A stretch of 64,000 nucleotides of DNA from Streptomyces sp. XD-27 (GTDB lineage: Bacteria > Actinomycetota > Actinomycetes > Streptomycetales > Streptomycetaceae), in the NCBI RefSeq assembly GCF_030553055.1, contig NZ_CP130713.1, positions 1,674,001-1,738,000 on the forward strand, written 5' to 3'. How positions within the stretch are numbered: the stretch's first letter is position 1; each line of letters opens with the position of its first letter. Below the pieces are notes generated by a model that saw only the letters and a program-made list of their open reading frames with translations, was not told the origin of the DNA and did no database searches. A program made the translations under genes and the position numbers. This document shows positions 1 through 64,000 of this stretch, piece after piece.

Positions 1-1011
1 CTGCTCGTCCTCGAACCGGCCGGTGGCCGAGGCGTGGCCGGCGCCGACGATCTCGCCGGTCTCGATCTCCAGGTTCGGCACGGAGTCGACCCGCGCGCCG
101 TCGGTGAGGACGAGGTTGCGGTTGAGCTCGTAGGTGTCGGTGCCCTCGGCGGCGGCCCGGATGAGGACGTCGCCGATCCAGACGGCGTGCGCGTCCTGGC
201 CCTGCAACGCGCCCTTGTAGGCGACGTTGCTGCGGCAGTGCGGGGTGTCGTGGTCGATGAAGAGCCGGTGCTCCTGGTGCTGGCCGTTGTCGGTGAAGTA
301 CAGGCCGTAGAGCTCGGCCTCACCGCCCGGGGCGCCGTAGACGACCCGCGGGTGGAGCCGGACCAGGTCGCCGCCGAAGGTGACCACGACGGACTTGAAG
401 GTGGCGTCGCGGCCGACCAGCGCGGTGTGCTGGGCGACGTGCACGGCCGTGCGGTCCCAGTCCTGGACGGAGACCACGGTCAGCTTGGCGCCGTCGCCGA
501 TGAGGTACTCGACGTTGGCGGCCACCGTCGCGTCGCCGGTGTGGTCGATGACCACGACGGCCTCGGCGAAGGCGCCGACCTCGACGACCAGGTGGCCGAA
601 GGCGGTGCCGCCCTCGCCGTGCACGGAGACCCGCACCGGCTCGCTGAGCACCGCGTCCTTGGCGATGGAGACGACCGACGCCTTCTCGAAGGAGCTGTAC
701 GCCTGGGCCGCGACCCGGTCCACCGGCTTGCCGGCCTTGCCCAGGCGCGCGTCGTCGCGGCCGACGGTCTCGACGGCGACGCCCTCGGGGGCGGTCACCT
801 CGACCTTGATGCCGCCGTCGGCGACGGCGGTGCCGTCGTGCAGACCGCGCAGGCGCTCCAGCGGAGTGAAGCGCCACTCCTCTTCGCGCCCGTGCGGGAC
901 CGGGAAGTCGGCCACGTCGTACGAGGCGGGGGCACTGACCCGCGCGTCGGCGGGCTGGCCCACCTCGATCGCACCGTCTGTGGTGCTGCCGGCCGGAATG
1001 GTTTCAGCCAT
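1..1011 (-). CDS. sufD: Fe-S cluster assembly protein SufD (partial, C-terminus off left edge)
   Basis: SufD pairs with SufB in the cytoplasmic SufBCD scaffold that builds iron-sulfur clusters. About 337 residues are present, from the ATG at 1011 to the left edge, so roughly the last 50 are missing for a family of about 390. The protein begins MAETIPAGSTTDGAIEVG, has the N-terminal REEEWRFTPLERL segment typical of SufD, and then a long region matching the beta-helix core (VVIDHTGDATVAANVEYLIG). It lies 59 bases downstream of sufB in the same orientation and is expected to be co-transcribed with sufR and sufB. sufC and sufS probably continue off the edge. SufB is the only close relative it could be confused with, and that gene is next door. 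Confidence 0.95.
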   Translation of the reverse strand, partial: MAETIPAGSTTDGAIEVGQPADARVSAPASYDVADFPVPHGREEEWRFTPLERLRGLHDGTAVADGGIKVEVTAPEGVAVETVGRDDARLGKAGKPVDRVAAQAYSSFEKASVVSIAKDAVLSEPVRVSVHGEGGTAFGHLVVEVGAFAEAVVVIDHTGDATVAANVEYLIGDGAKLTVVSVQDWDRTAVHVAQHTALVGRDATFKSVVVTFGGDLVRLHPRVVYGAPGGEAELYGLYFTDNGQHQEHRLFIDHDTPHCRSNVAYKGALQGQDAHAVWIGDVLIRAAAEGTDTYELNRNLVLTDGARVDSVPNLEIETGEIVGAGHASATGRFEDEQ

Positions 1012-1070
1012 GGCTGTCGTACTGCTCGCTTTCTGGGGAACGTCGTCGCGGAACGGGATGCGGACCGGCG

Positions 1071-2492
1071 TTAGCCGACCGCGCCTTCCATCTGCAGCTC
1101 GATCAGCCGGTTGAGCTCCAGTGCGTACTCCATGGGCAGCTCGCGGGCGATCGGCTCCACGAAGCCGCGCACGATCATCGCCATGGCCTCGAACTCGGTC
1201 ATACCGCGGCTCATCAGGTAGAAGAGCTGGTCGTCGCTGACCTTGGAGACGGTCGCCTCGTGGCCCATGGACACGTCGTCCTCGCGGACGTCCACGTACG
1301 GGTAGGTGTCCGAGCGCGAGATGGTGTCCACCAGCAGGGCGTCGCACAGGACGTTGGACTTGGAGCCCTCGGCGCCCTCGCCGATCTCGATCAGACCCCG
1401 GTAGGAGGTCCGGCCACCGCCTCGCGCCACCGACTTGGAGACGATGTTGGAGGAGGTGTTCGGGGCCATGTGGACCATCTTGGCGCCGGCGTCCTGGTGC
1501 TGGCCCTCACCCGCGAAGGCGATGGACAGGGTCTCGCCCTTGGCGTGCTCGCCCATCAGGTAGACGGCCGGGTACTTCATGGTGACCTTGGAGCCGATGT
1601 TGCCGTCGACCCACTCCATGGTCGCGCCCTCGTACGCCACGGCGCGCTTGGTGACCAGGTTGTAGACGTTGTTCGACCAGTTCTGGATGGTCGTGTAACG
1701 GCAGCGGGCGCCCTTCTTGACGATGATCTCGACGACCGCGGAGTGCAGCGAGTCCGACTTGTAGATCGGCGCCGTGCAGCCCTCGACGTAGTGGACGTAG
1801 GCGTCCTCGTCGACGATGATCAGCGTCCGCTCGAACTGGCCCATGTTCTCGGTGTTGATCCGGAAGTAGGCCTGGAGCGGGATCTCCACGTGCACGCCCT
1901 TCGGCACGTAGATGAACGAGCCACCGGACCACACGGCCGTGTTCAGCGCGGCGAACTTGTTGTCACCGGCCGGGATGACCGTGCCGAAGTACTCCTTGAA
2001 GAGCTCCGGGTGCTCCTTGAGCGCGGTGTCGGTGTCGAGGAAGATGACGCCCTGCTCCTCCAGGTCCTCGCGGATCTGGTGGTAGACGACCTCGGACTCG
2101 TACTGCGCGGCGACACCGGCGACGAGGCGCTGCTTCTCCGCCTCGGGGATGCCCAGCTTGTCGTACGTGTTCTTGATGTCCTCGGGCAGGTCCTCCCAGG
2201 ACTCCGCCTGCTTCTCCGTGGACCGCACGAAGTACTTGATGTTGTCGAAGTCGATGCCGGTCAGGTCCGAGCCCCAGGTCGGCATGGGCTTCTTGTCGAA
2301 GAGCCTGAGGCCCTTCAGACGCAGCTTGAGCATCCACTCCGGCTCGGACTTCTTGGCCGAGATGTCGCGGACGACCTCCTCCGACAGGCCGCGCTTGGCC
2401 GCGGCACCGGCCGCGTCGGAGTCGGCCCAGCCGTACTCGTAGTTGCCCAGCCCCTCGAGCTCAGGGTGAGCAGTCTCCGTGGGGAGAGTCAT
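1071..2492 (-). CDS. sufB: Fe-S cluster assembly protein SufB
   Basis: SufB is the main scaffold subunit of the SufBCD complex on which [Fe-S] clusters are assembled. The 473-residue product has the usual length and highly conserved blocks such as [37 protein letters not shown] and the C-terminal [17 protein letters not shown]. The start is the ATG at 2492 ([21 protein letters not shown]). It overlaps the stop of sufR by 4 bases (ATGA), so the two are translationally coupled. The reading frame stays open upstream through sufR, but that extension is antisense-like composition and not SufB. Expression should follow SufR and iron supply. Confidence 0.97.
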
Positions 2493-3307
2493 TCGGGGTT
2501 CCTCCCGGCCGTGCTGGTAGATGGTGCTGTGCTGGTCTGATGGGTGGTTCTGTGCTGCGCTCCGCCGCGCGGAATGAACGTCGTGCACACCCCGTCGCCG
2601 TGGGCGATGGTGGCCAGACGCTGCACATGGGTTCCGAGCAGGCGGGAGAAGACCTCGGTCTCCGCCTCGCACAGCTGCGGATACCGCTCGGCGACATGGG
2701 CGACCGGGCAGTGGTGCTGGCAGAGCTGTTCGCCCCATCGGGGGCCGGGCGCGCTGCGCGCGGTGGCAGCGTACCCCTCCGCGGTGAGGGCCTTGGCGAG
2801 TACCTCCGCCCGCTCCTCGGGGACCGCCGCCTCGACCGCCTCGCGGTACGCCTCGGCCTGGGCGGCGAACCGGGCGCGGGCGAACGCGGCGACGGCCGCC
2901 TCGCCCTGCTCGCCGCCGCCGGCGCTCTGCGCGATCCAGCGCAGCGCGTCCACGGCCAGCTTGTCGTATGCCTGGTCGAAGGCGTCGCGCCCGCAGTCGG
3001 TGAGCGCGAAGACCTTGGCGGGACGGCCGCGGCTGCGTGCTCCGTAGACCCGCTTCTCGCGCGGCTCGACGACTCGGTCGGCGACCAGCGCGTCGAGGTG
3101 GCGGCGGACCGCGGCCTGGGTGAGCTCCAGCCGGAGGGCGAGCTCGGCCGCGGTGGACGGGCCGTGGTCGAGAATGGAGCGGGCCACGCGGCTGCGGGTG
3201 CCGTGCTGCTCGTCGTGTGCGGCGGACGCCCCCGCGGGCGCGGGCAGAGCGGGACGCGCGGCCGACTCGGTCGCGGGCTCCTTCTGATCCTCGCTCGCGT
3301 ATTTCAC
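2489..3307 (-). CDS. sufR: SufR-type Fe-S-sensing transcriptional repressor
   Basis: A winged-helix regulator of the suf operon. The N-terminal third carries an HTH ([19 protein letters not shown], then [19 protein letters not shown]). The C-terminal part has the cysteine cluster expected to hold a [4Fe-4S] cluster, [19 protein letters not shown] (C-x3-C-x12-C). The GTG at 3307 is chosen as start: it gives [10 protein letters not shown], about 272 residues, and sits at the edge of a CAAC-N6-GTTG operator. The frame also stays open to an upstream ATG at 3379, but that would place the operator and promoter inside the gene. The stop overlaps the sufB start by 4 bases. Holo-SufR is expected to repress its own operon. 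Confidence 0.88.
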
Positions 3308-3320
3308 AACGCCATTGTTG
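3307..3320 (-). promoter_or_regulatory. Putative SufR operator CAAC-N6-GTTG
   Basis: The plus strand reads CAACGCCATTGTTG, matching the CAAC-N6-GTTG palindrome that I recall as the SufR site in Streptomyces avermitilis. Its left edge is the first base of the proposed GTG start of sufR. AT-rich sequence (GAATTA on the minus strand) lies just upstream and could serve as a -10, so a repressor bound here would block initiation of a leaderless or nearly leaderless sufR mRNA. The site is seen directly; its function is inference. Confidence 0.65.
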
Positions 3321-3379
3321 CGTAATTCTCGGAACGGATACAAGCCGTGATCGAAGAGGTGAACGGTGGGGTGCATCAC

Positions 3380-3398
3380 TTAGGTACACCTAACCTGA
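3380..3398. promoter_or_regulatory. Iron-box-like site (IdeR/DmdR1 type) between sufR and an ABC exporter
   Basis: TTAGGTACACCTAACCTGA matches about 15 of 19 positions of the actinobacterial iron box TTAGGTTAGSCTAACCTAA. It contains the near-perfect dyad TTAGGT-AC-ACCTAA. It lies in the 170-base divergent gap between sufR (start 3307) and the ABC ATPase (start 3478), so an iron-dependent DtxR-family repressor could control either side. It is a pattern match only. Confidence 0.5.
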
Positions 3399-3477
3399 CC
3401 TGCGGAAACGATCACGGGAGCGGCCTCTTTCCGCCCTGCCGCCCCGGCGGTGCCCCACGCTTCGTAGACTGCCCGGC

Positions 3478-4404
3478 ATGCGTAATGAGCCCGCGGTCGA
3501 GGTCGTCGGCCTGGTCAAGCGGTACGGAACGAAGACCGCGGTGGACGGGCTCGACCTCACCGTCGCGCGCGGCACCGTGACCGCCGTACTCGGCCCCAAC
3601 GGAGCGGGGAAGACCACCACCGTCGAGACCTGCGAGGGCTACCGCCGGCCGGACGCGGGCACCGTGCGCGTCCTCGGCCTCGACCCGGTCGCCGACGCCG
3701 CGGCCCTGCGCCCGCGCATCGGCGTGATGCTCCAGTCCGGCGGGGTCTACTCCGGCGCCCGCGCGGAGGAGATGCTGCGGCACACCGCCACGCTGCACGC
3801 CCATCCTTTGGACGTCGGCATGCTCGTCGAGCGCCTGGGCCTCGGCTCCTGCGGCCGTACGACCTACCGGCGGCTCTCGGGCGGCCAGCAGCAGCGGCTC
3901 GCGCTGGCCATGGCCGTCGTCGGCCGCCCCGAGCTGGTCTTCCTCGACGAGCCGACGGCCGGCCTCGACCCGCAGGCCCGCCGCGCCACCTGGGACCTGG
4001 TGCGGGACCTGCGCGACGACGGCGTCACCGTCGTCCTCACCACCCACCACATGGACGAGGCCGAGCAGCTCGCCGACGACGTCGCCATCATCGACGGCGG
4101 CCGAGTGATCGCCCAGGGCAGCCCGGAGGAGCTGTGCCGCGGCGGCGCCGAGAACACCCTGCGGTTCACCGGCCGCCCCGCCCTCGACCTCGTCTCCCTC
4201 CTCAAGGCGCTGCCCGACGACACCGCGGCCGCCGAGCTGACCCCCGGCTCGTACCGCGTCGTCGGCAGGGTCGACCCGCAACTGCTGGCCACCGTCACCT
4301 CCTGGTGCGCGCAGAACGGCGTCATGCCCGACCGGATCTCGGTCGAACGGCACACCCTGGAGGACGTCTTCCTCGAGCTCACCGGCAAGGAGCTGCGATC
4401 ATGA
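3478..4404 (+). CDS. ABC transporter ATP-binding protein (ABC-2 exporter type)
   Basis: Cytoplasmic ATPase subunit of a two-gene exporter, 308 residues. Walker A is GPNGAGKTT near residue 40, the Q-loop is VMLQSGG, the signature is LSGGQQQR, Walker B is LVFLDEPT, and the switch histidine is in TTHHMDE. A C-terminal domain of about 90 residues follows, as in CcmA/DrrA-type ATPases. The stop overlaps the ATG of the permease gene by 4 bases. The pair sits between suf and ctaA, the same neighbourhood as an ABC pair in mycobacteria (Rv1458c-Rv1457c next to ctaA). The substrate cannot be read from sequence. Confidence 0.93.
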   Translation: MRNEPAVEVVGLVKRYGTKTAVDGLDLTVARGTVTAVLGPNGAGKTTTVETCEGYRRPDAGTVRVLGLDPVADAAALRPRIGVMLQSGGVYSGARAEEMLRHTATLHAHPLDVGMLVERLGLGSCGRTTYRRLSGGQQQRLALAMAVVGRPELVFLDEPTAGLDPQARRATWDLVRDLRDDGVTVVLTTHHMDEAEQLADDVAIIDGGRVIAQGSPEELCRGGAENTLRFTGRPALDLVSLLKALPDDTAAAELTPGSYRVVGRVDPQLLATVTSWCAQNGVMPDRISVERHTLEDVFLELTGKELRS

Positions 4405-5171
4405 CCGCCACCGGCACCTTCTCCCCGAAGCCCGGCGCGGCACCGCTGCCCCGGATGATCCGCGCCCAGGCGGCGCTGGAGACCCGCATGCTGCTGCGCA
4501 ACGGCGAGCAGCTGCTACTGACCGTCGTGATCCCGGCGCTCGTGCTCGTCCTCTTCAGCACCGTCGACGTCATCGACACCGGCGACGGCGAGGCGGTCGA
4601 CTTCCTCGCGCCCGGCGTGCTCGCGCTGGCCGTGCTCTCCACCGCCTTCACCGGGCAGGCCATCGCGACCGGCTTCGAGCGGCGGTACGGCGTCCTCAAG
4701 CGGCTGGGCACCTCGCCGCTGCCGCGCTGGGCACTGATGACCGCGAAGACCGCCTCGGTCCTGGTCACCGAGGTCCTGCAGGTCGCGCTGCTGATCGGCA
4801 TCGCGTTCGGGCTCGGCTGGTCGCCGCACGGCGATCCGGTGTCCGTCGGCCTGCTGCTGGTGCTGGGGACGGCGGCGTTCTCCGGGCTCGGGCTGCTGAT
4901 GGCCGGCACGCTCCGGGCGGAGGCGACCCTGGCCGCCGCCAACCTGGTCTTCCTGCTGCTCCTGGTCGGCGGCGGGGTCATGGTGCCGCTGGAGAAGTTC
5001 CCCGACGCCGCGCAGAGCGTGCTCCAGCTGCTGCCCATCGCGGCGCTGTCGGACGGGCTGCGGGACGTGCTGCGCGACGGCGCCGGGACGCCGTGGGCGG
5101 ACCTGGGGATCCTCGCGGCGTGGGCGGTCCTGGGGCTGGGCGCGGCGGCGCGGTTCTTCCGCTGGGAGTGA
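4401..5171 (+). CDS. ABC-2 type permease
   Basis: Membrane subunit paired with the preceding ATPase, 256 residues from the ATG at 4401. It has about six hydrophobic segments (for example LLLTVVIPALVLVLF, FLAPGVLALAVLSTAF, LVFLLLLVGGGVMV) and the ERRYGVLKRLGTSPLPRW loop typical of ABC-2 permeases between the second and third segments. The 4-base overlap with the ATPase indicates coupled translation and a single exporter. The transported compound is unknown. Confidence 0.93.
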   Translation: MTATGTFSPKPGAAPLPRMIRAQAALETRMLLRNGEQLLLTVVIPALVLVLFSTVDVIDTGDGEAVDFLAPGVLALAVLSTAFTGQAIATGFERRYGVLKRLGTSPLPRWALMTAKTASVLVTEVLQVALLIGIAFGLGWSPHGDPVSVGLLLVLGTAAFSGLGLLMAGTLRAEATLAAANLVFLLLLVGGGVMVPLEKFPDAAQSVLQLLPIAALSDGLRDVLRDGAGTPWADLGILAAWAVLGLGAAARFFRWE

Positions 5172-5237
5172 TGTGATCGGCGGCTGGCGCCGCGGGCCCA
5201 GACCCCTCGTGAAAAGCTGCACAAGCTCCGGCCTACG

Positions 5238-6260
5238 ATGGTGCCCGTGCCGAATTCGCTGAATCCCTTCGAGCTCATCGCCCGCCGCTGGCAGCCCTCC
5301 GCGCGCTTCGTGCGGCAGGCCGCGCTCGCCTCCGTGGTGATGGCCGTCGTCATCGTCGTGACGGGCGGCGCGGTGCGGCTGACCCAGTCCGGGCTCGGCT
5401 GCGAGACCTGGCCGAAGTGCACCGACGACAGTCTGACGCCCACCTCCGAGATGGGTATCTACGGTGTCATCGAGTTCGGCAACCGCATGCTGACGTACGT
5501 CCTGTGCGCCGTCGTCGGCCTGGTGATCGTCGCCGCCCGCGCCCGTACGCCCGTACGCACCAGCCTCACCCGGCTCGGCTGGGTGCAGTTCTGGATCGTC
5601 ATGGGCAACGCCGTCGTCGGCGGCGTCACCGTGCTCACCGGGCTCAACCCGTACATCGTCAGTTCGCACTTCCTGCTCTCCACGGCCCTGCTGACGGTGG
5701 CCGTGGTGACCTGGCAGCGCGCCCGGGAGGGCGACGCCCCGGTCCGCGACCTGGTCGCCCGGCCCCTCCGGCAGCTCACCTGGCTGCTGGTCGCCGCGTC
5801 CGCCGCGCTGATCGTGATCGGCACCGTGGTGACCGGCGCCGGGCCGCACGCGGGCGACGCGAAGAAGGTGGACCGCATCCCGCTGGACTGGCAGGAGATC
5901 ACCCAGCTGCACGTGGACTTCGTCTACGTCGTGGTGGGCCTGACCGTCGCGCTGTGGTTCGCGCTGCGGGCCGTGGGCGCTCCGGCGGCCACCCGCCGTC
6001 CCGTGCTGGAGCTGTTCGGCGTGCTGCTCTGCCAGGGCGTGATCGGCTACGTCCAGTACTTCACGCACCTGCCGGAGATCGTCGTCGGCGCCCACATGTT
6101 CGGCTCGTGCCTGGTGTGGATCGCCGTGCTGCGGGTGTTCCTCGCCCAGCGCGAGCGCGTCGAGCTGCCCGCCGTGCCCGGGCCGGGCGGCGAGCACGAG
6201 GCGGTTCAGGCCGTGGAGTCGGCGGCCCCGGTGGTCGAGGCGTCCGCGTCCAGCCGGTAG
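5238..6260 (+). CDS. ctaA: Heme A synthase (COX15/CtaA family)
   Basis: Converts heme O to heme A for the aa3-type cytochrome c oxidase in the membrane. The product has about 340 residues and eight predicted membrane helices. It shows the family motifs: an early VTGGAVRLTQSGLGCETWPKC with a cysteine pair, the EFGNRM heme-ligand region, the HFLLS histidine, the TGAGPHAGD loop and a late VGAHMFGSCLV histidine. The start may be the ATG at 5238 or the GTG at 5247. The last 55 bases overlap tail-to-tail with the amidohydrolase gene. Heme O is supplied by ctaB nearby. Confidence 0.93.
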   Translation: MVPVPNSLNPFELIARRWQPSARFVRQAALASVVMAVVIVVTGGAVRLTQSGLGCETWPKCTDDSLTPTSEMGIYGVIEFGNRMLTYVLCAVVGLVIVAARARTPVRTSLTRLGWVQFWIVMGNAVVGGVTVLTGLNPYIVSSHFLLSTALLTVAVVTWQRAREGDAPVRDLVARPLRQLTWLLVAASAALIVIGTVVTGAGPHAGDAKKVDRIPLDWQEITQLHVDFVYVVVGLTVALWFALRAVGAPAATRRPVLELFGVLLCQGVIGYVQYFTHLPEIVVGAHMFGSCLVWIAVLRVFLAQRERVELPAVPGPGGEHEAVQAVESAAPVVEASASSR

Positions 6261-7324
6261 ACGCGGTGGGCCGTGCCGGCCGCGACCAGGCCGGCGATCC
6301 GCCGCGCCTCGGCCGGTGAGCAGACCCCGTCGGCGATCCATTCGGCGGCCAGCCGGGACATCGCCCGTACGAACAGCCGGGCGCCGGTCACGTAGAGCTC
6401 GGGCAGGGCCCGCGCCCCTGTGGAGAACAGCAGCTTCCCGAACGGGGCCCGGCGCAGGGTCTCCTCCGGACGCGGCCCGACGTCGGCGTACACGTGCGGG
6501 AAGGCGGCCGCCAGCTGGGCGCCGTGGCGGTGGTGCGGTTCGCGGGACAGCAGCACCAGGTCGGTGCCGAGCCCGACGGTGGCTCGCAGGAAGCCGGCCA
6601 GCGACCGCGGGTCGGCGCAGTGCAGCTGTACCGGCAGGCCGGTCGCGACCGCGCTCCACAGCAGATGGCGGAGCAGATCCGGGTCGGTCGGCCGGGCGCC
6701 GGTGGGGCGGCCGCTCAGCCAGTCCCCCGCCGCCCGCCGCACCTGGCGCGGGTCCGGCGGAGCGCCGTCGGCGAAGGTGACGCCGCAGGCGAAGGCGGTG
6801 GCGTGCTGTGCGGCGGCGTACAGCGCCTCGGCGGTGTTCCCCATGAAGGCGTCGACCCCGCCGGAGGTGTCCGCGACCTGCCCGGCCAGCGGCTCCAGCC
6901 GGACGATCTCGTGGCCGCGGCCGTCCGCGGCGGCGGCCAGCTCGGCGGCCGAGGTCAGCTCGCCCGGGGCCCCGGAATCGAGCAGAAAGGTGCCGGCCTC
7001 CAGGAGGAAGGTGCCGATGTCCGCGCCGCGCAGCAGCAGACGTCCGGCGCGGTACGCGCCCAGTTCCCGGCGCCGGGCGAGATAGCGGACCGGCGGGCAG
7101 TGGGCCTCGAGGCCGAGCAGCGGCGGGCACCAGCGGCGCACCGCCAGCCCGGTCCAGCTGTCGAAGAACGTGGTGCCCGTGGGCGCCGTCGTGCCGCGCG
7201 CTCCGGCGGCAGCGGCGAGATGGGTCTCGAACGACCCCAGCCCGAGCTCGGTGTGCAGCACTCCGTGGCTGTGCTGGTCGACGAGCGGCGGCAGGGGCGT
7301 TCCGGAGTCCGTGCCGCAGCTCAT
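6206..7324 (-). CDS. Amidohydrolase-family protein (FluG N-domain-like)
   Basis: A 372-residue cytoplasmic protein resembling the TIM-barrel amidohydrolases related to the N-terminal half of FluG. The N-terminal metal motif DQHSHGV is present, with later histidines in QLHCADP and EPHHRHGAQLAAAFPHVYADVG. The C-terminal block reads LLFSTGARALPELYVTGARLF. In this family the equivalent motif is usually S-D-A, and the aspartate is a metal or catalytic ligand, so the glycine here may mean altered activity. The 3' end overlaps ctaA by 55 bases. The substrate is unknown. Confidence 0.75.
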   Translation of the reverse strand: MSCGTDSGTPLPPLVDQHSHGVLHTELGLGSFETHLAAAAGARGTTAPTGTTFFDSWTGLAVRRWCPPLLGLEAHCPPVRYLARRRELGAYRAGRLLLRGADIGTFLLEAGTFLLDSGAPGELTSAAELAAAADGRGHEIVRLEPLAGQVADTSGGVDAFMGNTAEALYAAAQHATAFACGVTFADGAPPDPRQVRRAAGDWLSGRPTGARPTDPDLLRHLLWSAVATGLPVQLHCADPRSLAGFLRATVGLGTDLVLLSREPHHRHGAQLAAAFPHVYADVGPRPEETLRRAPFGKLLFSTGARALPELYVTGARLFVRAMSRLAAEWIADGVCSPAEARRIAGLVAAGTAHRVYRLDADASTTGAADSTA

Positions 7325-7396
7325 CCGCGTCTCCCTGCCCGTCCGGCCCCTCGTGGGGTCTAACGGGCCGGACGCCGTCAGGTGTCGGCCGTCGGC

Positions 7397-7756
7397 TCAG
7401 CCGTTGCCGGGCCCGCCGATCTGGATCCCGGCCATGCGCGTCCACTCGTACGGGCCGGTGCGCACCTTGGCGGCCAGCTCGCCGTCGAAGTCGTCCTGGA
7501 GGGTGAGTCCGGCGAGCTCGGCGGCGCGCTGGGCGGTCTCGTACGAGGGAGCGACGAGGTTGCCCCACTCGCCGTTGGCGCCGACCAGGGCGATCCGGGT
7601 GCTGCCGCGGGCGATGTGCGCGAGCTGGCCCTCGGCGCTTCCGCCGTGGCTCTTGGCGAAGGCCGTGATCTGGTCGGCGAGGCGCTTGGCGCGCTTCTCG
7701 GCGCGCTTGTCCGTGCCGGGCTGCTGGACGGCGTCCGCCTGCTTCGTGTCTGCCAT
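7397..7756 (-). CDS. Small conserved protein of unknown function
   Basis: A 119-residue soluble protein with a charged N-terminus (DKRAEKRAKRLADQITAFAKSHGG). A compact alpha/beta-looking region follows (TRIALVGANGEWGNLVAPSYETAQRAAELAGLTLQDDF), then a GPYEWTRMAGIQIGG tail. There is no signal peptide or membrane segment. It stands alone between the amidohydrolase and ctaB, all on the minus strand. I do not recognise a function; the coding potential and compact domain-like sequence support a real gene. Confidence 0.75.
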   Translation of the reverse strand: MADTKQADAVQQPGTDKRAEKRAKRLADQITAFAKSHGGSAEGQLAHIARGSTRIALVGANGEWGNLVAPSYETAQRAAELAGLTLQDDFDGELAAKVRTGPYEWTRMAGIQIGGPGNG

Positions 7757-7826
7757 AAGGCCGATGCTACCCGTCGGTAATCAACGGAGGAAGGGTCAGC
7801 CGCTCAACGGAAGAGGGGTCCGCTGA

Positions 7827-8777
7827 TCACCGCAGGAAGGGGTCCACCGCGACGGCGACGAAGAGCAGCGACACATAGGTGATGGACCAGTGGAACAGCC
7901 GCATCTCCTTGAGCTTGGGGCCCGTCACCCCGGCCTTGGCGCGCGCCTGGAGCGCGTGCGCCTCCTTGAGCCAGAACGCCCCGAGCACCGCCGCGACCGC
8001 CGGGTAGAACCAGCCGGTGTAGCCCAGCGGCCACAGCAGCAGCGAGACGCCCACCATGACCCAGCTGTACGCGACGATCTGCCGGGCCACGGCCTTGTTG
8101 CCCGCGACGACCGGGAGCATGGGCACGCCCACGCGCTCGTAGTCGTCCTTCACCTTCATGGAAAGAGGCCAGTAGTGCGGAGGCGTCCAGAAGAAGATGA
8201 CGAGGAACAGCACCACCGCGGCCCAGGAGACCGAGTCGGTCACCGACGACCAGCCGATGAAGACCGGCATGCAGCCGGCGATGCCGCCCCAGACGATGTT
8301 CTGCGCGGTCCGCCGCTTGAGCCACATCGTGTAGACGACGACGTAGAACAGCAGCGCGCCGAGCGACAGCATCGCCGACAGCGGGTTGACCAGCGTCCAG
8401 AACCACACGGTGGACACGACGGCCAGTGCGTAGGCGAAGACCAGGCACTCCCGCGGGCTGACCATGCCGGTGACCAGCGGGCGCTGCGACGTCCGGTCCA
8501 TCAGCGCGTCGATGTCGCGGTCGAGGTACATGTTGAACGCGCCCGCGCCACCGGCGGAGAGGTAGCCGCCGACGCAGGTGGCCAGGACCAGCCACAGGTC
8601 GGGGACGCCCTCGGCGGCCAGGAACATCACCGGGATCGTCGTCATGAGCAGCAGCTCGATGACGCGGGGCTTGGTCAGGGCCACGAACGCCTTGACACGG
8701 GCCCCGAACGGCCGGTGGCCGGAGCTCGGGCTCGCAGCGAGCACCCCGCAGGACGGGATTCGACGGCCGTCACGCAC
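7827..8777 (-). CDS. ctaB: Protoheme IX farnesyltransferase (heme O synthase), 5' end frameshifted
   Basis: Membrane prenyltransferase that attaches farnesyl to heme B to make heme O. The core has [23 protein letters not shown], the prenyl-diphosphate motif [15 protein letters not shown] and about nine hydrophobic segments. The familiar Streptomyces N-terminus [10 protein letters not shown] is encoded from the GTG at 8773, preceded by an AGGGG ribosome site at 5-base spacing. However, that frame breaks at a run of four G on the minus strand (plus C at 8744-8747). One extra G there would join it to the core as [19 protein letters not shown]. In the sequence as given, the open frame begins at a GTG at 8777, too close to the ribosome site. 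This is probably a sequencing deletion. Confidence 0.85.
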
Positions 8778-8960
8778 ACCCCTGGTGGAAGCAGCAGAAC
8801 CAGCAAGCCCGGGACGTGAACGTCCGATAAAGACTTGCGCGTACCACGCCACTCTAGACGTAGCGGGTACCCGGCCCATCGCGGGGGTGGGTCGTGTTGG
8901 CAGCCGTTCCGGGAGGCGAAGTCGGGCGTCCCCCGGCACGCTGGGAATGTCCGACGCGCC

Positions 8961-9027
8961 GCCGCTCAATGGAATGACATGGCGCTCACGCTCCGCTCAT
9001 AGGAATGGCGTGCCGCTCAATGGAATG
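8961..9027. repeat. Short direct repeats upstream of tkt
   Basis: The 16-mer GCCGCTCAATGGAATG occurs at 8961-8976 and again, identically, at 9012-9027. A degenerate copy (CCGCTCATAGGAATG) lies between them at 8993-9007. They are in the 369-base divergent gap between ctaB and tkt, which otherwise shows nothing I can name. They could be operator copies for a regulator of tkt or ctaB, or remnants of a local duplication. Confidence 0.6.
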
Positions 9028-9146
9028 GCCGCATGTCCGGCATTCGGCGCTCGAAAAAATGACCGTGATTCCAGGGGTAGGCTCAAAGCGCCCGGTGTGC
9101 ACATCGTCACCGGCATTCGACATGTGGAGAGGAGCCCTGACCCAGG

Positions 9147-11225
9147 GTGAGCACCAAGCCGACCACCACAGACCTCGAGTGGACCGAACTGGACCAGCGG
9201 GCCGTCGATACCGCCCGCGTCCTGGCCATGGACTCCGTGCAGAAGGTCGGTAACGGCCACCCTGGCACGGCCATGAGTCTCGCGCCCGCCGCGTACCTGC
9301 TCTTCCAGAAGCTGATGCGGCACGACCCGTCGGACGCCCAGTGGGTCGGCCGCGACCGGTTCGTCCTGTCCCCCGGCCACACCAGCCTGACGCTGTACGT
9401 CCAGCTGTTCCTGTCGGGCTACGGCCTGGAGCTGGACGACCTCAAGGCGTTCCGCACCTGGGGCAGCCTGACCCCCGGCCACCCGGAGCACGGGCACACC
9501 GTGGGCGTCGAGACGACGACCGGGCCGCTGGGCCAGGGCATCGCCAACGCCGTGGGCATGGCGATGGCCGCGCGGTACGAGCGTGGCCTGTTCGACCCGG
9601 AGGCGCCCGAGGGTGCCTCCCCGTTCGACCACACCATCTGGGCGATCGTCTCCGACGGCGACCTGGAGGAGGGCATCTCCGCCGAGGCGTCCTCGCTGGC
9701 CGGCCACCAGAAGCTGGGCAACATCGTCGCGCTGTACGACGACAACCACATCTCGATCGAGGGCGACACCGCCACCGCGCTGTCCGAGGACGTCCTCAAG
9801 CGGTACGAGGCGTACGGCTGGCACGTCCAGCGCATCGAGCAGGGCGAGAACGGCGACTTCGACGTCCACGCGCTGTACGCGGCGCTCAAGGCGGCGCAGG
9901 AGGAGACCGAGCGCCCCTCGATCATCGCGGCGCGCACGATCATCGCCTGGCCCGCGCCGAACGCGCAGAACACCGAGGCGTCGCACGGCTCGGCGCTCGG
10001 CGCCGAGGAGGTCGCGGCCACCAAGCGCGTGCTGGGCTTCGACCCCGAGCAGGACTTCCCGGTCGAGGACGCGGTGCTGGCCCACGCCCGCGCCGTCGTC
10101 GACCGCGGCCGCGAGGCCCGCGCCACCTGGGAGAAGCAGCTCCAGGAGTGGCGGGACAACAACCCGCAGCGCGCCACCGAGTTCGACCGGATCAGCGCGG
10201 GCGAGCTGCCCGAGGGCTGGGAGGCGGCGCTGCCCGTCTTCGAGGCGGGCAAGGACGTCGCGACCCGCAAGGCGTCGGGCAAGGTCCTGCAGGCGCTGGG
10301 CGGGGTGCTGCCCGAGCTGTGGGGCGGCTCCGCCGACCTGGCCGGCTCGAACAACACCACCATCGACCCGTCGTCGTCCTTCCTGCCGAAGGACAACCCG
10401 CTGCCGGAGGCCGACCCCTACGGCCGCACGATCCACTTCGGCATCCGCGAGCACGCCATGGGTTCGACCATGAACGGCATCGCGCTGCACGGCAACACCC
10501 GGGTCTACGGCGGCACGTTCCTGGTCTTCTCCGACTACATGCGCCCGGCCGTGCGGCTGGCCGCGCTGATGAAGCTGCCGGTCACGTACGTGTGGACGCA
10601 CGACTCCATCGGTCTGGGCGAGGACGGTCCGACGCACCAGCCGGTCGAGCACCTCGCCGCGCTGCGCGCCATTCCGGGCCTGAACATGGTCCGCCCGGCC
10701 GACGCCAACGAGACGGCGATCGCCTGGCGCGAGATCGTCCGCCGGCACAGCGCGAACCCGGCCCCGCACGGCATCGCGCTGACCCGCCAGAACGTGCCGA
10801 CGTACGAGTACAACGAGGGCGCGGCGAAGGGCGGCTACGTCCTGTTCGAGGCCGAGGGCGGCGAGCCGCAGGTCATCCTCATCGGCACCGGCTCCGAGGT
10901 GCAGCTCGCCGTCGAGGCGCGCGAGCAGCTCCAGGCCGCGGGCGTGCCGACCCGGGTGGTGTCGATGCCGTCCGTCGAGTGGTTCGAGGAGCAGGACCGG
11001 GAGTACCGCGACAGCGTGCTGCCGCCGTCGGTCAAGGCGCGCGTCGCCGTCGAGGCCGGCATCGGCCTGACCTGGTACCGCTACGTGGGCGAGGCCGGCC
11101 GCATCGTGTCGCTGGAGCACTTCGGCGCGAGCGCCGACTACAAGGTGCTCTTCCGTGAGTTCGGGCTGACCGCCGACGCGGTGGCGCAGGCCGCTCGGGA
11201 ATCTCTCGCCGCCGCCGAGCGCTGA
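9147..11225 (+). CDS. tkt: Transketolase
   Basis: Thiamine-diphosphate enzyme that moves two-carbon units between sugar phosphates in the non-oxidative pentose phosphate pathway. The 692-residue product has the conserved [13 protein letters not shown] start region, the ThDP-binding block [21 protein letters not shown]...LYDDNHISI, and the C-terminal domain with [19 protein letters not shown]. The start is the GTG at 9147. It is the first gene of the tkt-tal-zwf-opcA-pgl run, 33 bases before tal. Confidence 0.97.
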
Positions 11226-11258
11226 CACTCGTAAGAACAAGTAGGAGTTGCAGATTTC

Positions 11259-12377
11259 ATGACCGACGCACTCAAGCGCCTCTCCGAAGAAGGCGTCGCG
11301 ATCTGGCTCGACGACCTCTCGCGCAAGCGGATCACCTCCGGCAACCTGTCCGAACTGATCGACCAGCAGCACGTCGTCGGCGTCACGACCAACCCGTCGA
11401 TCTTCCAGAAGGCGATCTCCGGCGGTGACGGGTACGAGCAGCAGCTCGCCGACCTCGCGGCCCGCAAGGTCACCGTCGACGAGGCCGTCCGGATGATCAC
11501 CACGGCGGACGTCCGGGACGCCGCCGACATTCTGCGCCCGGTGTTCGACGCCACCGGCGGCCAGGACGGCCGGGTCTCCATCGAGGTCGACCCGCGGCTG
11601 GCGCACAACACCGCCGCGACGATCGCCGAGGCCAAGCAGCTCGCCTGGCTGGTCGACCGGCCGAACACCCTGATCAAGATCCCGGCCACCAAGGCGGGCC
11701 TGCCCGCGATCACCGAGGTGATCGGCCTGGGCATCAGCGTCAACGTCACGCTGATCTTCTCGCTGGAGCGCTACCGCGAGGTGATGGACGCCTACCTGGC
11801 CGGTCTGGAGAAGGCCAAGGCCGCGGGCCTGGACCTGACCAAGATCCGTTCCGTGGCGTCCTTCTTCGTGTCCCGCGTGGACACCGAGATCGACAAGCGC
11901 CTGGAGAAGATCGACGGCGAAGAGGCGAAGGCGCTGCGCGGCAAGGCAGCACTCGCCAACGCCCGGCTGGCCTACCAGGCGTACGAGGAGGTGTTCTCCG
12001 GCGACCGCTGGGCCGCGCTGGACAAGGCGGGCGCCCACAAGCAGCGTCCGCTGTGGGCCTCGACCGGCGTCAAGGACCCGGCCTACAAGGACACGCTGTA
12101 CGTGGACGAGCTGGTCGCCCCGGGCACGGTGAACACCATGCCGGAGGCCACGCTCCAGGCCACGGGCGACCACGGCCAGATCACCGGCGACACCGTGCGC
12201 GGCACGTACGAGCAGGCCAAGGCCGACCTCGACGCGCTGGCGAAGCTCGGCGTCTCCTACGACGACGTCGTGCAGCTGCTGGAGGACGAGGGCGTCGAGA
12301 AGTTCGAGGCGTCCTGGAACGACCTGCTGGAGTCCACCGAGGCGGAGCTCAAGCGCCTCGCTCCTTCGGAGGCATGA
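11259..12377 (+). CDS. tal: Transaldolase
   Basis: Transfers a dihydroxyacetone unit between sugar phosphates. The 372-residue product is of the actinobacterial TalB-like type. The active-site region [15 protein letters not shown] carries the Schiff-base lysine ([10 protein letters not shown]), and [11 protein letters not shown] and [13 protein letters not shown] are family signatures. An AGGAG ribosome site precedes the ATG at 11259. The stop overlaps the zwf start by 4 bases. Confidence 0.96.
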
Positions 12378-13915
12378 AATTGTCTTCTTTCGTCAACGGG
12401 GCGAACCCGCTCCGTGACGCCCAGGACCGTCGGCTCCCGCGCATCGCGGGGCCGTCGGGCCTGGTGATCTTCGGCGTCACGGGCGATTTGTCACGCAAGA
12501 AGCTGATGCCGGCCGTTTACGACCTGGCCAATCGCGGCCTGCTGCCGCCGGGCTTCTCGCTCGTCGGCTTCGCCCGCCGCGACTGGGAGCAGGAGGACTT
12601 CGCCCAGGTCGTCCACGACGCGGTGAAGGAACACGCCCGCACGCCGTTCCGCGAGGAGGTCTGGCAGCAGCTTGCCGAAGGCTTCCGCTTCGTCCCCGGC
12701 GAGTTCTCCGACGACGAGGCCTTCGAGACCCTCAAGGCGACGATCGAGGACCTCGACAAGGCGCGCGGCACCGGCGGCAACTTCGCCTTCTACCTCTCGG
12801 TCCCGCCGAAGTTCTTCCCCACGGTCGTGCAGCAGCTCAAGAAGCACGGCCTGTCGGACGGGCCGGGCGACTCCTGGCGGCGCGCGGTCATCGAGAAGCC
12901 CTTCGGCCACGACCTGGCCAGCGCCCAGGAGCTCAACCAGGTCGTCCACCAGGTCTTCCCGCCCAGCGACGTGTTCCGTATCGACCACTACCTGGGCAAG
13001 GAGACGGTCCAGAACATCCTGGCGCTGCGCTTCGCCAACACGATGTTCGAGCCGCTGTGGAACCGGTCCTACGTCGACCATGTGCAGATCACCATGGCGG
13101 AGGACATCGGCATCGGCGGCCGTGCCGGCTACTACGACGGCATCGGCGCCGCCCGCGACGTCATCCAGAACCACCTGCTCCAGCTGCTGGCCCTGACCGC
13201 CATGGAGGAGCCCTCCTCCTTCGACGCCAAGGCCCTGGTCACCGAGAAGCTCAAGGTCCTCAAGGCCGTCAAGCTGCCGCGGGAGCTGGGCAAGCACACC
13301 GTGCGCGGACAGTACGCGCACGGCTGGCAGGGCGGCGAGGAGGTGCTGGGCTACCTGGAGGAAGAGGGCATCGACCCGCAGTCGAAGACCGACACCTTCG
13401 CCGCCATCAAGCTGGAGATCGACAACCGCCGGTGGGCGGGCGTCCCCTTCTATCTGCGCACCGGCAAGCGGCTCGGCCGCCGGGTCACCGAGATCGCGGT
13501 GGTCTTCCAGCGCGCCCCGCACTCCCCCTTCGACACCACCGACACCCAGGAGTTGGGGCAGAACGCCCTGGTCATCCGGGTGCAGCCGGACGAGGGCATC
13601 ACGATCAGGTTCGGCTCCAAGGTGCCCGGCACCTCGATGGAGATCCGGGACGTGACGATGGACTTCGCGTACGGCGAGTCCTTCACCGAGTCCAGCCCGG
13701 AGGCGTACGAGCGGCTGCTGCTGGACGTCCTGCTGGGCGACGCGAACCTCTTCCCGCGCCACCAGGAGGTGGAGGAGTCCTGGCGGATCCTCGACCCGAT
13801 CGAGGAGTACTGGGACAAGCACGGCAAGCCCGAGCAGTACACCGCCGGGACCTGGGGGCCGAAGGCGGCGGACGAGATGCTCGCACGAGACGGACGGAGC
13901 TGGCGCCGGCCATGA
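12374..13915 (+). CDS. zwf: Glucose-6-phosphate 1-dehydrogenase
   Basis: First step of the oxidative pentose phosphate pathway, making NADPH. The 513-residue product has the nucleotide-binding segment [22 protein letters not shown], the catalytic motif RIDHYLGKE and the substrate-binding VIEKPFGHD. The ATG at 12374 overlaps the tal stop (ATGA), and the zwf stop overlaps opcA the same way. Together with OpcA it forms the active enzyme complex in actinobacteria. Confidence 0.97.
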
Positions 13916-14991
13916 ACATCGATCTCACGGACACCACGTCCAGCCAGATCAACGCGGCTCTGGTGCGGGCCCGCCGGGCGACCGGCACGCCCGCCGTCGG
14001 CATGGTGCTCACCCTCGTCATCGTGACCGACGAGGGAAACCACTACGACGCGCTCAAGGCCGCCAGCGAGGCGTCCAAGGAGCATCCGTCCCGCATCCTC
14101 GTCGTCATCAAGCGGCCGGGCCGCTCGCCGCGCGACCGCAAGATCGCCCGCCTGGACGCGGAGGTCCGGGTCGGCGGGGAGACCGGCACCGGTGAGACGG
14201 TGCTGCTGCGGCTCCACGGCGAACTGGCCAACCATGACCACTCGGTCGTCCTGCCGCTGCTGCTGCCGGACGCCCCGGTGGTCGTGTGGTGGCCGGAGGA
14301 CGCGCCCGACAACCCCAGCGAGGACCTGCTCGGACAGCTCGCGGCGCGCCGGATCACCGACGCGCAGGCCACCGAGGACCCGGTGGCGACGCTGGGCCTG
14401 CGCGCCCAGGCGTACACGCCGGGCGACACCGACCTGGCCTGGACCCGGATCACCCCCTGGCGCAGTGTGCTGGCGGCCGCGCTCGACCAGAAGCACTCGG
14501 CCATCACGTCCGCCGTCGTCGAGGGTGAGGCGTACAACCCGAGCAGCGAGCTGCTCGCGCTGTGGCTCGCCGAGCGGCTGCGGGTGCCGGTCGAGCGCCA
14601 GGTCTCGCGGGGTCCCGGGCTGACCGCCGTGCGGCTGCAGACGGCCGACGGCACGATCTGCCTGGACCGGGCGGACGGTTCGCTGGCCGAGCTGGCGATG
14701 CCGGGGCAGCCCGACCGCCATGTCGCGCTGCACCGGCGCGACACGTCCGAGCTGATCGCGGAGGAGCTGCGCCGGCTGGACCCGGACGAGACGTACGCGT
14801 CCGCGGTGAAGTTCGGGGTCGCCAAGCTCGCCAGGAGCCAGGGGGCGTCCGCTGAGGGGACGCCGTCCGCGACCGCCATATCCGGTGCGGATGCCTCCGA
14901 GGCCGGCACCGGCAGTTCCGGGAGCCCTGCTTCCGGGAACACCGCCTCCGGCACCGCCAAGAAGACGACGGCCAAGAAGGCGGCGAAGTGA
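13912..14991 (+). CDS. opcA: Glucose-6-phosphate dehydrogenase assembly protein OpcA
   Basis: OpcA is needed for full activity of the actinobacterial glucose-6-phosphate dehydrogenase. The 359-residue product starts [17 protein letters not shown] and has the family segments RILVVIKRPGRSPRDRKI and LLPDAPVVVWWPEDAP. The last 45 or so residues are a low-complexity Ser/Gly/Ala stretch ending in a basic KKTTAKKAAK tail, similar in style to the UvrA tail in this window. The gene is coupled by 4-base overlaps to zwf upstream and pgl downstream. Confidence 0.95.
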   Translation: MNIDLTDTTSSQINAALVRARRATGTPAVGMVLTLVIVTDEGNHYDALKAASEASKEHPSRILVVIKRPGRSPRDRKIARLDAEVRVGGETGTGETVLLRLHGELANHDHSVVLPLLLPDAPVVVWWPEDAPDNPSEDLLGQLAARRITDAQATEDPVATLGLRAQAYTPGDTDLAWTRITPWRSVLAAALDQKHSAITSAVVEGEAYNPSSELLALWLAERLRVPVERQVSRGPGLTAVRLQTADGTICLDRADGSLAELAMPGQPDRHVALHRRDTSELIAEELRRLDPDETYASAVKFGVAKLARSQGASAEGTPSATAISGADASEAGTGSSGSPASGNTASGTAKKTTAKKAAK

Positions 14992-15770
14992 CCACCCCTC
15001 AGATCGTGGTGCACCGGGACAAGGAGCTGATGGCGCAGGCCGCGGCCGCCCGGCTGATCACGAAGATCGTGGACGCCCAGGCCGCACGGGGCTCCGCCTC
15101 CGTGGTCCTCACCGGCGGGCGCAACGGCAACGGCCTGCTGGCCGCGCTCGCCGCGGCGCCCGCGCGGGACGCCGTGGACTGGTCGCGGCTGGACCTGTGG
15201 TGGGGCGACGAGCGGTACCTGCCGGAGGGCCACCCGGAGCGGAACGCCACCCAGGCCAGGGAGGCACTGCTGGACTCGGTGCCGCTCGACCCGGCCCGCG
15301 TGCACCCGATGCCCGCGTCCAACGGCCCCTTCGGCAGCGACGCGGAGGCCGCCGCCGAGGCGTATGCCGCCGAGCTGGCGGCCGCGGCGGGACCGGAGAA
15401 CCGCTCGTCGGTGCCGTCCTTCGACGTGCTGCTGCTGGGCGTCGGGCCGGACACCCATGTGGCCTCGCTCTTCCCGGAACTGCCCGCGGTACGGGAGACG
15501 GAGCGGACCGTGGTCGGGGTGCGGGGCGCGCCGAAGCCGCCGCCGAACCGGATCTCGCTGACGCTGCCCGCGATCCGCGCCGCCCGCGAGGTGTGGCTGC
15601 TGGCGGCGGGCGAGGACAAGGCCAAGGCCGTGACCATCGCGCTGTCGGGGGCCGGCGAGATCCAGGCCCCGGCGGCGGGGGCCCAGGGCCGCAGCAGGAC
15701 GCTGTGGCTGCTCGACCAGGCCGCCGCCGCGGGGCTGCCGCGGAGCCTGTACCCGCCGGCGTCACCCTGA
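14988..15770 (+). CDS. pgl: 6-phosphogluconolactonase
   Basis: Hydrolyses 6-phosphogluconolactone, the product of Zwf. The 260-residue DevB-type protein has SVVLTGGRNGNGLLAALA near the start, the WGDERYLPEGHPERN block and LLLGVGPDTHVASLFPE, all typical of the family. The GTG at 14988 overlaps the opcA stop. It is the last gene of the operon and is followed by a strong hairpin terminator. Confidence 0.95.
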   Translation: MTTPQIVVHRDKELMAQAAAARLITKIVDAQAARGSASVVLTGGRNGNGLLAALAAAPARDAVDWSRLDLWWGDERYLPEGHPERNATQAREALLDSVPLDPARVHPMPASNGPFGSDAEAAAEAYAAELAAAAGPENRSSVPSFDVLLLGVGPDTHVASLFPELPAVRETERTVVGVRGAPKPPPNRISLTLPAIRAAREVWLLAAGEDKAKAVTIALSGAGEIQAPAAGAQGRSRTLWLLDQAAAAGLPRSLYPPASP

Positions 15771-15803
15771 GGCCGCCCACGGGATCCGTGTTCACGCCCG
15801 ATT

Positions 15804-15850
15804 GACGCGACGACGCCCGGCCGGAGAATCCGGCCGGGCGTCGTCGCGTC
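15804..15850. terminator. Bidirectional hairpin terminator between pgl and pgi
   Basis: A perfect 21-base-pair inverted repeat (15804-15824 with 15830-15850) around a 5-base loop AGAAT. It lies between the convergent ends of pgl (15770) and pgi (15869). No T-run follows, as is usual for Streptomyces terminators. Confidence 0.85.
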
Positions 15851-15868
15851 TCCGGGTGCGGTCAGAGG

Positions 15869-17530
15869 TCAGCGGCCGCGCATCTCGCGGTACGCGGCGA
15901 CCAGTCCGGCCGTGGAGGCGTCCAGGCCCGGCACGTCCGCGCCCTCGGTCAGCGCCGGCTCCACTCGCTTGGCCAGCACCTTGCCGAGCTCCACGCCCCA
16001 CTGGTCGAAGGAGTCGATGTTCCAGACGGCGCCCTGGACGAACACCTTGTGCTCGTACAGCGCGACCAACTGGCCCAGCACGGACGGGGTGAGCTCCTTG
16101 GCCAGGATCGTGGTCGTCGGGTGGTTGCCGCGGAACGTCTTGTGCGGCACCAGCTCGGCGGGCACGCCTTCGGCGGCGACCTCTTCGGCGGTCTTGCCGA
16201 ACGCCAGCGCCTGGCCCTGCGCGAAGAGATTGGCCATCAGCAGGTCGTGCTGCTCGGCCAGCCCCGGAAGGAGGCCCGGCACCGGGTTCGCGAAGCCGAT
16301 CAGATCCGCCGGGATGACCTTGGTGCCCTGGTGGAGCAGCTGGTAGTAGGCGTGCTGGCCGTTGGTGCCGGGCGTGCCCCAGACCACCGGCCCGGTCTGC
16401 CAGGCCACCGGATTCCCCTGCCGGTCCACCGACTTGCCGTTGGACTCCATGTCCAGCTGCTGGAGGTAGGCGGTGAACTTCGACAGGTAGTGGCTGTACG
16501 GCAGGACCGCGTGCGACTGCGCGTCGTGGAAGTTGTTGTACCAGACGCCCAGCAGGCCGAGCAGCAGCGGCGCGTTCTCCTCCGGGGGAGCGCACCGGAA
16601 GTGCTCATCCACCTCGTGGAAGCCCGCCAGCATCTCCCGGAAGTGGTCGGGGCCGATGGCGATCATCAGCGACAGGCCGATCGCCGAGTCGTACGAGTAG
16701 CGGCCGCCGACCCAGTCCCAGAACTCGAACATGTTCGCCGTGTCGATACCGAACTCCGCGACCTTCTCGGCGTTCGTCGACAGCGCCACGAAGTGCTTGG
16801 CGACGGCCTCGGGGCCCGCCCCCAGCCCGGTCAGCAGCCAATTGCGGGCGGAGATGGCGTTGGTGACGGTCTCGATGGTGGTGAACGTCTTGGAGGCGAC
16901 GATGAACAGCGTCTCGGCCGGGTCGAGGTCGTGCACCGCCTCGTGCAGATCGGCGCCGTCCACGTTGGACACGAAACGGAAGTCCATGTCGCGTGCGGTG
17001 TAGGCGCGCAGCACCTCGTACGCCATCGCCGGGCCGAGGTCGGAGCCGCCGATCCCGATGTTCACCACCGTCGTGATGCGCTTGCCGGTGTGGCCGGTCC
17101 ACTGGCCCGAACGCACGCGGTCGGCGAACGTCGCCATCTTGGTGAGGACGGCGTGCACGTCCGGCACCACGTCCTTGCCACCGGCCTTGATGACCGCCGA
17201 CCGCGGTGCCCGCAGGGCCGTGTGCAGCACCGCGCGGTCCTCGGTGGTGTTGATCCGCTCCCCGCGGAACATCGCCTCCCGCAGCTCGGCCACCCCGGCG
17301 GCCGCGGCCAGCTCGCGCAGCAGCCGCAGCGTCTCGTCCGTCACCAGGTGCTTGGAGTAGTCCAGATGGAGGTCACCGACCCGGAGGGTGAACCGGCTCG
17401 CGCGGTCGGGGTCGTCGGCGAACAACTCACGCAGATGGGTCCCGCCGAGCTCCTGACGGTGTTTGGCCAGCGCGTGCCACTCAGGCATCTGGTCCAGCCT
17501 GCCGCGGCCTTCCTTGTTCATCTCGGACAT
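15869..17530 (-). CDS. pgi: Glucose-6-phosphate isomerase
   Basis: Interconverts glucose-6-phosphate and fructose-6-phosphate, linking glycolysis with the pentose phosphate operon opposite it. The 553-residue product has the family signatures [36 protein letters not shown] and the C-terminal [18 protein letters not shown]. The catalytic Glu/His/Lys regions ([23 protein letters not shown]) are intact. It converges on pgl with a shared terminator. Confidence 0.97.
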
Positions 17531-17581
17531 CAGCCCACTTCTTCTCGTGCCTGCACCCCGCCGCCACCAACCTTAAGGCCG

Positions 17582-18892
17582 TCAGGTGGCCGGTCGCTTC
17601 CCGGGAGACCCGCCGGCGACGCCCCTGAGGCCGGGAACCATCGCCAGCACGCCGAGCAGGATGGTCACCGCACACAGCAGCGCCGGGGCGCCGCCTCCCC
17701 AGGCCGCGGCCGCTCCCCCGCCGAGCAGCGCGCCCAGCGGTGCGCCGCCCATCGACATCGTGCGGAACGCCGCGCTGACCCGGCCGAGGGTCTCCGCCGG
17801 GCTGCGCTCCTGCACCATCGTCACTTCCGTGACATTCCAGATCATTCCGGCGAAGCCGAAGACACCGAGGGCGGCGACGGCGACGGGCAGGCTGCGGACC
17901 GACCCGAGCGCGGCCAGCGCCCCGACCTGCGCCGTGCCGCACACGGCGAGCGCGCGGGCCTGGCCCAGCCGTTCCACGACACGCGGTGCCGCCAGCCCGC
18001 CGAGGACGCTGCCTATGCCGTAGACGGTGATGACGGCCGCGTAACCGGCCTCGCCGGCGCCCAGCCAGCCGGTGACCATCAGGACGAGGGTGGCGATGAG
18101 CCCGCCGATGCCGACGTTGCACAGCGTGGTGGAGACGCACAGGGCTCGCAGGGTCCTGTCCCGCCACAGCGTGCGCAGGCCGTCGGCGATGTCGCGTCGT
18201 ATCGTGCCGCCCGCGGCGCGGGGTTCGCGCTCCGGCGGGTCCGCCCGCAGCGACGCGACGAGCACGGCGGCGACGCCGTAGGTGGCGGCATCGGCCGCGT
18301 AGGGCATGGCCACCCCGAGCCCGAGCAGCACCGGGACCAACGGCGCCCCGACGAACCGGCCCGCGATCTCCTGGCCGGTCATCAGCCGGGCGTTGGCCCG
18401 GCTCAGCGACTCGCGCGGCACCACGGACGGCAGCAGCGCCGTGGCGGCGTTGTCGAAGAGCGTCTGGAGCGTGGTCAGAGCGAAGGCCAGCACGATCAGC
18501 CAGGCGATCGTGGCCTGGCCCAGCCACACCATGACGGCGAAACCGGCCATCAGCACCCCGCGGGCGGCGTCCACCGCCCACATCGCCCGCCGCTGGTCCA
18601 CCCGGTCCGCGAGGGCCCCGCCCAGCAGCCCGAACAGCAGCCACGGCAGGAAGCCGCACGCGGTCACCAGCGACACCAGCAGCGCCGAGTCGGTCAGGGA
18701 CACCGCGAGCAGCGGCAGCGCGGCGCCCCGCAGCGCGTCGCCGAAGCGCGACACGACGGCCGCGGACCACAGCCGCCCGAAGCCTCCGCCCGCTCCCGGC
18801 CCGGCGCCCCCGAGCCAGGCACGCCGCCCGCCCCGCGGGCCCTGCGCGCCCGGCTCGCCTGCTTCCAGCGCGGTCATGCCACCCCCGTCCAC
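17582..18892 (-). CDS. MFS transporter (putative drug exporter)
   Basis: A 436-residue integral membrane protein with about 12 hydrophobic segments. The first loop carries the MFS motif A variant GLLGGALADRVDQRRAM. FDNAATALLPSVVPRESLSRANA and GFAGMIWNVTEVTMVQERSP resemble MFS exporters of the enterobactin/macrolide class. The start may be the GTG at 18892 or the ATG at 18877 (closer to a GGGGG ribosome site). A damage-type promoter lies immediately upstream at 18916-18938, which is unusual for an exporter and is treated as a finding. The substrate is unknown. Confidence 0.88.
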   Translation of the reverse strand: MDGGGMTALEAGEPGAQGPRGGRRAWLGGAGPGAGGGFGRLWSAAVVSRFGDALRGAALPLLAVSLTDSALLVSLVTACGFLPWLLFGLLGGALADRVDQRRAMWAVDAARGVLMAGFAVMVWLGQATIAWLIVLAFALTTLQTLFDNAATALLPSVVPRESLSRANARLMTGQEIAGRFVGAPLVPVLLGLGVAMPYAADAATYGVAAVLVASLRADPPEREPRAAGGTIRRDIADGLRTLWRDRTLRALCVSTTLCNVGIGGLIATLVLMVTGWLGAGEAGYAAVITVYGIGSVLGGLAAPRVVERLGQARALAVCGTAQVGALAALGSVRSLPVAVAALGVFGFAGMIWNVTEVTMVQERSPAETLGRVSAAFRTMSMGGAPLGALLGGGAAAAWGGGAPALLCAVTILLGVLAMVPGLRGVAGGSPGKRPAT

Positions 18893-18915
18893 GTCCCGCG
18901 GATCACCCTCACGTC

Positions 18916-18938
18916 ACCATAGGGCCGGGCACTGACAA
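18916..18938 (-). promoter_or_regulatory. PafBC-type DNA-damage promoter of the MFS gene
   Basis: Minus strand reads TTGTCAGTG, 8 bases, TATGGT, an exact fit to the RecA-independent damage promoter TTGTCAGTG-N8-TAnnnT. The -10 ends 23 bases before the GTG at 18892. Its first bases coincide with the last base of the terminator hairpin of the upstream gene. Confidence 0.7.
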
Positions 18939-18980
18939 CGGCCCGTCCGCGCACCCGCGACGGGTGCCCGGACGGGCCGT
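18938..18980 (-). terminator. Hairpin terminator after the RbpA-paralogue gene
   Basis: Arms ACGGCCCGTCCG and CGGACGGGCCGT pair perfectly and continue inward with 7 of 8 pairs around a short loop. It begins 28 bases after the stop at 19009 on the minus strand. Confidence 0.8.
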
Positions 18981-19008
18981 GTTACCGCTGTGCCGGAATC
19001 GGGTTCCG

Positions 19009-19344
19009 CTAGATCTCGCCCCGGAGCTTGGCGAGGGCCTCAGCGAGGATGGCCTCGCCGTCGGCGTCGCTCCGCCGCTCCCGTACATACGCCAGATGCG
19101 TCTTGTACGGCTCGGTACGCGGCGCGTCCGGCGGGTTGTCCCGGTCCTTGCCGGCCGGGAGGCCGCAGCGGGGGCAGTCCCAAGTGTCCGGGATCTGCGC
19201 GTCGCTGGCGAAGCTCGGCTGAGTCTCGTGCTCGTTCGAGCACCAGAAGGAGATGCGCAGACGCGGCGCGGACTCGCCTCGCTCGGCCTCTCCCATCGGC
19301 CCCGCTCCGACCCGACTTCCTCGGATCGCGTTGCCACTTGCCAC
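19009..19344 (-). CDS. RbpA-family RNA polymerase-binding protein (paralogue, RbpB-like)
   Basis: A 111-residue protein with the RbpA layout: a short basic N-terminus (MASGNAIRGSRVG), a small zinc-type core and a C-terminal helix for sigma binding (THLAYVRERRSDADGEAILAEALAKLR). Metal ligands are visible as C35, H39, C57 and C60 (FWCSNEHE and WDCPRCG). The sequence differs clearly from the main Streptomyces RbpA as I remember it (which has VSYETDRGIDLAPRQ), so this looks like the second copy. RbpA proteins bind RNA polymerase holoenzyme and promote initiation at housekeeping promoters; the role of this copy is inference. Confidence 0.8.
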   Translation of the reverse strand: MASGNAIRGSRVGAGPMGEAERGESAPRLRISFWCSNEHETQPSFASDAQIPDTWDCPRCGLPAGKDRDNPPDAPRTEPYKTHLAYVRERRSDADGEAILAEALAKLRGEI

Positions 19345-19518
19345 GGTCGTAACTCCCTGCGTGATGGTGCCGCGAAGCGTCGTAAGCAGCTCCGCTGCGG
19401 GCGCCCCAGTCTACGTAAGGCCCAACGCGCGTCCAGTGGCAGGAGTTACACCGCCCGCCCCCGAGGACGCCAGCTCCATGATAGGCCGGACAGACGACGG
19501 TACGTCAGCTGGCGGACA

Positions 19519-19752
19519 TCAGTCGAGCTTCATGAGCAGGCCGAGCGTCACGATGCAGACGAACCAGAGCATGCCCACCACGACGGTGATCCGGTCGAGG
19601 TTGCGCTCGGCGACCGAAGAACCACCCACGGAGGACTGCATGCCGCCGCCGAACATGTCGGACAGGCCGCCGCCCTTTCCCTTGTGCATGAGCACCAGCA
19701 TCATCAACAGAACGCTGAAGATGATGAGGGCGATCGAGAACCCCATGACCAC
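19519..19752 (-). CDS. secG: Preprotein translocase subunit SecG
   Basis: A 77-residue membrane protein with two hydrophobic helices (FSIALIIFSVLLMMLVLMH and ITVVVGMLWFVCIVTLGLLM) joined by a glycine-rich loop KGKGGGLSDMFGGGM, the SecG hallmark. It stimulates SecYEG-dependent export. It is at the end of the gap-pgk-tpi-secG run, the same order as in mycobacteria. Confidence 0.95.
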   Translation of the reverse strand: MVMGFSIALIIFSVLLMMLVLMHKGKGGGLSDMFGGGMQSSVGGSSVAERNLDRITVVVGMLWFVCIVTLGLLMKLD

Positions 19753-19917
19753 GGCTGGACCAACTCTCTCGGGTGCAAAAACTGACGAAAAACCCAGACA
19801 ACAGCGAACAATAGCGTCGGGGCCGGGTGGCGCGTGTGCGCCGGTCCCGGCCCCGACAGCGTACGACGGGGAGTGCCCGTCGTCATAGCTGCAGCTCGTC
19901 GCGGTGTCCGCGGGCCG

Positions 19918-20694
19918 TTACTGGTCCCGGAACCGGACGATCTTGACGAACTCGTCGGCGTCCAGCGCCGCGCCGCCGACCAGCGCGCCGTCCACGTCCG
20001 GCTGCGCCATGATCGCCGCGACGTTCCCGGCCTTCACCGAGCCGCCGTACTGGATGCGGACCTTGTCGGCCAGCTCCTGGCTGTACAGCTCGGCCAGCCG
20101 GCCGCGGATCGCACCGCAGACCTCCTGGGCGTCCTCGGGCGTGGCGACCTCGCCGGTGCCGATGGCCCAGACCGGCTCGTAGGCGATCACGATCGTCTCG
20201 GCCTGCTCGGCCGGGATGTCCTTCAGAGCGCCGTCGACCTGCGCGAGGGTGTGCGCGACCTGGTTGCCGGCCTTGCGGACGTCCAGGCCCTCGCCGACAC
20301 ACAGGATCGGGGTGAGGCCGTGCCGGTACGCGGCCTTCACCTTGGCGTTGCACAGCTCGTCGGTCTCGGCGTGGTACTGCCGCCGCTCGGAGTGCCCGAT
20401 GGCGACGTAGGCACACTTCAGCTTGGCGAGCATCGGGCCGGAGACCTCGCCGGTGTACGCCCCGGAGTCCTGCGCCGAGAGGTCCTGGGCACCGTACTTG
20501 ATCTTCAACTTGTCGCCCTCGACCAGCGTCTGCACCGAGCGCAGGTCGGTGAAGGGCGGCAGGACCGCGACCTCGACGGCCTCGTAGTCCTTGTCGGCGA
20601 GCGCGAAGGCGAGCTTCTGGACGTGCGCGATGGCCTCGAGGTGGTTGAGGTTCATCTTCCAGTTGCCCGCCATCAGCGGGATGCGGTCACTCAC
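19918..20694 (-). CDS. tpiA: Triosephosphate isomerase
   Basis: Interconverts dihydroxyacetone phosphate and glyceraldehyde-3-phosphate. The 258-residue product has [11 protein letters not shown] with the substrate lysine, the catalytic histidine in VAIGHSERR, and the catalytic glutamate in [12 protein letters not shown]. The GTG at 20694 lies 5 bases after the pgk stop, so the genes are in one operon. Confidence 0.97.
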
Positions 20695-20699
20695 TGTGT

Positions 20700-21902
20700 T
20701 CAGTCCTCCAGTGCGGCGAGGCCGGGGAGGGTCTTGCCCTCAAGGTATTCGAGGCTGGCCCCGCCACCGGTCGAAATGTGGCCGAAAGCGGTCTCGTCGA
20801 AGCCGAGCGTGCGGACGGCCGCGGCCGAGTCGCCACCGCCGACGACGGTGAAGGCGTCGGTGTCGAGGAGCGCCCGGGCGATGGCGGTCGTGCCACCGGC
20901 GTAGTCCGGGTGCTCGAAGACACCGAGCGGTCCGTTCCAGAAGACGGTCGCGGCGTCGGCGAGCTTGGACGCGTACAGCTCGCGGGTCTTCGGGCCGATG
21001 TCCAGGCCCTCCTTGTCGGAGGGGATCTTGTCGGCGTCGACGGTGACGAAGTCCGCGGGGGCCTTCGTCTTCAGGTCCGGGAAGTCGGCCGAGGCCAGGA
21101 TGTCGACCGGCAGGACCAGCTCGACGCCGTTCCGCTCGGCCCGCTCCATGTACTCGGTGACGGCCGGGATCTGGTCCTCCTGAAGGAGGGAGATGCCGAC
21201 CTCGTAGCCCTTGGCCTTGAGGAAGGTGTACGCCATGCCGCCGCCGATCAGCAGGCGGTCGGCCTTGCCGAGCAGCTCGTCGATGACGGCGAGCTTGTCG
21301 GAGACCTTGGCGCCGCCGAGCACGACCACGTACGGGCGCTTGACGTCCTCGGTGAGCTTCTTCAGGACGCCGACCTCGGTGGCGATCAGGTCGCCCGCGG
21401 CGTGCGGCAGCCGGGCCGGGAGGTCGTAGACCGAGGCGTGCTTGCGGTGCACGGCGCCGAAGCCGTCGCCGACGTACACGTCCGCGAGCGCGGCGAGCTG
21501 GTCGGCGAAGGCGGCCCGCTCGGCGTCGTCCTTGCTGGTCTCGCCGGCGTTGAAGCGGAGGTTCTCCAGCAGCGTGACCTCGCCGTCGCCGAGAGCGGCG
21601 ACGGTGGCCTTCGCGCTGTCCCCCACGGTGTCGGTCGCGAAGGCGACCGGCTTGCCGAGGATCTCACCGAGCCGCTTGGCGACCGGCTGAAGCGAGAACT
21701 GCGGGTCCGGGGCGCCCTTGGGACGGCCCAGGTGGGAGGCGACGATCACCTTGGCACCGGCCTCGGCCAGCTTGGCGATGGTCGGCGCGACGGCCCGGAT
21801 CCGGCCGTCGTCGGTGATGGTGTCGCCGTCGAGCGGGACGTTGAGGTCGGCGCGGACGAAGACCCGCTTACCGGCGACCTCGAGGTCGGCGATCGTCTTC
21901 AT
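20700..21902 (-). CDS. pgk: Phosphoglycerate kinase
   Basis: Makes ATP from 1,3-bisphosphoglycerate. The 400-residue product has the family motif [14 protein letters not shown], the substrate-binding [28 protein letters not shown] and the C-terminal nucleotide site [12 protein letters not shown]. It lies between gap and tpiA on the minus strand. Confidence 0.97.
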
Positions 21903-22016
21903 GACTGTGGACTCTCCTTAGAGTCGAGACAAGCAACAGGGCTCGCCTGCGCGTTGTGCGTGCGCTGTGCGAGCCCCGTCGCTCACATCGAATTGCCGCT
22001 CAGTGCCGGATCAGGC

Positions 22017-23270
<1,254 letters not shown>

Positions 23271-24260
23271 TCAGCCGACCATGCCCTCGGCCATCTCCTC
23301 GGTCAGGCTGGATTCCGTACCGGGGATCCCGAGGTCCTGTGCGCGCTTGTCGGCCATGGCCAGCAGCCGGCGGATACGGCCCGCGACGGCGTCCTTGGTC
23401 AGCGGCGGGTCGGCGAGCGCCCCCAGCTCCTCCAGGGATGCCTGCTTGTGCTCCATACGCAGCCGCCCGGCCGCCGCGAGGTGCTCCGGCACCTCGTCGC
23501 CGAGGATCTCCAGGGCGCGCTGCACCCGCGCGCCCGCGGCGACGGCGGCCCGCGCCGAGCGGCGCAGGTTGGCGTCGTCGAAGTTGGCCAGCCGGTTGGC
23601 GGTGGCCCGCACCTCGCGGCGCATCCGCCGCTCCTCCCAGGCCAGGACCGACTCGTGGGCCCCGAGCCGGGTCAGCAGCGCGCCGATCGCGTCACCGTCG
23701 CGGACGACCACCCGGTCCACGCCGCGCACCTCGCGCGCCTTGGCCGCGATCTGGAGGCGGCGGGCCGCGCCGACCAGCGCGAGGGCGGCCTCGGGGCCCG
23801 GACAGGTGACCTCCAGCGAGGAGGAGCGGCCGGGCTCGGTGAGCGAGCCGTGGGCGAGGAAGGCGCCGCGCCAGGCGGCCTCGGCGTCGCAGGTGGCGCC
23901 GGAGACGACCTGCGGGGGCAGGCCGCGGATGGGACGGCCGCGGCCGTCGACCAGGCCGGTCTGGCGGGCCAGCTGGTCACCGCCGGCGACCACCCGGACC
24001 ACGTACCGGCTGCCGCGGCGCAGCCCGCCCGGGGCCATCACCACCAGGTCGGAGGCGTGCCCGAAGATCTCCAGGATGTCCTTGCGCAGCCGCCGGGCGG
24101 CGATGCCGGTGTCCAGTTCGGCCTCGATCACGATGCGTCCGCTGACCAGGTGCAGGCCACCCGCGAACCTCAGGATCGCCGAGACTTCCGCCTTCCGGCA
24201 GCACGTCCGGGTGACGGGAAGCCGGGAGATTTCGTCCTTCACCGCTGGCGTCATCGCCAT
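23271..24260 (-). CDS. whiA: Sporulation regulator WhiA
   Basis: WhiA activates early sporulation-septation genes in Streptomyces together with WhiB. The 329-residue product has the degenerate LAGLIDADG homing-endonuclease fold in the N-terminal two thirds and a C-terminal helix-turn-helix ([27 protein letters not shown]). The N-terminus [37 protein letters not shown] is family-typical. Its start overlaps the end of yvcK by 10 bases. Confidence 0.96.
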
Positions 24261-25278
24261 GGGCCGATCCTTCCATGCATCCGAAAAATACGGTCGTACG
24301 CGGCGGCCAGCAGCTCCGGGTCGTGCCGGGGAGCCCCGTCGGGCGCAGCCACAGGGGCCAGCTCGACCGTGCCGCCCAACCGCTCGGCGGCGTCACACAG
24401 GCTGCTCTGGTCGGGCACCGCTGCGGCGTCGGCCAGCACCACGTCGAAGGCGAGTTTAGGGGCGTGTCGGGCCAAAACCTCCAAATGACGCTGCGGGGAG
24501 AAGCCTTCGGTTTCACCGGGCTGGGGGGCGAGGTTCAGCGACAGGACACGCCGGGCCTTGGTCTCGACGAGCGCGTCGAGCAGCTCGGGGACCAGCAGGT
24601 GCGGGATGACCGAGGAGAACCAGGAGCCCGGGCCGAGCACCACCCAGTCGGCGTCGAGCACCGCGGCGACGGCCTCGGGCACGGCGGGCGGGTCCTCCGG
24701 GACCACGTGCACGGACTGCACCTCGCCCGGGGTCAGCGCCACGGTGGCCTGGCCGCGGACGGTGGAGATCTCGTCGGGGCGGTCCGGGTCGTGCCCCCGT
24801 ACGAGCGCCTGGAGCTCCAGCGGGACCGCGGACATGGGCAGCACCCGGCCGTGCGCCCCCAGGAGCCTGCCGACCCACTCCAGCGCCTTGACGGGATCGC
24901 CCAGCTGCTCCCACAGGGCGACGATCAGCAGGTTGCCCACGGCGTGGCCGTGCAGCTCGCCCTCGCTGGCGAAGCGGTGCTGGATGACCCGGGCCCAGGT
25001 CTGGCCCCAGTCGTCGTCGCCGCACAGTGCGGCCAGCGCCTTGCGCAGGTCACCGGGGGCAGGACGCCCAGCTCGTCGCGGAGCCGGCCGCTGGAGCCGC
25101 CGTCGTCGGCCACGGTGACGACGGCGGTGAGGTCTCCGGTGATGCGGCGCAGCGCCGCGAGGGAGGCGGACAGGCCCATGCCGCCGCCGAGCGCGACGAC
25201 CTTGGGCTGGGCACCACGGCCCGAGCGGCCGCCGACCAGCCGCCGCAGACGCCGGGTGCGGAAGGGCGGAAGGCTCAC
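24251..25278 (-). CDS. yvcK: YvcK-type gluconeogenesis factor (CofD-like), frameshifted
   Basis: A CofD-fold protein required in other bacteria for growth on gluconeogenic carbon and for cell-wall shape. The GTG at 25278 overlaps the rapZ stop by 4 bases. The first part reads [20 protein letters not shown] and [22 protein letters not shown]. The frame then breaks near 25053-25059, where the plus strand has CACC-GGGGG. The remainder continues in another frame ([28 protein letters not shown] to RIGPWR). The span is 1028 bases, one short of 343 codons, and one extra C there would restore [15 protein letters not shown] deletion in sequencing is the simplest reading. Confidence 0.85.
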
Positions 25279-26210
25279 TCGCGCCCCATGTCGCGGTGGA
25301 CGACGACGGTCTCCACGCCTTCGGCGGCGAGCCGGGCGGCGAGCCGCTCGGACATCGCGACGCTGCGGTGCTTGCCGCCGGTGCACCCGACGGCGATGGT
25401 CACATAGCGCTTGCCCTCGCGCCGGTATCCCGTGGCGATCAGCTGGAGCAGCTCGGCGTAGCGGTCGAGGAACTCCTTGGCGCCGGGCTGGTTGAAGACG
25501 TAGCCGGACACCTCCTCGTTGAGCCCGGTGAAGGGGCGCAGCTCCGGCACCCAGTGCGGGTTCGGCAGGAAGCGGCAGTCGACCACGAGGTCGGCGTCGA
25601 CCGGCAGGCCGTACTTGTAGCCGAACGACATGACGGTGGCGCGCAGCTCCGGCTCCTCGTCGCCGGCGAACTGGGCGTCCATCTTGGCGCGCAGCTCGTG
25701 CACGTTGAGGCTGGAGGTGTCGATCACCAGGTCGGCGTCGCCGCGCAGCTCGCGCAGCAGGTCGCGCTCGGCGGCGATGCCGTCCACGATCCGCCCGTCG
25801 CCCTGGAGCGGGTGCGGGCGGCGTACGGACTCGAACCGGCGCACCAGCGCGTCGTCGGACGCCTCCAGGAACAGCACACGGCGCTTGACGTGCTTGGCCT
25901 CCAGGTCGGCCAGGGACTCGCGGAGGTTGTCGAAGAACCGGCGGCCGCGCACGTCCACGACGACGGCGATCCGGGCCACGTTCCCCTGCGAGCGGGCGCC
26001 GAGGTCCACCATGGTGGGGATCAGGGCGGGCGGCAGGTTGTCCACGACGAACCAGCCGAGGTCCTCCAGGCACTTGGCGGCGGTGCTGCGGCCCGCCCCG
26101 GACATGCCAGAGATGATCACCAGCTCGGGGATGGCCGAGGTCTCGGCCGTGTCCCCGTTCGTGCCCGTACTCACCTGTGCTCCGTCTCCGTCGGTGTCAT
26201 GCGCGTTCAT
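25275..26210 (-). CDS. rapZ: RNase adapter RapZ / nucleotide-binding protein
   Basis: P-loop protein of the RapZ/YvcJ family, 311 residues. Walker A is [13 protein letters not shown] and the following block is [17 protein letters not shown]. The C-terminal domain has [26 protein letters not shown] and CTGGKHRSV, both characteristic. In E. coli RapZ senses glucosamine-6-phosphate and guides RNase E; the actinobacterial role is unclear. It is coupled to yvcK by a 4-base overlap and lies downstream of uvrC start-side genes in the conserved uvrC-rapZ-yvcK-whiA order. Confidence 0.94.
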
Positions 26211-26324
26211 CCTGCTGTCCCCCGTGTCAGTGGCGACGCCGCCGCTGCGGCCTCGCCTTCCATAGTCCTACCTCCGCGGGGGTGGTCTGCCCGTCCGCGG
26301 CCCGCCCGCGGGCGGCGTCCCATG

Positions 26325-28313
26325 TCAGCCCTCTTCTCCGTCGAGAATCTCGCCGGTGGCGGTGTTGACCGCCGGGGCGGCCGGAGCCGCCTGCGCCAGG
26401 GCCGCGGCGACGGTCTCGGCCGTCTTGCGGCCGATGCCGGGGACCTGGCAGATCTCGTCGACGGTGGCCGCGCGCAGCCGCTTGACCGAGCCGAAGTGCT
26501 TCAGCAGCGCCTGGCGGCGGGTGCCGCCCAGGCCCGGCACCGCGTCGAGCGGGCCGGCCTTCATGGTCTTGGCGCGCTTGCTGCGCTGGTAGGTGATGGC
26601 GAACCGGTGGGCCTCGTCGCGGACCCGCTGGAGGAGGTAGAGCCCCTCGCTGCTGCGGGGCAGCACCACGGGGTCGTGCTCGCCGGGCAGCCAGACCTCT
26701 TCGAGGCGCTTGGCCAGGCCGCAGACGGCGACGTCGTCGACGCCGAGCTCCTCCAGAGCCTTCTTGGCGGCGGCGACCTGCGGCGCGCCGCCGTCGACGA
26801 CGACCAGCTGGGGCGGGTAGGCGAACTTCTTCGGCCTGCCGTCCTCGCCGATGGGCCCGCCGTTCGCCTCGGTGACGTCGGTGGCGTCTTCCTCCTGCCA
26901 CTCCCCCGTCTTCTGCTTCTCCTGGAGATACCGGCGGAAGCGGCGGCTGACGACCTCGTGCATGGAGCGGACGTCGTCCTGCCCTGCGAAGCTCTTGACC
27001 TGGAAGCGGCGGTACTCGCTCTTGCGCGCCAGGCCGTCCTCGAAGACGACCATGGAGGCCACGACGTCGTCGCCCTGGAAGTGCGAGATGTCGAAGCACT
27101 CGATGCGCAGCGGCGCGGAGTCCAGGTCCAGGGCCTCGGCGATCTCCTCCAGCGCGCGGGAGCGGGTGGTCAGGTCCGAGGCGCGCTTGGTCTTGTGCAG
27201 CACGAGCGCCTGCTGGGCGTTCCGCTGCACCGTCGCCATCAGGTCCTTCTTGTCGCCGCGCTGCGGTATCCGCAGGTCGACGCGGGCGCCGCGGCGCTCG
27301 GTGAGCCACTGGGCGACCGGTGCGACGGGGTCCGGCAGGGCGGGCACCAGGACCTCCTTGGGCACGGCGTCGCCCTTCTCCTCGCCGTAGAGCTGCTGGA
27401 GGGCGTGTTCGACCAGGCCCGCGGTGTCCACGGCCTCGACCTTGTCGGTGACCCAGCCGCGCTGGCCGCGGACCCGGCCGCCGCGCACGTGGAAGATCTG
27501 GACCGCGGCTTCGAGCTCGTCCTCGGCGACGGCGATCAGGTCGGCGTCGGTGGCGTCGGCGAGGACGACGGCGTTCTTCTCCATGGCGCGCCTGAGCGCC
27601 TCGATGTCGTCGCGCAGCCGGGCCGCCCGCTCGTACTCCATCTCCTCGGCGGCCTGGTGCATCTCCTGTTCGAGGCGGCGCAGGTAGGTGCCGGTGCGGC
27701 CGGCCATGAAGTCGCAGAACTCCTCGGCGAGTTCGCGGTGCTCTTCGGCGGTGACCCGGCCGACGCACGGGGCGGAGCACTTGCCGATGTAGCCGAGGAG
27801 GCAGGGCCGGCCGATCTGGTGGGAACGCTTGAAGACCCCGGCGGAGCAGGTCCGTACGGGGAAGACCCGCAGCATGAGGTCGACGGTCTCGCGGATGGCC
27901 CAGGCGTGGGCGTACGGGCCGAAGTAGCGCACGCCCTTCTTCTTGGGGCCGCGCATCACCTGGACGCGGGGGAACTCCTCGCCCATGGTGACCGCCAGGG
28001 ACGGATAGCTTTTGTCGTCCCGGTACTTGACGTTGAACCGGGGGTCGAACTCCTTGATCCAGGAGTACTCGAGCTGCAGCGCCTCGACCTCGGTGGAGAC
28101 CACGGTCCACTCCACGGACGCCGCGGTGGTGACCATGGTGCGGGTGCGCGGGTGGAGGTTCGCCAGGTCCTGGAAGTACGAGGAGAGCCGCTGGCGCAGG
28201 CTCTTCGCCTTTCCGACGTAGATCACCCGGCCGTGCTCGTCCCGGAACCTGTAGACCCCCGGCGAGTCGGGGATCTGTCCCGGCTTGGGTCGGTAGCTGC
28301 TGGGGTCGGCCAT
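26325..28313 (-). CDS. uvrC: Excinuclease ABC subunit UvrC
   Basis: Makes the two incisions in nucleotide excision repair. The 662-residue product has an N-terminal GIY-YIG nuclease domain ([21 protein letters not shown]), a UVR motif ([20 protein letters not shown]), the RNase-H-like endonuclease domain ([26 protein letters not shown]) and a C-terminal helix-hairpin-helix pair. The ATG at 28313 is favoured because a damage-type promoter -10 ends 7 bases upstream, implying a leaderless mRNA; a GTG two codons earlier is possible. Confidence 0.96.
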
Positions 28314-28320
28314 GGTCACC

Positions 28321-28343
28321 ACCCTACTGGCGGACAGTGACAA
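28321..28343 (-). promoter_or_regulatory. PafBC-type DNA-damage promoter of uvrC
   Basis: Minus strand TTGTCACTG, 8 bases, TAGGGT. It differs from the TTGTCAGTG-N8-TAnnnT consensus at one base. The -10 ends 7 bases before the uvrC ATG. Confidence 0.65.
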
Positions 28344-28483
28344 CGCGGTCCCGCAGACGACGCGGTCCCGCGGCGGCGGCCGGGCCGTCCGGCTCCGGTG
28401 GGGATTCCCCCTCCGGGGCCGGACGGCCGCGGCTGCTCTCCTGGTGCCTGCCGGCGGGCTTCCTCTTTTACAGAGTCCCGCGT

Positions 28484-29350
28484 TTACAGAGTCCCGCGGC
28501 GGCGGGTGCGCAGGGCCGCGGCCCCGCACAGGCCCAGCGCGACGATCGCGCCGGCGCCGGCGACGGTGGACGTGGCGGTGAGCAGCCCGTCGCCGCTGCC
28601 GCCGGCCGCCTGCTGCTCCTGCTCCTGCTTCGGCTGCGGGCCGTATCCGCCGGCCTTGCCCTTCTTGGCGTACGCCGACCCGGGCAGCTTGTCCCCGTAC
28701 GCCGTGTGGACCCGCTTCTGGTAGGCGCGGACCGTGGTGCCGTCCGAGCCGATCGCGCGCGTGGCGTCGGCGTCGAGCGGCAGGACGCGGTCGCCCCGCT
28801 GGACGTACCAGGCGTCGATCTGCGGCTCGCGGAAGACGGTGCCGCCCTTGAGCTTCTTCGCGCCCTTGGCGGCGTACCGGGTCTCGTCGTCGCCGGTCGC
28901 GATGTTCACGACCTGCCAGGACCCGCCCTGGCGTACGGTCCACACCGACGCCGCCTGGCCGTCCGAGGAGACGGCCTTGCTGGCGAGGAATTCCAGTTCG
29001 GCGACGGGCGTGCGCAGCGCGTCGCGGGCCGCCGGGTCGGCTGCCACGAACGCGGCGGAGAGGATGTAGACGGGCACGGTGGCGCCCTCGATGCGCGGGG
29101 CGGCCGTCCGCTTGGCGCCGGCCTTTCCGTCCCCCTTGGCGGCCGCTCCGTCCCGCGTGAAGAAGCGGGAGAGGGTGTCGAGCGTGGCGGGGGCGGTCGC
29201 GGCGTCGCGGGCGGCGCTGACCGCCGTCGCGGCGGGCGCCTCGGGGGCCACCGGGGCCGGATCGGCCTGGGCCGCGGGCGCGGCGACTCCGACGAGGGCG
29301 GCGACGAGCGCGCCACCGGCGAGGGCGCGGGTTGCGTTGACGAAGGTCAC
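28484..29350 (-). CDS. Secreted, membrane-anchored protein of unknown function (protease partner)
   Basis: A 288-residue protein with an N-terminal signal peptide ([21 protein letters not shown]). An extracellular domain of about 200 residues follows, with recognisable alternating beta-like segments ([47 protein letters not shown]). A Gly/Gln-rich spacer leads to a single C-terminal membrane helix and the basic tail RTRRRG. The tail looks like a cell-surface anchor but no LPxTG motif is present. The ATG lies 4 bases after the stop of the papain-like protease gene, so the two are one unit. No family is recognised; a substrate, inhibitor or docking partner of the protease is a guess. Confidence 0.75.
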
Positions 29351-29354
29351 GGTG

Positions 29355-30005
29355 TCACGCCCCGATCCGGTAGAGCGAGTGGGTCCAGGAGAACTGGTTG
29401 TTGTTCACGTACCAGCTGTGAGAGGCCCAGTTGTAGCGGTTGCTGGACGGCCACGGGTCACCCCAGTACACCAGGCTGTTCTCGTCGTCGTAGCCGTACA
29501 CGACGTGCATGTGCCCACCTCCCGACGACCACTGGATACGGGTCTCGATCGGACGGTCCGCGTCGATCTCGCTCACGACGGTGGAGTAGCGCAGCCATCC
29601 GTTCACGTAGGAGCCGGGGGATATACCGGCCCATCTCAGCCCGGTCTGCACATTACCGAGAGTCGCCTGCCAGTTGGGGCAGTCGTAGCCCTGGGCGCGG
29701 TCGAACGCGGCGTTGCAGAACTGGTTCTGGCTGTAGTTGCGGCCGTACCAGGTGGCGATGGTGTTGCCCGACGCGGCCCAGCACCAGTTGGTCTTCTGCT
29801 GCGCCTGCATGGTGATGTCGAGCTGGTTGTAGTAGAGGTCCTCCGCGGCGACGGCCTTGGTGTCCTTGGTGCCGCTGCCGGGCGCGTGTGCCGCGCTCGC
29901 GGTCGCCGTGGGCAGCGCGAGCAGCGCGGCGGCGGCCAGCGCGGCGACGGACAGCCGTCTGCCGCGCCTTCCGCGTATACGCGATGCATGGGAAACGAGA
30001 GACAT
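29355..30005 (-). CDS. Secreted papain-like cysteine protease
   Basis: A 216-residue exported protein starting at the ATG at 30005, preceded by GGGAGGAA. The signal peptide is RRLSVAALAAAALLALPTATASA. The mature domain has the C39/papain-like catalytic set: cysteine in TNWCWAASGNTI, histidine in GGGHMHVVYGYDD and aspartate in VYWGDPWP. Four cysteines could form disulfides. A longer open frame upstream reads through the G-rich repeats and is not believed. It is in operon with the anchored protein 4 bases downstream. Confidence 0.85.
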   Translation of the reverse strand: MSLVSHASRIRGRRGRRLSVAALAAAALLALPTATASAAHAPGSGTKDTKAVAAEDLYYNQLDITMQAQQKTNWCWAASGNTIATWYGRNYSQNQFCNAAFDRAQGYDCPNWQATLGNVQTGLRWAGISPGSYVNGWLRYSTVVSEIDADRPIETRIQWSSGGGHMHVVYGYDDENSLVYWGDPWPSSNRYNWASHSWYVNNNQFSWTHSLYRIGA

Positions 30006-30057
30006 GGACGTTCCTCCCGAATGAGCCGATGGATGAGGGGGGTGTGGGGTGGGGGGT

Positions 30058-30143
30058 GTCGGCGTGGGGAGGCCGACGTGGGGGGGGTGCCGGCGCGGGA
30101 GGCCGACGTGGGGTGTCGGCGCCAAGAGGCCGGCGTGGGGGGT
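30058..30143. repeat. G-rich tandem repeats in the protease leader
   Basis: Three imperfect copies of a 26-31-base unit (30058-30088, 30089-30114, 30115-30143), each with a GYCGGC half and a GGCCGRC-GTGGGG half, preceded by more G-runs from 30036. They fill the leader between the protease start (30005) and its likely promoter. The plus strand carries many G4 runs, so G-quadruplex formation is possible. The remainder of the 337-base divergent gap 30006-30342 shows no gene. Confidence 0.7.
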
Positions 30144-30342
30144 GAGGAGCGCGTCCGGACGCTGGTCTGGAGCATCAGGTGTTGTTCGAATCCGGTCAAC
30201 ACGCTTCAATGCGAGGTGACATCGCGATGTGAACGATCCGGACCGGATGTGAACGACGCGTGCCCTTGAACGCTGGAACATGGCGTTCTTGAGGACGTGG
30301 TGCTCTGCGTCCGATCGTGAATGTTCACAGAGGAGTTCGCTG

Positions 30343-31287
30343 ATGGCGCAGACCACCGCTCACGCGGACGCGGCCGAAGCGGAACTGGCGAAAGCCCTGC
30401 GCACCGGCCCGTTCCATCTCGCCCTGCGGGCGGCGCTGGCCGCCCGCGGCCTGGCCCTGCACCGGGTGCAGCACCGGCTCGCCCAGCGCGGCATCAAGGT
30501 CGGGGTCACCAGCCTCAGTTACTGGCAGCAGGGCGCGCGGCGGCCGCAGCGGGCCGAGTCGCTCCGGGCGGTACGGGCCCTGGAGGACGTACTGGAACTG
30601 CCCGCCCAGGCGCTGACCCGGCTGCTCGATCCCGGCTTCCGCCCCCAGGCGGAACGCCCCGCCGCGCGCACGTACCGCACGCTGCTGGAGCACTCCGGCG
30701 CCTTGGAGGGCATACTCGCCGAGCTGGAGGCACCGGCCGACGGCGGGCTGCACACCGTCTGCCAGATGGAGCGGGTGTGCATCGGCCCGCGCCGGGAGCT
30801 CCAGGGGCGCGACTCCCAGCACGTCGTCCGCGCGCACCGGGACGGCGTCGACCGCTACATCGCCATCCACCACGGGGAGGTCGGCGGCGACCCCTCCCAG
30901 GTCGCGGTCCGGGCCTGGGAGAACTGCCGCCTGGGGCGGGTTCGCTGGGACATGGCCGCCAACCTGGTCGTCGCGGAGCTGCTGTTCGACGCGCGGCTGC
31001 GTGCTGGGGACACGTACCTCTTCAGTTACGGCTTCGAGGACGGCACCGGCGGCCAGAGCACGGAGTACGAGCGGGGCTTCCCCTTCGCGAGCGGGCAGTA
31101 CGTGCTCCAGGTGCGGTTCGACGCGGCAGCACTGCCCGTACGCTGTCGCCGCTTCGCGCGCGCCTCGGCGGGCGCCCCGCGCGGCGGGCAGCGGGAACTG
31201 ACGCTGAGCGGCCAGCACCGGGTGGTGCACGTGGCCGAGCACGATGTGCGGCCGGGAATCCTGGGGATCGCCTGGGACTGGAACTGA
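30343..31287 (+). CDS. Putative HTH transcriptional regulator
   Basis: A 314-residue cytoplasmic protein starting at the ATG at 30343, with AGAGGAG at good spacing. Residues about 25-80 look like an XRE-type helix-turn-helix (VQHRLAQRGIKVGVTSLSYWQQGARRPQRAESLRAVRALEDVL). The rest is a beta-rich domain of unknown type (VRWDMAANLVVAELLFDARLRAGDTYLFSYGFEDG). It is divergent from the protease operon and separated from it by the G-rich repeats, so it may regulate that operon. Confidence 0.75.
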   Translation: MAQTTAHADAAEAELAKALRTGPFHLALRAALAARGLALHRVQHRLAQRGIKVGVTSLSYWQQGARRPQRAESLRAVRALEDVLELPAQALTRLLDPGFRPQAERPAARTYRTLLEHSGALEGILAELEAPADGGLHTVCQMERVCIGPRRELQGRDSQHVVRAHRDGVDRYIAIHHGEVGGDPSQVAVRAWENCRLGRVRWDMAANLVVAELLFDARLRAGDTYLFSYGFEDGTGGQSTEYERGFPFASGQYVLQVRFDAAALPVRCRRFARASAGAPRGGQRELTLSGQHRVVHVAEHDVRPGILGIAWDWN

Positions 31288-31433
31288 GCGCGCGGAGCGG
31301 CGGGTACGGGGGCCGGGGCCCCGCCGGCACCGGCCGGGCGCCGGGGCGCCCGTACCGTCACGCCACGGCTGCCCGCGTCCAGCCCTCCGAGGTCATGCCG
31401 CCGGCCCCGGTGCGCTGCGGCGGTCGGCGGCGG

Positions 31434-31859
31434 TCAGGCCTCCGGGCCGACGATCAACCTGCCGCCCTCGGTGCGCACGGGCACGGCCGGCAGTGGCGCC
31501 ACCGCCGGCCCCGTCAGCACCTTGCCGGTCCGCGCGTCGAACTCGCTGCCGTGGCAGGCGCACTTGATCCGCTCGTCCTCCACCGAGCTCACCACGCACC
31601 CGGCGTGCGTGCAGACCGCCCCGAACGCCTTGTACTCGCCCTTGGCGAGCTGCGTGACCACGACCCGGTCCTCGCGGTAGAGCTTGGTCCCGCCCACGGG
31701 GACGTCGCCGGGCGCGCCGAGGTCGATCGGCGCGGTCGGGGTCGGTGGGGCCTTCGGGCCGCCGTCACCGGGGTCGCAGGCGGCGACGCCGAACCCGGCG
31801 GCACCGGCCAGCGCGGCCCCTCGCAGTACTGTTCGGCGGGTGGCGGGCTGGCTGCTCAT
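31434..31859 (-). CDS. Tat-exported Rieske [2Fe-2S] lipoprotein
   Basis: A 141-residue protein from the ATG at 31859. The N-terminus TRRTVLRGAALAGAAGFGVAAC combines a twin-arginine motif with a lipobox ending at the cysteine, so the folded protein is exported and lipid-anchored. The Rieske motifs C-T-H (AVCTHAGC) and C-A-C-H-G-S (CACHGSEFD) are intact, with GPAVAPLPAVPV closing the fold. It is an electron carrier of unknown partner. It is divergent from the sugar kinase across a 233-base gap containing a 14-base palindrome. Confidence 0.9.
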   Translation of the reverse strand: MSSQPATRRTVLRGAALAGAAGFGVAACDPGDGGPKAPPTPTAPIDLGAPGDVPVGGTKLYREDRVVVTQLAKGEYKAFGAVCTHAGCVVSSVEDERIKCACHGSEFDARTGKVLTGPAVAPLPAVPVRTEGGRLIVGPEA

Positions 31860-31939
31860 GGGGACTCCTGTGCGTGGGGCGTGCGTGGCCGACGATACCG
31901 GCACAGAGCGCGCCGTTCGGACGGCGGTGGCCGGGCGTA

Positions 31940-31953
31940 CGCGAACGTTCGCG
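31940..31953. promoter_or_regulatory. Perfect 14-base palindrome in a divergent promoter region
   Basis: CGCGAACGTTCGCG lies between the Rieske gene (start 31859) and the kinase gene (start 32093), with a further half site GCGAACG 14 bases on. It is a candidate operator for an unknown regulator of either gene. Confidence 0.4.
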
Positions 31954-32092
31954 CGAGCACCGACGCGAACGCTTATGCCGCGTGGGGTGATGGGATACGT
32001 TTCGGCGTCGAAGGGGGACGGGCGACGACGATGGTGGATGTGGCCCGGCGCTCCGGGGGGGGGATGAACGACCGACGAAAGGACCGGCCCTC

Positions 32093-33043
32093 GTGATCGT
32101 CGTTGCCGGAGAGGCCCTGATCGATCTCGTGCCGGACCGCGCCAGGACGGGCGGCGGACTGCCCGCCCTGCTGCCGCGCCGGGGCGGCGGTCCGTACAAC
32201 ACCGCGGTGGCGCTGGGGCGGCTCGGCTCTCCGACCGCGTTCTGCTCCCGTGTGTCGACCGACGCCTTCGGCGAGGCGCTGCTGGCCGGACTGCGCGCCG
32301 ACGGGGTGGACACCACGCTGGTGCAGCGCGGACCGGAACCCACCACGCTCGCGGTCGCCGACATCGGCTCGGACGGGTCGGCGGGGTACGGCTTCTACGC
32401 CGAGGGCACCGCGGACCGGCGCTTCGCGCTGCCCGGTTCCCTGCCCGAGTCGGTCACGGCCGTCTCCGTGGGCACCTGCTCCCTGGTGCTGGAGCCGGGC
32501 GCGAGCGCCTACGAGGCGCTGCTGCGGCGCGAGGCCGCGCGGGGCCTGTTCACGGCGCTCGACCCCAACATCCGCCCCGGTCTCATCGCCGACGCGGACG
32601 CCTACCGCGCCCGCTTCCGGTCCTGGCTGCCCTCCGTGAGCCTGCTCAAGCTGTCGGTCGAGGACGCCGTCTGGCTGGCCGGCGGGACCGCGGACCGCGA
32701 CCTCGACGCCGTGCCGACGCGAGCGCGGGAGTGGCTGGCCGAGGGGCCGGCAGCGGTCGTCCTCACCCATGGCGCGGACGGGCTGACCGTGCTGACCCGC
32801 GCGGGCGGCTCGGTGACCGTACCGGGCGAACGGGTCGCTGTGGCCGACACCATCGGCGCGGGCGACACGGTCAACGCCGCGCTGCTACACCGGCTGGCCG
32901 CCCACGGCGCGCTGTCCCCGACGGCGGCCGCGACGCTGGACGAGACCGCCTGGCAGGACATCCTGCGCTTCGCGGCCCGCGCCGCGGCGATCACCTGCTC
33001 CCGCCCGGGCGCGCAGCCACCGTACGCGTCGGAGCTCACGTGA
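32093..33043 (+). CDS. PfkB-family carbohydrate kinase
   Basis: A 316-residue cytoplasmic ribokinase/fructokinase-like enzyme starting at the GTG at 32093. The N-terminal signature GEALIDLVPD and GGGPYNTAVALGRLG bind sugar, and the C-terminal signature DTIGAGDTVNAALL holds the catalytic aspartate and anion hole. The closest subgroup is fructokinase; the sugar cannot be fixed from sequence. It converges on uvrA across a hairpin. Confidence 0.9.
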   Translation: MIVVAGEALIDLVPDRARTGGGLPALLPRRGGGPYNTAVALGRLGSPTAFCSRVSTDAFGEALLAGLRADGVDTTLVQRGPEPTTLAVADIGSDGSAGYGFYAEGTADRRFALPGSLPESVTAVSVGTCSLVLEPGASAYEALLRREAARGLFTALDPNIRPGLIADADAYRARFRSWLPSVSLLKLSVEDAVWLAGGTADRDLDAVPTRAREWLAEGPAAVVLTHGADGLTVLTRAGGSVTVPGERVAVADTIGAGDTVNAALLHRLAAHGALSPTAAATLDETAWQDILRFAARAAAITCSRPGAQPPYASELT

Positions 33044-33123
33044 CACGGCGACGCGCCCGGCGAACGAGCCACCCGGTCCCGGCCGCCGTCCGACATCCGC
33101 CGGAGGGCGGGACCGGCTCCTGA

Positions 33124-33151
33124 CGGGCGACCGCCACGCGGCGGTCGCCCG
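33124..33151. terminator. Bidirectional hairpin between the kinase and uvrA
   Basis: A 12-base-pair perfect stem (CGGGCGACCGCC with GGCGGTCGCCCG) around the loop ACGC, placed between convergent gene ends at 33043 and 33158. Confidence 0.75.
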
Positions 33152-33157
33152 CCCGCG

Positions 33158-36100
33158 TCACGCCCGGCGCGCCCGTGCCGTCTTCTTGGCCGCGGCGGCG
33201 GCCGGCACGGTCGCCCCGGCGGCCTTCTTCACCGTGGTGGAGTTCGCCTTCTTCACCGCGGCCTTCTTCGCGGCGGGCTTCCTCCCCGCAGCCGCCCCGT
33301 TGCCCCGCCGGGCCGCGGGCACCACCGCGTCGCTCACCCGCTCCCCCAGCAGCTCCCGCAGGAACTTGCCGGTGTGGCTGGCGGGCACCGAGGCCACCTG
33401 CTCCGGAGTGCCCTCGGCGACCACCAGGCCACCGCCGCTGCCGCCCTCCGGGCCCATGTCCACGACCCAGTCCGCCGTCTTGATCACATCGAGGTTGTGC
33501 TCGATGACGATCACCGTGTTGCCCTTGTCGACCAGGCCCGACAGCACCGCGATCAGCTTGCTGATGTCCTCGAAGTGCAGACCGGTCGTCGGCTCGTCCA
33601 GGACGTAGACCGTGCGCCCTGTCGAGCGCTTCTGCAGCTCGCTGGCGAGCTTGACCCGCTGCGCCTCGCCGCCGGAGAGCGTCGGCGCCGACTGCCCGAG
33701 CCGCACATAGCCCAGTCCGACCTCGTTGAGCGTCCGCAGATGGCGGGCGATGGTGGGCACCGCCTCGAAGAAGTCCAGCGCCTCCTCGATCGGCATGTCC
33801 AGCACCTCGGCGATGGACTTGCCCTTGTAGTGCACCTCCAGGGTCTCCCGGTTGTAGCGCGCGCCGTGGCAGACCTCGCACGGCACGTACACGTCCGGTA
33901 GGAAGTTCATCTCGATCTTGATGGTGCCGTCACCGGCGCAGTTCTCGCATCGGCCGCCCTTCACGTTGAAGGAGAACCGGCCGGGCAGATAGCCGCGGAC
34001 CTTGGCCTCCATCGTCTCCGCGAAGAGCTTGCGCACATGGTCGAAGACGCCGGTGTACGTCGCCGGGTTGGAGCGGGGCGTACGGCCGATGGGCGACTGG
34101 TCGACGTGCACGACCTTGTCGACGAGGTCGTCGCCGTCCACCCGCGTGTGGCGGCCCGGCACCGACCGCGCGCCGTTCAGCTCGCGCGCCAGGTGGGTGT
34201 AGAGGATGTCGTTGACCAGCGTGGACTTGCCCGATCCGGAGACGCCGGTGACGGCGGTGAGGACACCGAGGGGGAAGGAGACGTCGATGTCCTGCAGGTT
34301 GTTCTCGCGGGCGCCGTGCACCGTCAGCTGCCGCTCCCGGTCCACCGGCCGGCGCGACGCCGGCAGCGCGATCGCCTTCTTGCCGGACAGATACTGCCCG
34401 GTCATCGAGTCCTTGTTGCTCAGCAGTTCCTTCAAGGGGCCGCTGTGCACCACCTTGCCGCCGTGCTCGCCCGCGCCCGGGCCGATGTCCACCACCCAGT
34501 CCGAGGTCTTGATGGTGTCCTCGTCGTGCTCGACGACGATCAGCGTGTTGCCGAGGTCGCGCAGGCGCACCAGGGTCTCGATGAGCCGGTGGTTGTCGCG
34601 CTGGTGCAGGCCGATCGACGGCTCGTCCAGCACGTACAGCACGCCGACGAGGCCGGAGCCGATCTGGGTGGCGAGCCGGATGCGCTGGGCCTCACCGCCG
34701 GACAGCGTGCCCGCCGCCCGGTTCAGCGAGAGGTAGTCGAGCCCGACGTCGACCAGGAAGCGCAGCCGTTCGTTGACCTCCTTCAGCACGCGCTCGGCGA
34801 TCGTCTTCTCGCGGGCGTTCAGCTTCATCCCCCGCAGGAAGTCCGCGCATTCGCTGATCGACATCGCGGAGACCTCCGCGATGGACCGGCCCTGCACGGT
34901 GACCGCGAGGACGATCGGCTTGAGGCGGGTGCCCTCACAGGTGGGGCAGGGCACCTCGCGCATGTACCCCTCGAAGCGCTCCCTGCTGGAGTCGCTCTCC
35001 GCCTCGGAGTGGCGCCGCTTGACGAACGGCACGGCGCCTTCGAAGGCCGTGGTGTAGGCCCGCTCCCGGCCGTACCGGTTGCGGTAGCGCACCTCGATCT
35101 GCGTCTTGTGGCCGTTGAGGAGCGCCTTCTTGGCCCGCTGGGGCAGCCCGGCCCAGGGGATGTCGGTACGGAAGCCGAGCGCGTCGGCGAGCGCCCCGAC
35201 CAGGCGGCCGAAGTAGTCCTTCGTGTGCCCGTGGGACCAGGGGTGGATGGCGCCCTCGTCCAGGGAGCGCTCCTCGTCCGGGACGATCAGCTCGGGGTCG
35301 ACCTCCATCCGCGTGCCGATGCCCGTGCAGTCCGGGCAGGCGCCGAACGGCGAGTTGAAGGAGAAGGAGCGGGGCTCCAGCTCCTCGAAGGACAGGTCGT
35401 CGTACGGGCAGTAGAGGTGCTCGGAGAACATCCGCTCGCGCTGCGGGTCGTCCTCGTCGAGGTCCACGAAGTCGAGGATCACCATGCCGCCGGAGAGCCC
35501 GAGCGCGGTCTCCACCGAGTCGGTCAGCCGGCGCTTGGCGCTGTCCTTGACGGTGAGGCGGTCGACGACGACCTCGATGGTGTGCTTCTCCTGCTTCTTC
35601 AGCTTGGGCGGATCGGACAGCTGGATGGTCTGGCCGTCCACCCGGGCCCGGCTGTAGCCCTTGGTCTGGAGGTCGGAGAAGAGGTCGACGAACTCGCCCT
35701 TGCGCTCGCGGACCAGCGGCGACAGCACCTGGAAGCGGCTGCCTTCGGGCAGCTCCAGCACCCGGTCCACGATGGCCTGCGGCGACTGCCGGGCGATCGG
35801 GCGGCCGCACTCGGGGCAGTGCGGCTTGCCGATCCGGGCGAAGAGCAGCCGGAGGTAGTCGTAGACCTCCGTGATGGTGCCGACGGTCGAGCGCGGGTTC
35901 CGCGAGGTCGACTTCTGGTCGATGGAGACGGCGGGGGACAGCCCTTCGATGAAGTCCACGTCGGGCTTGTCCATCTGTCCCAGGAACTGCCGGGCGTAGG
36001 AGGAGAGCGACTCGACGTAGCGACGCTGCCCCTCGGCGAAGATCGTGTCGAACGCGAGGGAGGACTTGCCCGATCCCGAAAGCCCGGTGAAGACGATCAG

Positions 36101-36178
36101 GGAGTCCCGGGGAAGGTCGAGCGAGACGTTCTTGAGGTTGTGCTCGCGAGCGCCACGGACGATGAGACGGTCGGCCAC
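33158..36178 (-). CDS. uvrA: Excinuclease ABC subunit UvrA
   Basis: Damage-recognition ATPase of nucleotide excision repair, 1006 residues from the GTG at 36178 ([20 protein letters not shown]). Two ABC modules are visible: Walker A sites GLSGSGKSS and GVSGSGKST, two LSGGEAQR signatures, and zinc-finger cysteines in [23 protein letters not shown] and CENCAGDG...CEVCHG. The C-terminal 50 residues are a Lys/Ala-rich tail common in Streptomyces UvrA. The frame stays open upstream of the GTG but is not UvrA-like. I see no damage promoter here, unlike uvrB and uvrC. Confidence 0.97.
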
Positions 36179-36431
36179 GCCGGTCGGCACCTTTCGTGAG
36201 GAAGTGAGGGGTGCGCCGGTCTCTGCTTCTCGGATCCTCTGTCTCGCTGGTCTCACCAGCGGAGGCTGACGAGCAGAGGCGGAGCGGAGCATGCCCCCGA
36301 CCCAGGGTAGGGGGCGGAACGGCGTTGTCTTCAAGGATGCAGCACTCCGAGCCTATAGCACGCACATTCGAATTGCGGGCGAAGTCCGCCGCCTTCACCC
36401 GAATGAGTGGCCAAGGAGTTACGGTCAGGAC

Positions 36432-37142
36432 ATGAGTGACTACGCACGCGATGCCTCCGCGGTCCAGGGGGCCACCGACCGGCTGCTCACCGCGGTCGCC
36501 GCCCTGGACGAGGCGGCGGCCGACCAGCCGTCCCTGCTGCCCGGCTGGACCCGCGGCCATGTGCTCGCCCACCTGGCCCGGAACGCCGACGCCCTGGTCA
36601 ATCTCCTCACCTGGGCACGCACCGGCGAGGAGACCCCTATGTACGCGAGCGAGGACGCCCGCGACCGCGACATCGAGCGTGACGCCGCGCGCCCGCTGCC
36701 CGTGCACCTCGACGATCTGCGCACCAGCGCCTTCCGGTTCAACGCGGCGGCCGCGGCCCTCCCGCGGGACCGCTGGACCTTCGAGGTGACCATGCGCAAC
36801 GGCGTCACGGAGCGTGCCGAGCGGCTGCCGTTCCGGCGCCTGGTGGAGGTCGAGCTGCACCACGTCGACCTGGGCATCGGCTACACGATGGCGGACCTGC
36901 CCGACGCGTTCGTCGAGCAGCATCTGGCGTTCCTCACCGCGGTGAAGTTCGCCGGGCACCCGGAGCTGCCCGCGCTGCGGCTCACGGACGGCGACCGCGT
37001 GTGGGAGACGGGCCGTGCGGAGGGGCCGCGGCTCACCGTCAGCGGCCACCCCGGCGGACTGCTGGGCTGGCTCACCGGGCGGGCGGACGGCTCCGGACTG
37101 TCCTCCGACACCCCGCTGCCCACCGTCCCGCCGCTAGGCTGA
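36432..37142 (+). CDS. Mycothiol-dependent maleylpyruvate isomerase-family enzyme
   Basis: A 236-residue DinB-fold protein starting at the ATG at 36432. The metal-binding histidines are seen in WTRGHVLAHLARNADALVNL and VEVELHHVDLG. A C-terminal domain follows (LRLTDGDRVWETGRAEGPRLTVSGHPGGLLGWLTGRADG). These are metal-dependent mycothiol transferases or isomerases of actinobacteria. The next gene starts 4 bases after its stop and encodes a metallo-hydrolase, suggesting a shared detoxification or thiol-linked role (inference). Confidence 0.88.
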   Translation: MSDYARDASAVQGATDRLLTAVAALDEAAADQPSLLPGWTRGHVLAHLARNADALVNLLTWARTGEETPMYASEDARDRDIERDAARPLPVHLDDLRTSAFRFNAAAAALPRDRWTFEVTMRNGVTERAERLPFRRLVEVELHHVDLGIGYTMADLPDAFVEQHLAFLTAVKFAGHPELPALRLTDGDRVWETGRAEGPRLTVSGHPGGLLGWLTGRADGSGLSSDTPLPTVPPLG

Positions 37143-37146
37143 GGCC

Positions 37147-37803
37147 ATGACGTACAGCGGAGCGGTGAAGGTCGGCGGGCCTGCGGAGACGCACGAGCTG
37201 CCCGACCTGATGATCTCGAAGGTCGCGGTCGGTCCCATGAACAACAACGCCTATCTGTTGCGCTGCCGCGCGACCGATGAGCAGCTGCTGATCGACGCCG
37301 CCGCCGAACCCCATACCCTGCTGACCCTGATCGGCGAGGACGGCATCGCGTCCGTGGTCACCACCCACCGGCACGCCGACCACTGGGGCGCGCTGCGTGA
37401 GGTGGTGGACGCCACCGGCGCCACGACCTACGCCGGACGGTACGACGCCGAGGGCATTCCGGTGCCGACGCAGGTGCCGGTCGAGGACGGCGACACGATC
37501 CGCGTCGGCCGCGTGGAGCTGACCGCCCGGCACCTGGTCGGGCACACCCCGGGCAGCATCGCCCTGATCTACGACGACCCGCACGGCCACGCGCACGTGT
37601 TCACCGGCGACTGCCTGTTCCCGGGCGGGGTCGGCAACACCCATGACGACGCCGCCGCGTTCACCAGCCTGATCAACGACGTCGAGTCCAAGCTCTTCGA
37701 GGCCCTGTCGGACGAGACCTGGGTCTACCCGGGCCACGGCGACGACACCACGCTCGGCGCCGAGCGTCCGCACCTGGCCGAGTGGCGCGAACGCGGCTGG
37801 TGA
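37147..37803 (+). CDS. Metallo-beta-lactamase-fold hydrolase (glyoxalase II-like)
   Basis: A 218-residue cytoplasmic metallohydrolase. The signature THRHADHWG supplies the dizinc ligands, with GHTPGSIAL, the bridging aspartate in FTGDCLFPGG and the last histidine in VYPGHGDDT. Size and motifs fit glyoxalase II-like thioester hydrolases. It is translated from an ATG 4 bases after the mycothiol-enzyme gene. Confidence 0.9.
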   Translation: MTYSGAVKVGGPAETHELPDLMISKVAVGPMNNNAYLLRCRATDEQLLIDAAAEPHTLLTLIGEDGIASVVTTHRHADHWGALREVVDATGATTYAGRYDAEGIPVPTQVPVEDGDTIRVGRVELTARHLVGHTPGSIALIYDDPHGHAHVFTGDCLFPGGVGNTHDDAAAFTSLINDVESKLFEALSDETWVYPGHGDDTTLGAERPHLAEWRERGW

Positions 37804-37810
37804 CCATGGT

Positions 37811-37854
37811 GCCGCCCCTCCTCGCGGCCGGCGACGGCTGCGAGGAGGGGCGGC
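37811..37854. terminator. Bidirectional hairpin between the MBL gene and terC
   Basis: A perfect 15-base-pair inverted repeat (37811-37825 with 37840-37854) and a 14-base loop, between convergent ends at 37803 and 37861. Confidence 0.85.
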
Positions 37855-37860
37855 GTTCCC

Positions 37861-38877
37861 TCAGGCCTCGACGCTGTCCTTCTCCCTGCTGTCGGCCCCG
37901 CTCTGAGCGGTCTCCTGGGAGCCCTCCGCGGCGGCCTGCTTCTTCGAGGCGTACAGGCTGGTGACCGTGGTGACGGCGAGCACCACGCAGATGACGCCCA
38001 GCGAGACCGGGATGCTGATCTCCGGGACGTGGACGCCGCCTTCGTGCAGCGCGTGCAGCACCAGCTTCACCCCGATGAAACCGAGGATGACCGACAGGCC
38101 GTAGGAGAGGTGGACCAGCTTCTTCAGCAGTCCGCCGATGAGGAAGTACAGCTGCCGCAGACCCATCAGCGCGAACGCGTTGGCCGTGAAGACGATGTAC
38201 GGGTCCTGGGTGAGGCCGAAGATCGCGGGTATCGAGTCCAGCGCGAACAGGACGTCGGTCGTACCGATCGCCAGCATGACGATCAGCATCGGGGTCATCA
38301 GGCGCTTGCCGTTCTCGACGATGAACAGCTTGGTGCCGTGGTACGCGTCGGTGGACGGGATGCGCTTCTCGACCATCTTCAGGAAGCGGTTCTCCTCGAA
38401 CTCCTCGTCCTCCTCATCGGCCCGCGCCTCCTGGATGAGCTTCCAGGCCGTCCAGATGAGGAACGCGCCGAAGATGTAGAACACCCAGGCGAAGTTCGCA
38501 ATGATCGCGGCACCGGCGCCGATGAACCCCGCGCGCAGGACGAGCGCGATGAGCACGCCCACCATCAGCACACGCTGCTGATAGATCGACGGCACCGCGA
38601 ACTTCGCCATGATCAGGACGAAGACGAAGAGGTTGTCGACGCTCAGCGACTTCTCGGTGATGAATCCCGCGAAGAACTCGCCCGACGGCTGGCCGCCGCC
38701 GAAGATCAGCAGTCCGAGCCCGAAGAGCCCGGCCAGCGCGATCCAGACCGCGGTCCAGATCCCGGCCTCCTTGAGGGAGACCTCGTGCGGCTTGCGGCCG
38801 CCTATGAAGAAGTCGAGGGCGATGAGGGCGCACAGACCGACGATCGTCAGCACCCACAACGTCAAAGAAACATCCAC
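37861..38877 (-). CDS. TerC-family membrane protein (probable manganese exporter)
   Basis: A 338-residue protein with about nine membrane helices starting at the GTG at 38877 (VDVSLTLWVLTIVGLCALIALDFFIGG). The TerC hallmarks EKSLSVDNLFVFVLIMAKF and GTTDVLFALDSIPAIFGLTQDPYIVFTAN carry the acidic metal-binding residues. TerC/Alx proteins export Mn(II), and the upstream yybP-ykoY-type riboswitch supports that role. GCCGGAGG is a strong ribosome site 5 bases upstream of the GTG. A charged loop RADEEDEEFEENRF lies mid-protein. Confidence 0.92.
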   Translation of the reverse strand: MDVSLTLWVLTIVGLCALIALDFFIGGRKPHEVSLKEAGIWTAVWIALAGLFGLGLLIFGGGQPSGEFFAGFITEKSLSVDNLFVFVLIMAKFAVPSIYQQRVLMVGVLIALVLRAGFIGAGAAIIANFAWVFYIFGAFLIWTAWKLIQEARADEEDEEFEENRFLKMVEKRIPSTDAYHGTKLFIVENGKRLMTPMLIVMLAIGTTDVLFALDSIPAIFGLTQDPYIVFTANAFALMGLRQLYFLIGGLLKKLVHLSYGLSVILGFIGVKLVLHALHEGGVHVPEISIPVSLGVICVVLAVTTVTSLYASKKQAAAEGSQETAQSGADSREKDSVEA

Positions 38878-38921
38878 TGGTCCTCCGGCATTCGTACGGC
38901 AAATTTCAGCGTCGTCGCTGC

Positions 38922-39025
38922 CGGAGGTCTCTTCCACCCGCGAAAGCACCACGGGCCGACGCCCCGGGACCGGCACGGGCCGGCCCGTATTGACGGGTAC
39001 GTCGCAGCGGGAGTACTCCCCTCCG
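38922..39025 (-). promoter_or_regulatory. yybP-ykoY-type manganese riboswitch upstream of terC
   Basis: On the minus strand the leader shows the class landmarks in order: P1 5' strand CGGAGG followed by GGAGTA; CGTCAATACGGGCCGG in the second junction region; and near the end GGAAGAGAC followed by the P1 3' strand CCTCCG. P1 is a perfect 6-base pairing (39020-39025 with 38922-38927). Downstream, TGCCGGAGG (38882-38890), containing the terC ribosome site, is perfectly complementary over 9 bases to CCTCCGGCA (38919-38927), which includes the whole P1 3' strand. P1 formation and ribosome-site sequestration are thus mutually exclusive, predicting a translational ON switch. The AT-rich stretch 39035-39090 probably holds the promoter. 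Confidence 0.75.
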
Positions 39026-39093
39026 CACGAAGGAGAGTACAGGAACACCCATGGAATAGTAAAGAGAAGGGTAAATCCCCTGGTCAGATGGGG

Positions 39094-41013
39094 TCAGTTG
39101 CCATAGGCCCGCCGCGCCTGCGCCACCTGCGAGAGGACCTGGTCGAGGACCTGACTGCCCACCGGGGCGAGCGACGGCTCGTACGTCCACGCATGGCCGA
39201 CCCACGGGTCGGCCAGGTGGTCGTCCGGGACCGGCGTGATCCGCAGCAGCGCCCGCCACAGCGGATCGAGCACCGGCCCGTACGCCCGCGCGTCCTGCCG
39301 GTCGGCCACCATCATCAGATGGACACCGACGGCCGGGCCCTCGTCCGCGAGGTAGCGCAGCTGGGTGACCGCCCTGTCGTCGAAGCCGTGCGGGAAGTCA
39401 TGGACGATCAGAAGCTGCTGGGCGGTGTCCAGATCCGGCGGCAGCGCATCGGCGGCACCGCTGCGGATGGCCATCTGCACCAGGTCGACGCGCTGCGTCA
39501 GCCCTGCCAGCACCGCGTTCACGCCCTGCGCGCCCGCCGCGGGCGGCTCCCGCAGCACACCGGAGCGGGTCAGCGGCGCGAGTGAGGACGCGGCGGATCC
39601 CGCCGGGTCGATCACGTGCACCGTGAACTCCCCCGCGGGATAGACCGCGAGCAGCCGGGCGGCGTGCGCGACCGCGGTGTCCATGGCCTTGCGGCGCAGT
39701 TCGGCGGAGTCCAGCAGCGCGGCGTCCGAGGAGCCGTCGCGCCCGCTGTCGATCCACAGCCCGCGTTCGAGCGGCAGCCGCAGGAGCATCGGAATGCGCA
39801 GCCCCGTGCTCTCGGGAAGGTGCAGGTCGCCGAGGCGCAGCGCCATCGGCATCTCCATCGGCACCTGGTAGCCCTGCCATACCGGGTTGTCCCAGCGGGC
39901 GTAGGCGGGCGGCAGCGCGGGCTCGACGACCTCGGCCTCCGCCGTCAGCTGCGCCACGTCCCGGTCCAGGACGACTCGGGCCTGTTCGACGAGCTGGGTG
40001 TGCTTGGCCCGGGCCTCGGCGCGCGCGGAGTCGGCGGCCGGCCCGACGCGGGTACTCGGGTCGGACAGCACCCGGTCCAGCTCCTGCTCCATACGGGAGT
40101 CCGCGAAGTCGACGGCGCTGCGATAGGCGGCGGTCGTACGCGCCAGGTCCTCGAACATGCCCCAGACCTGGTTGTAGAGCCGCTCGTCCATGGTCCATCC
40201 GGAGGCGTCGCCCGCGACGGGCACGGCGGGCTGCCCCGGAGGCGCGGGCGGGGCGACGGGAGCCGGGGTGGGCGGCGCCGTGGTACGGCGGCCAGGGTGC
40301 TGGTAGTTGACGGATCCGCCCGACTGGGCAGGGGGCTGCGGGGCACCTCCGGACGGCTGCGCGGCGGGCCCGCCCTGAGCCGGGGCACTGCCGCCCGCCG
40401 TCGCCGTACGTACCCGGCCGGAGTCGCCGGAGCGGGGCGGGGGCTGGGCCACGGAGCGCGCCATGCCCAGGGCGACGGCATCGTTGATCCGCGCGGCGAG
40501 TTCGGCGGCCTCGGGCAGCCCCTGGTCCTGGAGCATGGCGGCCAGTCCGCCCGCGTACCCCTGGCCTACGGCGCGCACCTTCCAGACGTCCTGCCTGCGG
40601 TAGAGCTCCAGGGCGACCACGGCGGACTCGGAGTCCAGATCGGTGATGGTGTACCCGGCGATCCCGGCTCCGTCGAGGCCGGTGACCACGATGAACGGCG
40701 CGGGCAGGGCGCCGAACCGGACGGGTCCGCCCACCCCCACCGGGAGCGCGAGCAGCACATTGACCCGGTGGACGCCGTCGGGCAGCGCGTCCAGGTCGAC
40801 GGCGAGCCGGTGGTCGGCCGCGGCCTGTTTGGAGACCTCTACGCCGGGGAGCTGGGGGGCGGCGGGGTGCGCGACCCATTCCGCTCCGCGGACCGTGCCC
40901 TGTTCATCGCCCAGTGTCGCTCCGGCCACGACCGGCTCGCCGGCCGAGACCCGGACCTCCAAACGGGTCTGGGGCAGGGGGTGGTTCTGCCCTCGGACCA
41001 GCTCGGCCGTCAT
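39094..41013 (-). CDS. TerD-family protein with long C-terminal domain (TerF-like)
   Basis: A 639-residue cytoplasmic protein from the ATG at 41013. Residues about 1-175 form a TerD domain (VSKQAAADHRLAVDLDALPDGVHRVNVLLALP; GAGIAGYTITDLDSESAVVALELYRRQDVWKVRAVGQGYAGGL). A Pro/Gly/Gln-rich linker follows (about 180-285), then a helical region and a C-terminal alpha/beta domain with VHVIDPAG and QQLLIVHDFPHGFDDRAVTQL, resembling a vWA-like or P-loop-like fold without a clear Walker motif. It lies beside terD and terC, consistent with a Ter stress module. Confidence 0.8.
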   Translation of the reverse strand: MTAELVRGQNHPLPQTRLEVRVSAGEPVVAGATLGDEQGTVRGAEWVAHPAAPQLPGVEVSKQAAADHRLAVDLDALPDGVHRVNVLLALPVGVGGPVRFGALPAPFIVVTGLDGAGIAGYTITDLDSESAVVALELYRRQDVWKVRAVGQGYAGGLAAMLQDQGLPEAAELAARINDAVALGMARSVAQPPPRSGDSGRVRTATAGGSAPAQGGPAAQPSGGAPQPPAQSGGSVNYQHPGRRTTAPPTPAPVAPPAPPGQPAVPVAGDASGWTMDERLYNQVWGMFEDLARTTAAYRSAVDFADSRMEQELDRVLSDPSTRVGPAADSARAEARAKHTQLVEQARVVLDRDVAQLTAEAEVVEPALPPAYARWDNPVWQGYQVPMEMPMALRLGDLHLPESTGLRIPMLLRLPLERGLWIDSGRDGSSDAALLDSAELRRKAMDTAVAHAARLLAVYPAGEFTVHVIDPAGSAASSLAPLTRSGVLREPPAAGAQGVNAVLAGLTQRVDLVQMAIRSGAADALPPDLDTAQQLLIVHDFPHGFDDRAVTQLRYLADEGPAVGVHLMMVADRQDARAYGPVLDPLWRALLRITPVPDDHLADPWVGHAWTYEPSLAPVGSQVLDQVLSQVAQARRAYGN

Positions 41014-41131
41014 CGCGTGCGCTCCCTTGTTACGTCGATCGTTGCGTGTACCCGTCGGCCCGGCGGCGCGTCGCCGCCGGGCCGTCACATGTCGTGGGCC
41101 GAGCGGCCGGTCAGCCGGCCGCCGGCACCAC

Positions 41132-41710
41132 TCACAGGTGCGGGGCGATGAAGGGCATGAGGTCCTGGAAGGTGCGGCCGTTGGCGGGCTCGCCGAGCGC
41201 CTTCATCTGCCAGCCGTTCCCCGCACGCTGCACCTTCGCCATGATCTGGGCGGTGTACTGACCGCCGCCGGTGAGGGTGTAGCGCGCCAGTTCCTGGCCG
41301 TTGGTCTCGTCCACCAGACGGCAGAACGCGTTCTGCACCTCGGCGAAGGTCTGGCCGGTGAAGGAGTTGACGGTGAAGACGATCTGGTCGATGTGCACCG
41401 GCACGCGCTGCAGGTCGACCAGGATCGCCTCGTCGTCGCCGCCCTGGCCCACGCCGCCCACGAGGTTGTCACCGGTGTGCCGGACGGAACCGTCGTCGCT
41501 CGTCAGGTGACGGAAGAAGACGACGTCCGTCGGCTGCTGTCCGGCGAACAGCACAGCCGAGGCGTCGAGGTCGATCTCCCGCGTACGGGACCCGAACAGC
41601 CCGCGGCGCGCGGCGGCCTGCCACCCCAGTCCCATGCGCACCGCGGTCAGGGTTCCGCCGTCGGCCTTCTGCAGGCTGATGGACTGGCCCTTGGTCATGT
41701 TGACCGTCAC
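41132..41710 (-). CDS. terD: TerD-family calcium-binding stress protein
   Basis: A 192-residue TerD protein starting MTVNMTKGQSISLQKADGG (GTG at 41710). Family signatures are GLGWQAAARRG, EIDLDASAVLF, the acidic Ca-binding stretch TSDDGSVRHTGDNLVGGVGQGGDDEAILVDL, and GQTFAEVQNAFCRLVDETNGQELARY. TerD proteins take part in tellurite and general envelope stress responses. The larger TerD fusion is encoded 118 bases downstream. Confidence 0.93.
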   Translation of the reverse strand: MTVNMTKGQSISLQKADGGTLTAVRMGLGWQAAARRGLFGSRTREIDLDASAVLFAGQQPTDVVFFRHLTSDDGSVRHTGDNLVGGVGQGGDDEAILVDLQRVPVHIDQIVFTVNSFTGQTFAEVQNAFCRLVDETNGQELARYTLTGGGQYTAQIMAKVQRAGNGWQMKALGEPANGRTFQDLMPFIAPHL

Positions 41711-41862
41711 GTGCTGTCCCTACTCTCATTTCTCGAATCCCCGCGGCCGCCCGTCGGTGCGGCCCTTCCTGAAACCCTATGCACTGCCGCGGGCGGACCG
41801 GGAATCGGCGGCGGCTTTGTGTCGTTCTTGCAACACACCGCATGCGTGTCCGGTCCCCGAGG

Positions 41863-43992
41863 TCAGGCGAGCCCGGCTTCCCGCATCTGCCGGAGCTCCT
41901 TCTTCAACTCCCCCACCTCGTCGCGCAGCCGGGCCGCGACCTCGAACTGCAGCTCCGCCGCCGCGGCGCGCATCCGCTCGGTCATCTCCTCGATGAGCTC
42001 GGCGAGTTCGGTGGCGGGCCGGTCGGTCGGCTTGCCGCCCTTCGCCCCCTGCTTGTGCGCGGCGAGCGCGGGCACCGGCGCCTTGGCCTGGCCCTTGCCC
42101 TTGACCCCGCCCTGTTCCTGCTGCCGGTAGCCGCTGCCCAGCAGTTCCTTGGTGTCGATCTCCTCGCGCGCGATGGTGGCGACGATGTCGCCGATCTTCT
42201 TTCGGAGCGGCTGCGGGTCGATGCCGTTCGCCTTGTTGTAGGCGATCTGCTTGTCCCGGCGGCGGTTGGTCTCGTCGATGGCCTTCTCCATCGCCGGGGT
42301 GATCTTGTCGGCGTACATGTGGACCTGGCCCGAGACGTTACGGGCGGCACGTCCGATCGTCTGGATCAGCGAGGTCCCGGAGCGCAGGAAGCCTTCCTTG
42401 TCGGCGTCCAGGATCGCGACCAGGGAGACCTCCGGGAGGTCCAGGCCCTCGCGCAGCAGGTTGATGCCGACCAGGACGTCGTACTCGCCGGCGCGCAGCT
42501 CGCGCAGCAGTTCCACGCGGCGCAGCGTGTCGACGTCGCTGTGCAGATAGCGCACCTGGATGCCGAGTTCCAGCATGTAGTCGGTGAGGTCCTCGGCCAT
42601 CTTCTTGGTCAGGGTGGTCACCAGGACGCGCTCGTCCTTCTCGGTGCGCGTGCGGATCTCGTGGATGAGGTCGTCGATCTGTCCCTCGGTGGGCTTGACC
42701 ACGACCTCGGGGTCGACCAGTCCGGTGGGCCGGATGATCTGCTCGACGAAGCCGTCGCCGCGCGAGAGCTCGTACGGACCGGGCGTCGCGGACAGGTACA
42801 CGGTCTGGTCGACCCGCTCCAGGAACTCCTCCCACTTGAGTGGGCGGTTGTCCAGGGCGGAGGGCAGCCGGAAGCCGTGCTCGATCAGCGTGCGCTTACG
42901 GGAGGCGTCGCCCTCGTACATGGCGCCGATCTGCGGGACGGTGACGTGCGACTCGTCGATGACGAGGAGGAAGTCCTCGGGGAAGTAGTCGAGCAGGGTG
43001 TGCGGCGGGGTCCCGGACTCGCGGCCGTCGATGTGCAGCGAGTAGTTCTCGATGCCGGAGCAGGTGCCGATCTGGCGCATCATCTCGATGTCGTAGGTCG
43101 TCCGCATCCGCAGTCGCTGGGCTTCGAGGAGCTTGCCCTGCTTCTCCAGCCGGGCCAGCGTCTCCTCCAGCTCGCGCTCGATCCCGGCGATGGCCCGCTC
43201 CATGCGCTCGGGTCCCGCGACGTAGTGGGTGGCCGGGAAGACGTACAGCTCCTGGTCGTCGGAGATGACCTCGCCGGTCAGCGGGTGGAGCGTGGACAGG
43301 GCCTCGATCTCGTCGCCGAACATCTCGATGCGGACCGCGAGCTCCTCGTAGACCGGGAAGATCTCGATGGTGTCGCCGCGGACCCGGAAGGTGCCGCGGG
43401 TGAACGCCACGTCGTTGCGCGTGTACTGGATGTCCACGAATCTGCGCAGCAGCTGGTCGCGGTCGATCTCGTCGCCGACCTTGAGCGGCACCATCCGGTC
43501 GACGTACTCCTGCGGTGTGCCCAGGCCGTAGATGCAGGAGACGGAGGCCACCACGACGACGTCGCGCCGGGTGAGCAGGGAGTTCGTGGCGGAGTGGCGC
43601 AGCCGCTCGACCTCCTCGTTGATGGAGGAGTCCTTCTCGATGTAGGTGTCCGACTGCGGGACGTACGCCTCGGGCTGGTAGTAGTCGTAGTACGAGACGA
43701 AGTACTCCACCGCGTTGTTCGGCAGAAGCTCGCGGAACTCGTTGGCGAGCTGCGCGGCGAGCGTCTTGTTGGGCGCCATCACGAGGGTCGGCCGCTGGAG
43801 CTTCTCGATCATCCACGCGGTGGTCGCGGACTTGCCGGTGCCGGTCGCCCCGAGCAACACGACGTCCTTCTCACCGGCGCGGATGCGCCGCTCGAGGTCG
43901 GTGATGGCCGTCGGCTGGTCGCCGCTGGGCTGGTAGGGGCTGACGACCTCGAAGGGCGCCACCTTGCGTTCGATCTGGGATACGGGCCGCAT
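41863..43992 (-). CDS. uvrB: Excinuclease ABC subunit UvrB
   Basis: Helicase-like damage-verification subunit of nucleotide excision repair, 709 residues. Walker A is [12 protein letters not shown], the beta-hairpin is [21 protein letters not shown], the helicase motifs include [11 protein letters not shown] and GRAARN, and the C-terminal UVR motif is [27 protein letters not shown]. The ATG at 43992 follows a damage-type promoter -10 by 6 bases, so the mRNA is probably leaderless. Confidence 0.97.
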
Positions 43993-43998
43993 GGGTCC

Positions 43999-44021
43999 AC
44001 CGTACGACCGACCACTGACAG
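43999..44021 (-). promoter_or_regulatory. PafBC-type DNA-damage promoter of uvrB
   Basis: Minus strand CTGTCAGTG, 8 bases, TACGGT, one base from the TTGTCAGTG-N8-TAnnnT pattern. The -10 ends 6 bases before the uvrB ATG. Confidence 0.7.
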
Positions 44022-44150
44022 ACGGCGCCCGTGACCCGATCGGCCGAACGCCCGCGACTTTGTCATTTCATCATCTGTCTGTCCGATGTCTATCCCCCGG
44101 TGCACCTCGGCTGGCACCCTCAGCGCGTCCGAAGAGGATCCATCGCCCAC

Positions 44151-44206
44151 GCTGTGTCACAGACGCTGTGTGACAAATGCTCCGTGACCGACCTGCCGTG
44201 ACAGAC
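44151..44206. repeat. Four tandem 14-base repeats before the phosphodiesterase gene
   Basis: Consecutive 14-mers GCTGTGTCACAGAC, GCTGTGTGACAAAT, GCTCCGTGACCGAC and CTGCCGTGACAGAC at 44151, 44165, 44179 and 44193 share a GTG/GTC-AC core at the same place. They end 16 bases before the ATG at 44223. The spacing does not match the 11-base PHO box known for phosphate genes. Probably an operator array for an unidentified regulator. Confidence 0.6.
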
Positions 44207-44222
44207 GATGCGAGGAGTCCGT

Positions 44223-45125
44223 ATGCACATCCGCACTGCCGCTGCCCTCGCCGGCGCGCTCCTGGGAATGCCCGCGCTCTTCCTCCCCACCTCGGCGGCA
44301 CAGGCCGCCGACGAGCCACAGAGAACGATCACCATCGCCCACCGCGGTGCCTCGGCCTACGCCCCCGAGAACACCCTGGCGGCCGTCGACGCGGCCGACG
44401 ACCTGGGGATCAAGTGGGTCGAGAACGACGTCCAGCGCACCAAGGACGGTGAGCTGATCGTCATGCACGACACCACGCTGAACCGGACCACGGACGTCGA
44501 GCAGCTCTTCCCCGGCCGGGCCCCGTGGAAGATCGCCGACTTCACGCTCGACGAGATCAAGCGGCTGGACGCGGGCAGCTGGTTCGGTCCCGAGTTCGCG
44601 AACGAGCGGGTGCCCACGCTCAAGGAGTACATCAGGCGGGTCTCGCACAACCGGCAGAGCCTGCTGATGGAGCTCAAGGCCCCCGAGCTCTACCCCGGCA
44701 TCGAGAGCCAGACGCTGCGCCAGCTGCGCAGGCAGGGCTGGCTGAACCACCAGCATGTCAAGCACCGGCTGATCGTGCAGAGCTTCAACGCCACTTCCAT
44801 GGAGACGGTCCACAAGCTGCGCCCCGATGTGAAGACCGGCTTCCTGGGCACCCCGTCCGTCGCCGACCTGCCGAAGTACGCGGAGTTCGCCGACCAGATC
44901 AACCCGAGTCACAAGACGATCGACGAGGCCTACGTCGCGGCGGTGCACGCCGTGAACGGCGCGCACGGCAAGCCGTTCGAGGTCTTCACATGGACCGTGA
45001 ACGACGCCCCCACCGCCGTCAAGGTCGCGCGGATGGGCGTGGACGGCATCATCACCAATACGCCGGATGTCGTGCGCGACGCCCTGGAGGACGCCGGGCA
45101 CGCGGTCATGGCGGGTTCCCGATGA
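44223..45125 (+). CDS. Secreted glycerophosphodiester phosphodiesterase
   Basis: Hydrolyses glycerophosphodiesters outside the cell to free glycerol-3-phosphate. About 300 residues from the ATG at 44223, chosen for the GAGGAG at proper spacing; an in-frame ATG 15 bases earlier is possible. The signal peptide is TAAALAGALLGMPALFLPTSAAQA. The GDPD motifs are IAHRGASAYAPENT, WVENDVQRTKDGELIVMHD and LLMELKAPE, closing with FTWTVNDAPTAVKVARMGVDGIITNTPD. The four 14-base repeats in the leader suggest specific regulation. Confidence 0.93.
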   Translation: MHIRTAAALAGALLGMPALFLPTSAAQAADEPQRTITIAHRGASAYAPENTLAAVDAADDLGIKWVENDVQRTKDGELIVMHDTTLNRTTDVEQLFPGRAPWKIADFTLDEIKRLDAGSWFGPEFANERVPTLKEYIRRVSHNRQSLLMELKAPELYPGIESQTLRQLRRQGWLNHQHVKHRLIVQSFNATSMETVHKLRPDVKTGFLGTPSVADLPKYAEFADQINPSHKTIDEAYVAAVHAVNGAHGKPFEVFTWTVNDAPTAVKVARMGVDGIITNTPDVVRDALEDAGHAVMAGSR

Positions 45126-45257
45126 GGCGCTGACGACGCCGGGACGGCCGGGCAGCGCGGGACGGCGCGCCGGGGGTGGGCGGACGCTCCCTTCCCTCGG
45201 CGCCGCCCGCGCTCCCGGTGCCCCGCGCTCCCCGTGCCCCGAGCTCTCGACGCCCCG

Positions 45258-45280
45258 TTGTCAGTGCCCGCGCCTAGTCT
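45258..45280 (+). promoter_or_regulatory. PafBC-type DNA-damage promoter of ogt
   Basis: TTGTCAGTG, 8 bases, TAGTCT, an exact match to TTGTCAGTG-N8-TAnnnT. The -10 ends 6 bases before the GTG start of ogt at 45287, implying a leaderless mRNA. Confidence 0.75.
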
Positions 45281-45286
45281 GAACAC

Positions 45287-45859
45287 GTGACGAACACAGA
45301 GCCGAACGAGTCGGCTGAGCAGCACGGGGCGCGCCCGTGGTCCTGGGCGGTGCTGGACACCCCCATCGGGCCGCTGCTGCTCGCCGCCACCGACCGTGGC
45401 CTGGTCCAGGTCGTGTTCCACGCCGACGACGCGACCGCGGCGGAGGCCGTGTCGCGGCTCACGCGCCGCTTCGGCGCCGCTCCGGGCCCGGACTGCCGGG
45501 ACCTGCTCGACATGGCGATACGCGAGCTGAAAGCGTATTTCCGCGGGGAGCTGCGCGTGTTCACCACGCCCCTCGACTGGTCGCTGAGCGCCGGCTTCAA
45601 CCGCCGCGTGCTGCGTGAACTCGCCGACCATGTGCCGTACGGGGCCGTCGTGGGCTACCAGGACCTCGCCGACCGGGTGTCCGAGCCGGGCGCCGCCCGC
45701 GCGGTCGGCACAGCCATGGGCAGCAATCCGCTGCCGGTCGTCGTCCCCTGCCACCGCGTGGTGGAGAGCGACGGCGGGATAGGCGGATTCGGCGGCGGCC
45801 TGGAGACCAAGCGGCGCCTGCTCGCCCTGGAGGGCGTCCTGCCGCAGCCGCTGTTCTGA
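45287..45859 (+). CDS. ogt: Methylated-DNA-protein-cysteine methyltransferase (Ogt)
   Basis: Suicide repair of O6-alkylguanine. The 190-residue product has an N-terminal lobe (WAVLDTPIGPLLLAATDRGLVQVVF) and the C-terminal DNA-binding and active-site domain: VPYGAVVGYQDLADRV, ARAVGTAMGSNPLPVVVPCHRVV with the acceptor cysteine in PCHRV, and GGIGGFGGGLETKRRLLALEG. A damage-responsive promoter directly precedes the start. Confidence 0.95.
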   Translation: MTNTEPNESAEQHGARPWSWAVLDTPIGPLLLAATDRGLVQVVFHADDATAAEAVSRLTRRFGAAPGPDCRDLLDMAIRELKAYFRGELRVFTTPLDWSLSAGFNRRVLRELADHVPYGAVVGYQDLADRVSEPGAARAVGTAMGSNPLPVVVPCHRVVESDGGIGGFGGGLETKRRLLALEGVLPQPLF

Positions 45860-45884
45860 GAGCTCCACTGCGCCCGCGCGCCGC

Positions 45885-46547
45885 TCACCGAGCCGTGCCG
45901 CTCCACGCCGGATGCCGGGGGTCGTCGGCGCGCACCACGATGTCGGCGGTCTCGGCAGGCCGCACCTCGTCCTCGTAGCGCGCGAACGCGGGCAGTGTCC
46001 ACCGCTCGCCGTCGTCCGTGCGCCGGGCGAGCGCGGACGGGGACAGCCGCACATGTACCGAGAGGTCGAAGGGGAACCAGTGGCCGAGCAGCAGCGGTCC
46101 GTGCAGCACCAGCACGCCACCCGGCGGAAGTCGGGTGTACGGGCTGCGCGTCGCCCGGTCCGCGACCGGGTCCCACAGGTCGGGCAGCACAAGGCCGGTG
46201 CCGCCCGGCTCCAGCGGCGTGAAGACCTCCCTCCACAGCGCACCGGTGTCCGTCCACCCGGAGTAGTACGAGTCGACGTCCTGCCGTCCGTACTCGTAAC
46301 GCAGCGAGGCGGGCCTCAGGAAGCCGCGGGCCGCCACGACCAGCGCGGGTCGGCCGCGCGTACGCAGGGTCTGCGACAGCCGTTCGGCCAGGTCGCCGGT
46401 GCGCGCGGCGGGCGCGCCGTCGACGGCCACGCGCAGCCAGGAGCCGCCGTCGGCGGTCCGTGCAGCGGTGACACGGTCCGCGAGGACCTCGCTCAGCCGT
46501 TCCCAGGTGATCGCCTCCCACCGCACTCCCCCATCATGCCTGTCCAT
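45885..46547 (-). CDS. Uridine kinase-like protein with degenerate P-loop
   Basis: A 220-residue cytoplasmic protein resembling uridine/phosphoribulokinase-like P-loop proteins of Streptomyces. The expected Walker A after VAVDG reads GAPAARTGDLAERL instead of the usual GxxxAGKT, so the second glycine and the lysine are missing. The rest (RPASLRYEYGRQDVDSYYSGWTDTGALWREVFTPL and GVLVLHGPLLLGHWFPFDLSVHVRLS) follows the family pattern. It may have lost kinase activity or bind nucleotide differently. Confidence 0.75.
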   Translation of the reverse strand: MDRHDGGVRWEAITWERLSEVLADRVTAARTADGGSWLRVAVDGAPAARTGDLAERLSQTLRTRGRPALVVAARGFLRPASLRYEYGRQDVDSYYSGWTDTGALWREVFTPLEPGGTGLVLPDLWDPVADRATRSPYTRLPPGGVLVLHGPLLLGHWFPFDLSVHVRLSPSALARRTDDGERWTLPAFARYEDEVRPAETADIVVRADDPRHPAWSGTAR

Positions 46548-46600
46548 GCAGCGCGCTTCCGGCCCCGGGCCGCGCCCTTCCTCCCGAGGAGACCGAAGAA

Positions 46601-47146
46601 ATGGCAGCCCAGATCGTCCTGCTGCGTGGCATCAACGTCGGCGGCCACCGCAAGTTCTCCATGGCGGAGCAGCGCGACCTGATGCGGGCCCTGGGGTACG
46701 AGCGGGTCACCGTCCACCTCCAGACGGGCAACATCGTGCTGGCCGACCCGGGCACCCCGCCCGAGGAGACCGTCCGGGCCATCGAGGAGCGGACCGCCGC
46801 CGACCTCGGTTTCCGGGTCTCCGCGATGGTGCGCACGCGCGAGGAGCTCGCCGCGGTGGTGGCGGCGAACCCGTATCCGCAGGCAGCGGCCGAGCCGAAG
46901 ACGCTGCATGTCGTGTTCCTGTCCGACGTGCCCGCCGACACCGCCCCGCTGGACGAGCTCGACATGGCGTCCTTCGCTCCGGACCGGTTCCGGCTCGTGG
47001 GCCGGGAGATCTACCTCTGGTGCCCGAACGGGGTCGGCCGCTCCAAGCTCGCCGCGAAGATCAACGGCATGCGTCTGGGCGTCACGGTCACCGCGCGGAA
47101 CTGGAACACGGTCACCAAGCTGCTCGCACTGGCCGACGCCGCCTGA
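46601..47146 (+). CDS. DUF1697 family protein
   Basis: A 181-residue soluble protein starting MAAQIVLLRGINVGGHRKFSM. LLRGINVGG, LQTGNIVL, SAMVRTREELAAVV and ATARNWNTVTKLL-type segments mark the DUF1697 family, whose function is unknown. It starts 53 bases from the divergent uridine kinase-like gene. Confidence 0.9.
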   Translation: MAAQIVLLRGINVGGHRKFSMAEQRDLMRALGYERVTVHLQTGNIVLADPGTPPEETVRAIEERTAADLGFRVSAMVRTREELAAVVAANPYPQAAAEPKTLHVVFLSDVPADTAPLDELDMASFAPDRFRLVGREIYLWCPNGVGRSKLAAKINGMRLGVTVTARNWNTVTKLLALADAA

Positions 47147-47255
47147 ACGGCCGAGGGGTGGAAGGCACCGCCAGGCAGGTGTCAGCCCGGGCTCGCGGTG
47201 TCTGCCCCCGCCCAGGAGCGGGAATGGGCAGAAGGTGCGTGATGTAACCGAGCCC

Positions 47256-48425
47256 ATGACCGAGCTGGTGAGGAAACGCGGTCGCCAGCCCGTCGTCGTC
47301 CAGGCGCTGCGCTCCACCGTGGCCGCGACGATCTCGTACGTCGTCGCGCTCCAGCTCAGCAGCGAACCGGCCCCGCTGACCGCTCCGCTCACCGCGCTGC
47401 TCGTCGTCCAGGTGACGCTCTATTCGACACTGACCACGGGCATCCGCAGGGTGAACTCGGTGGTGGCCGGAGTCCTCATCGCCATCGGTTTCAGCGCCCT
47501 GGTGGGCCTGACGTGGTGGAGCCTGTGCCTGATCATCCTCGCGTCACTGGCCGCCGGGCACCTCGTGCGGGTGGACGAGTTCGTCCCCGAGGTGGCGATC
47601 AGCGCCATGCTCGTCCTCGGCGTGACCCAGGTGGCGGACACGGCCTGGGACCGGGTCCTGGAGACGCTCATCGGCGCCATGGTGGGCATGCTGTTCAACC
47701 TCCTGTTCGCCCCGCCGGTGTGGGTGCACACCGCGGGCGAGTCCATCCAGGACCTCGCCCGCCGCCTGCGCGACCTGCTGGTCCTCATCGGCGAGGAACT
47801 CGGCGCCCACACTCCCGTCGAGCGCGCCGCCGCCCGCCTCCACGAGGCCCGCCGTCTGGACAACGACGTCGCCCAGGTGGACGCGGCCCTCCGCCAGGCC
47901 GAGGACAGTCTGCGCCTCAATCCCCGCGTCAAGGAGGGCCTGCTCCACCGGGTCGTCCTGCGCACCGGCCTGGACACCCTGGAGATCTGCACGGTGGTCC
48001 TCCGCGTGCTGGCACGCAGCCTTACGGACCTGGCCAAGCACCGCAGGGACGAGCCCCTCTTCCCGCCGGATGTGGCCGACGCGCTGCAGGAGCTGTTCAC
48101 GCACATCGCCAAAGCGGTGGAGAGCTTCGCGATGCTGGTCACCACCCAGATCAGCAAGAACGCCGAAGAGGCGGAGTCCCGGCTGTCGAGCGAACTGGAG
48201 GAGGCGGCCATCAGCCGCGAACACGCGGCGCGTCTGCTGCTCCAGCGCGTCCAGCAGCATCCCCAGCAGTGGCAGTTGCACGGGGCGCTGCTGTCGGAGG
48301 TCGACCGGATCCTGGACGAGCTGGACCTGGAGCACCGTACGACGCGCCTGATGGAGGAGCTGGACCGCAGCGCGCGCGAGCAGCGGGAGCGCTTCCCACG
48401 ACTGCGCAAGCTCACCCGTCTGTGA
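47256..48425 (+). CDS. FUSC / aromatic acid exporter family membrane protein
   Basis: A 389-residue protein with about six N-terminal membrane segments (ATISYVVALQLSS; LTAPLTALLVVQVTLYSTLTTGIRRVNSVVAGVLIAIGFSALVGLTWWSLCLIILASLAAGH). A long soluble, mostly helical C-terminal half follows, as in FUSC-type exporters. The ATG at 47256 is used; a GTG at 47235 is in frame but has no better ribosome site. The substrate is unknown. Confidence 0.82.
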   Translation: MTELVRKRGRQPVVVQALRSTVAATISYVVALQLSSEPAPLTAPLTALLVVQVTLYSTLTTGIRRVNSVVAGVLIAIGFSALVGLTWWSLCLIILASLAAGHLVRVDEFVPEVAISAMLVLGVTQVADTAWDRVLETLIGAMVGMLFNLLFAPPVWVHTAGESIQDLARRLRDLLVLIGEELGAHTPVERAAARLHEARRLDNDVAQVDAALRQAEDSLRLNPRVKEGLLHRVVLRTGLDTLEICTVVLRVLARSLTDLAKHRRDEPLFPPDVADALQELFTHIAKAVESFAMLVTTQISKNAEEAESRLSSELEEAAISREHAARLLLQRVQQHPQQWQLHGALLSEVDRILDELDLEHRTTRLMEELDRSAREQRERFPRLRKLTRL

Positions 48426-48524
48426 CGTCTACTGCGGCGGACAGCGCCGGGGCTGACGCCACTCATCGGGAACACCGCGGCGGGTCCGGTGTCCGGCGCC
48501 GGGGAGTCCGAGCTTGCCCGGCCG

Positions 48525-48547
48525 TTGTCAGTGGTCGGCCCTACGGT
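48525..48547 (+). promoter_or_regulatory. PafBC-type DNA-damage promoter of the WGR gene
   Basis: TTGTCAGTG, 8 bases, TACGGT, an exact match to TTGTCAGTG-N8-TAnnnT. Transcription should begin near 48554, giving a leader of about 43 bases with GGGAGGGG before the GTG at 48597. Confidence 0.75.
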
Positions 48548-48596
48548 GTTGATCAGTGGGAGTCACCCACCACCGACACCTTGGGAGGGGCTTGCC

Positions 48597-50033
48597 GTGT
48601 CCGGATCGAAGACGTATCTGGAGCTGTCGCAAGAGGGCAGCGGTGCGCACAAGTTCTACGAAGTGACCGTGGACGGCGTCACCGTGTCGGTGCGTTACGG
48701 CCGGATCGGCGCGGCGGGGCAGGTGCAGACCTCCACGTTCCCGACCGCCGCGAGGGCGCGGGCCGCGGCCGACAAGAAGGTCAGCGAGAAGGTGCGCAAG
48801 GGCTACGCCCCGGCTGTCCAGGGGCGGCGCGCGGCCCGCCCGGTCACCCGCCGCCAGGTCTCCTCGGCCCCGTCGACCGCGCGGGCCGTCGCGCCGGTGC
48901 TGTGGCGCTTCCGCACCGGCGCCGCCGCCTTCGGCATCCACATCAGCGAGGACCGCTGCTGGGTCGGCAACCAGGCCGGGGACGTGTACGCGGTCGGCCA
49001 CGACGGCGAGGTGCTCGCCCGCTACCAGCTGCCCGACGGGGTGAAGTGCCTGGTCGCCGACGACTTCTGGATCTACGCGGGCTGCGACGACGGAACGGTC
49101 TACGACCTGTCCTCCAAACTGCCCTTCGCCGCCTACGAGATCGCCACCGACGTCGACATCTTCTGGCTGGACATCCACGAAGGCATCCTCAACGTCGCCG
49201 ACCGCAAGGGCGGACTGACGGTCATCGACCACGAGGACGAGTTCCAGTGGTCGCGCGGCAGCACGGGCGAGCACGCCTGGATGGTGCGTCGCGACGACCG
49301 AGCCGTCTACCACGGCCACCAGCGGGGCGTCACGGCCTACGCCTGCGACGGCACCGCCGAACTGTGGCACACCCCGACGTCCGGTGCGGTGCTGTTCGGC
49401 TGGCAGGAGGCCGACGCGGTGTACGCCGGCACCGACCGCCGCGTCGTCCAGCGCCTGTCCAAGGCGACCGGCCGGATCGAGGCCACGTACCGCTGCGACA
49501 CCGTCGTCTACTCCTGCGCCACCGCGCCCGGCGGCGGTTACGTCTTCGCGGGCGACTCCGCCTCGTCCGTGTACTGCTTCGCCGAGGACGGCACCCGGCT
49601 GTGGAAGCTCGGCACCGGCGGCGGCTCGGCGCTGTCCATGCAGTATCTGGACGAGAAGCTCTACGTCGTCACCACCGACGGCTCGCTGGTCTGCATCGAC
49701 GCGAGCGACGCGGCGATCGCGGCCGCGCAGGGCGGCACCCTCCCCACAGCCCTGGACGTCAAGTCGGCCGCGGGTCTGCCCACGTACGCCCCGGCCACCA
49801 CGGTCCAGACCGTGACCGCGGCGTCCGCGCCGGGGAGCGGCGTGATCATCGAATGCGTGCAGGACGGCAGCCGGCTGCGGATGCGCGTCATCACCGACGG
49901 CTACGACCCGCGATGGAACGTCCAGTTCCCCCGCCGGATACGCGAGGCGGGCGCCCGTTACGTGGTCGACGCCCTGCATCCGGCTTCCGGTGGCTTCTAC
50001 CGGGTCCGCGGCGAGATCCGCCGTCTGCTGTAG
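48597..50033 (+). CDS. WGR domain protein with beta-propeller
   Basis: A 478-residue cytoplasmic protein from the GTG at 48597. Residues about 5-75 form a WGR domain (KTYLELSQEGSGAHKFYEV, VSVRYGRIGAAGQ, KKVSEKVRKGY), a fold that binds nucleic acid in PARP-type proteins. After a basic linker, residues about 95-400 form a PQQ/WD-like beta-propeller with repeats such as GNQAGDVYAVGHDGEVLARY, AGTDRRVVQRLSKATGRIEATY and AGDSASSVYCFAEDGTRLWKL. A short C-terminal domain ends in GFYRVRGEIRRLL. The damage-type promoter and the WGR domain together suggest a role at damaged nucleic acid (inference). Confidence 0.85.
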   Translation: MSGSKTYLELSQEGSGAHKFYEVTVDGVTVSVRYGRIGAAGQVQTSTFPTAARARAAADKKVSEKVRKGYAPAVQGRRAARPVTRRQVSSAPSTARAVAPVLWRFRTGAAAFGIHISEDRCWVGNQAGDVYAVGHDGEVLARYQLPDGVKCLVADDFWIYAGCDDGTVYDLSSKLPFAAYEIATDVDIFWLDIHEGILNVADRKGGLTVIDHEDEFQWSRGSTGEHAWMVRRDDRAVYHGHQRGVTAYACDGTAELWHTPTSGAVLFGWQEADAVYAGTDRRVVQRLSKATGRIEATYRCDTVVYSCATAPGGGYVFAGDSASSVYCFAEDGTRLWKLGTGGGSALSMQYLDEKLYVVTTDGSLVCIDASDAAIAAAQGGTLPTALDVKSAAGLPTYAPATTVQTVTAASAPGSGVIIECVQDGSRLRMRVITDGYDPRWNVQFPRRIREAGARYVVDALHPASGGFYRVRGEIRRLL

Positions 50034-50043
50034 GAAGCGGAGC

Positions 50044-50074
50044 GGGCCCGGGGGCGTAGCCTGCCCCCGGGCCC
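50044..50074. terminator. Bidirectional hairpin after the WGR gene
   Basis: A perfect 12-base-pair stem GGGCCCGGGGGC / GCCCCCGGGCCC around a 7-base loop, 10 bases after the WGR stop. It also lies downstream of the minus-strand non-coding RNA. Confidence 0.85.
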
Positions 50075-50110
50075 CGTGATGCCGCCCAGTTCGCACGCCG
50101 GCGTCACTGC

Positions 50111-50227
50111 GGGCACAGGTCAGTCATCATGTCGTCGTGTTCTGCCTTTGAACTACCGCGCATCGGAAAGGAATGACAGCTGCGCGGGCCGGACTTGAAC
50201 CGGCATCCGACGACCAAGCCTGGGCCC
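50111..50227 (-). ncRNA. tRNA-mimicking RNA, probably a YrlA-type bacterial Y RNA
   Basis: Minus-strand order is: outer helix 5' strand GGGCCCAGG (50227-50219); GTCGTCG (50214-50208); T-arm GCCGG-TTCAAGT-CCGGC (50204-50188); acceptor 3' strand CCGCGCA (50187-50181); a 17-18-base loop; acceptor 5' strand TGCGCGG (50162-50156); TA; D-arm GTTC-AAAGGCA-GAAC (50153-50139); CGACGAC (50137-50131); an 11-base bulge; and CCTGTGCCC (50119-50111). Acceptor 7/7, T 5/5, D 4/4 and inner helix 7/7 pair perfectly, and the outer helix 8/9. This is a circularly permuted tRNA whose anticodon stem is replaced by a long closing stem, the design of YrlA Y RNAs that bind Ro60 and mimic tRNA. A true permuted tRNA is less likely, since no U33 or 7-base anticodon loop can be formed. 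No Ro60/TROVE gene is in the window. Confidence 0.7.
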
Positions 50228-50392
50228 GGTCTGTCCGGCGATCGGCGGCGAATGCTGAGTCTGGAGCGAGAGTCTGAGATTGATCACGGTCTGGTGTTCG
50301 CCACCAGGCCGCACCGTCACGACAAGCTTCAGCTTCAGCTTGCGCTCCTCGCGCACCCCGGCCGCGCACAGGCGGTCGGGGAGTTCATGAGA

Positions 50393-51124
50393 CTACCCGA
50401 AGAGGTAGCCGAAGACCGCCTCGCCGACGCGCTCGTCGCTGACCTCCACGGCGTTCGCCTCCTCGCGGGCGAACTTGACCGCCTGCTGGAGCTTCTCCAC
50501 ACGGTCGAGAAGCTCGTTGACACGGCGGGCGGGCAGGGCGCCGGAGAACTTGACCGTGGTCCAGTAGCCGACCGGGATGTCCTCGTAATAGACCTCGACC
50601 TGCGCCGGATGCTTCTCGGTGGCCTCCGCCTTGACGTGGTTGCGCGGCACCTTCTTCGTACGGACCGTGCGGACCGGGTCCGTCTTCCAGGCGTCCGTCG
50701 ACGGGTCGAGGGACCAGGACTCGGCGGCGTCGAGGATCGGCAGCTTGCGGAGGAAGGTTCCCAGGTCGCTCAGCTGCTTCTCCAGGAAGAGCAGATAGGA
50801 GACCGGGACGTCGCGCAGCAGTGCGCGGCCCTCGACGGTGACATCGGCGCGGGCCGTGCAGTTGGCCCAGTCCTTGGTGGCGGTGACGTCGAAGAGGCGG
50901 GTCAGGGTGGCCGCCGTCTCACGCAGCACGTCCTCCGCCTTGACCTGCACGCGGGTGGACTCGGGCGGGAGTTGCTCGCCCTCCTCGTCCTTGGGCTGGT
51001 ACGTACGGGATATACCGGCGAGCAAGGCGGGCTTCTGGAGCCCGTGGTGAGCCGCCGCCAGGTCCTGCTGCGCCTTGGCCTTGACGCCCTTCTCGACCGC
51101 GATGATCTGGTTCAGTTTCGCCAC
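50393..51124 (-). CDS. Conserved protein of unknown function upstream of the Y-like RNA
   Basis: A 243-residue soluble protein (MAKLNQIIAVEKGVKAKAQQDLAAAHHGLQKPALLAGISRTYQPKDEEGEQLPPES at the N-terminus). It is rich in charged residues, with helical stretches at both ends (VNELLDRVEKLQQAVKFAREEANAVEVSDERVGEAVFGYLFG). I recall close homologues across Streptomyces but no assigned function. It is transcribed towards the tRNA-mimicking RNA, which starts about 165 bases after its stop. The gap contains three AGCTTC repeats (50327-50341) and no terminator I can see, so the two could share a transcript. Confidence 0.8.
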   Translation of the reverse strand: MAKLNQIIAVEKGVKAKAQQDLAAAHHGLQKPALLAGISRTYQPKDEEGEQLPPESTRVQVKAEDVLRETAATLTRLFDVTATKDWANCTARADVTVEGRALLRDVPVSYLLFLEKQLSDLGTFLRKLPILDAAESWSLDPSTDAWKTDPVRTVRTKKVPRNHVKAEATEKHPAQVEVYYEDIPVGYWTTVKFSGALPARRVNELLDRVEKLQQAVKFAREEANAVEVSDERVGEAVFGYLFG

Positions 51125-51189
51125 CTCGCCACAGTAACAGCGCGTGGCACAGCTCCTCGAACACTTATCCCGCGGGCGCCGGGCCTCCG

Positions 51190-51511
51190 TCAGCCGTGCG
51201 GATAGCGGTCCCGGGGGAAGAACGAGTCGCTGTGCGGGTCGCGCTCGTCCCTGGTGTCACTGAACGGATGGAATTCCGCGGCCAGATCGCCAGGGCCGCT
51301 TCGGCGACCCAACCGCCGCCCAGGGCTGGAGGCGGAGCCAGCCGGAGCGCACCGGGTCGTGCGACGGTCCGGCGGGCGGCGGCGCGGAGTGGTTCTGCGT
51401 CTCCAGCCAGCGCAGATAGGAGTACCGGACGAGGGCGGTCTCCGCTCCGCCGATGCCCTTGCCCTCGTCCGCTTCGTCGTCGGCTCGTTCATCGGCTCAT
51501 TCGGCCCTCGG
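51190..51511 (-). pseudogene. Damaged small gene of unknown function
   Basis: Two minus-strand frames each look like part of one protein. One (roughly 51511 to a stop at 51257) reads ADERADDEADEGKGIGG and ETALVRYSYLRWLETQNHS but has no start codon and a stop just upstream. The other gives the C-terminus AEFHPFSDTRDERDPHSDSF before a stop at 51190. Removing one C near 51502 would give MSDERADDEAD, and a second shift would be needed near 51270. Either sequencing errors or a decayed gene. The rest of the 546-base stretch 51125-51670 shows nothing else. Confidence 0.4.
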
Positions 51512-51670
51512 GCGGCCGCCGGGTGTCACCGCGGGCGGCGTCGGTCCCGGCCCATGATCGCATCGCGACGACCCGGACGACGCGAGAAGAGTAGCTTCGG
51601 TAGAAGAGGGCCTTGGGCAGCGTCCGGGCAGCGTTCGCAGAGAAGCCTCGATGCCGGGAGATGAGTCGCG

Positions 51671-51982
51671 ATGTTGCGCATGGTGCGTACGGGCGATGAG
51701 CCGGTGCACGCCCGCAGCGCCCTGCGGTTGCGCTGCGGACTGGCCGTGTGGGGGTGCCTGTGGGCCCTGGCGGGAACGGTGCTGTTCGCCGCCGCGGGCA
51801 GGACCGGTTGGGCTGTCGCGTGCGGGGTGCTGGTCGCGGTCACCGCCACGGACCTGATCGTCGTCATACGGCACATCCGGCAGGGCCCGCACTACCAGCC
51901 GGGCCGTGATGTGCCGCCGTACGAGCCGGTCGACGACCGCGGAGGCGACCAGCGGGCGCGGGAGCGCAGGCCACGGCCTTAG
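51671..51982 (+). CDS. DUF6343-type small membrane protein
   Basis: A 103-residue protein with the RTGDEPVHARSALRLR motif of a Streptomyces-specific family and two membrane helices (GLAVWGCLWALAGTVLFAAAG and GWAVACGVLVAVTATDLIVVI), followed by a polar tail. GGGAGATG precedes the ATG at 51671; an ATG three codons later is possible. Its stop overlaps the end of the TIR-STAND gene by 4 bases, tail to tail. Function unknown. Confidence 0.75.
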   Translation: MLRMVRTGDEPVHARSALRLRCGLAVWGCLWALAGTVLFAAAGRTGWAVACGVLVAVTATDLIVVIRHIRQGPHYQPGRDVPPYEPVDDRGGDQRARERRPRP

Positions 51983-54465
51983 CCCGCGGGCGCCAGCCCG
52001 AAGTCGGCCCCGGAGATCGCGGACAGCTCGCCCGTGATCCGGAGCAGCGGGGTCCGCAGCTCGGCCAGGGCGGTGCGCAGCGCCGCCGCCTGAGCCCATG
52101 CCTGCTCGTGCTGGATCGGGTTGCCGTCCACGGGGCGCGCCGCCTCGTGCGCCGCCAGCCGCGGATGCCACTCGGTGAGGAAGGGCCGCAGGATCCGGTT
52201 GAGCAGGTCGTAGGCGATGGCGTGCACGGTACGGTCGCCGCCCGCGGCGGCCCCGCCAGCTCCGCTGGCCGCGGCGTCCGGCGCGGCCGGCGGTGCCAGG
52301 CTGATGCTGTACTGCCGCAGCGTGCTCCGGGTGAACTCGAACATCGCGTGCAGCGACGCCAGCGCCTCACGGAGGCTGCCTCCCTGCGGCGCCAGTTCCT
52401 GGACCCCGATCCGGGTGGCGAGCTCCACCTGGATGTCGAAGGCGGCCATGCGCTCCAGCTCGCTGGGCACACTCTCGGGTTGCGGCGCGGGCATCTGCGG
52501 CTCCCTCGTGCCGGGGCGGGGGCGGGCTCCGATGCCGCCCAGACTACTTCCGTGCGGCGGTCCGTAGGGGCTGCGGAGCGCCCTGATGACGGCGTGCCGC
52601 AGCCGTTCGGCGCGGGCCGGCTCGGGATCGTGCCGCAGCCAGGCGTGCGCGATCACCGGGTGCACGCACCAGGAACGCGCGGCCGGTACGAGCAGGTTCC
52701 TGGCGCGCAGGGCGGCGACCCCCGCGTCCACACGCCGTGCGGCGGCGACCGGCGGCATCCCGTCGGCGAGCGCGAGCGCACGCGTCGCCTCGTCCCGGAC
52801 CAGGGGCAGCGGCGAGATCGCGGCGGCGAGGCGCAGCACGTCCAGTGCGCAGGGGCCGGCGGGCACCGCGTCCCGCACCAGCTCGGAGGTCACCTCGACC
52901 GGGTGCCCCGTCGGCAGGACGCTGCCGCGTGCCAGCGAGTCCAGGAGCGGGCTGCCCGGGGCGTGGAACCGGTCGTGGAGGACGTGGTAGCCGTCGGCGG
53001 TGGCCGAACCGAGCAGGTCAAGTGCGAGCGGGTGGCCGTCGACGGCCGTACACAACCGGCGCGCGGCGGCGCACTCGTGTTCCCCGCGCGGCGGTTCCGC
53101 GCGGGTGAGCAGCGCGTAGGACTCCTCATCCGTCAGCGGACCGAGCTCGACGGGTGCCGCCAGGGAGTCGTAGCGGCGGCTGCGGGTGGTGACCAGGGTA
53201 CGACCGAGCGGGTGCGGGGCCGTCAGGGCCGCGAACCGCCGGGCGGTGAGGCCGTCGTGGTCGGGAAGGCCGTCGACGACCCAGAGGAACGGCAGCCCCG
53301 AGCGTGCGAAGTGGGTGTGCAGGTGGGCGGTGAGAGTCTCGGCGGGGCCGTCGTCGGGGAGGCCGAGCGCGCGCACGACGGCGCGCAGAGCCCGCTCGTA
53401 GGCCGGGAAGCGGCTGCCTGCGGCACCCGTCCGCCCGTCCTGCCGGTAGCCGCCGGCCTGCCCGGGGTGGTTGTCCTGCCCGGGGTGCCCTGGCCCGTGC
53501 GCCCCGGCCGCCGGGCGCCCGGCGGCGCTCTCAGGCTCGCACGGGGTCGGGCCGGGGCGGCGGTGGCCGGCGACGGGTGTCGAGCCGGTGCCGTACTCCG
53601 CCGCGGCGCCATACGTCTCGTCCGCGTCGTACGCGAGGCCTCCGTCCGCGCCATACGCAGGGTCCCCCGCGTCATACGCGGAGCCCCTGCCCGCGTCGTA
53701 CGCAAGGCCCCTGCCGTACGGAGTGCGCTCGACGTCCGCGTCCGCCTCCCGCAGCGCCAGCCAGTGGATCCCGCCTGGGTACGCCGCCGCGAACCGCGTC
53801 GCGTACTCCCGCGCCAGCAGCGTCTTGCCGATCCCCGCCATGCCCCGGATCTGCACCGGTCCGGCGCTCGTCTGTCCGGTGGTCAGCGGCGCCGCGTGCG
53901 AGTGCAGCGCGCTGTGCACCTGCCACAGCTGCGGCAGGCGCCCGGTGAAGGCCACGGCGGGCGGAGGAGGCGGGCCCGGCAGCCAGCGCGGCACCGTCGT
54001 GGCCATGGGCAGCTGCCCCATCGGTGTGCCGATCGCCGCGACATGCGCCCGTACGTCCGCCACGAGCGCGTCGAGCGCCGCGTCGGAGGTCGGCAGCGGC
54101 CAGTGCTTGGCGTCGCGCAGCTCGACGGGGTGGATGTGGTGCGCGGACGGCTCGGGGTTGACGACCATCACGCGGCGGCGCGGGTCGCCCTCGCGCAGCC
54201 CGGCAAGATGGGCGGCGGTCAGTTCCCACTGGCAGGCGCGCCGTTCCGGGTAGGCGGCGGAGTAGACCGCCAGCAGCGCCTTGGAACGGGCGAGGCCGTC
54301 GCGGATCGCCTCGCTGATGCCCGTGAAACCAGCGACGGTCGCCTCGTCGACGAAGACCCGCAGGCCCGCCGCGACCAGCCGCGCGCGCAGTGGACGGACC
54401 CGTTCGGCGTCACCGCGGCTGTAGCTGAGGAACACGTCCCACACGCGGGGCTCCCGTCCCTCCAC
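51979..54465 (-). CDS. TIR-NB-ARC (STAND) protein, putative immune NTPase
   Basis: An 828-residue protein. Residues about 8-130 are a TIR domain (VFLSYSRGDAERVRPLRARL, FVDEATVAGFTGISEAI, and the NADase-type glutamate E81 in ACQWELTAAH). Residues about 170-600 form an NB-ARC module: Walker A GMAGIGKT at 208-215, Walker B FLWVVDGL, sensor RTLVTTRSRRYD and the GxP-type VDGHPLALDLLG. Between Walker A and B is a low-complexity insert with Y-[DG]-A repeats. The last 155 residues are clearly homologous to the product of the divergent gene at 54548. Bacterial TIR-STAND proteins are often phage sensors that deplete NAD on activation; here that is inference. Confidence 0.88.
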   Translation of the reverse strand: MEGREPRVWDVFLSYSRGDAERVRPLRARLVAAGLRVFVDEATVAGFTGISEAIRDGLARSKALLAVYSAAYPERRACQWELTAAHLAGLREGDPRRRVMVVNPEPSAHHIHPVELRDAKHWPLPTSDAALDALVADVRAHVAAIGTPMGQLPMATTVPRWLPGPPPPPAVAFTGRLPQLWQVHSALHSHAAPLTTGQTSAGPVQIRGMAGIGKTLLAREYATRFAAAYPGGIHWLALREADADVERTPYGRGLAYDAGRGSAYDAGDPAYGADGGLAYDADETYGAAAEYGTGSTPVAGHRRPGPTPCEPESAAGRPAAGAHGPGHPGQDNHPGQAGGYRQDGRTGAAGSRFPAYERALRAVVRALGLPDDGPAETLTAHLHTHFARSGLPFLWVVDGLPDHDGLTARRFAALTAPHPLGRTLVTTRSRRYDSLAAPVELGPLTDEESYALLTRAEPPRGEHECAAARRLCTAVDGHPLALDLLGSATADGYHVLHDRFHAPGSPLLDSLARGSVLPTGHPVEVTSELVRDAVPAGPCALDVLRLAAAISPLPLVRDEATRALALADGMPPVAAARRVDAGVAALRARNLLVPAARSWCVHPVIAHAWLRHDPEPARAERLRHAVIRALRSPYGPPHGSSLGGIGARPRPGTREPQMPAPQPESVPSELERMAAFDIQVELATRIGVQELAPQGGSLREALASLHAMFEFTRSTLRQYSISLAPPAAPDAAASGAGGAAAGGDRTVHAIAYDLLNRILRPFLTEWHPRLAAHEAARPVDGNPIQHEQAWAQAAALRTALAELRTPLLRITGELSAISGADFGLAPAG

Positions 54466-54547
54466 TCGCCGCTCCTCGCCGCCTCGCCGTCGCCCGGATT
54501 CCCTCCAGGGCCGGGCCTACCCTACTGTGGGCGCGGGGAGGGAGATC

Positions 54548-55169
54548 ATGCGACGGATGCGCAACAGCAGGGGTCGTGCGGATCGGGCGAGGCCGAAGCA
54601 GATCACGGTCCGTCTGGCGATACCGCTGATCGGGGACATCACCGGCACCTGGGAGCCCGTCGAGGCCGAACGGAAGGCCGCCTGGGAGCTGTACGCGGAG
54701 CTGGCCACCCGCGTCTCCACCGTCGAACTCGGCCCTGACGAGGGCTTTCTGCGCGAGGCCCTGACCTCCTTCTACAGTCTCTTCGGCACGACCCGCGAGA
54801 TCCTGCGGCGGTACGGCCCCGAGGTCGCCCCGCGGCGCGGTCCCGGCGAGATCACCTTCGGCGCCCTGGCCGTGACCGTTCTGAACCAGGCCCTGCGCCC
54901 GCTGTTGGCGACCTGGCACCCGCGGCTGGCCGCCTACGAGTCGGCGCGGCTGCCGGACGACGACCCCGTTGCGTACGAGCGGAGCTGGCAGCACGCGGAG
55001 GAGCTGCGGGCCCGGATCGCTGAAGTACGGGAGGTCCTGGTCGCCCTCGCGAACGCGCTGGCCGAGGTCGCGGGCTCGGCCGATCTGCTGCGACCCGCGA
55101 CAATGCCTACCCCCCCCCAGCGATCAGGCCCGGGCAACCGGACGGGACATCCTGACGCTCGTCGCGTAA
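54548..55169 (+). CDS. Stand-alone homologue of the TIR-STAND C-terminal domain
   Basis: About 206 residues from the ATG at 54548 (GGGGAGGGAG upstream). It starts with a basic stretch (MRRMRNSRGRADRARPKQITVRL), followed by a helical domain. Shared with the TIR protein C-terminus are the patterns ELATR-x5-EL-x5-G-x-LREAL-x-S, LN-x2-LRP-x-L-x-WHPRLAA-x-E-x-AR, and a final helix of the same length. The frame breaks at a C9 run (55110-55118). With eight C the protein would end SDQARATGRDILTLVA at 55169; as written, it would run on to 55405, antisense to the next gene. It is divergent from the TIR gene with an 82-base gap. Confidence 0.75.
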
Positions 55170-55196
55170 GCGGCCGACACCCGTCGCGGACCGGAC

Positions 55197-55565
55197 TCAG
55201 CCGCCGTCGCCGAACCCCGCGGCCGCCACGAAGTCCGGGCGGGGGTCGAGGGCAGCGGCCAGCCGGAAGTGGCGCCTGGCCTCGGCGGGACGGTTGGCGC
55301 GCTCCAGTGTGCGGGCCAGCGCGAAGTGGGCGAACGCGTTGTCCGGCTCACGCTCCAGGACGAGCTGGAACTCCAACTCGGCGGGACGCAGTTGAGCCGC
55401 GCTGAAGAAGGCGCGCGCCCGCAGCAGCCGCGCCGCGGTGTTCTCCGGGTGGGCGGTGATGACCGAGTCGAGCAGCTTCACGGCGCCGCGCGGGTCGCGG
55501 GCCGCCAGCAACTGCTCCGCCGCGCGGTAGTCGATGACGTGGGTCTCGGGCGTGGGCTCGGGCAC
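55197..55565 (-). CDS. Tetratricopeptide-repeat protein
   Basis: A 122-residue soluble protein from the GTG at 55565. Three TPR-like helix pairs are visible ([97 protein letters not shown]). It is probably a small scaffold or adaptor. It lies downstream of coaE on the minus strand. Confidence 0.82.
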
Positions 55566-55713
55566 AGCCGCTTCCTTCCCGTGGTCGCCTGGCTGCTGGT
55601 CGGACTGACCGTCCTGCCGGCAGCACTCGGTACGAGAGGCACAACCGAGCGGGCGGTCCGCGCATTCCCGGGGCGGTACACCGCAAGGAGCGCACGGGCC
55701 CGCGGGGGCGCGC

Positions 55714-56321
55714 CTACTCGGCCGTGCGCCCCACCCGCTCCAGCAGGTCGGCCCAGACCTTTCTGACCTGGGGCTCCAGCGCCTCCAGCGGCCCATCGTT
55801 GTCGATGACGACATCGGCGATGGCCAGCCGCTGCTCCCGCGTCGCCTGGGCGGCCATCCGGGCGCGCGCTTCGTCCTCGGCCATGCCGCGCAGCCGTACC
55901 AGCCGGTCGAGCTGGGTCTCAGGAGCGGCGTCGACCACGATGACCAGGTCGTAGAGCGGAGCCAGGCTGTTCTCCGTGAGCAGGGGACGTCGTTGACGAC
56001 GATCGCGTCCGGTCCGGCCGCCGCGGCCAGTTCGGCGGAGCGGTCGCGGACCAGAGGATGGATGATGCCGTTGAGCACCTGCCGGCGCCCGGGGTCGTTG
56101 AAGACGATGGCGCCGAGCCTGGGACGGTCCAGCGCGCCCTCGGCCGTCAGCACCTCCGGGCCGAACGCCTCGGCCACGGCTGCCAGTCCGGGGGTCCCCG
56201 GCTCGACGACCTCGCGGGCGATCCGGTCGGAGTCGATGAGCACTGCGCCGTACAAGGACAGCAGCCGGGACACCTCACTCTTGCCCGCGCCGATTCCACC
56301 CGTCAGGCCGACGGAGAGCAT
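55714..56321 (-). CDS. coaE: Dephospho-CoA kinase, frameshifted
   Basis: Last step of coenzyme A synthesis. The N-terminal part has [22 protein letters not shown] (Walker A), [14 protein letters not shown] and [21 protein letters not shown]. The frame breaks at a run of four C on the minus strand (plus 55983-55986). One more C would read [20 protein letters not shown] and join [53 protein letters not shown] in the other frame. The span is 608 bases, one short of 203 codons. CoaE is essential, so a sequencing deletion is far more likely than a pseudogene. Confidence 0.88.
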
Positions 56322-56524
56322 GGCACTCCTCCACTCGCTCGCTCACCCCGCTCGCGCGGGGCCGCCGACTCCGGTGCCGGGCCGGTCAGCCGCCACGCTA
56401 CCGGACGGTACAGCCAGGGTCGCGGTCTCGGTCCGGCAGGCCCCAGGCCCCCGGTCTGGCCTGGGCTGGGCTGGGCTGGGCCGGCCGAGCCGGACCGGGC
56501 CACCTGGCCCGGCTCGCGCAGGCC

Positions 56525-57469
56525 TCAGCTGCCGGGCTCGCCCTCCCGCTCGGCGAGGAAGCGTTCGAACTCCGCGCCCAGCTCGTCCGCCGACGGCAGT
56601 TCGACCCGCTCGGCCACGAGATTGCCCCGAGTCTCACCGCCGGCCACCGCGTCGTACTGGTGCTCAAGCCCGCGCACCAGCGCCACCAGTTCCTCGTCGC
56701 CTTCCGCTATCTGACGCTCGATCTCCTCCTGTGTCTTGTGCGCCTCGGTACGCAGCGCGTGCGCCACCCCCGGCAGCACCAGACCGGTGGCCGCGGTGAT
56801 CGCCTCCAGCGCGGTGAGTGCCGCGTCCGGGTAGGGCGACCGAGCGACATAGTGCGGCACATGGGCGGCGACACCGAGGACGTCGTGTCCGGCTTCCGCC
56901 AGCCGGTACTCGATCAGGGACTCGGCGCTTCCGGGCACCTGGGCCTCGGTGAAGAAGTCGCTGTGGCCGGGCATGAGGTCGGTACGGTTCCCGTGCGGGG
57001 TGAGGCCGACGGGGCGGGTGTGCGGCACCCCCATGGGGATGCCGTGGAAGTTCACCGAAAGACGCACTCCGAGCCGCTCGACAAGCTGCCGCACGGCCGC
57101 CGCGAAACGCTCCCACTCGACGTCCGGCTCCAGGCCCGTGAGCAGCAGGAAGGGGGCTCCGGTGGCGTCACGCACGAGGTGCAGCTCGATGGCCGGGATC
57201 TCATACCCGGTCCAGCGGTCGCGCTCGAACGTGAGCAGGGGGCGGCGCGCCCGGTAGTCGACGAGCCGGTCGTGGTCGAAGCGCGCCACGACCTGGTGCG
57301 GCAGGCCGTCGAGCAGCCGCTCGACGATCTGCTCCCCGGTCTCGCCCGCGTCGATGTATCCGTCGAAGTGGTACAGCATCACCAACCCGGCGGAGTCCCG
57401 GGAGGCTATGGCGTCGACCATCGCGAGCCCGCTCGGGTCCCATGCGTACAAATCCTGCGGATCCAACAC
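56525..57469 (-). CDS. PAC2 family protein
   Basis: A 314-residue protein from the GTG at 57469 ([23 protein letters not shown]), with ribosome site GGAG upstream. [54 protein letters not shown] and [23 protein letters not shown] are PAC2 signatures. PAC2 proteins resemble proteasome assembly chaperones; the actinobacterial role is not settled. A longer frame upstream is not family-like. Confidence 0.9.
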
Positions 57470-57669
57470 CTGACGCTCCTCCTTGTGTTCCGCTGACAAG
57501 AACACCGGAGTACGGGGCGCGCATTCCCGGCCCCGCCCGTCCGCCGCACTTTCTTCACCGTGCCCGCTGAGCCGAGCCTCCGCCAACGAGCCAGGCTGAG
57601 CAGGGAGTTCGACGACAGACCACTACCCGAAGGGGTGAAGCCCGCGCCTCCCGCAGACCACGGAACGGC

Positions 57670-57702
57670 ACAAGGCCCGCCCCCAAAGGGGGCGGGCCTT
57701 GT
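57670..57702 (-). terminator. Hairpin terminator after rpsA
   Basis: A perfect 15-base-pair stem ACAAGGCCCGCCCCC / GGGGGCGGGCCTTGT with loop AAA, beginning 30 bases after the rpsA stop. Confidence 0.88.
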
Positions 57703-57732
57703 CAGTGGCTATCGCCTAGCGGCTGGAGCGGT

Positions 57733-59232
57733 TCAGCTCTGGCCGCCCGCCAGCTTCTCGCGGAGCGCGGCCAGGGCCTCGTCCGAAGCGAGGGCACCGG
57801 ACTGGTCCGCCGACTCCGAGGAGTACGAACCACCGGCACCGGCGCCGGCACCCTGCGGGGCAGCCTGACCGGCCTCGGCAGCGGCCTGCTCGTCGGCCTC
57901 GCGGGACTTGATGACCTGCGCCTGGTGCTGCTCGAAGCGCTGCTGCGCCTCGGCGTACTGGCGCTCCCACTCCTCGCGCTGCTTCTCGTAGCCCGGCAGC
58001 CAGTCGTTGGCCTCCGGGTCGAAGCCCTCGGGGTAGATGTAGTTGCCCTGGTCGTCGTACGACGCGGCCATGCCGTACAGCGTCGGGTCGAACTCGACCG
58101 AGGCCGGGTCGGCGCCGAAGGACTCGTTGGCCTGCTTCAGCGAGAGGCTGATGCGGCGGCGCTCCAGGTCGATGTCGATGACCTTGACGAAGATCTCGTC
58201 GTTGACCTGGACGACCTGCTCCGGGATCTCCACGTGGCGCTCGGCCAGCTCGGAGATGTGGACCAGACCCTCGATGCCCTCGTCCACGCGGACGAACGCA
58301 CCGAACGGCACCAGCTTGGTGACCTTACCCGGGACGACCTGACCGATCTGGTGGGTCCGGGCGAACTGCTGCCACGGGTCCTCCTGGGTCGCCTTCAGCG
58401 ACAGGGAGACACGCTCGCGGTCCATGTCGACGTCGAGGACCTCGACGGTGACCTCCTGGCCGACCTCGACAACCTCGGACGGGTGGTCGATGTGCTTCCA
58501 GGACAGCTCGGAGACGTGGACCAGACCGTCGACGCCACCCAGGTCCACGAAGGCACCGAAGTTGACGATGGAGGAGACGACGCCGGAGCGCACCTGGCCC
58601 TTCTGCAGGGTGGTGAGGAAGGTCTGGCGGACCTCGCTCTGGGTCTGCTCCAGCCAGGCGCGGCGGGACAGGACCACGTTGTTGCGGTTCTTGTCGAGCT
58701 CGATGATCTTGGCTTCGAGCTCCTTGCCCACGTAGGGCTGCAGGTCGCGGACACGGCGCATCTCGACCAGGGAGGCCGGGAGGAAGCCACGGAGGCCGAT
58801 GTCGAGGATGAGACCACCCTTGACGACCTCGATGACGGTACCGGTGACGATGCCGTCCTCGTCCTTGATCTTCTCGATCGTGCCCCAGGCACGCTCGTAC
58901 TGGGCGCGCTTCTTCGAGAGGATCAGGCGGCCTTCCTTGTCCTCCTTCTGGAGAACCAGGGCCTCGATCTCGTCGCCGACGGCCACGACCTCGTTCGGGT
59001 CGACGTCGTGCTTGATCGAAAGCTCGCGGGAAGGGATGACGCCTTCGGTCTTGTAACCGATGTCGAGCAGGACCTCGTCCCGGTCGACCTTCACGATGAC
59101 GCCGTCGACGATGTCGCCGTCGTTGAAGTACTTGATCGTCTCGTCGATCGCGGCGAGGAAGGCTTCCTCGGAACCGATGTCGTTTACCGCCACCTGCGGG
59201 GTGGTGCGGGTTGCCTCGGTGCTGCTCGTCAT
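57733..59232 (-). CDS. rpsA: 30S ribosomal protein S1
   Basis: A 499-residue protein with four S1 RNA-binding repeats, e.g. GDIVDGVIVKVDRDEVLLDIGYKTEGVIPSREL, GIVTGTVIEVVKGGLILDIGLRGFLPASLVEM, VRSGVVSSIVNFGAFVDLGGVDGLVHVSELSW and VVPGKVTKLVPFGAFVRVDEGIEGLVHISELA. A Gln/Ala/Gly-rich tail follows, typical of actinobacterial S1. It helps load mRNA on the ribosome. It has a strong promoter about 190 bases upstream and its own terminator, so it is a single-gene unit. Confidence 0.97.
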   Translation of the reverse strand: MTSSTEATRTTPQVAVNDIGSEEAFLAAIDETIKYFNDGDIVDGVIVKVDRDEVLLDIGYKTEGVIPSRELSIKHDVDPNEVVAVGDEIEALVLQKEDKEGRLILSKKRAQYERAWGTIEKIKDEDGIVTGTVIEVVKGGLILDIGLRGFLPASLVEMRRVRDLQPYVGKELEAKIIELDKNRNNVVLSRRAWLEQTQSEVRQTFLTTLQKGQVRSGVVSSIVNFGAFVDLGGVDGLVHVSELSWKHIDHPSEVVEVGQEVTVEVLDVDMDRERVSLSLKATQEDPWQQFARTHQIGQVVPGKVTKLVPFGAFVRVDEGIEGLVHISELAERHVEIPEQVVQVNDEIFVKVIDIDLERRRISLSLKQANESFGADPASVEFDPTLYGMAASYDDQGNYIYPEGFDPEANDWLPGYEKQREEWERQYAEAQQRFEQHQAQVIKSREADEQAAAEAGQAAPQGAGAGAGGSYSSESADQSGALASDEALAALREKLAGGQS

Positions 59233-59426
59233 GTGGGAAAGGGCTCCGGTACGGACATGAAGTCGTAGGTACTGCTACGCCGTGGACCCTTATCGCACCG
59301 CCGAAGCCGGACAGCCTTGGAGGCGCCTTCCGAAAGGTCGGATACGCCTCGACAACCGAGGGGTCATTCAACAGATGCGAGTGCGGCCTGCTCCGTCTGA
59401 GGCGCACAGGCCCGCAACGCAACTTG

Positions 59427-59455
59427 TAGCATACGGGGGCAGCCGGGCGCGGTCA
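59427..59455 (-). promoter_or_regulatory. Sigma-70-type promoter of rpsA
   Basis: Minus strand TTGACC, 17 bases, TATGCT: a near-consensus housekeeping promoter. Transcription should start near 59420, leaving an untranslated leader of about 188 bases before the ATG at 59232. The 346-base gap 59233-59578 shows no other gene; the methyltransferase promoter must overlap its right part. Confidence 0.75.
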
Positions 59456-59578
59456 ATGCGCGAAGATGCGCAGAAGGGACTTTCGCCCCTTACCCGGCAT
59501 TGCATGTCCGTGCTGCGACGCGGTTCACACCGTGCCCCGCGGCCACAGGTCGATTCAGAGAGTACGACGGCACGCCAG

Positions 59579-60399
59579 ATGATCCAAGAAGACGGACTTC
59601 CGGAACCGGATGAATCCACGGCCACGCGGCGTGTCGCCGGCGACGCGGAGAGCAGCCGGGCCAGCCGCGGCTGGTGGGACCGCAACGCCGACGAGTACCA
59701 GAGCGAGCACGGCGGATTTCTGGGCGACGACCGGTTCGTCTGGGGCCCGGAGGGCCTGGACGAGGCCGAGGCCCAGTTGCTCGGCCCGGTGACCGAGCTC
59801 AAGGGGCGGGACATCCTGGAGATCGGCGCGGGCGCGGCGCAGTGCTCGCGCTGGCTGGCCGCGCAGGGCGCACGGCCGGTGGCGCTCGATCTCTCGCACC
59901 GGCAGTTGCAGCACGCGCTGCGTATCGGGGCCGGCTTCCCGCTGGTGGAGGCCGACGCGGGGGCGCTGCCGTTCGCGGACGCCTCGTTCGACCTGGCGTG
60001 CTCGGCGTACGGCGCGGTGCCGTTCGTCGCCGATCCGGTCCGGGTGATGCGCGAGGTGCACCGGGTGCTGCGGCCCGGCGGGCGCTGGGTCTTCTCCGTA
60101 ACGCACCCGATCAGGTGGGCCTTCCCGGACGAGCCCGGCCCTGAGGGGCTGAGCGTCGCCGCCTCGTACTTCGACCGGACGCCTTATGTGGAGCAGGACG
60201 AGTCGGGGCGGGCGGTCTACGTGGAGCACCACCGGACCCTCGGCGACCGGGTCCGGGACGTCGTGGCCGCCGGCTTCCGGCTGACCGGCCTGGTGGAGCC
60301 CGAGTGGCCGCACTGGAACCAGCAGGAGTGGGGCGGCTGGTCCCCGCTGCGGGGCATCTGATCCCGGGCACGGCCATCTTCGTGTGCGAGCGGGACTAG
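59579..60399 (+). CDS. Class I SAM-dependent methyltransferase, 3' end frameshifted
   Basis: A methyltransferase of about 273 residues from the ATG at 59579. Motif I is ILEIGAGAAQCSRWLA, motif post-I VALDLSHRQLQHA, motif II FDLACSAYGAVPFV and motif III VLRPGGRWVFSV. As written, the frame ends at 60361 after GGWSPLRGI. Adding one G to the G4 run at 60351-60354 would continue as RGHLIPGTAIFVCERD to a TAG at 60399, which matches the family C-terminus I expect. The substrate is unknown. Confidence 0.85.
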
Positions 60400-60502
60400 G
60401 TCCTTTCCTCGAGCGCCCGCAGCTTCATTCCCAGGGCTCCCCGCGGTCCCGGTTATCCACAGGGCAAGTCGGGGAGACACGGTCCGCTGCGAGGATGGTG
60501 CC

Positions 60503-63243
60503 GTGACGATCCGGACCGACGCGCTCGCCCAGCTTCCCGTACGTGCCGCCGTGCCCGCCCTGCTGCGGGCCCTGGACGGCCACGGCGCCGCCGTGCTGTG
60601 CGCGCCGCCTGGGACCGGCAAGACGACGCTCGTACCGCTGGCCCTGGCCGGACTGGTCGCCCCTGACGGGACGCCGCCCGGGGCAGGCCGGCCCGTACGG
60701 CGGGTGCTGGTCGCGGAGCCGCGGCGGATCGCGGCGCGGGCGGCGGCCCGGCGCATGGCGTGGCTGCTGGGCGAGTCCGTCGACGGCGCCGGAGGCGGTG
60801 GCCGGGTCGGCTTCACGGTCCGTGGTGAGCGGCGTGCCGGGCCCGGCACGGTCGTGGAGGTGGTGACCACTGGAGTCCTGTTGCAGCGGCTGCAACGCGA
60901 TCCGGAGCTGGCCGGAGTCGACGCGGTGGTCCTGGACGAGTGCCATGAACGGCACCTGGATGCCGACACCGCCGCGGCCTTCCTGCTGGATATACGGGCC
61001 ACCCTGCGCCCTGAGCTGCGGTTGGTGGCGGCGTCCGCCACGACGGACGCGGCGGGCTGGGCACGGCTGCTCGGCGACGGGGCGGGCGACGGCGGGGTCG
61101 CTCCGGTGGTCGAGGCGGAGGGTGTCTCGCACCCGGTGGAGGCGGTGTGGGCACCGCCCGGCCGGCCGGTGCGGCCGCCGCACGGGATGCGGGTCGATCC
61201 GGCCCTGCTGACCCATGTGGCCGCCGTGGTCCGGCGGGCACTGGCCGAGCGCGAAGGGGACGTGCTCTGCTTCCTGCCGGGTGTCGGCGAGATCGCCCGG
61301 GTGGCGGGCCACCTGGGCGGCTGCGGCGCCGAGGTGCTCCAGGTGCACGGGCGGGCTCCCGCCGAAGTACAGGACGCGGTGCTGGCGGGCGGGAACGACG
61401 GAGGCCGCCGCGTCGTGCTGGCCACCTCGGTCGCCGAGTCGAGCCTGACCGTGCCGGGCGTACGGGTCGTCGTGGACAGCGGGCTGGCCCGTGAGCCGCG
61501 AGTGGACCACGCCCGGGGCCTGAGCGCGCTGACGACCGTACGGGCCTCGCGTGCGTCGGCCGAGCAGCGTGCGGGACGTGCGGGGCGCGAGGCCCCGGGC
61601 ACGGTCTACCGCTGCTGGACGGAGGCTGACGACGCCCGGCTGCCGCGCTGGCCCGCCCCTGAGATCGCGATCGCGGACCTGGCCGCCTTCGCGTTGCAGG
61701 CGTCCTGCTGGGGGACCCGGACGCGTCCGGGCTGGCGCTCCTCGACCCACCGCCCAGTGGTGCGATGGCCGCCGCGCGAGAGGTGCTGACGGCGATCGGC
61801 GCCGTGGACGCGGGCGGCCGGGCCACGGAGCGGGGCGCCCGAATGGCCCGTATGGGCCTCCACCCCCGGCTCGCGCGCGCCCTGCTGGACGGCGCCCGCG
61901 AGATCGGGACGCGCCGGGCCGCGGAAGTCGTGGCGCTGCTCAGTGAGGAGCCGCCGCGCGAGTACGGGGACGACCTGGCGGCGGCGTGGCGTGCGGCGCG
62001 CCGGGGCGGGGACGGATACGCCGCCCGCTGGCGGCAGGAGGTACGCCGCCTGGAGCACGCGGTGGGTGCGTCGGCGCCTCCGTCGCGGGACGGCTCCCGC
62101 CCACCCGGCCACGGCCCCGCCACGCACCGGGTTTCAGCAGCTGGGGGAGCGGGGTCCTCCGGCACCAGGCGAGAGGCGGACGAGCGCACCTCCCAACACG
62201 CCGGAAGCACCGGTTCCGGCCCGGGTCAGACGGCGCGGAGGATGCCCCAAGGCGCGGGTGCGGACACGTACGACGCCGCGGCGGGCCTCGTCGCCGCGCT
62301 CGCCTTCCCCGAGCGGGTGGCGCGGGCCCGGGGCGGAGCGGCGTATCTCATGGCGTCCGGGACGGGCGCGGAGCTCGCCGAGGAGTCGCGGCTGCGCAGC
62401 GCACCATGGCTCGCGGTGGCCGTCGCGGACCGGCCGGTGACCGCAGCGTCGGCCCGGGTGCGGCTCGCCGCCGTGACCGACGAGGACACGGCCCGCAGGG
62501 CGGCCGCGGCGCTCGCCTCGTCCGGCGCGGAGGTCGGCTGGGCCGACGGCGATGTCGTCGCCCGAGACGTCGAACGGCTCGGTGCGATCGAGCTGCGGGT
62601 GCGGCGACCGTCCGCGCCGGATCCCGCTCTCGTCCGGGAGGCGCTCATGACGGGGCTGGGCCGTGAGGGGCTGGGGCTTCTGCGCTGGACGGAGGAGGGC
62701 ATACGGCTGCGGGAGCGGCTGGCGTTCCTGCACCGGACCGTGGGCGAGCCGTGGCCGGACGTGTCCGATGCCGCGCTGCTGGAGCGTACGGAGGCGTGGC
62801 TTGAGCCCGAGCTCTCCGCCGCCCGCCGACGGGCGGACCTGGCGCGGCTCGACGCGGGCCGGGCGCTGACCCGGCTGCTGCCGTGGGCGAGCGGTGAGGC
62901 GGCGCGGCTGGACGGCCTCGCGCCGGAACGCATCGAGGTGCCCAGCGGATCGCGGGTGCGCGTCGACTACGGCGGTGAGCAGCCGGTTCTGGCCGTCAAG
63001 CTGCAGGAGATGTTCGGGCTCGCCGAGACGCCGACGGTGGCGGGGGTGCCTGTGCTGGTCCATCTGCTCTCCCCCGCCGGGCGCCCGGCCGCGGTCACCG
63101 CCGACCTGGCGTCCTTCTGGAAGGACGGATACCGGTCCGTACGGGCGGAGCTGCGCGGCCGCTATCCCAAGCACCCGTGGCCGGAGGACCCGGTGGCGGC
63201 CGCGCCGACCCGGCACACCACGGCGCGGCTCAGGAGGGGCTGA
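60503..63243 (+). CDS. hrpB: ATP-dependent helicase HrpB, frameshifted
   Basis: DEAH-box helicase of the HrpB group. Motif I is APPGTGKTT, the DExH motif reads VVLDECHERHLDAD, motif III is AASATTD, and motif VI QRAGRAGREAPGTVYR. The frame breaks at a G5 run (61710-61714). One more G gives CWGDPDASGLALLDPPPGG, joining AMAAAREVLTAIGAVDAGGRATERGARMARMGLHPRLARALLDGA in the other frame. The C-terminal HrpB domain ends in LRGRYPKHPWPEDP. A low-complexity Ser/Gly/Arg insert of about 50 residues lies near codon 530. The span is 2741 bases, one short of 914 codons. The last 14 bases overlap the next gene. Confidence 0.88.
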
Positions 63244-64000
63244 GCGACGTGGCGGCGGCGTTCGGCGGCGCGGCGTCCGCGGCGGCCGGAGCTCCGGGCC
63301 GTCGGCTGCGGGCTTCGAGGAGGAGCGCGAGGGCGAACAGCACGGCTCCCAGGCCCAGGCACCCCCAGGGCAGGTAGGTGGTCAGCAGCAGGACCAGCTG
63401 CCGCTGGGACCTGACGAGGTCGACGGTGTGCCGGACGTAGTCCTCGCGCATCTTGACGTGCCCGGCGAAGGCGGTGACCCTGTCGCGGTCCCCGAGCAGG
63501 GTGCCGCCGCGGAGCTCCTCCTTGTGGATCTCCTCGCCGTTGACCGGGGCGCCGGTGGTGGGTTCGACCCAGAACATGCGCTTGGTGGTGTACCAGCGCG
63601 TGGTGCCCGCCTGCGCGACCGCTTCGCGGGTGACGCCGCCGACGGGGAGCTTCCTGGGCAGCGGGACCTTGGTCCAGGGGATGGTCTGCTCGAAGTAGTA
63701 CACCTTGAGGCCGCGGAAGGTCCGGGTGCCCTTGTAGTGGATCGGCGCGGAGGTGCGGGTCTGTGCGTCGAAGTAGGTGTAGTCGCGCGGCTGGGTCAGG
63801 AACGGCCATTTGAACGCGATGCCCTGGCGGCGGACCGGGTCACCGTCCACGTGCTCGCCGTCGGCGTGCACGGGGTCCTGGGTGTGGGCGTCGAAGATGT
63901 AGCGCTCGGGGATCTCGGAGACCAGCTTGCCGTCGGGGCCCGCGACGTAGGAGAGGGCGTCCCACACCACGACGTCGCGGTCGGTGCTCCGTTCGATCTT
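63230..64000 (-). CDS. DUF3068 (PorA-like) membrane protein, partial
   Basis: The C-terminal 256 residues of a protein running off the right edge. The extracellular part has RYIFDAHTQDPVHADGEHVDGDPVRRQGIAFKWPF, ETTIPW-like FEQTIPWTKVPLP and the MFWVEPTTGAPVNGEEIHKEEL motif of the DUF3068 family. A C-terminal membrane helix (LVLLLTTYLPWGCLGLGAVLFALALLL) and a short Pro/Ala tail follow. Family members are thought to be envelope proteins with an N-terminal membrane helix, which is missing here. It overlaps hrpB by 14 bases, tail to tail. Confidence 0.85.
   Translation of the reverse strand, partial: KIERSTDRDVVVWDALSYVAGPDGKLVSEIPERYIFDAHTQDPVHADGEHVDGDPVRRQGIAFKWPFLTQPRDYTYFDAQTRTSAPIHYKGTRTFRGLKVYYFEQTIPWTKVPLPRKLPVGGVTREAVAQAGTTRWYTTKRMFWVEPTTGAPVNGEEIHKEELRGGTLLGDRDRVTAFAGHVKMREDYVRHTVDLVRSQRQLVLLLTTYLPWGCLGLGAVLFALALLLEARSRRPGAPAAADAAPPNAAATSLSPS

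Follow-up and report, generated by a model that had tools for sequence, protein, structure and literature searches.

At positions 50111-50227 of the window (the whole 64,000-nt stretch of the Streptomyces sp. XD-27 genome analyzed here), the minus strand can be read as a circularly permuted tRNA-like RNA, which a preliminary description took for a stand-alone RNA of about 115 nt and probably a bacterial Y RNA. This raised the question of what kind of RNA is encoded here and which protein would be its partner.

The permuted head and the element around it

Inspection of the sequence bore out the layout. All four helices of the permuted tRNA-like fold are present on the minus strand as had been claimed, the acceptor and inner stems each being paired in 7/7 positions and the T and D arms complete, and the anticodon-type stem is extended by a second helix (8/9 pairs between 50219-50227 and 50111-50119). 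Because this stem runs on into the H1/P3 basal stem, there is no anticodon loop. The expectation that tRNA finders would miss such an RNA was also correct, as ARAGORN reported no tRNA in the window and Rfam at gathering gave nothing at the place of the RNA, tmRNA included; on these grounds a real tRNA or tmRNA was rejected. The idea of a stand-alone RNA was not upheld: the sequence looks instead like the second unit of a ~300-nt element behind a gene for a DUF7873 protein, and 50111-50227 is one part of this larger element, which extends from about 50345 to 50044 on the minus strand (Table 1).

Table 1. Features of the DUF7873-RNA locus, in 5′ to 3′ order of the minus strand (window positions)
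Feature	Position	Strand	Basis or remark
DUF7873 protein gene (PF25283, 243 aa), candidate protein partner	50393..51124	-	directly upstream of the RNA element
G+C-rich hairpin CTCCCCGACCGCC..GGCCGGGG, between DUF7873 stop and 5′ motif	50356..50383	-	sequence and minimum-energy fold
Conserved 5′ motif GCGCAAGCTGAAGCTG..	50317..50345	-	alignments
Basal helix H1a, 5′ strand GCTGAAGCTG	50330-50339	-	8/10 pairs in the window, by inspection
Simple hairpin CGGCCTGGTG-GCGAA-CACCAGACCG, at the place of M1	50287..50311	-	comparison with relatives, fold
Conserved linker TCAATCTCAGACTCTCGCTCCAGACTCAGC	50254..50283	-	alignments
Basal helix H1a, 3′ strand CAGACTCAGC, within the linker	50254-50263	-	alignments, pair counts
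Helix P1	50241..50248 (5′ strand), 50082..50089 (3′ strand)	-	6/8 pairs in the window, by inspection
Helix P2, CGCCGG and CCGGCG	50235..50240, 50096..50101	-	pair counts and window positions
Outer helix P3, GGGCCCAGG and CCTGTGCCC	50219-50227, 50111-50119	-	8/9 pairs; second helix of the preliminary description
Second permuted head M2 (inner stem, T arm, acceptor with 18-nt loop, D arm)	50131..50214	-	covariation, sub-threshold YrlA match, descriptor match
Inner stem, GTCGTCG and CGACGAC	50208-50214, 50131-50137	-	7/7 pairs
T arm GCCGG-TTCAAGT-CCGGC	50188-50204	-	read from the sequence
Acceptor, CCGCGCA and TGCGCGG	50181-50187, 50156-50162	-	7/7 pairs; closing loop 18 nt, 50163-50180
D arm GTTC-AAAGGCA-GAAC	50139-50153	-	read from the sequence
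3′ hairpin GGGCCCGGGGGC-AGGCTAC-GCCCCCGGGCCC	50044..50074	-	sequence and fold

The 3′ hairpin, terminator-like without a T run, is probably the end of the RNA; a terminator scan found no terminator at 50044-50074, and the loop reads, for example, TGGATAC or AGGCTAC in relatives. The counterpart of the hairpin at 50356..50383 varies in sequence among the displayed relatives. It was also noticed that, on the opposite strand, the Streptomyces sRNA Scr4115 had a sub-threshold match (window 49988-50077, plus strand; 33.3 bits, gathering score 58) overlapping the shared hairpin.

Fold energy was set aside as too weak a proof of an RNA, being unremarkable for the region of the preliminary description (z -1.63, 12/200 shuffles as good) and not unusual for the base composition in the longer RNA at 50081-50345 (z -1.57, 16/200), and in the minimum-energy fold of the window sequence the inner-stem region is paired in another register. 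The case for the RNA therefore rests on comparison.

Covariation, head classes and acceptor ends

When 100 genomes (the own one among them) were searched with blastn, 44 gave a match to the stretch. The matches in G006 and G088, which carry no DUF7873, were short fragments, and G069 and G071, which do carry the gene, gave no match. Alignment A1 covers the region of the preliminary description in 30 same-genus loci, with rows picked by blastn and not by structure; in all 30 the RNA is located 3′ of a reading frame whose end encodes the C-terminus of DUF7873. RNAalifold predicted 35 pairs, 19 of them with two-sided changes, so that the compensatory changes sought by aligning relatives were found in the stems. 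The structure, which is the alignment's own consensus and is thereby favored in the slide control, had 97.8% of cells paired versus 85.6% in shuffles and a covariation score of 0.433 versus 0.201 (0/500 shuffles as high); further pair types were no more numerous than in shuffles (103/500). The T, acceptor and D helices were paired in 100% of cells (30/30 rows), P1 in 99.2% (4 pairs counted) and P2 in 99.4%. The circularly permuted tRNA-like RNA with a YrlA-type layout is thus real.

Alignment A5 comprised 30 diverse putative twin RNAs from 77 loci meeting a two-head filter. Its named structure of 91 pairs had 84.5% of cells paired versus 67.8% in shuffles, with a covariation score of 0.469 versus 0.180 in shuffles and at most 0.146 when slid, and two-sided changes in 76/91 pairs, the rows having been chosen by a descriptor of T, acceptor, D and inner-stem helices, which biases them toward the head helices and inner stems. 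Helices outside this selection were paired in 81.9% (H1a), 67.6% (H1b), 74.6% (P1), 84.2% (P3) and 76.4% (3′ hairpin) of cells, P2 in 97.3% (five pairs) and 92.9% (sixth pair), and all 9 pairs of P3 had two-sided changes. The inner stems were weak (63.5% and 60.3% of cells), the lower value marking the weakest helix of this wide alignment. Around the upstream head, M1, the conserved 5′ motif pairs with the conserved linker (H1a and H1b), and around M2 the helices are P1, P2 and P3.

By the descriptor, which gave 5 matches in 994,000 bases of roughly dinucleotide-preserving shuffles, both M1 and M2 were found in 23 of the 30 same-genus loci, M1 lying upstream of M2; it was missing in the other 7, including the window, where a plain hairpin takes its place (50287-50311). 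The M1 D arm is of class-II type (3 pairs, then a non-pair) with a discriminator that is mostly A, and the M2 D arm is of class I with a discriminator that is mostly U. The order class II then class I was observed in 49/63 two-head loci (63 here and 61 below, the descriptor settings being slightly different between the two scans).

The acceptor loop starts with NCCA in 31/101 class-I and 34/85 class-II heads, far above the chance expectation of 1 in 64; this excess suggests that the heads derive from tRNA 3′ ends or are processed in a similar way. The discriminator is U in 66/101 class-I heads and A in 65/85 class-II heads, followed by C in 91/101 and 67/85, respectively. Such counts would favor a permuted tRNA-type gene product, in which tRNA-processing enzymes cut the acceptor loops to leave a three-piece RNA with two aminoacylatable -CCA ends, as in two-piece tmRNA. 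However, loops are as short as 4-5 nt, 70/101 and 51/85 heads are without NCCA, including that of the window, whose loop at 50163-50180 is without CCA, and M1 seems to be without the long variable arm that genuine class-II tRNAs have, since its stems were best joined by 2-6 nt in most listed rows (2-6 and 10-19 nt being the spacings tried). We consider such a product improbable. Circularly permuted tRNA genes resemble the heads in having the 3′ half before the 5′ half, joined at the acceptor end, and in a passage of PMC10085705 their transcripts are circularized and cut into standard tRNAs; the DUF7873-linked heads differ in having no anticodon loop and a median acceptor loop of 8 nt.

Linkage to DUF7873 and spread across phyla and phages

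The product of 50393..51124 matched Pfam PF25283 with 404.1 bits (E 3e-121; gathering score 27 bits), and one protein search gave at least 6846 homologues. Its AlphaFold model had a mean pLDDT of 90.6 and a pTM of 0.65; fold comparison gave no confident relative, a profile search of solved-structure sequences reached a best E of 0.059, and no match was found in PHROGs, in NCBIfam or in an anti-phage defense library. In a literature search for the names DUF7873 and PF25283, neither occurred among the matches listed.

Based on the M2 head, a covariance model (R1) was built and searched in the 100 genomes, 44 of which, including the own genome, carry PF25283. There were 43 matches of at least 99 bits in 42 genomes, all DUF7873-positive; 30 of the 42 match by construction, having supplied the loci of the model, and the other 12 are independent, 11 of them from a different family. 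Each of the 43 matches lies, by coordinates, on the same strand and just downstream of DUF7873, one genome (G062) having two DUF7873 genes and two RNAs. No strong match was found in the 56 DUF7873-negative genomes, many of which had weak matches of up to 45.8 bits, in a search with stricter filters that lose weak matches. In the two remaining DUF7873-positive genomes (G010 and G075), one or more heads were found with the descriptor on the downstream stretches, one of the contigs ending there. Therefore, all 44/44 DUF7873 genomes have the RNA beside the gene (42 by the covariance model and 2 by the descriptor).

Two kinds of weak R1 match were discarded: 1) matches to model positions 48-105 (up to 45.8 bits) were not counted, those lying ~1.2 kb from a TROVE gene being read as Y-like RNAs, and 2) matches to positions 27-127, present in many same-genus genomes, were set aside, as the own-genome copy, the sole one inspected, consists of tandem tRNA-Asn genes (L264, G000:C1:2259346-2259439). 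Such a pair mimics a permuted tRNA for both model and descriptor and is a trap for genome scans of this type.

An even sample of the phylum had DUF7873 in 7/396 genomes, all 7 of the same genus, and it was also present in 73/50,697 phage records, 4/72,556 plasmid records, viral contigs and genomes of other phyla; the loci of the latter were the best 80 of 113 relatives, a set that reaches only relatives of its query. As assigned from the records, the loci fall in Actinomycetota, Myxococcota, Chloroflexota, Armatimonadota, Planctomycetota and Cyanobacteria, and the phages are those of Arthrobacter, Gordonia, Rhodococcus, Klebsiella, Vibrio, Rhizobium and Pseudanabaena, where the gene-RNA unit is often located among tRNA genes. 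Among 14 control genomes, Deinobacterium chartae was the only DUF7873-positive one and also the only TROVE-positive one. In the twin RNA region of Klebsiella phage vB_KpM_FBKp24 (L121), 5013-5097 (plus strand) is annotated as a suppressor tRNA (TTA) and is called tRNA-Stop by ARAGORN; this annotation is probably a misreading.

Heads were counted within 700 nt downstream of DUF7873 at 142 distinct loci that extend 700 nt or more past the gene; loci sharing an identical 300-nt downstream stretch were counted once, and L001-L065 were left out. Two or more heads were found in 61 and one in 62, giving 123/142, and none in 19; the window copy has a single head. When these 19 were rescanned with relaxed limits (loops of at most 260 nt, range 900 nt), heads were detected in 6, and the remaining 13 include a Microcoleus phage, some partial DUF7873 matches and all four Herpetosiphon loci (L156, L165, L170 and L173), in which no tRNA-like module was found within 900 nt downstream of DUF7873. 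A head-like stretch is visible by eye in two of the 13 (L151 and L220).

Head density per kb was 1.80 downstream, 0.020 upstream, 0.028 further downstream, 0.012 antisense and 0.005 in shuffles. If the permuted tRNA were mimicry by integration scars or by tRNA genes that are decayed or arranged in tandem, triggering of the descriptor and the model (38.3 bits) by the own-genome tRNA-Asn pair and the many phage copies among tRNA genes would be understandable; however, ARAGORN finds no tRNA here, the upstream flanks are nearly devoid of matches compared with the downstream stretches, and the covariation ties together both halves of each head, which already contradicts an artefact. We regard this explanation as having almost no chance of being correct.

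An all-against-all blastp of 80 genome loci revealed no operon neighbor beyond DUF7873 common to more than 14 other loci among the matches listed, in which the most-shared frames were of Streptomyces type; one frame ~2.9 kb downstream of DUF7873 matched 7 loci across phyla. Gene and RNA stay together in distant phyla and in phages, and no further widely shared neighbor was seen, which is how a dedicated RNA-protein pair would look. A cis-acting 3′ untranslated element controlling the stability or level of the DUF7873 mRNA, and not a trans-acting RNA, would agree with the location of the RNA behind the stop codon and on the same strand in the 44 DUF7873-positive genomes, as well as with a scan of window 50000-51350 for sigma-70-like promoters, which found none. 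It seems unlikely, however, given that the size, the tRNA-like heads and the cross-phylum conservation exceed the needs of a stability element and that in 9/12 phage records DUF7873 is followed by 409-696 nt in which no gene is annotated (in the Microcoleus phage, which is among the nine, no head was found). At the level of sequence comparison, the analysis establishes the structure of the RNA from its covariation, how tightly it is linked to DUF7873 and how widely it occurs among phyla and phages.

Candidate partner and likeness to known RNAs

With permissive settings, YrlA (RF02553) was the best sub-threshold Rfam model for the window RNA, matching 50107-50228 with 29.1 bits (E 2.9e-4 for 551 bases), below the gathering score of 69. 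Among 13 other DUF7873 loci, YrlA matched 6 with 29.3-38.7 bits and the rest had no match at E 0.05. Permuted tRNA-like modules near TROVE genes in relatives (L107, L109 and L110), which are probably true Y RNAs, scored 36.7-58.4 bits in 3/15 TROVE loci scanned; since these also fall below it, the RF02553 cut-off discriminates poorly here, and a low score alone is not exclusionary. Bacterial Y RNAs such as YrlA typically have a single tRNA-like domain per RNA. The RNA resembles them in having a basal stem topped by a permuted head that comprises T, D and acceptor arms, and differs in the two putatively tandem units of many members, the conserved core motifs, the 3′ hairpin, the score below gathering and the neighbor, which is DUF7873 and not TROVE. 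Of the assignment to bacterial Y RNAs, the fit to YrlA and the conserved, compensated stems thus stood, whereas the RNA does not look stand-alone and sits behind DUF7873.

A TROVE gene, for which a search elsewhere in the genome had been suggested, was not found, PF05731 giving 0 matches in an assembly rated 96.92% complete. TROVE was present in 51/100 genomes and in 31/44 DUF7873-positive ones, being missing from 13 (the own genome and 12 of the other 43). Within the genus it was carried by 21/32 DUF7873-positive and 17/29 DUF7873-negative genomes (Fisher p 0.61), so the two are independent, and the Y-like modules near TROVE genes in relatives are loci separate from the DUF7873-linked RNA. 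Because of this absence, independence and separateness, Ro60 is most likely not the partner of the RNA. A true Y RNA (YrlA) working with a Ro60/Rsr (TROVE) protein encoded elsewhere, in keeping with the YrlA layout, the best Rfam family and the frequency of TROVE in the genomes searched, is accordingly very unlikely, and Ro60 was dropped as the leading partner, there being no TROVE match in the genome and no dependence between the two in the genus.

tmRNA is partnered by a small protein, and the tmRNA-SmpB pair, like two-piece tmRNA (RF04321, RF01849), resembles the DUF7873-linked family in its tRNA-like, permuted form and in the CCA-type ends of part of the members. The differences are the putative pair of heads and the result with the tmRNA models, none of which matched a scanned DUF7873-linked head at gathering; two other loci gave fragmentary sub-threshold matches of 25.8 and 18.9 bits versus 47. 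In two viral contigs (L084/L085, 7522-7840, plus strand), a permuted, alphaproteobacterial-type tmRNA match (RF04321, RF01849) lies ~1.8 kb downstream of DUF7873, separate from the heads. GOLLD and ROOL are large structured phage RNAs of tRNA clusters, located near phage tRNA genes; at the 28 DUF7873 viral loci, by comparison, Rfam at gathering gave only tRNA and tmRNA.

We conclude that the DUF7873-linked RNA represents a putative new family of Y-RNA-like molecules, many of them apparently with two heads, and that DUF7873 is a new candidate for the partner protein. It is likely, in our judgment, that the DUF7873 gene and the downstream same-strand ncRNA, in its full form two tandem Y-RNA-like units, make up a two-part unit forming a dedicated RNP. 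Unit 1 would consist of a basal stem (5′ motif and linker) bearing the permuted head M1 with a class-II, tRNA-Leu-like D arm, and unit 2 of the long basal stem P1-P2-P3 bearing the permuted head M2 with a class-I D arm; the 3′ hairpin would close the RNA, M1 apparently having been reduced to a plain hairpin in the window. We infer that the RNA is transcribed together with DUF7873 or just after it and forms an RNP with the protein. The conserved basal stems may be held by DUF7873 or its complex, leaving the tRNA-like heads to dock onto enzymes that handle tRNA, a division of labor proposed by analogy with Y RNA, whose basal stem tethers Rsr and whose tRNA-like domain binds PNPase in the account of PMC8394870. 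A passage of PMC7790460 suggests that the tRNA-like domain of Y RNAs might compete for a tRNA-cutting nuclease, and Y RNAs have been reported in phages, where the passages concerned (PMC7765460, PMC12282133) discuss them with Ro60-related proteins. The RNP would work like Ro60-Y RNA or SmpB-tmRNA, in tRNA or RNA quality control, and in phages it could keep translation going.

A bolder version, to which we give little credence, is that DUF7873 and the RNA are a new class of RNP machine, spread by or shared with large phages, in which the heads (one Leu-like, one with a class-I D arm) would be cut within the acceptor loops to yield a three-piece RNA, the two CCA ends might be charged or otherwise recognized simultaneously, and DUF7873, a protein with no clear fold match, would present them to the translation or tRNA-repair machinery. 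Returning to the dedicated RNP, the DUF7873 family gains a concrete, testable candidate partner RNA, a chromosomal element of Streptomyces and other bacteria is tied to the tRNA clusters of large phages, and the findings suggest that permuted tRNA mimicry is not confined to Ro60. If the complex exists, it would be a second solution, independent of Y RNAs, to the same task, and what tRNA mimics tether would become a directly testable question.

In the neighborhood of the unit, a convergent gene at window 48489-50033 (plus strand), which stops ~10 bp short of the RNA's 3′ hairpin, encodes a product with a WGR domain and a PQQ-type beta-propeller that had only weak matches in the defense library. 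Near the gene-RNA unit on the other side, 51979-54465 (minus strand) encodes a TIR and NB-ARC-type protein with a sub-cut-off match to a TPR family of the FxSxx-COOH system.
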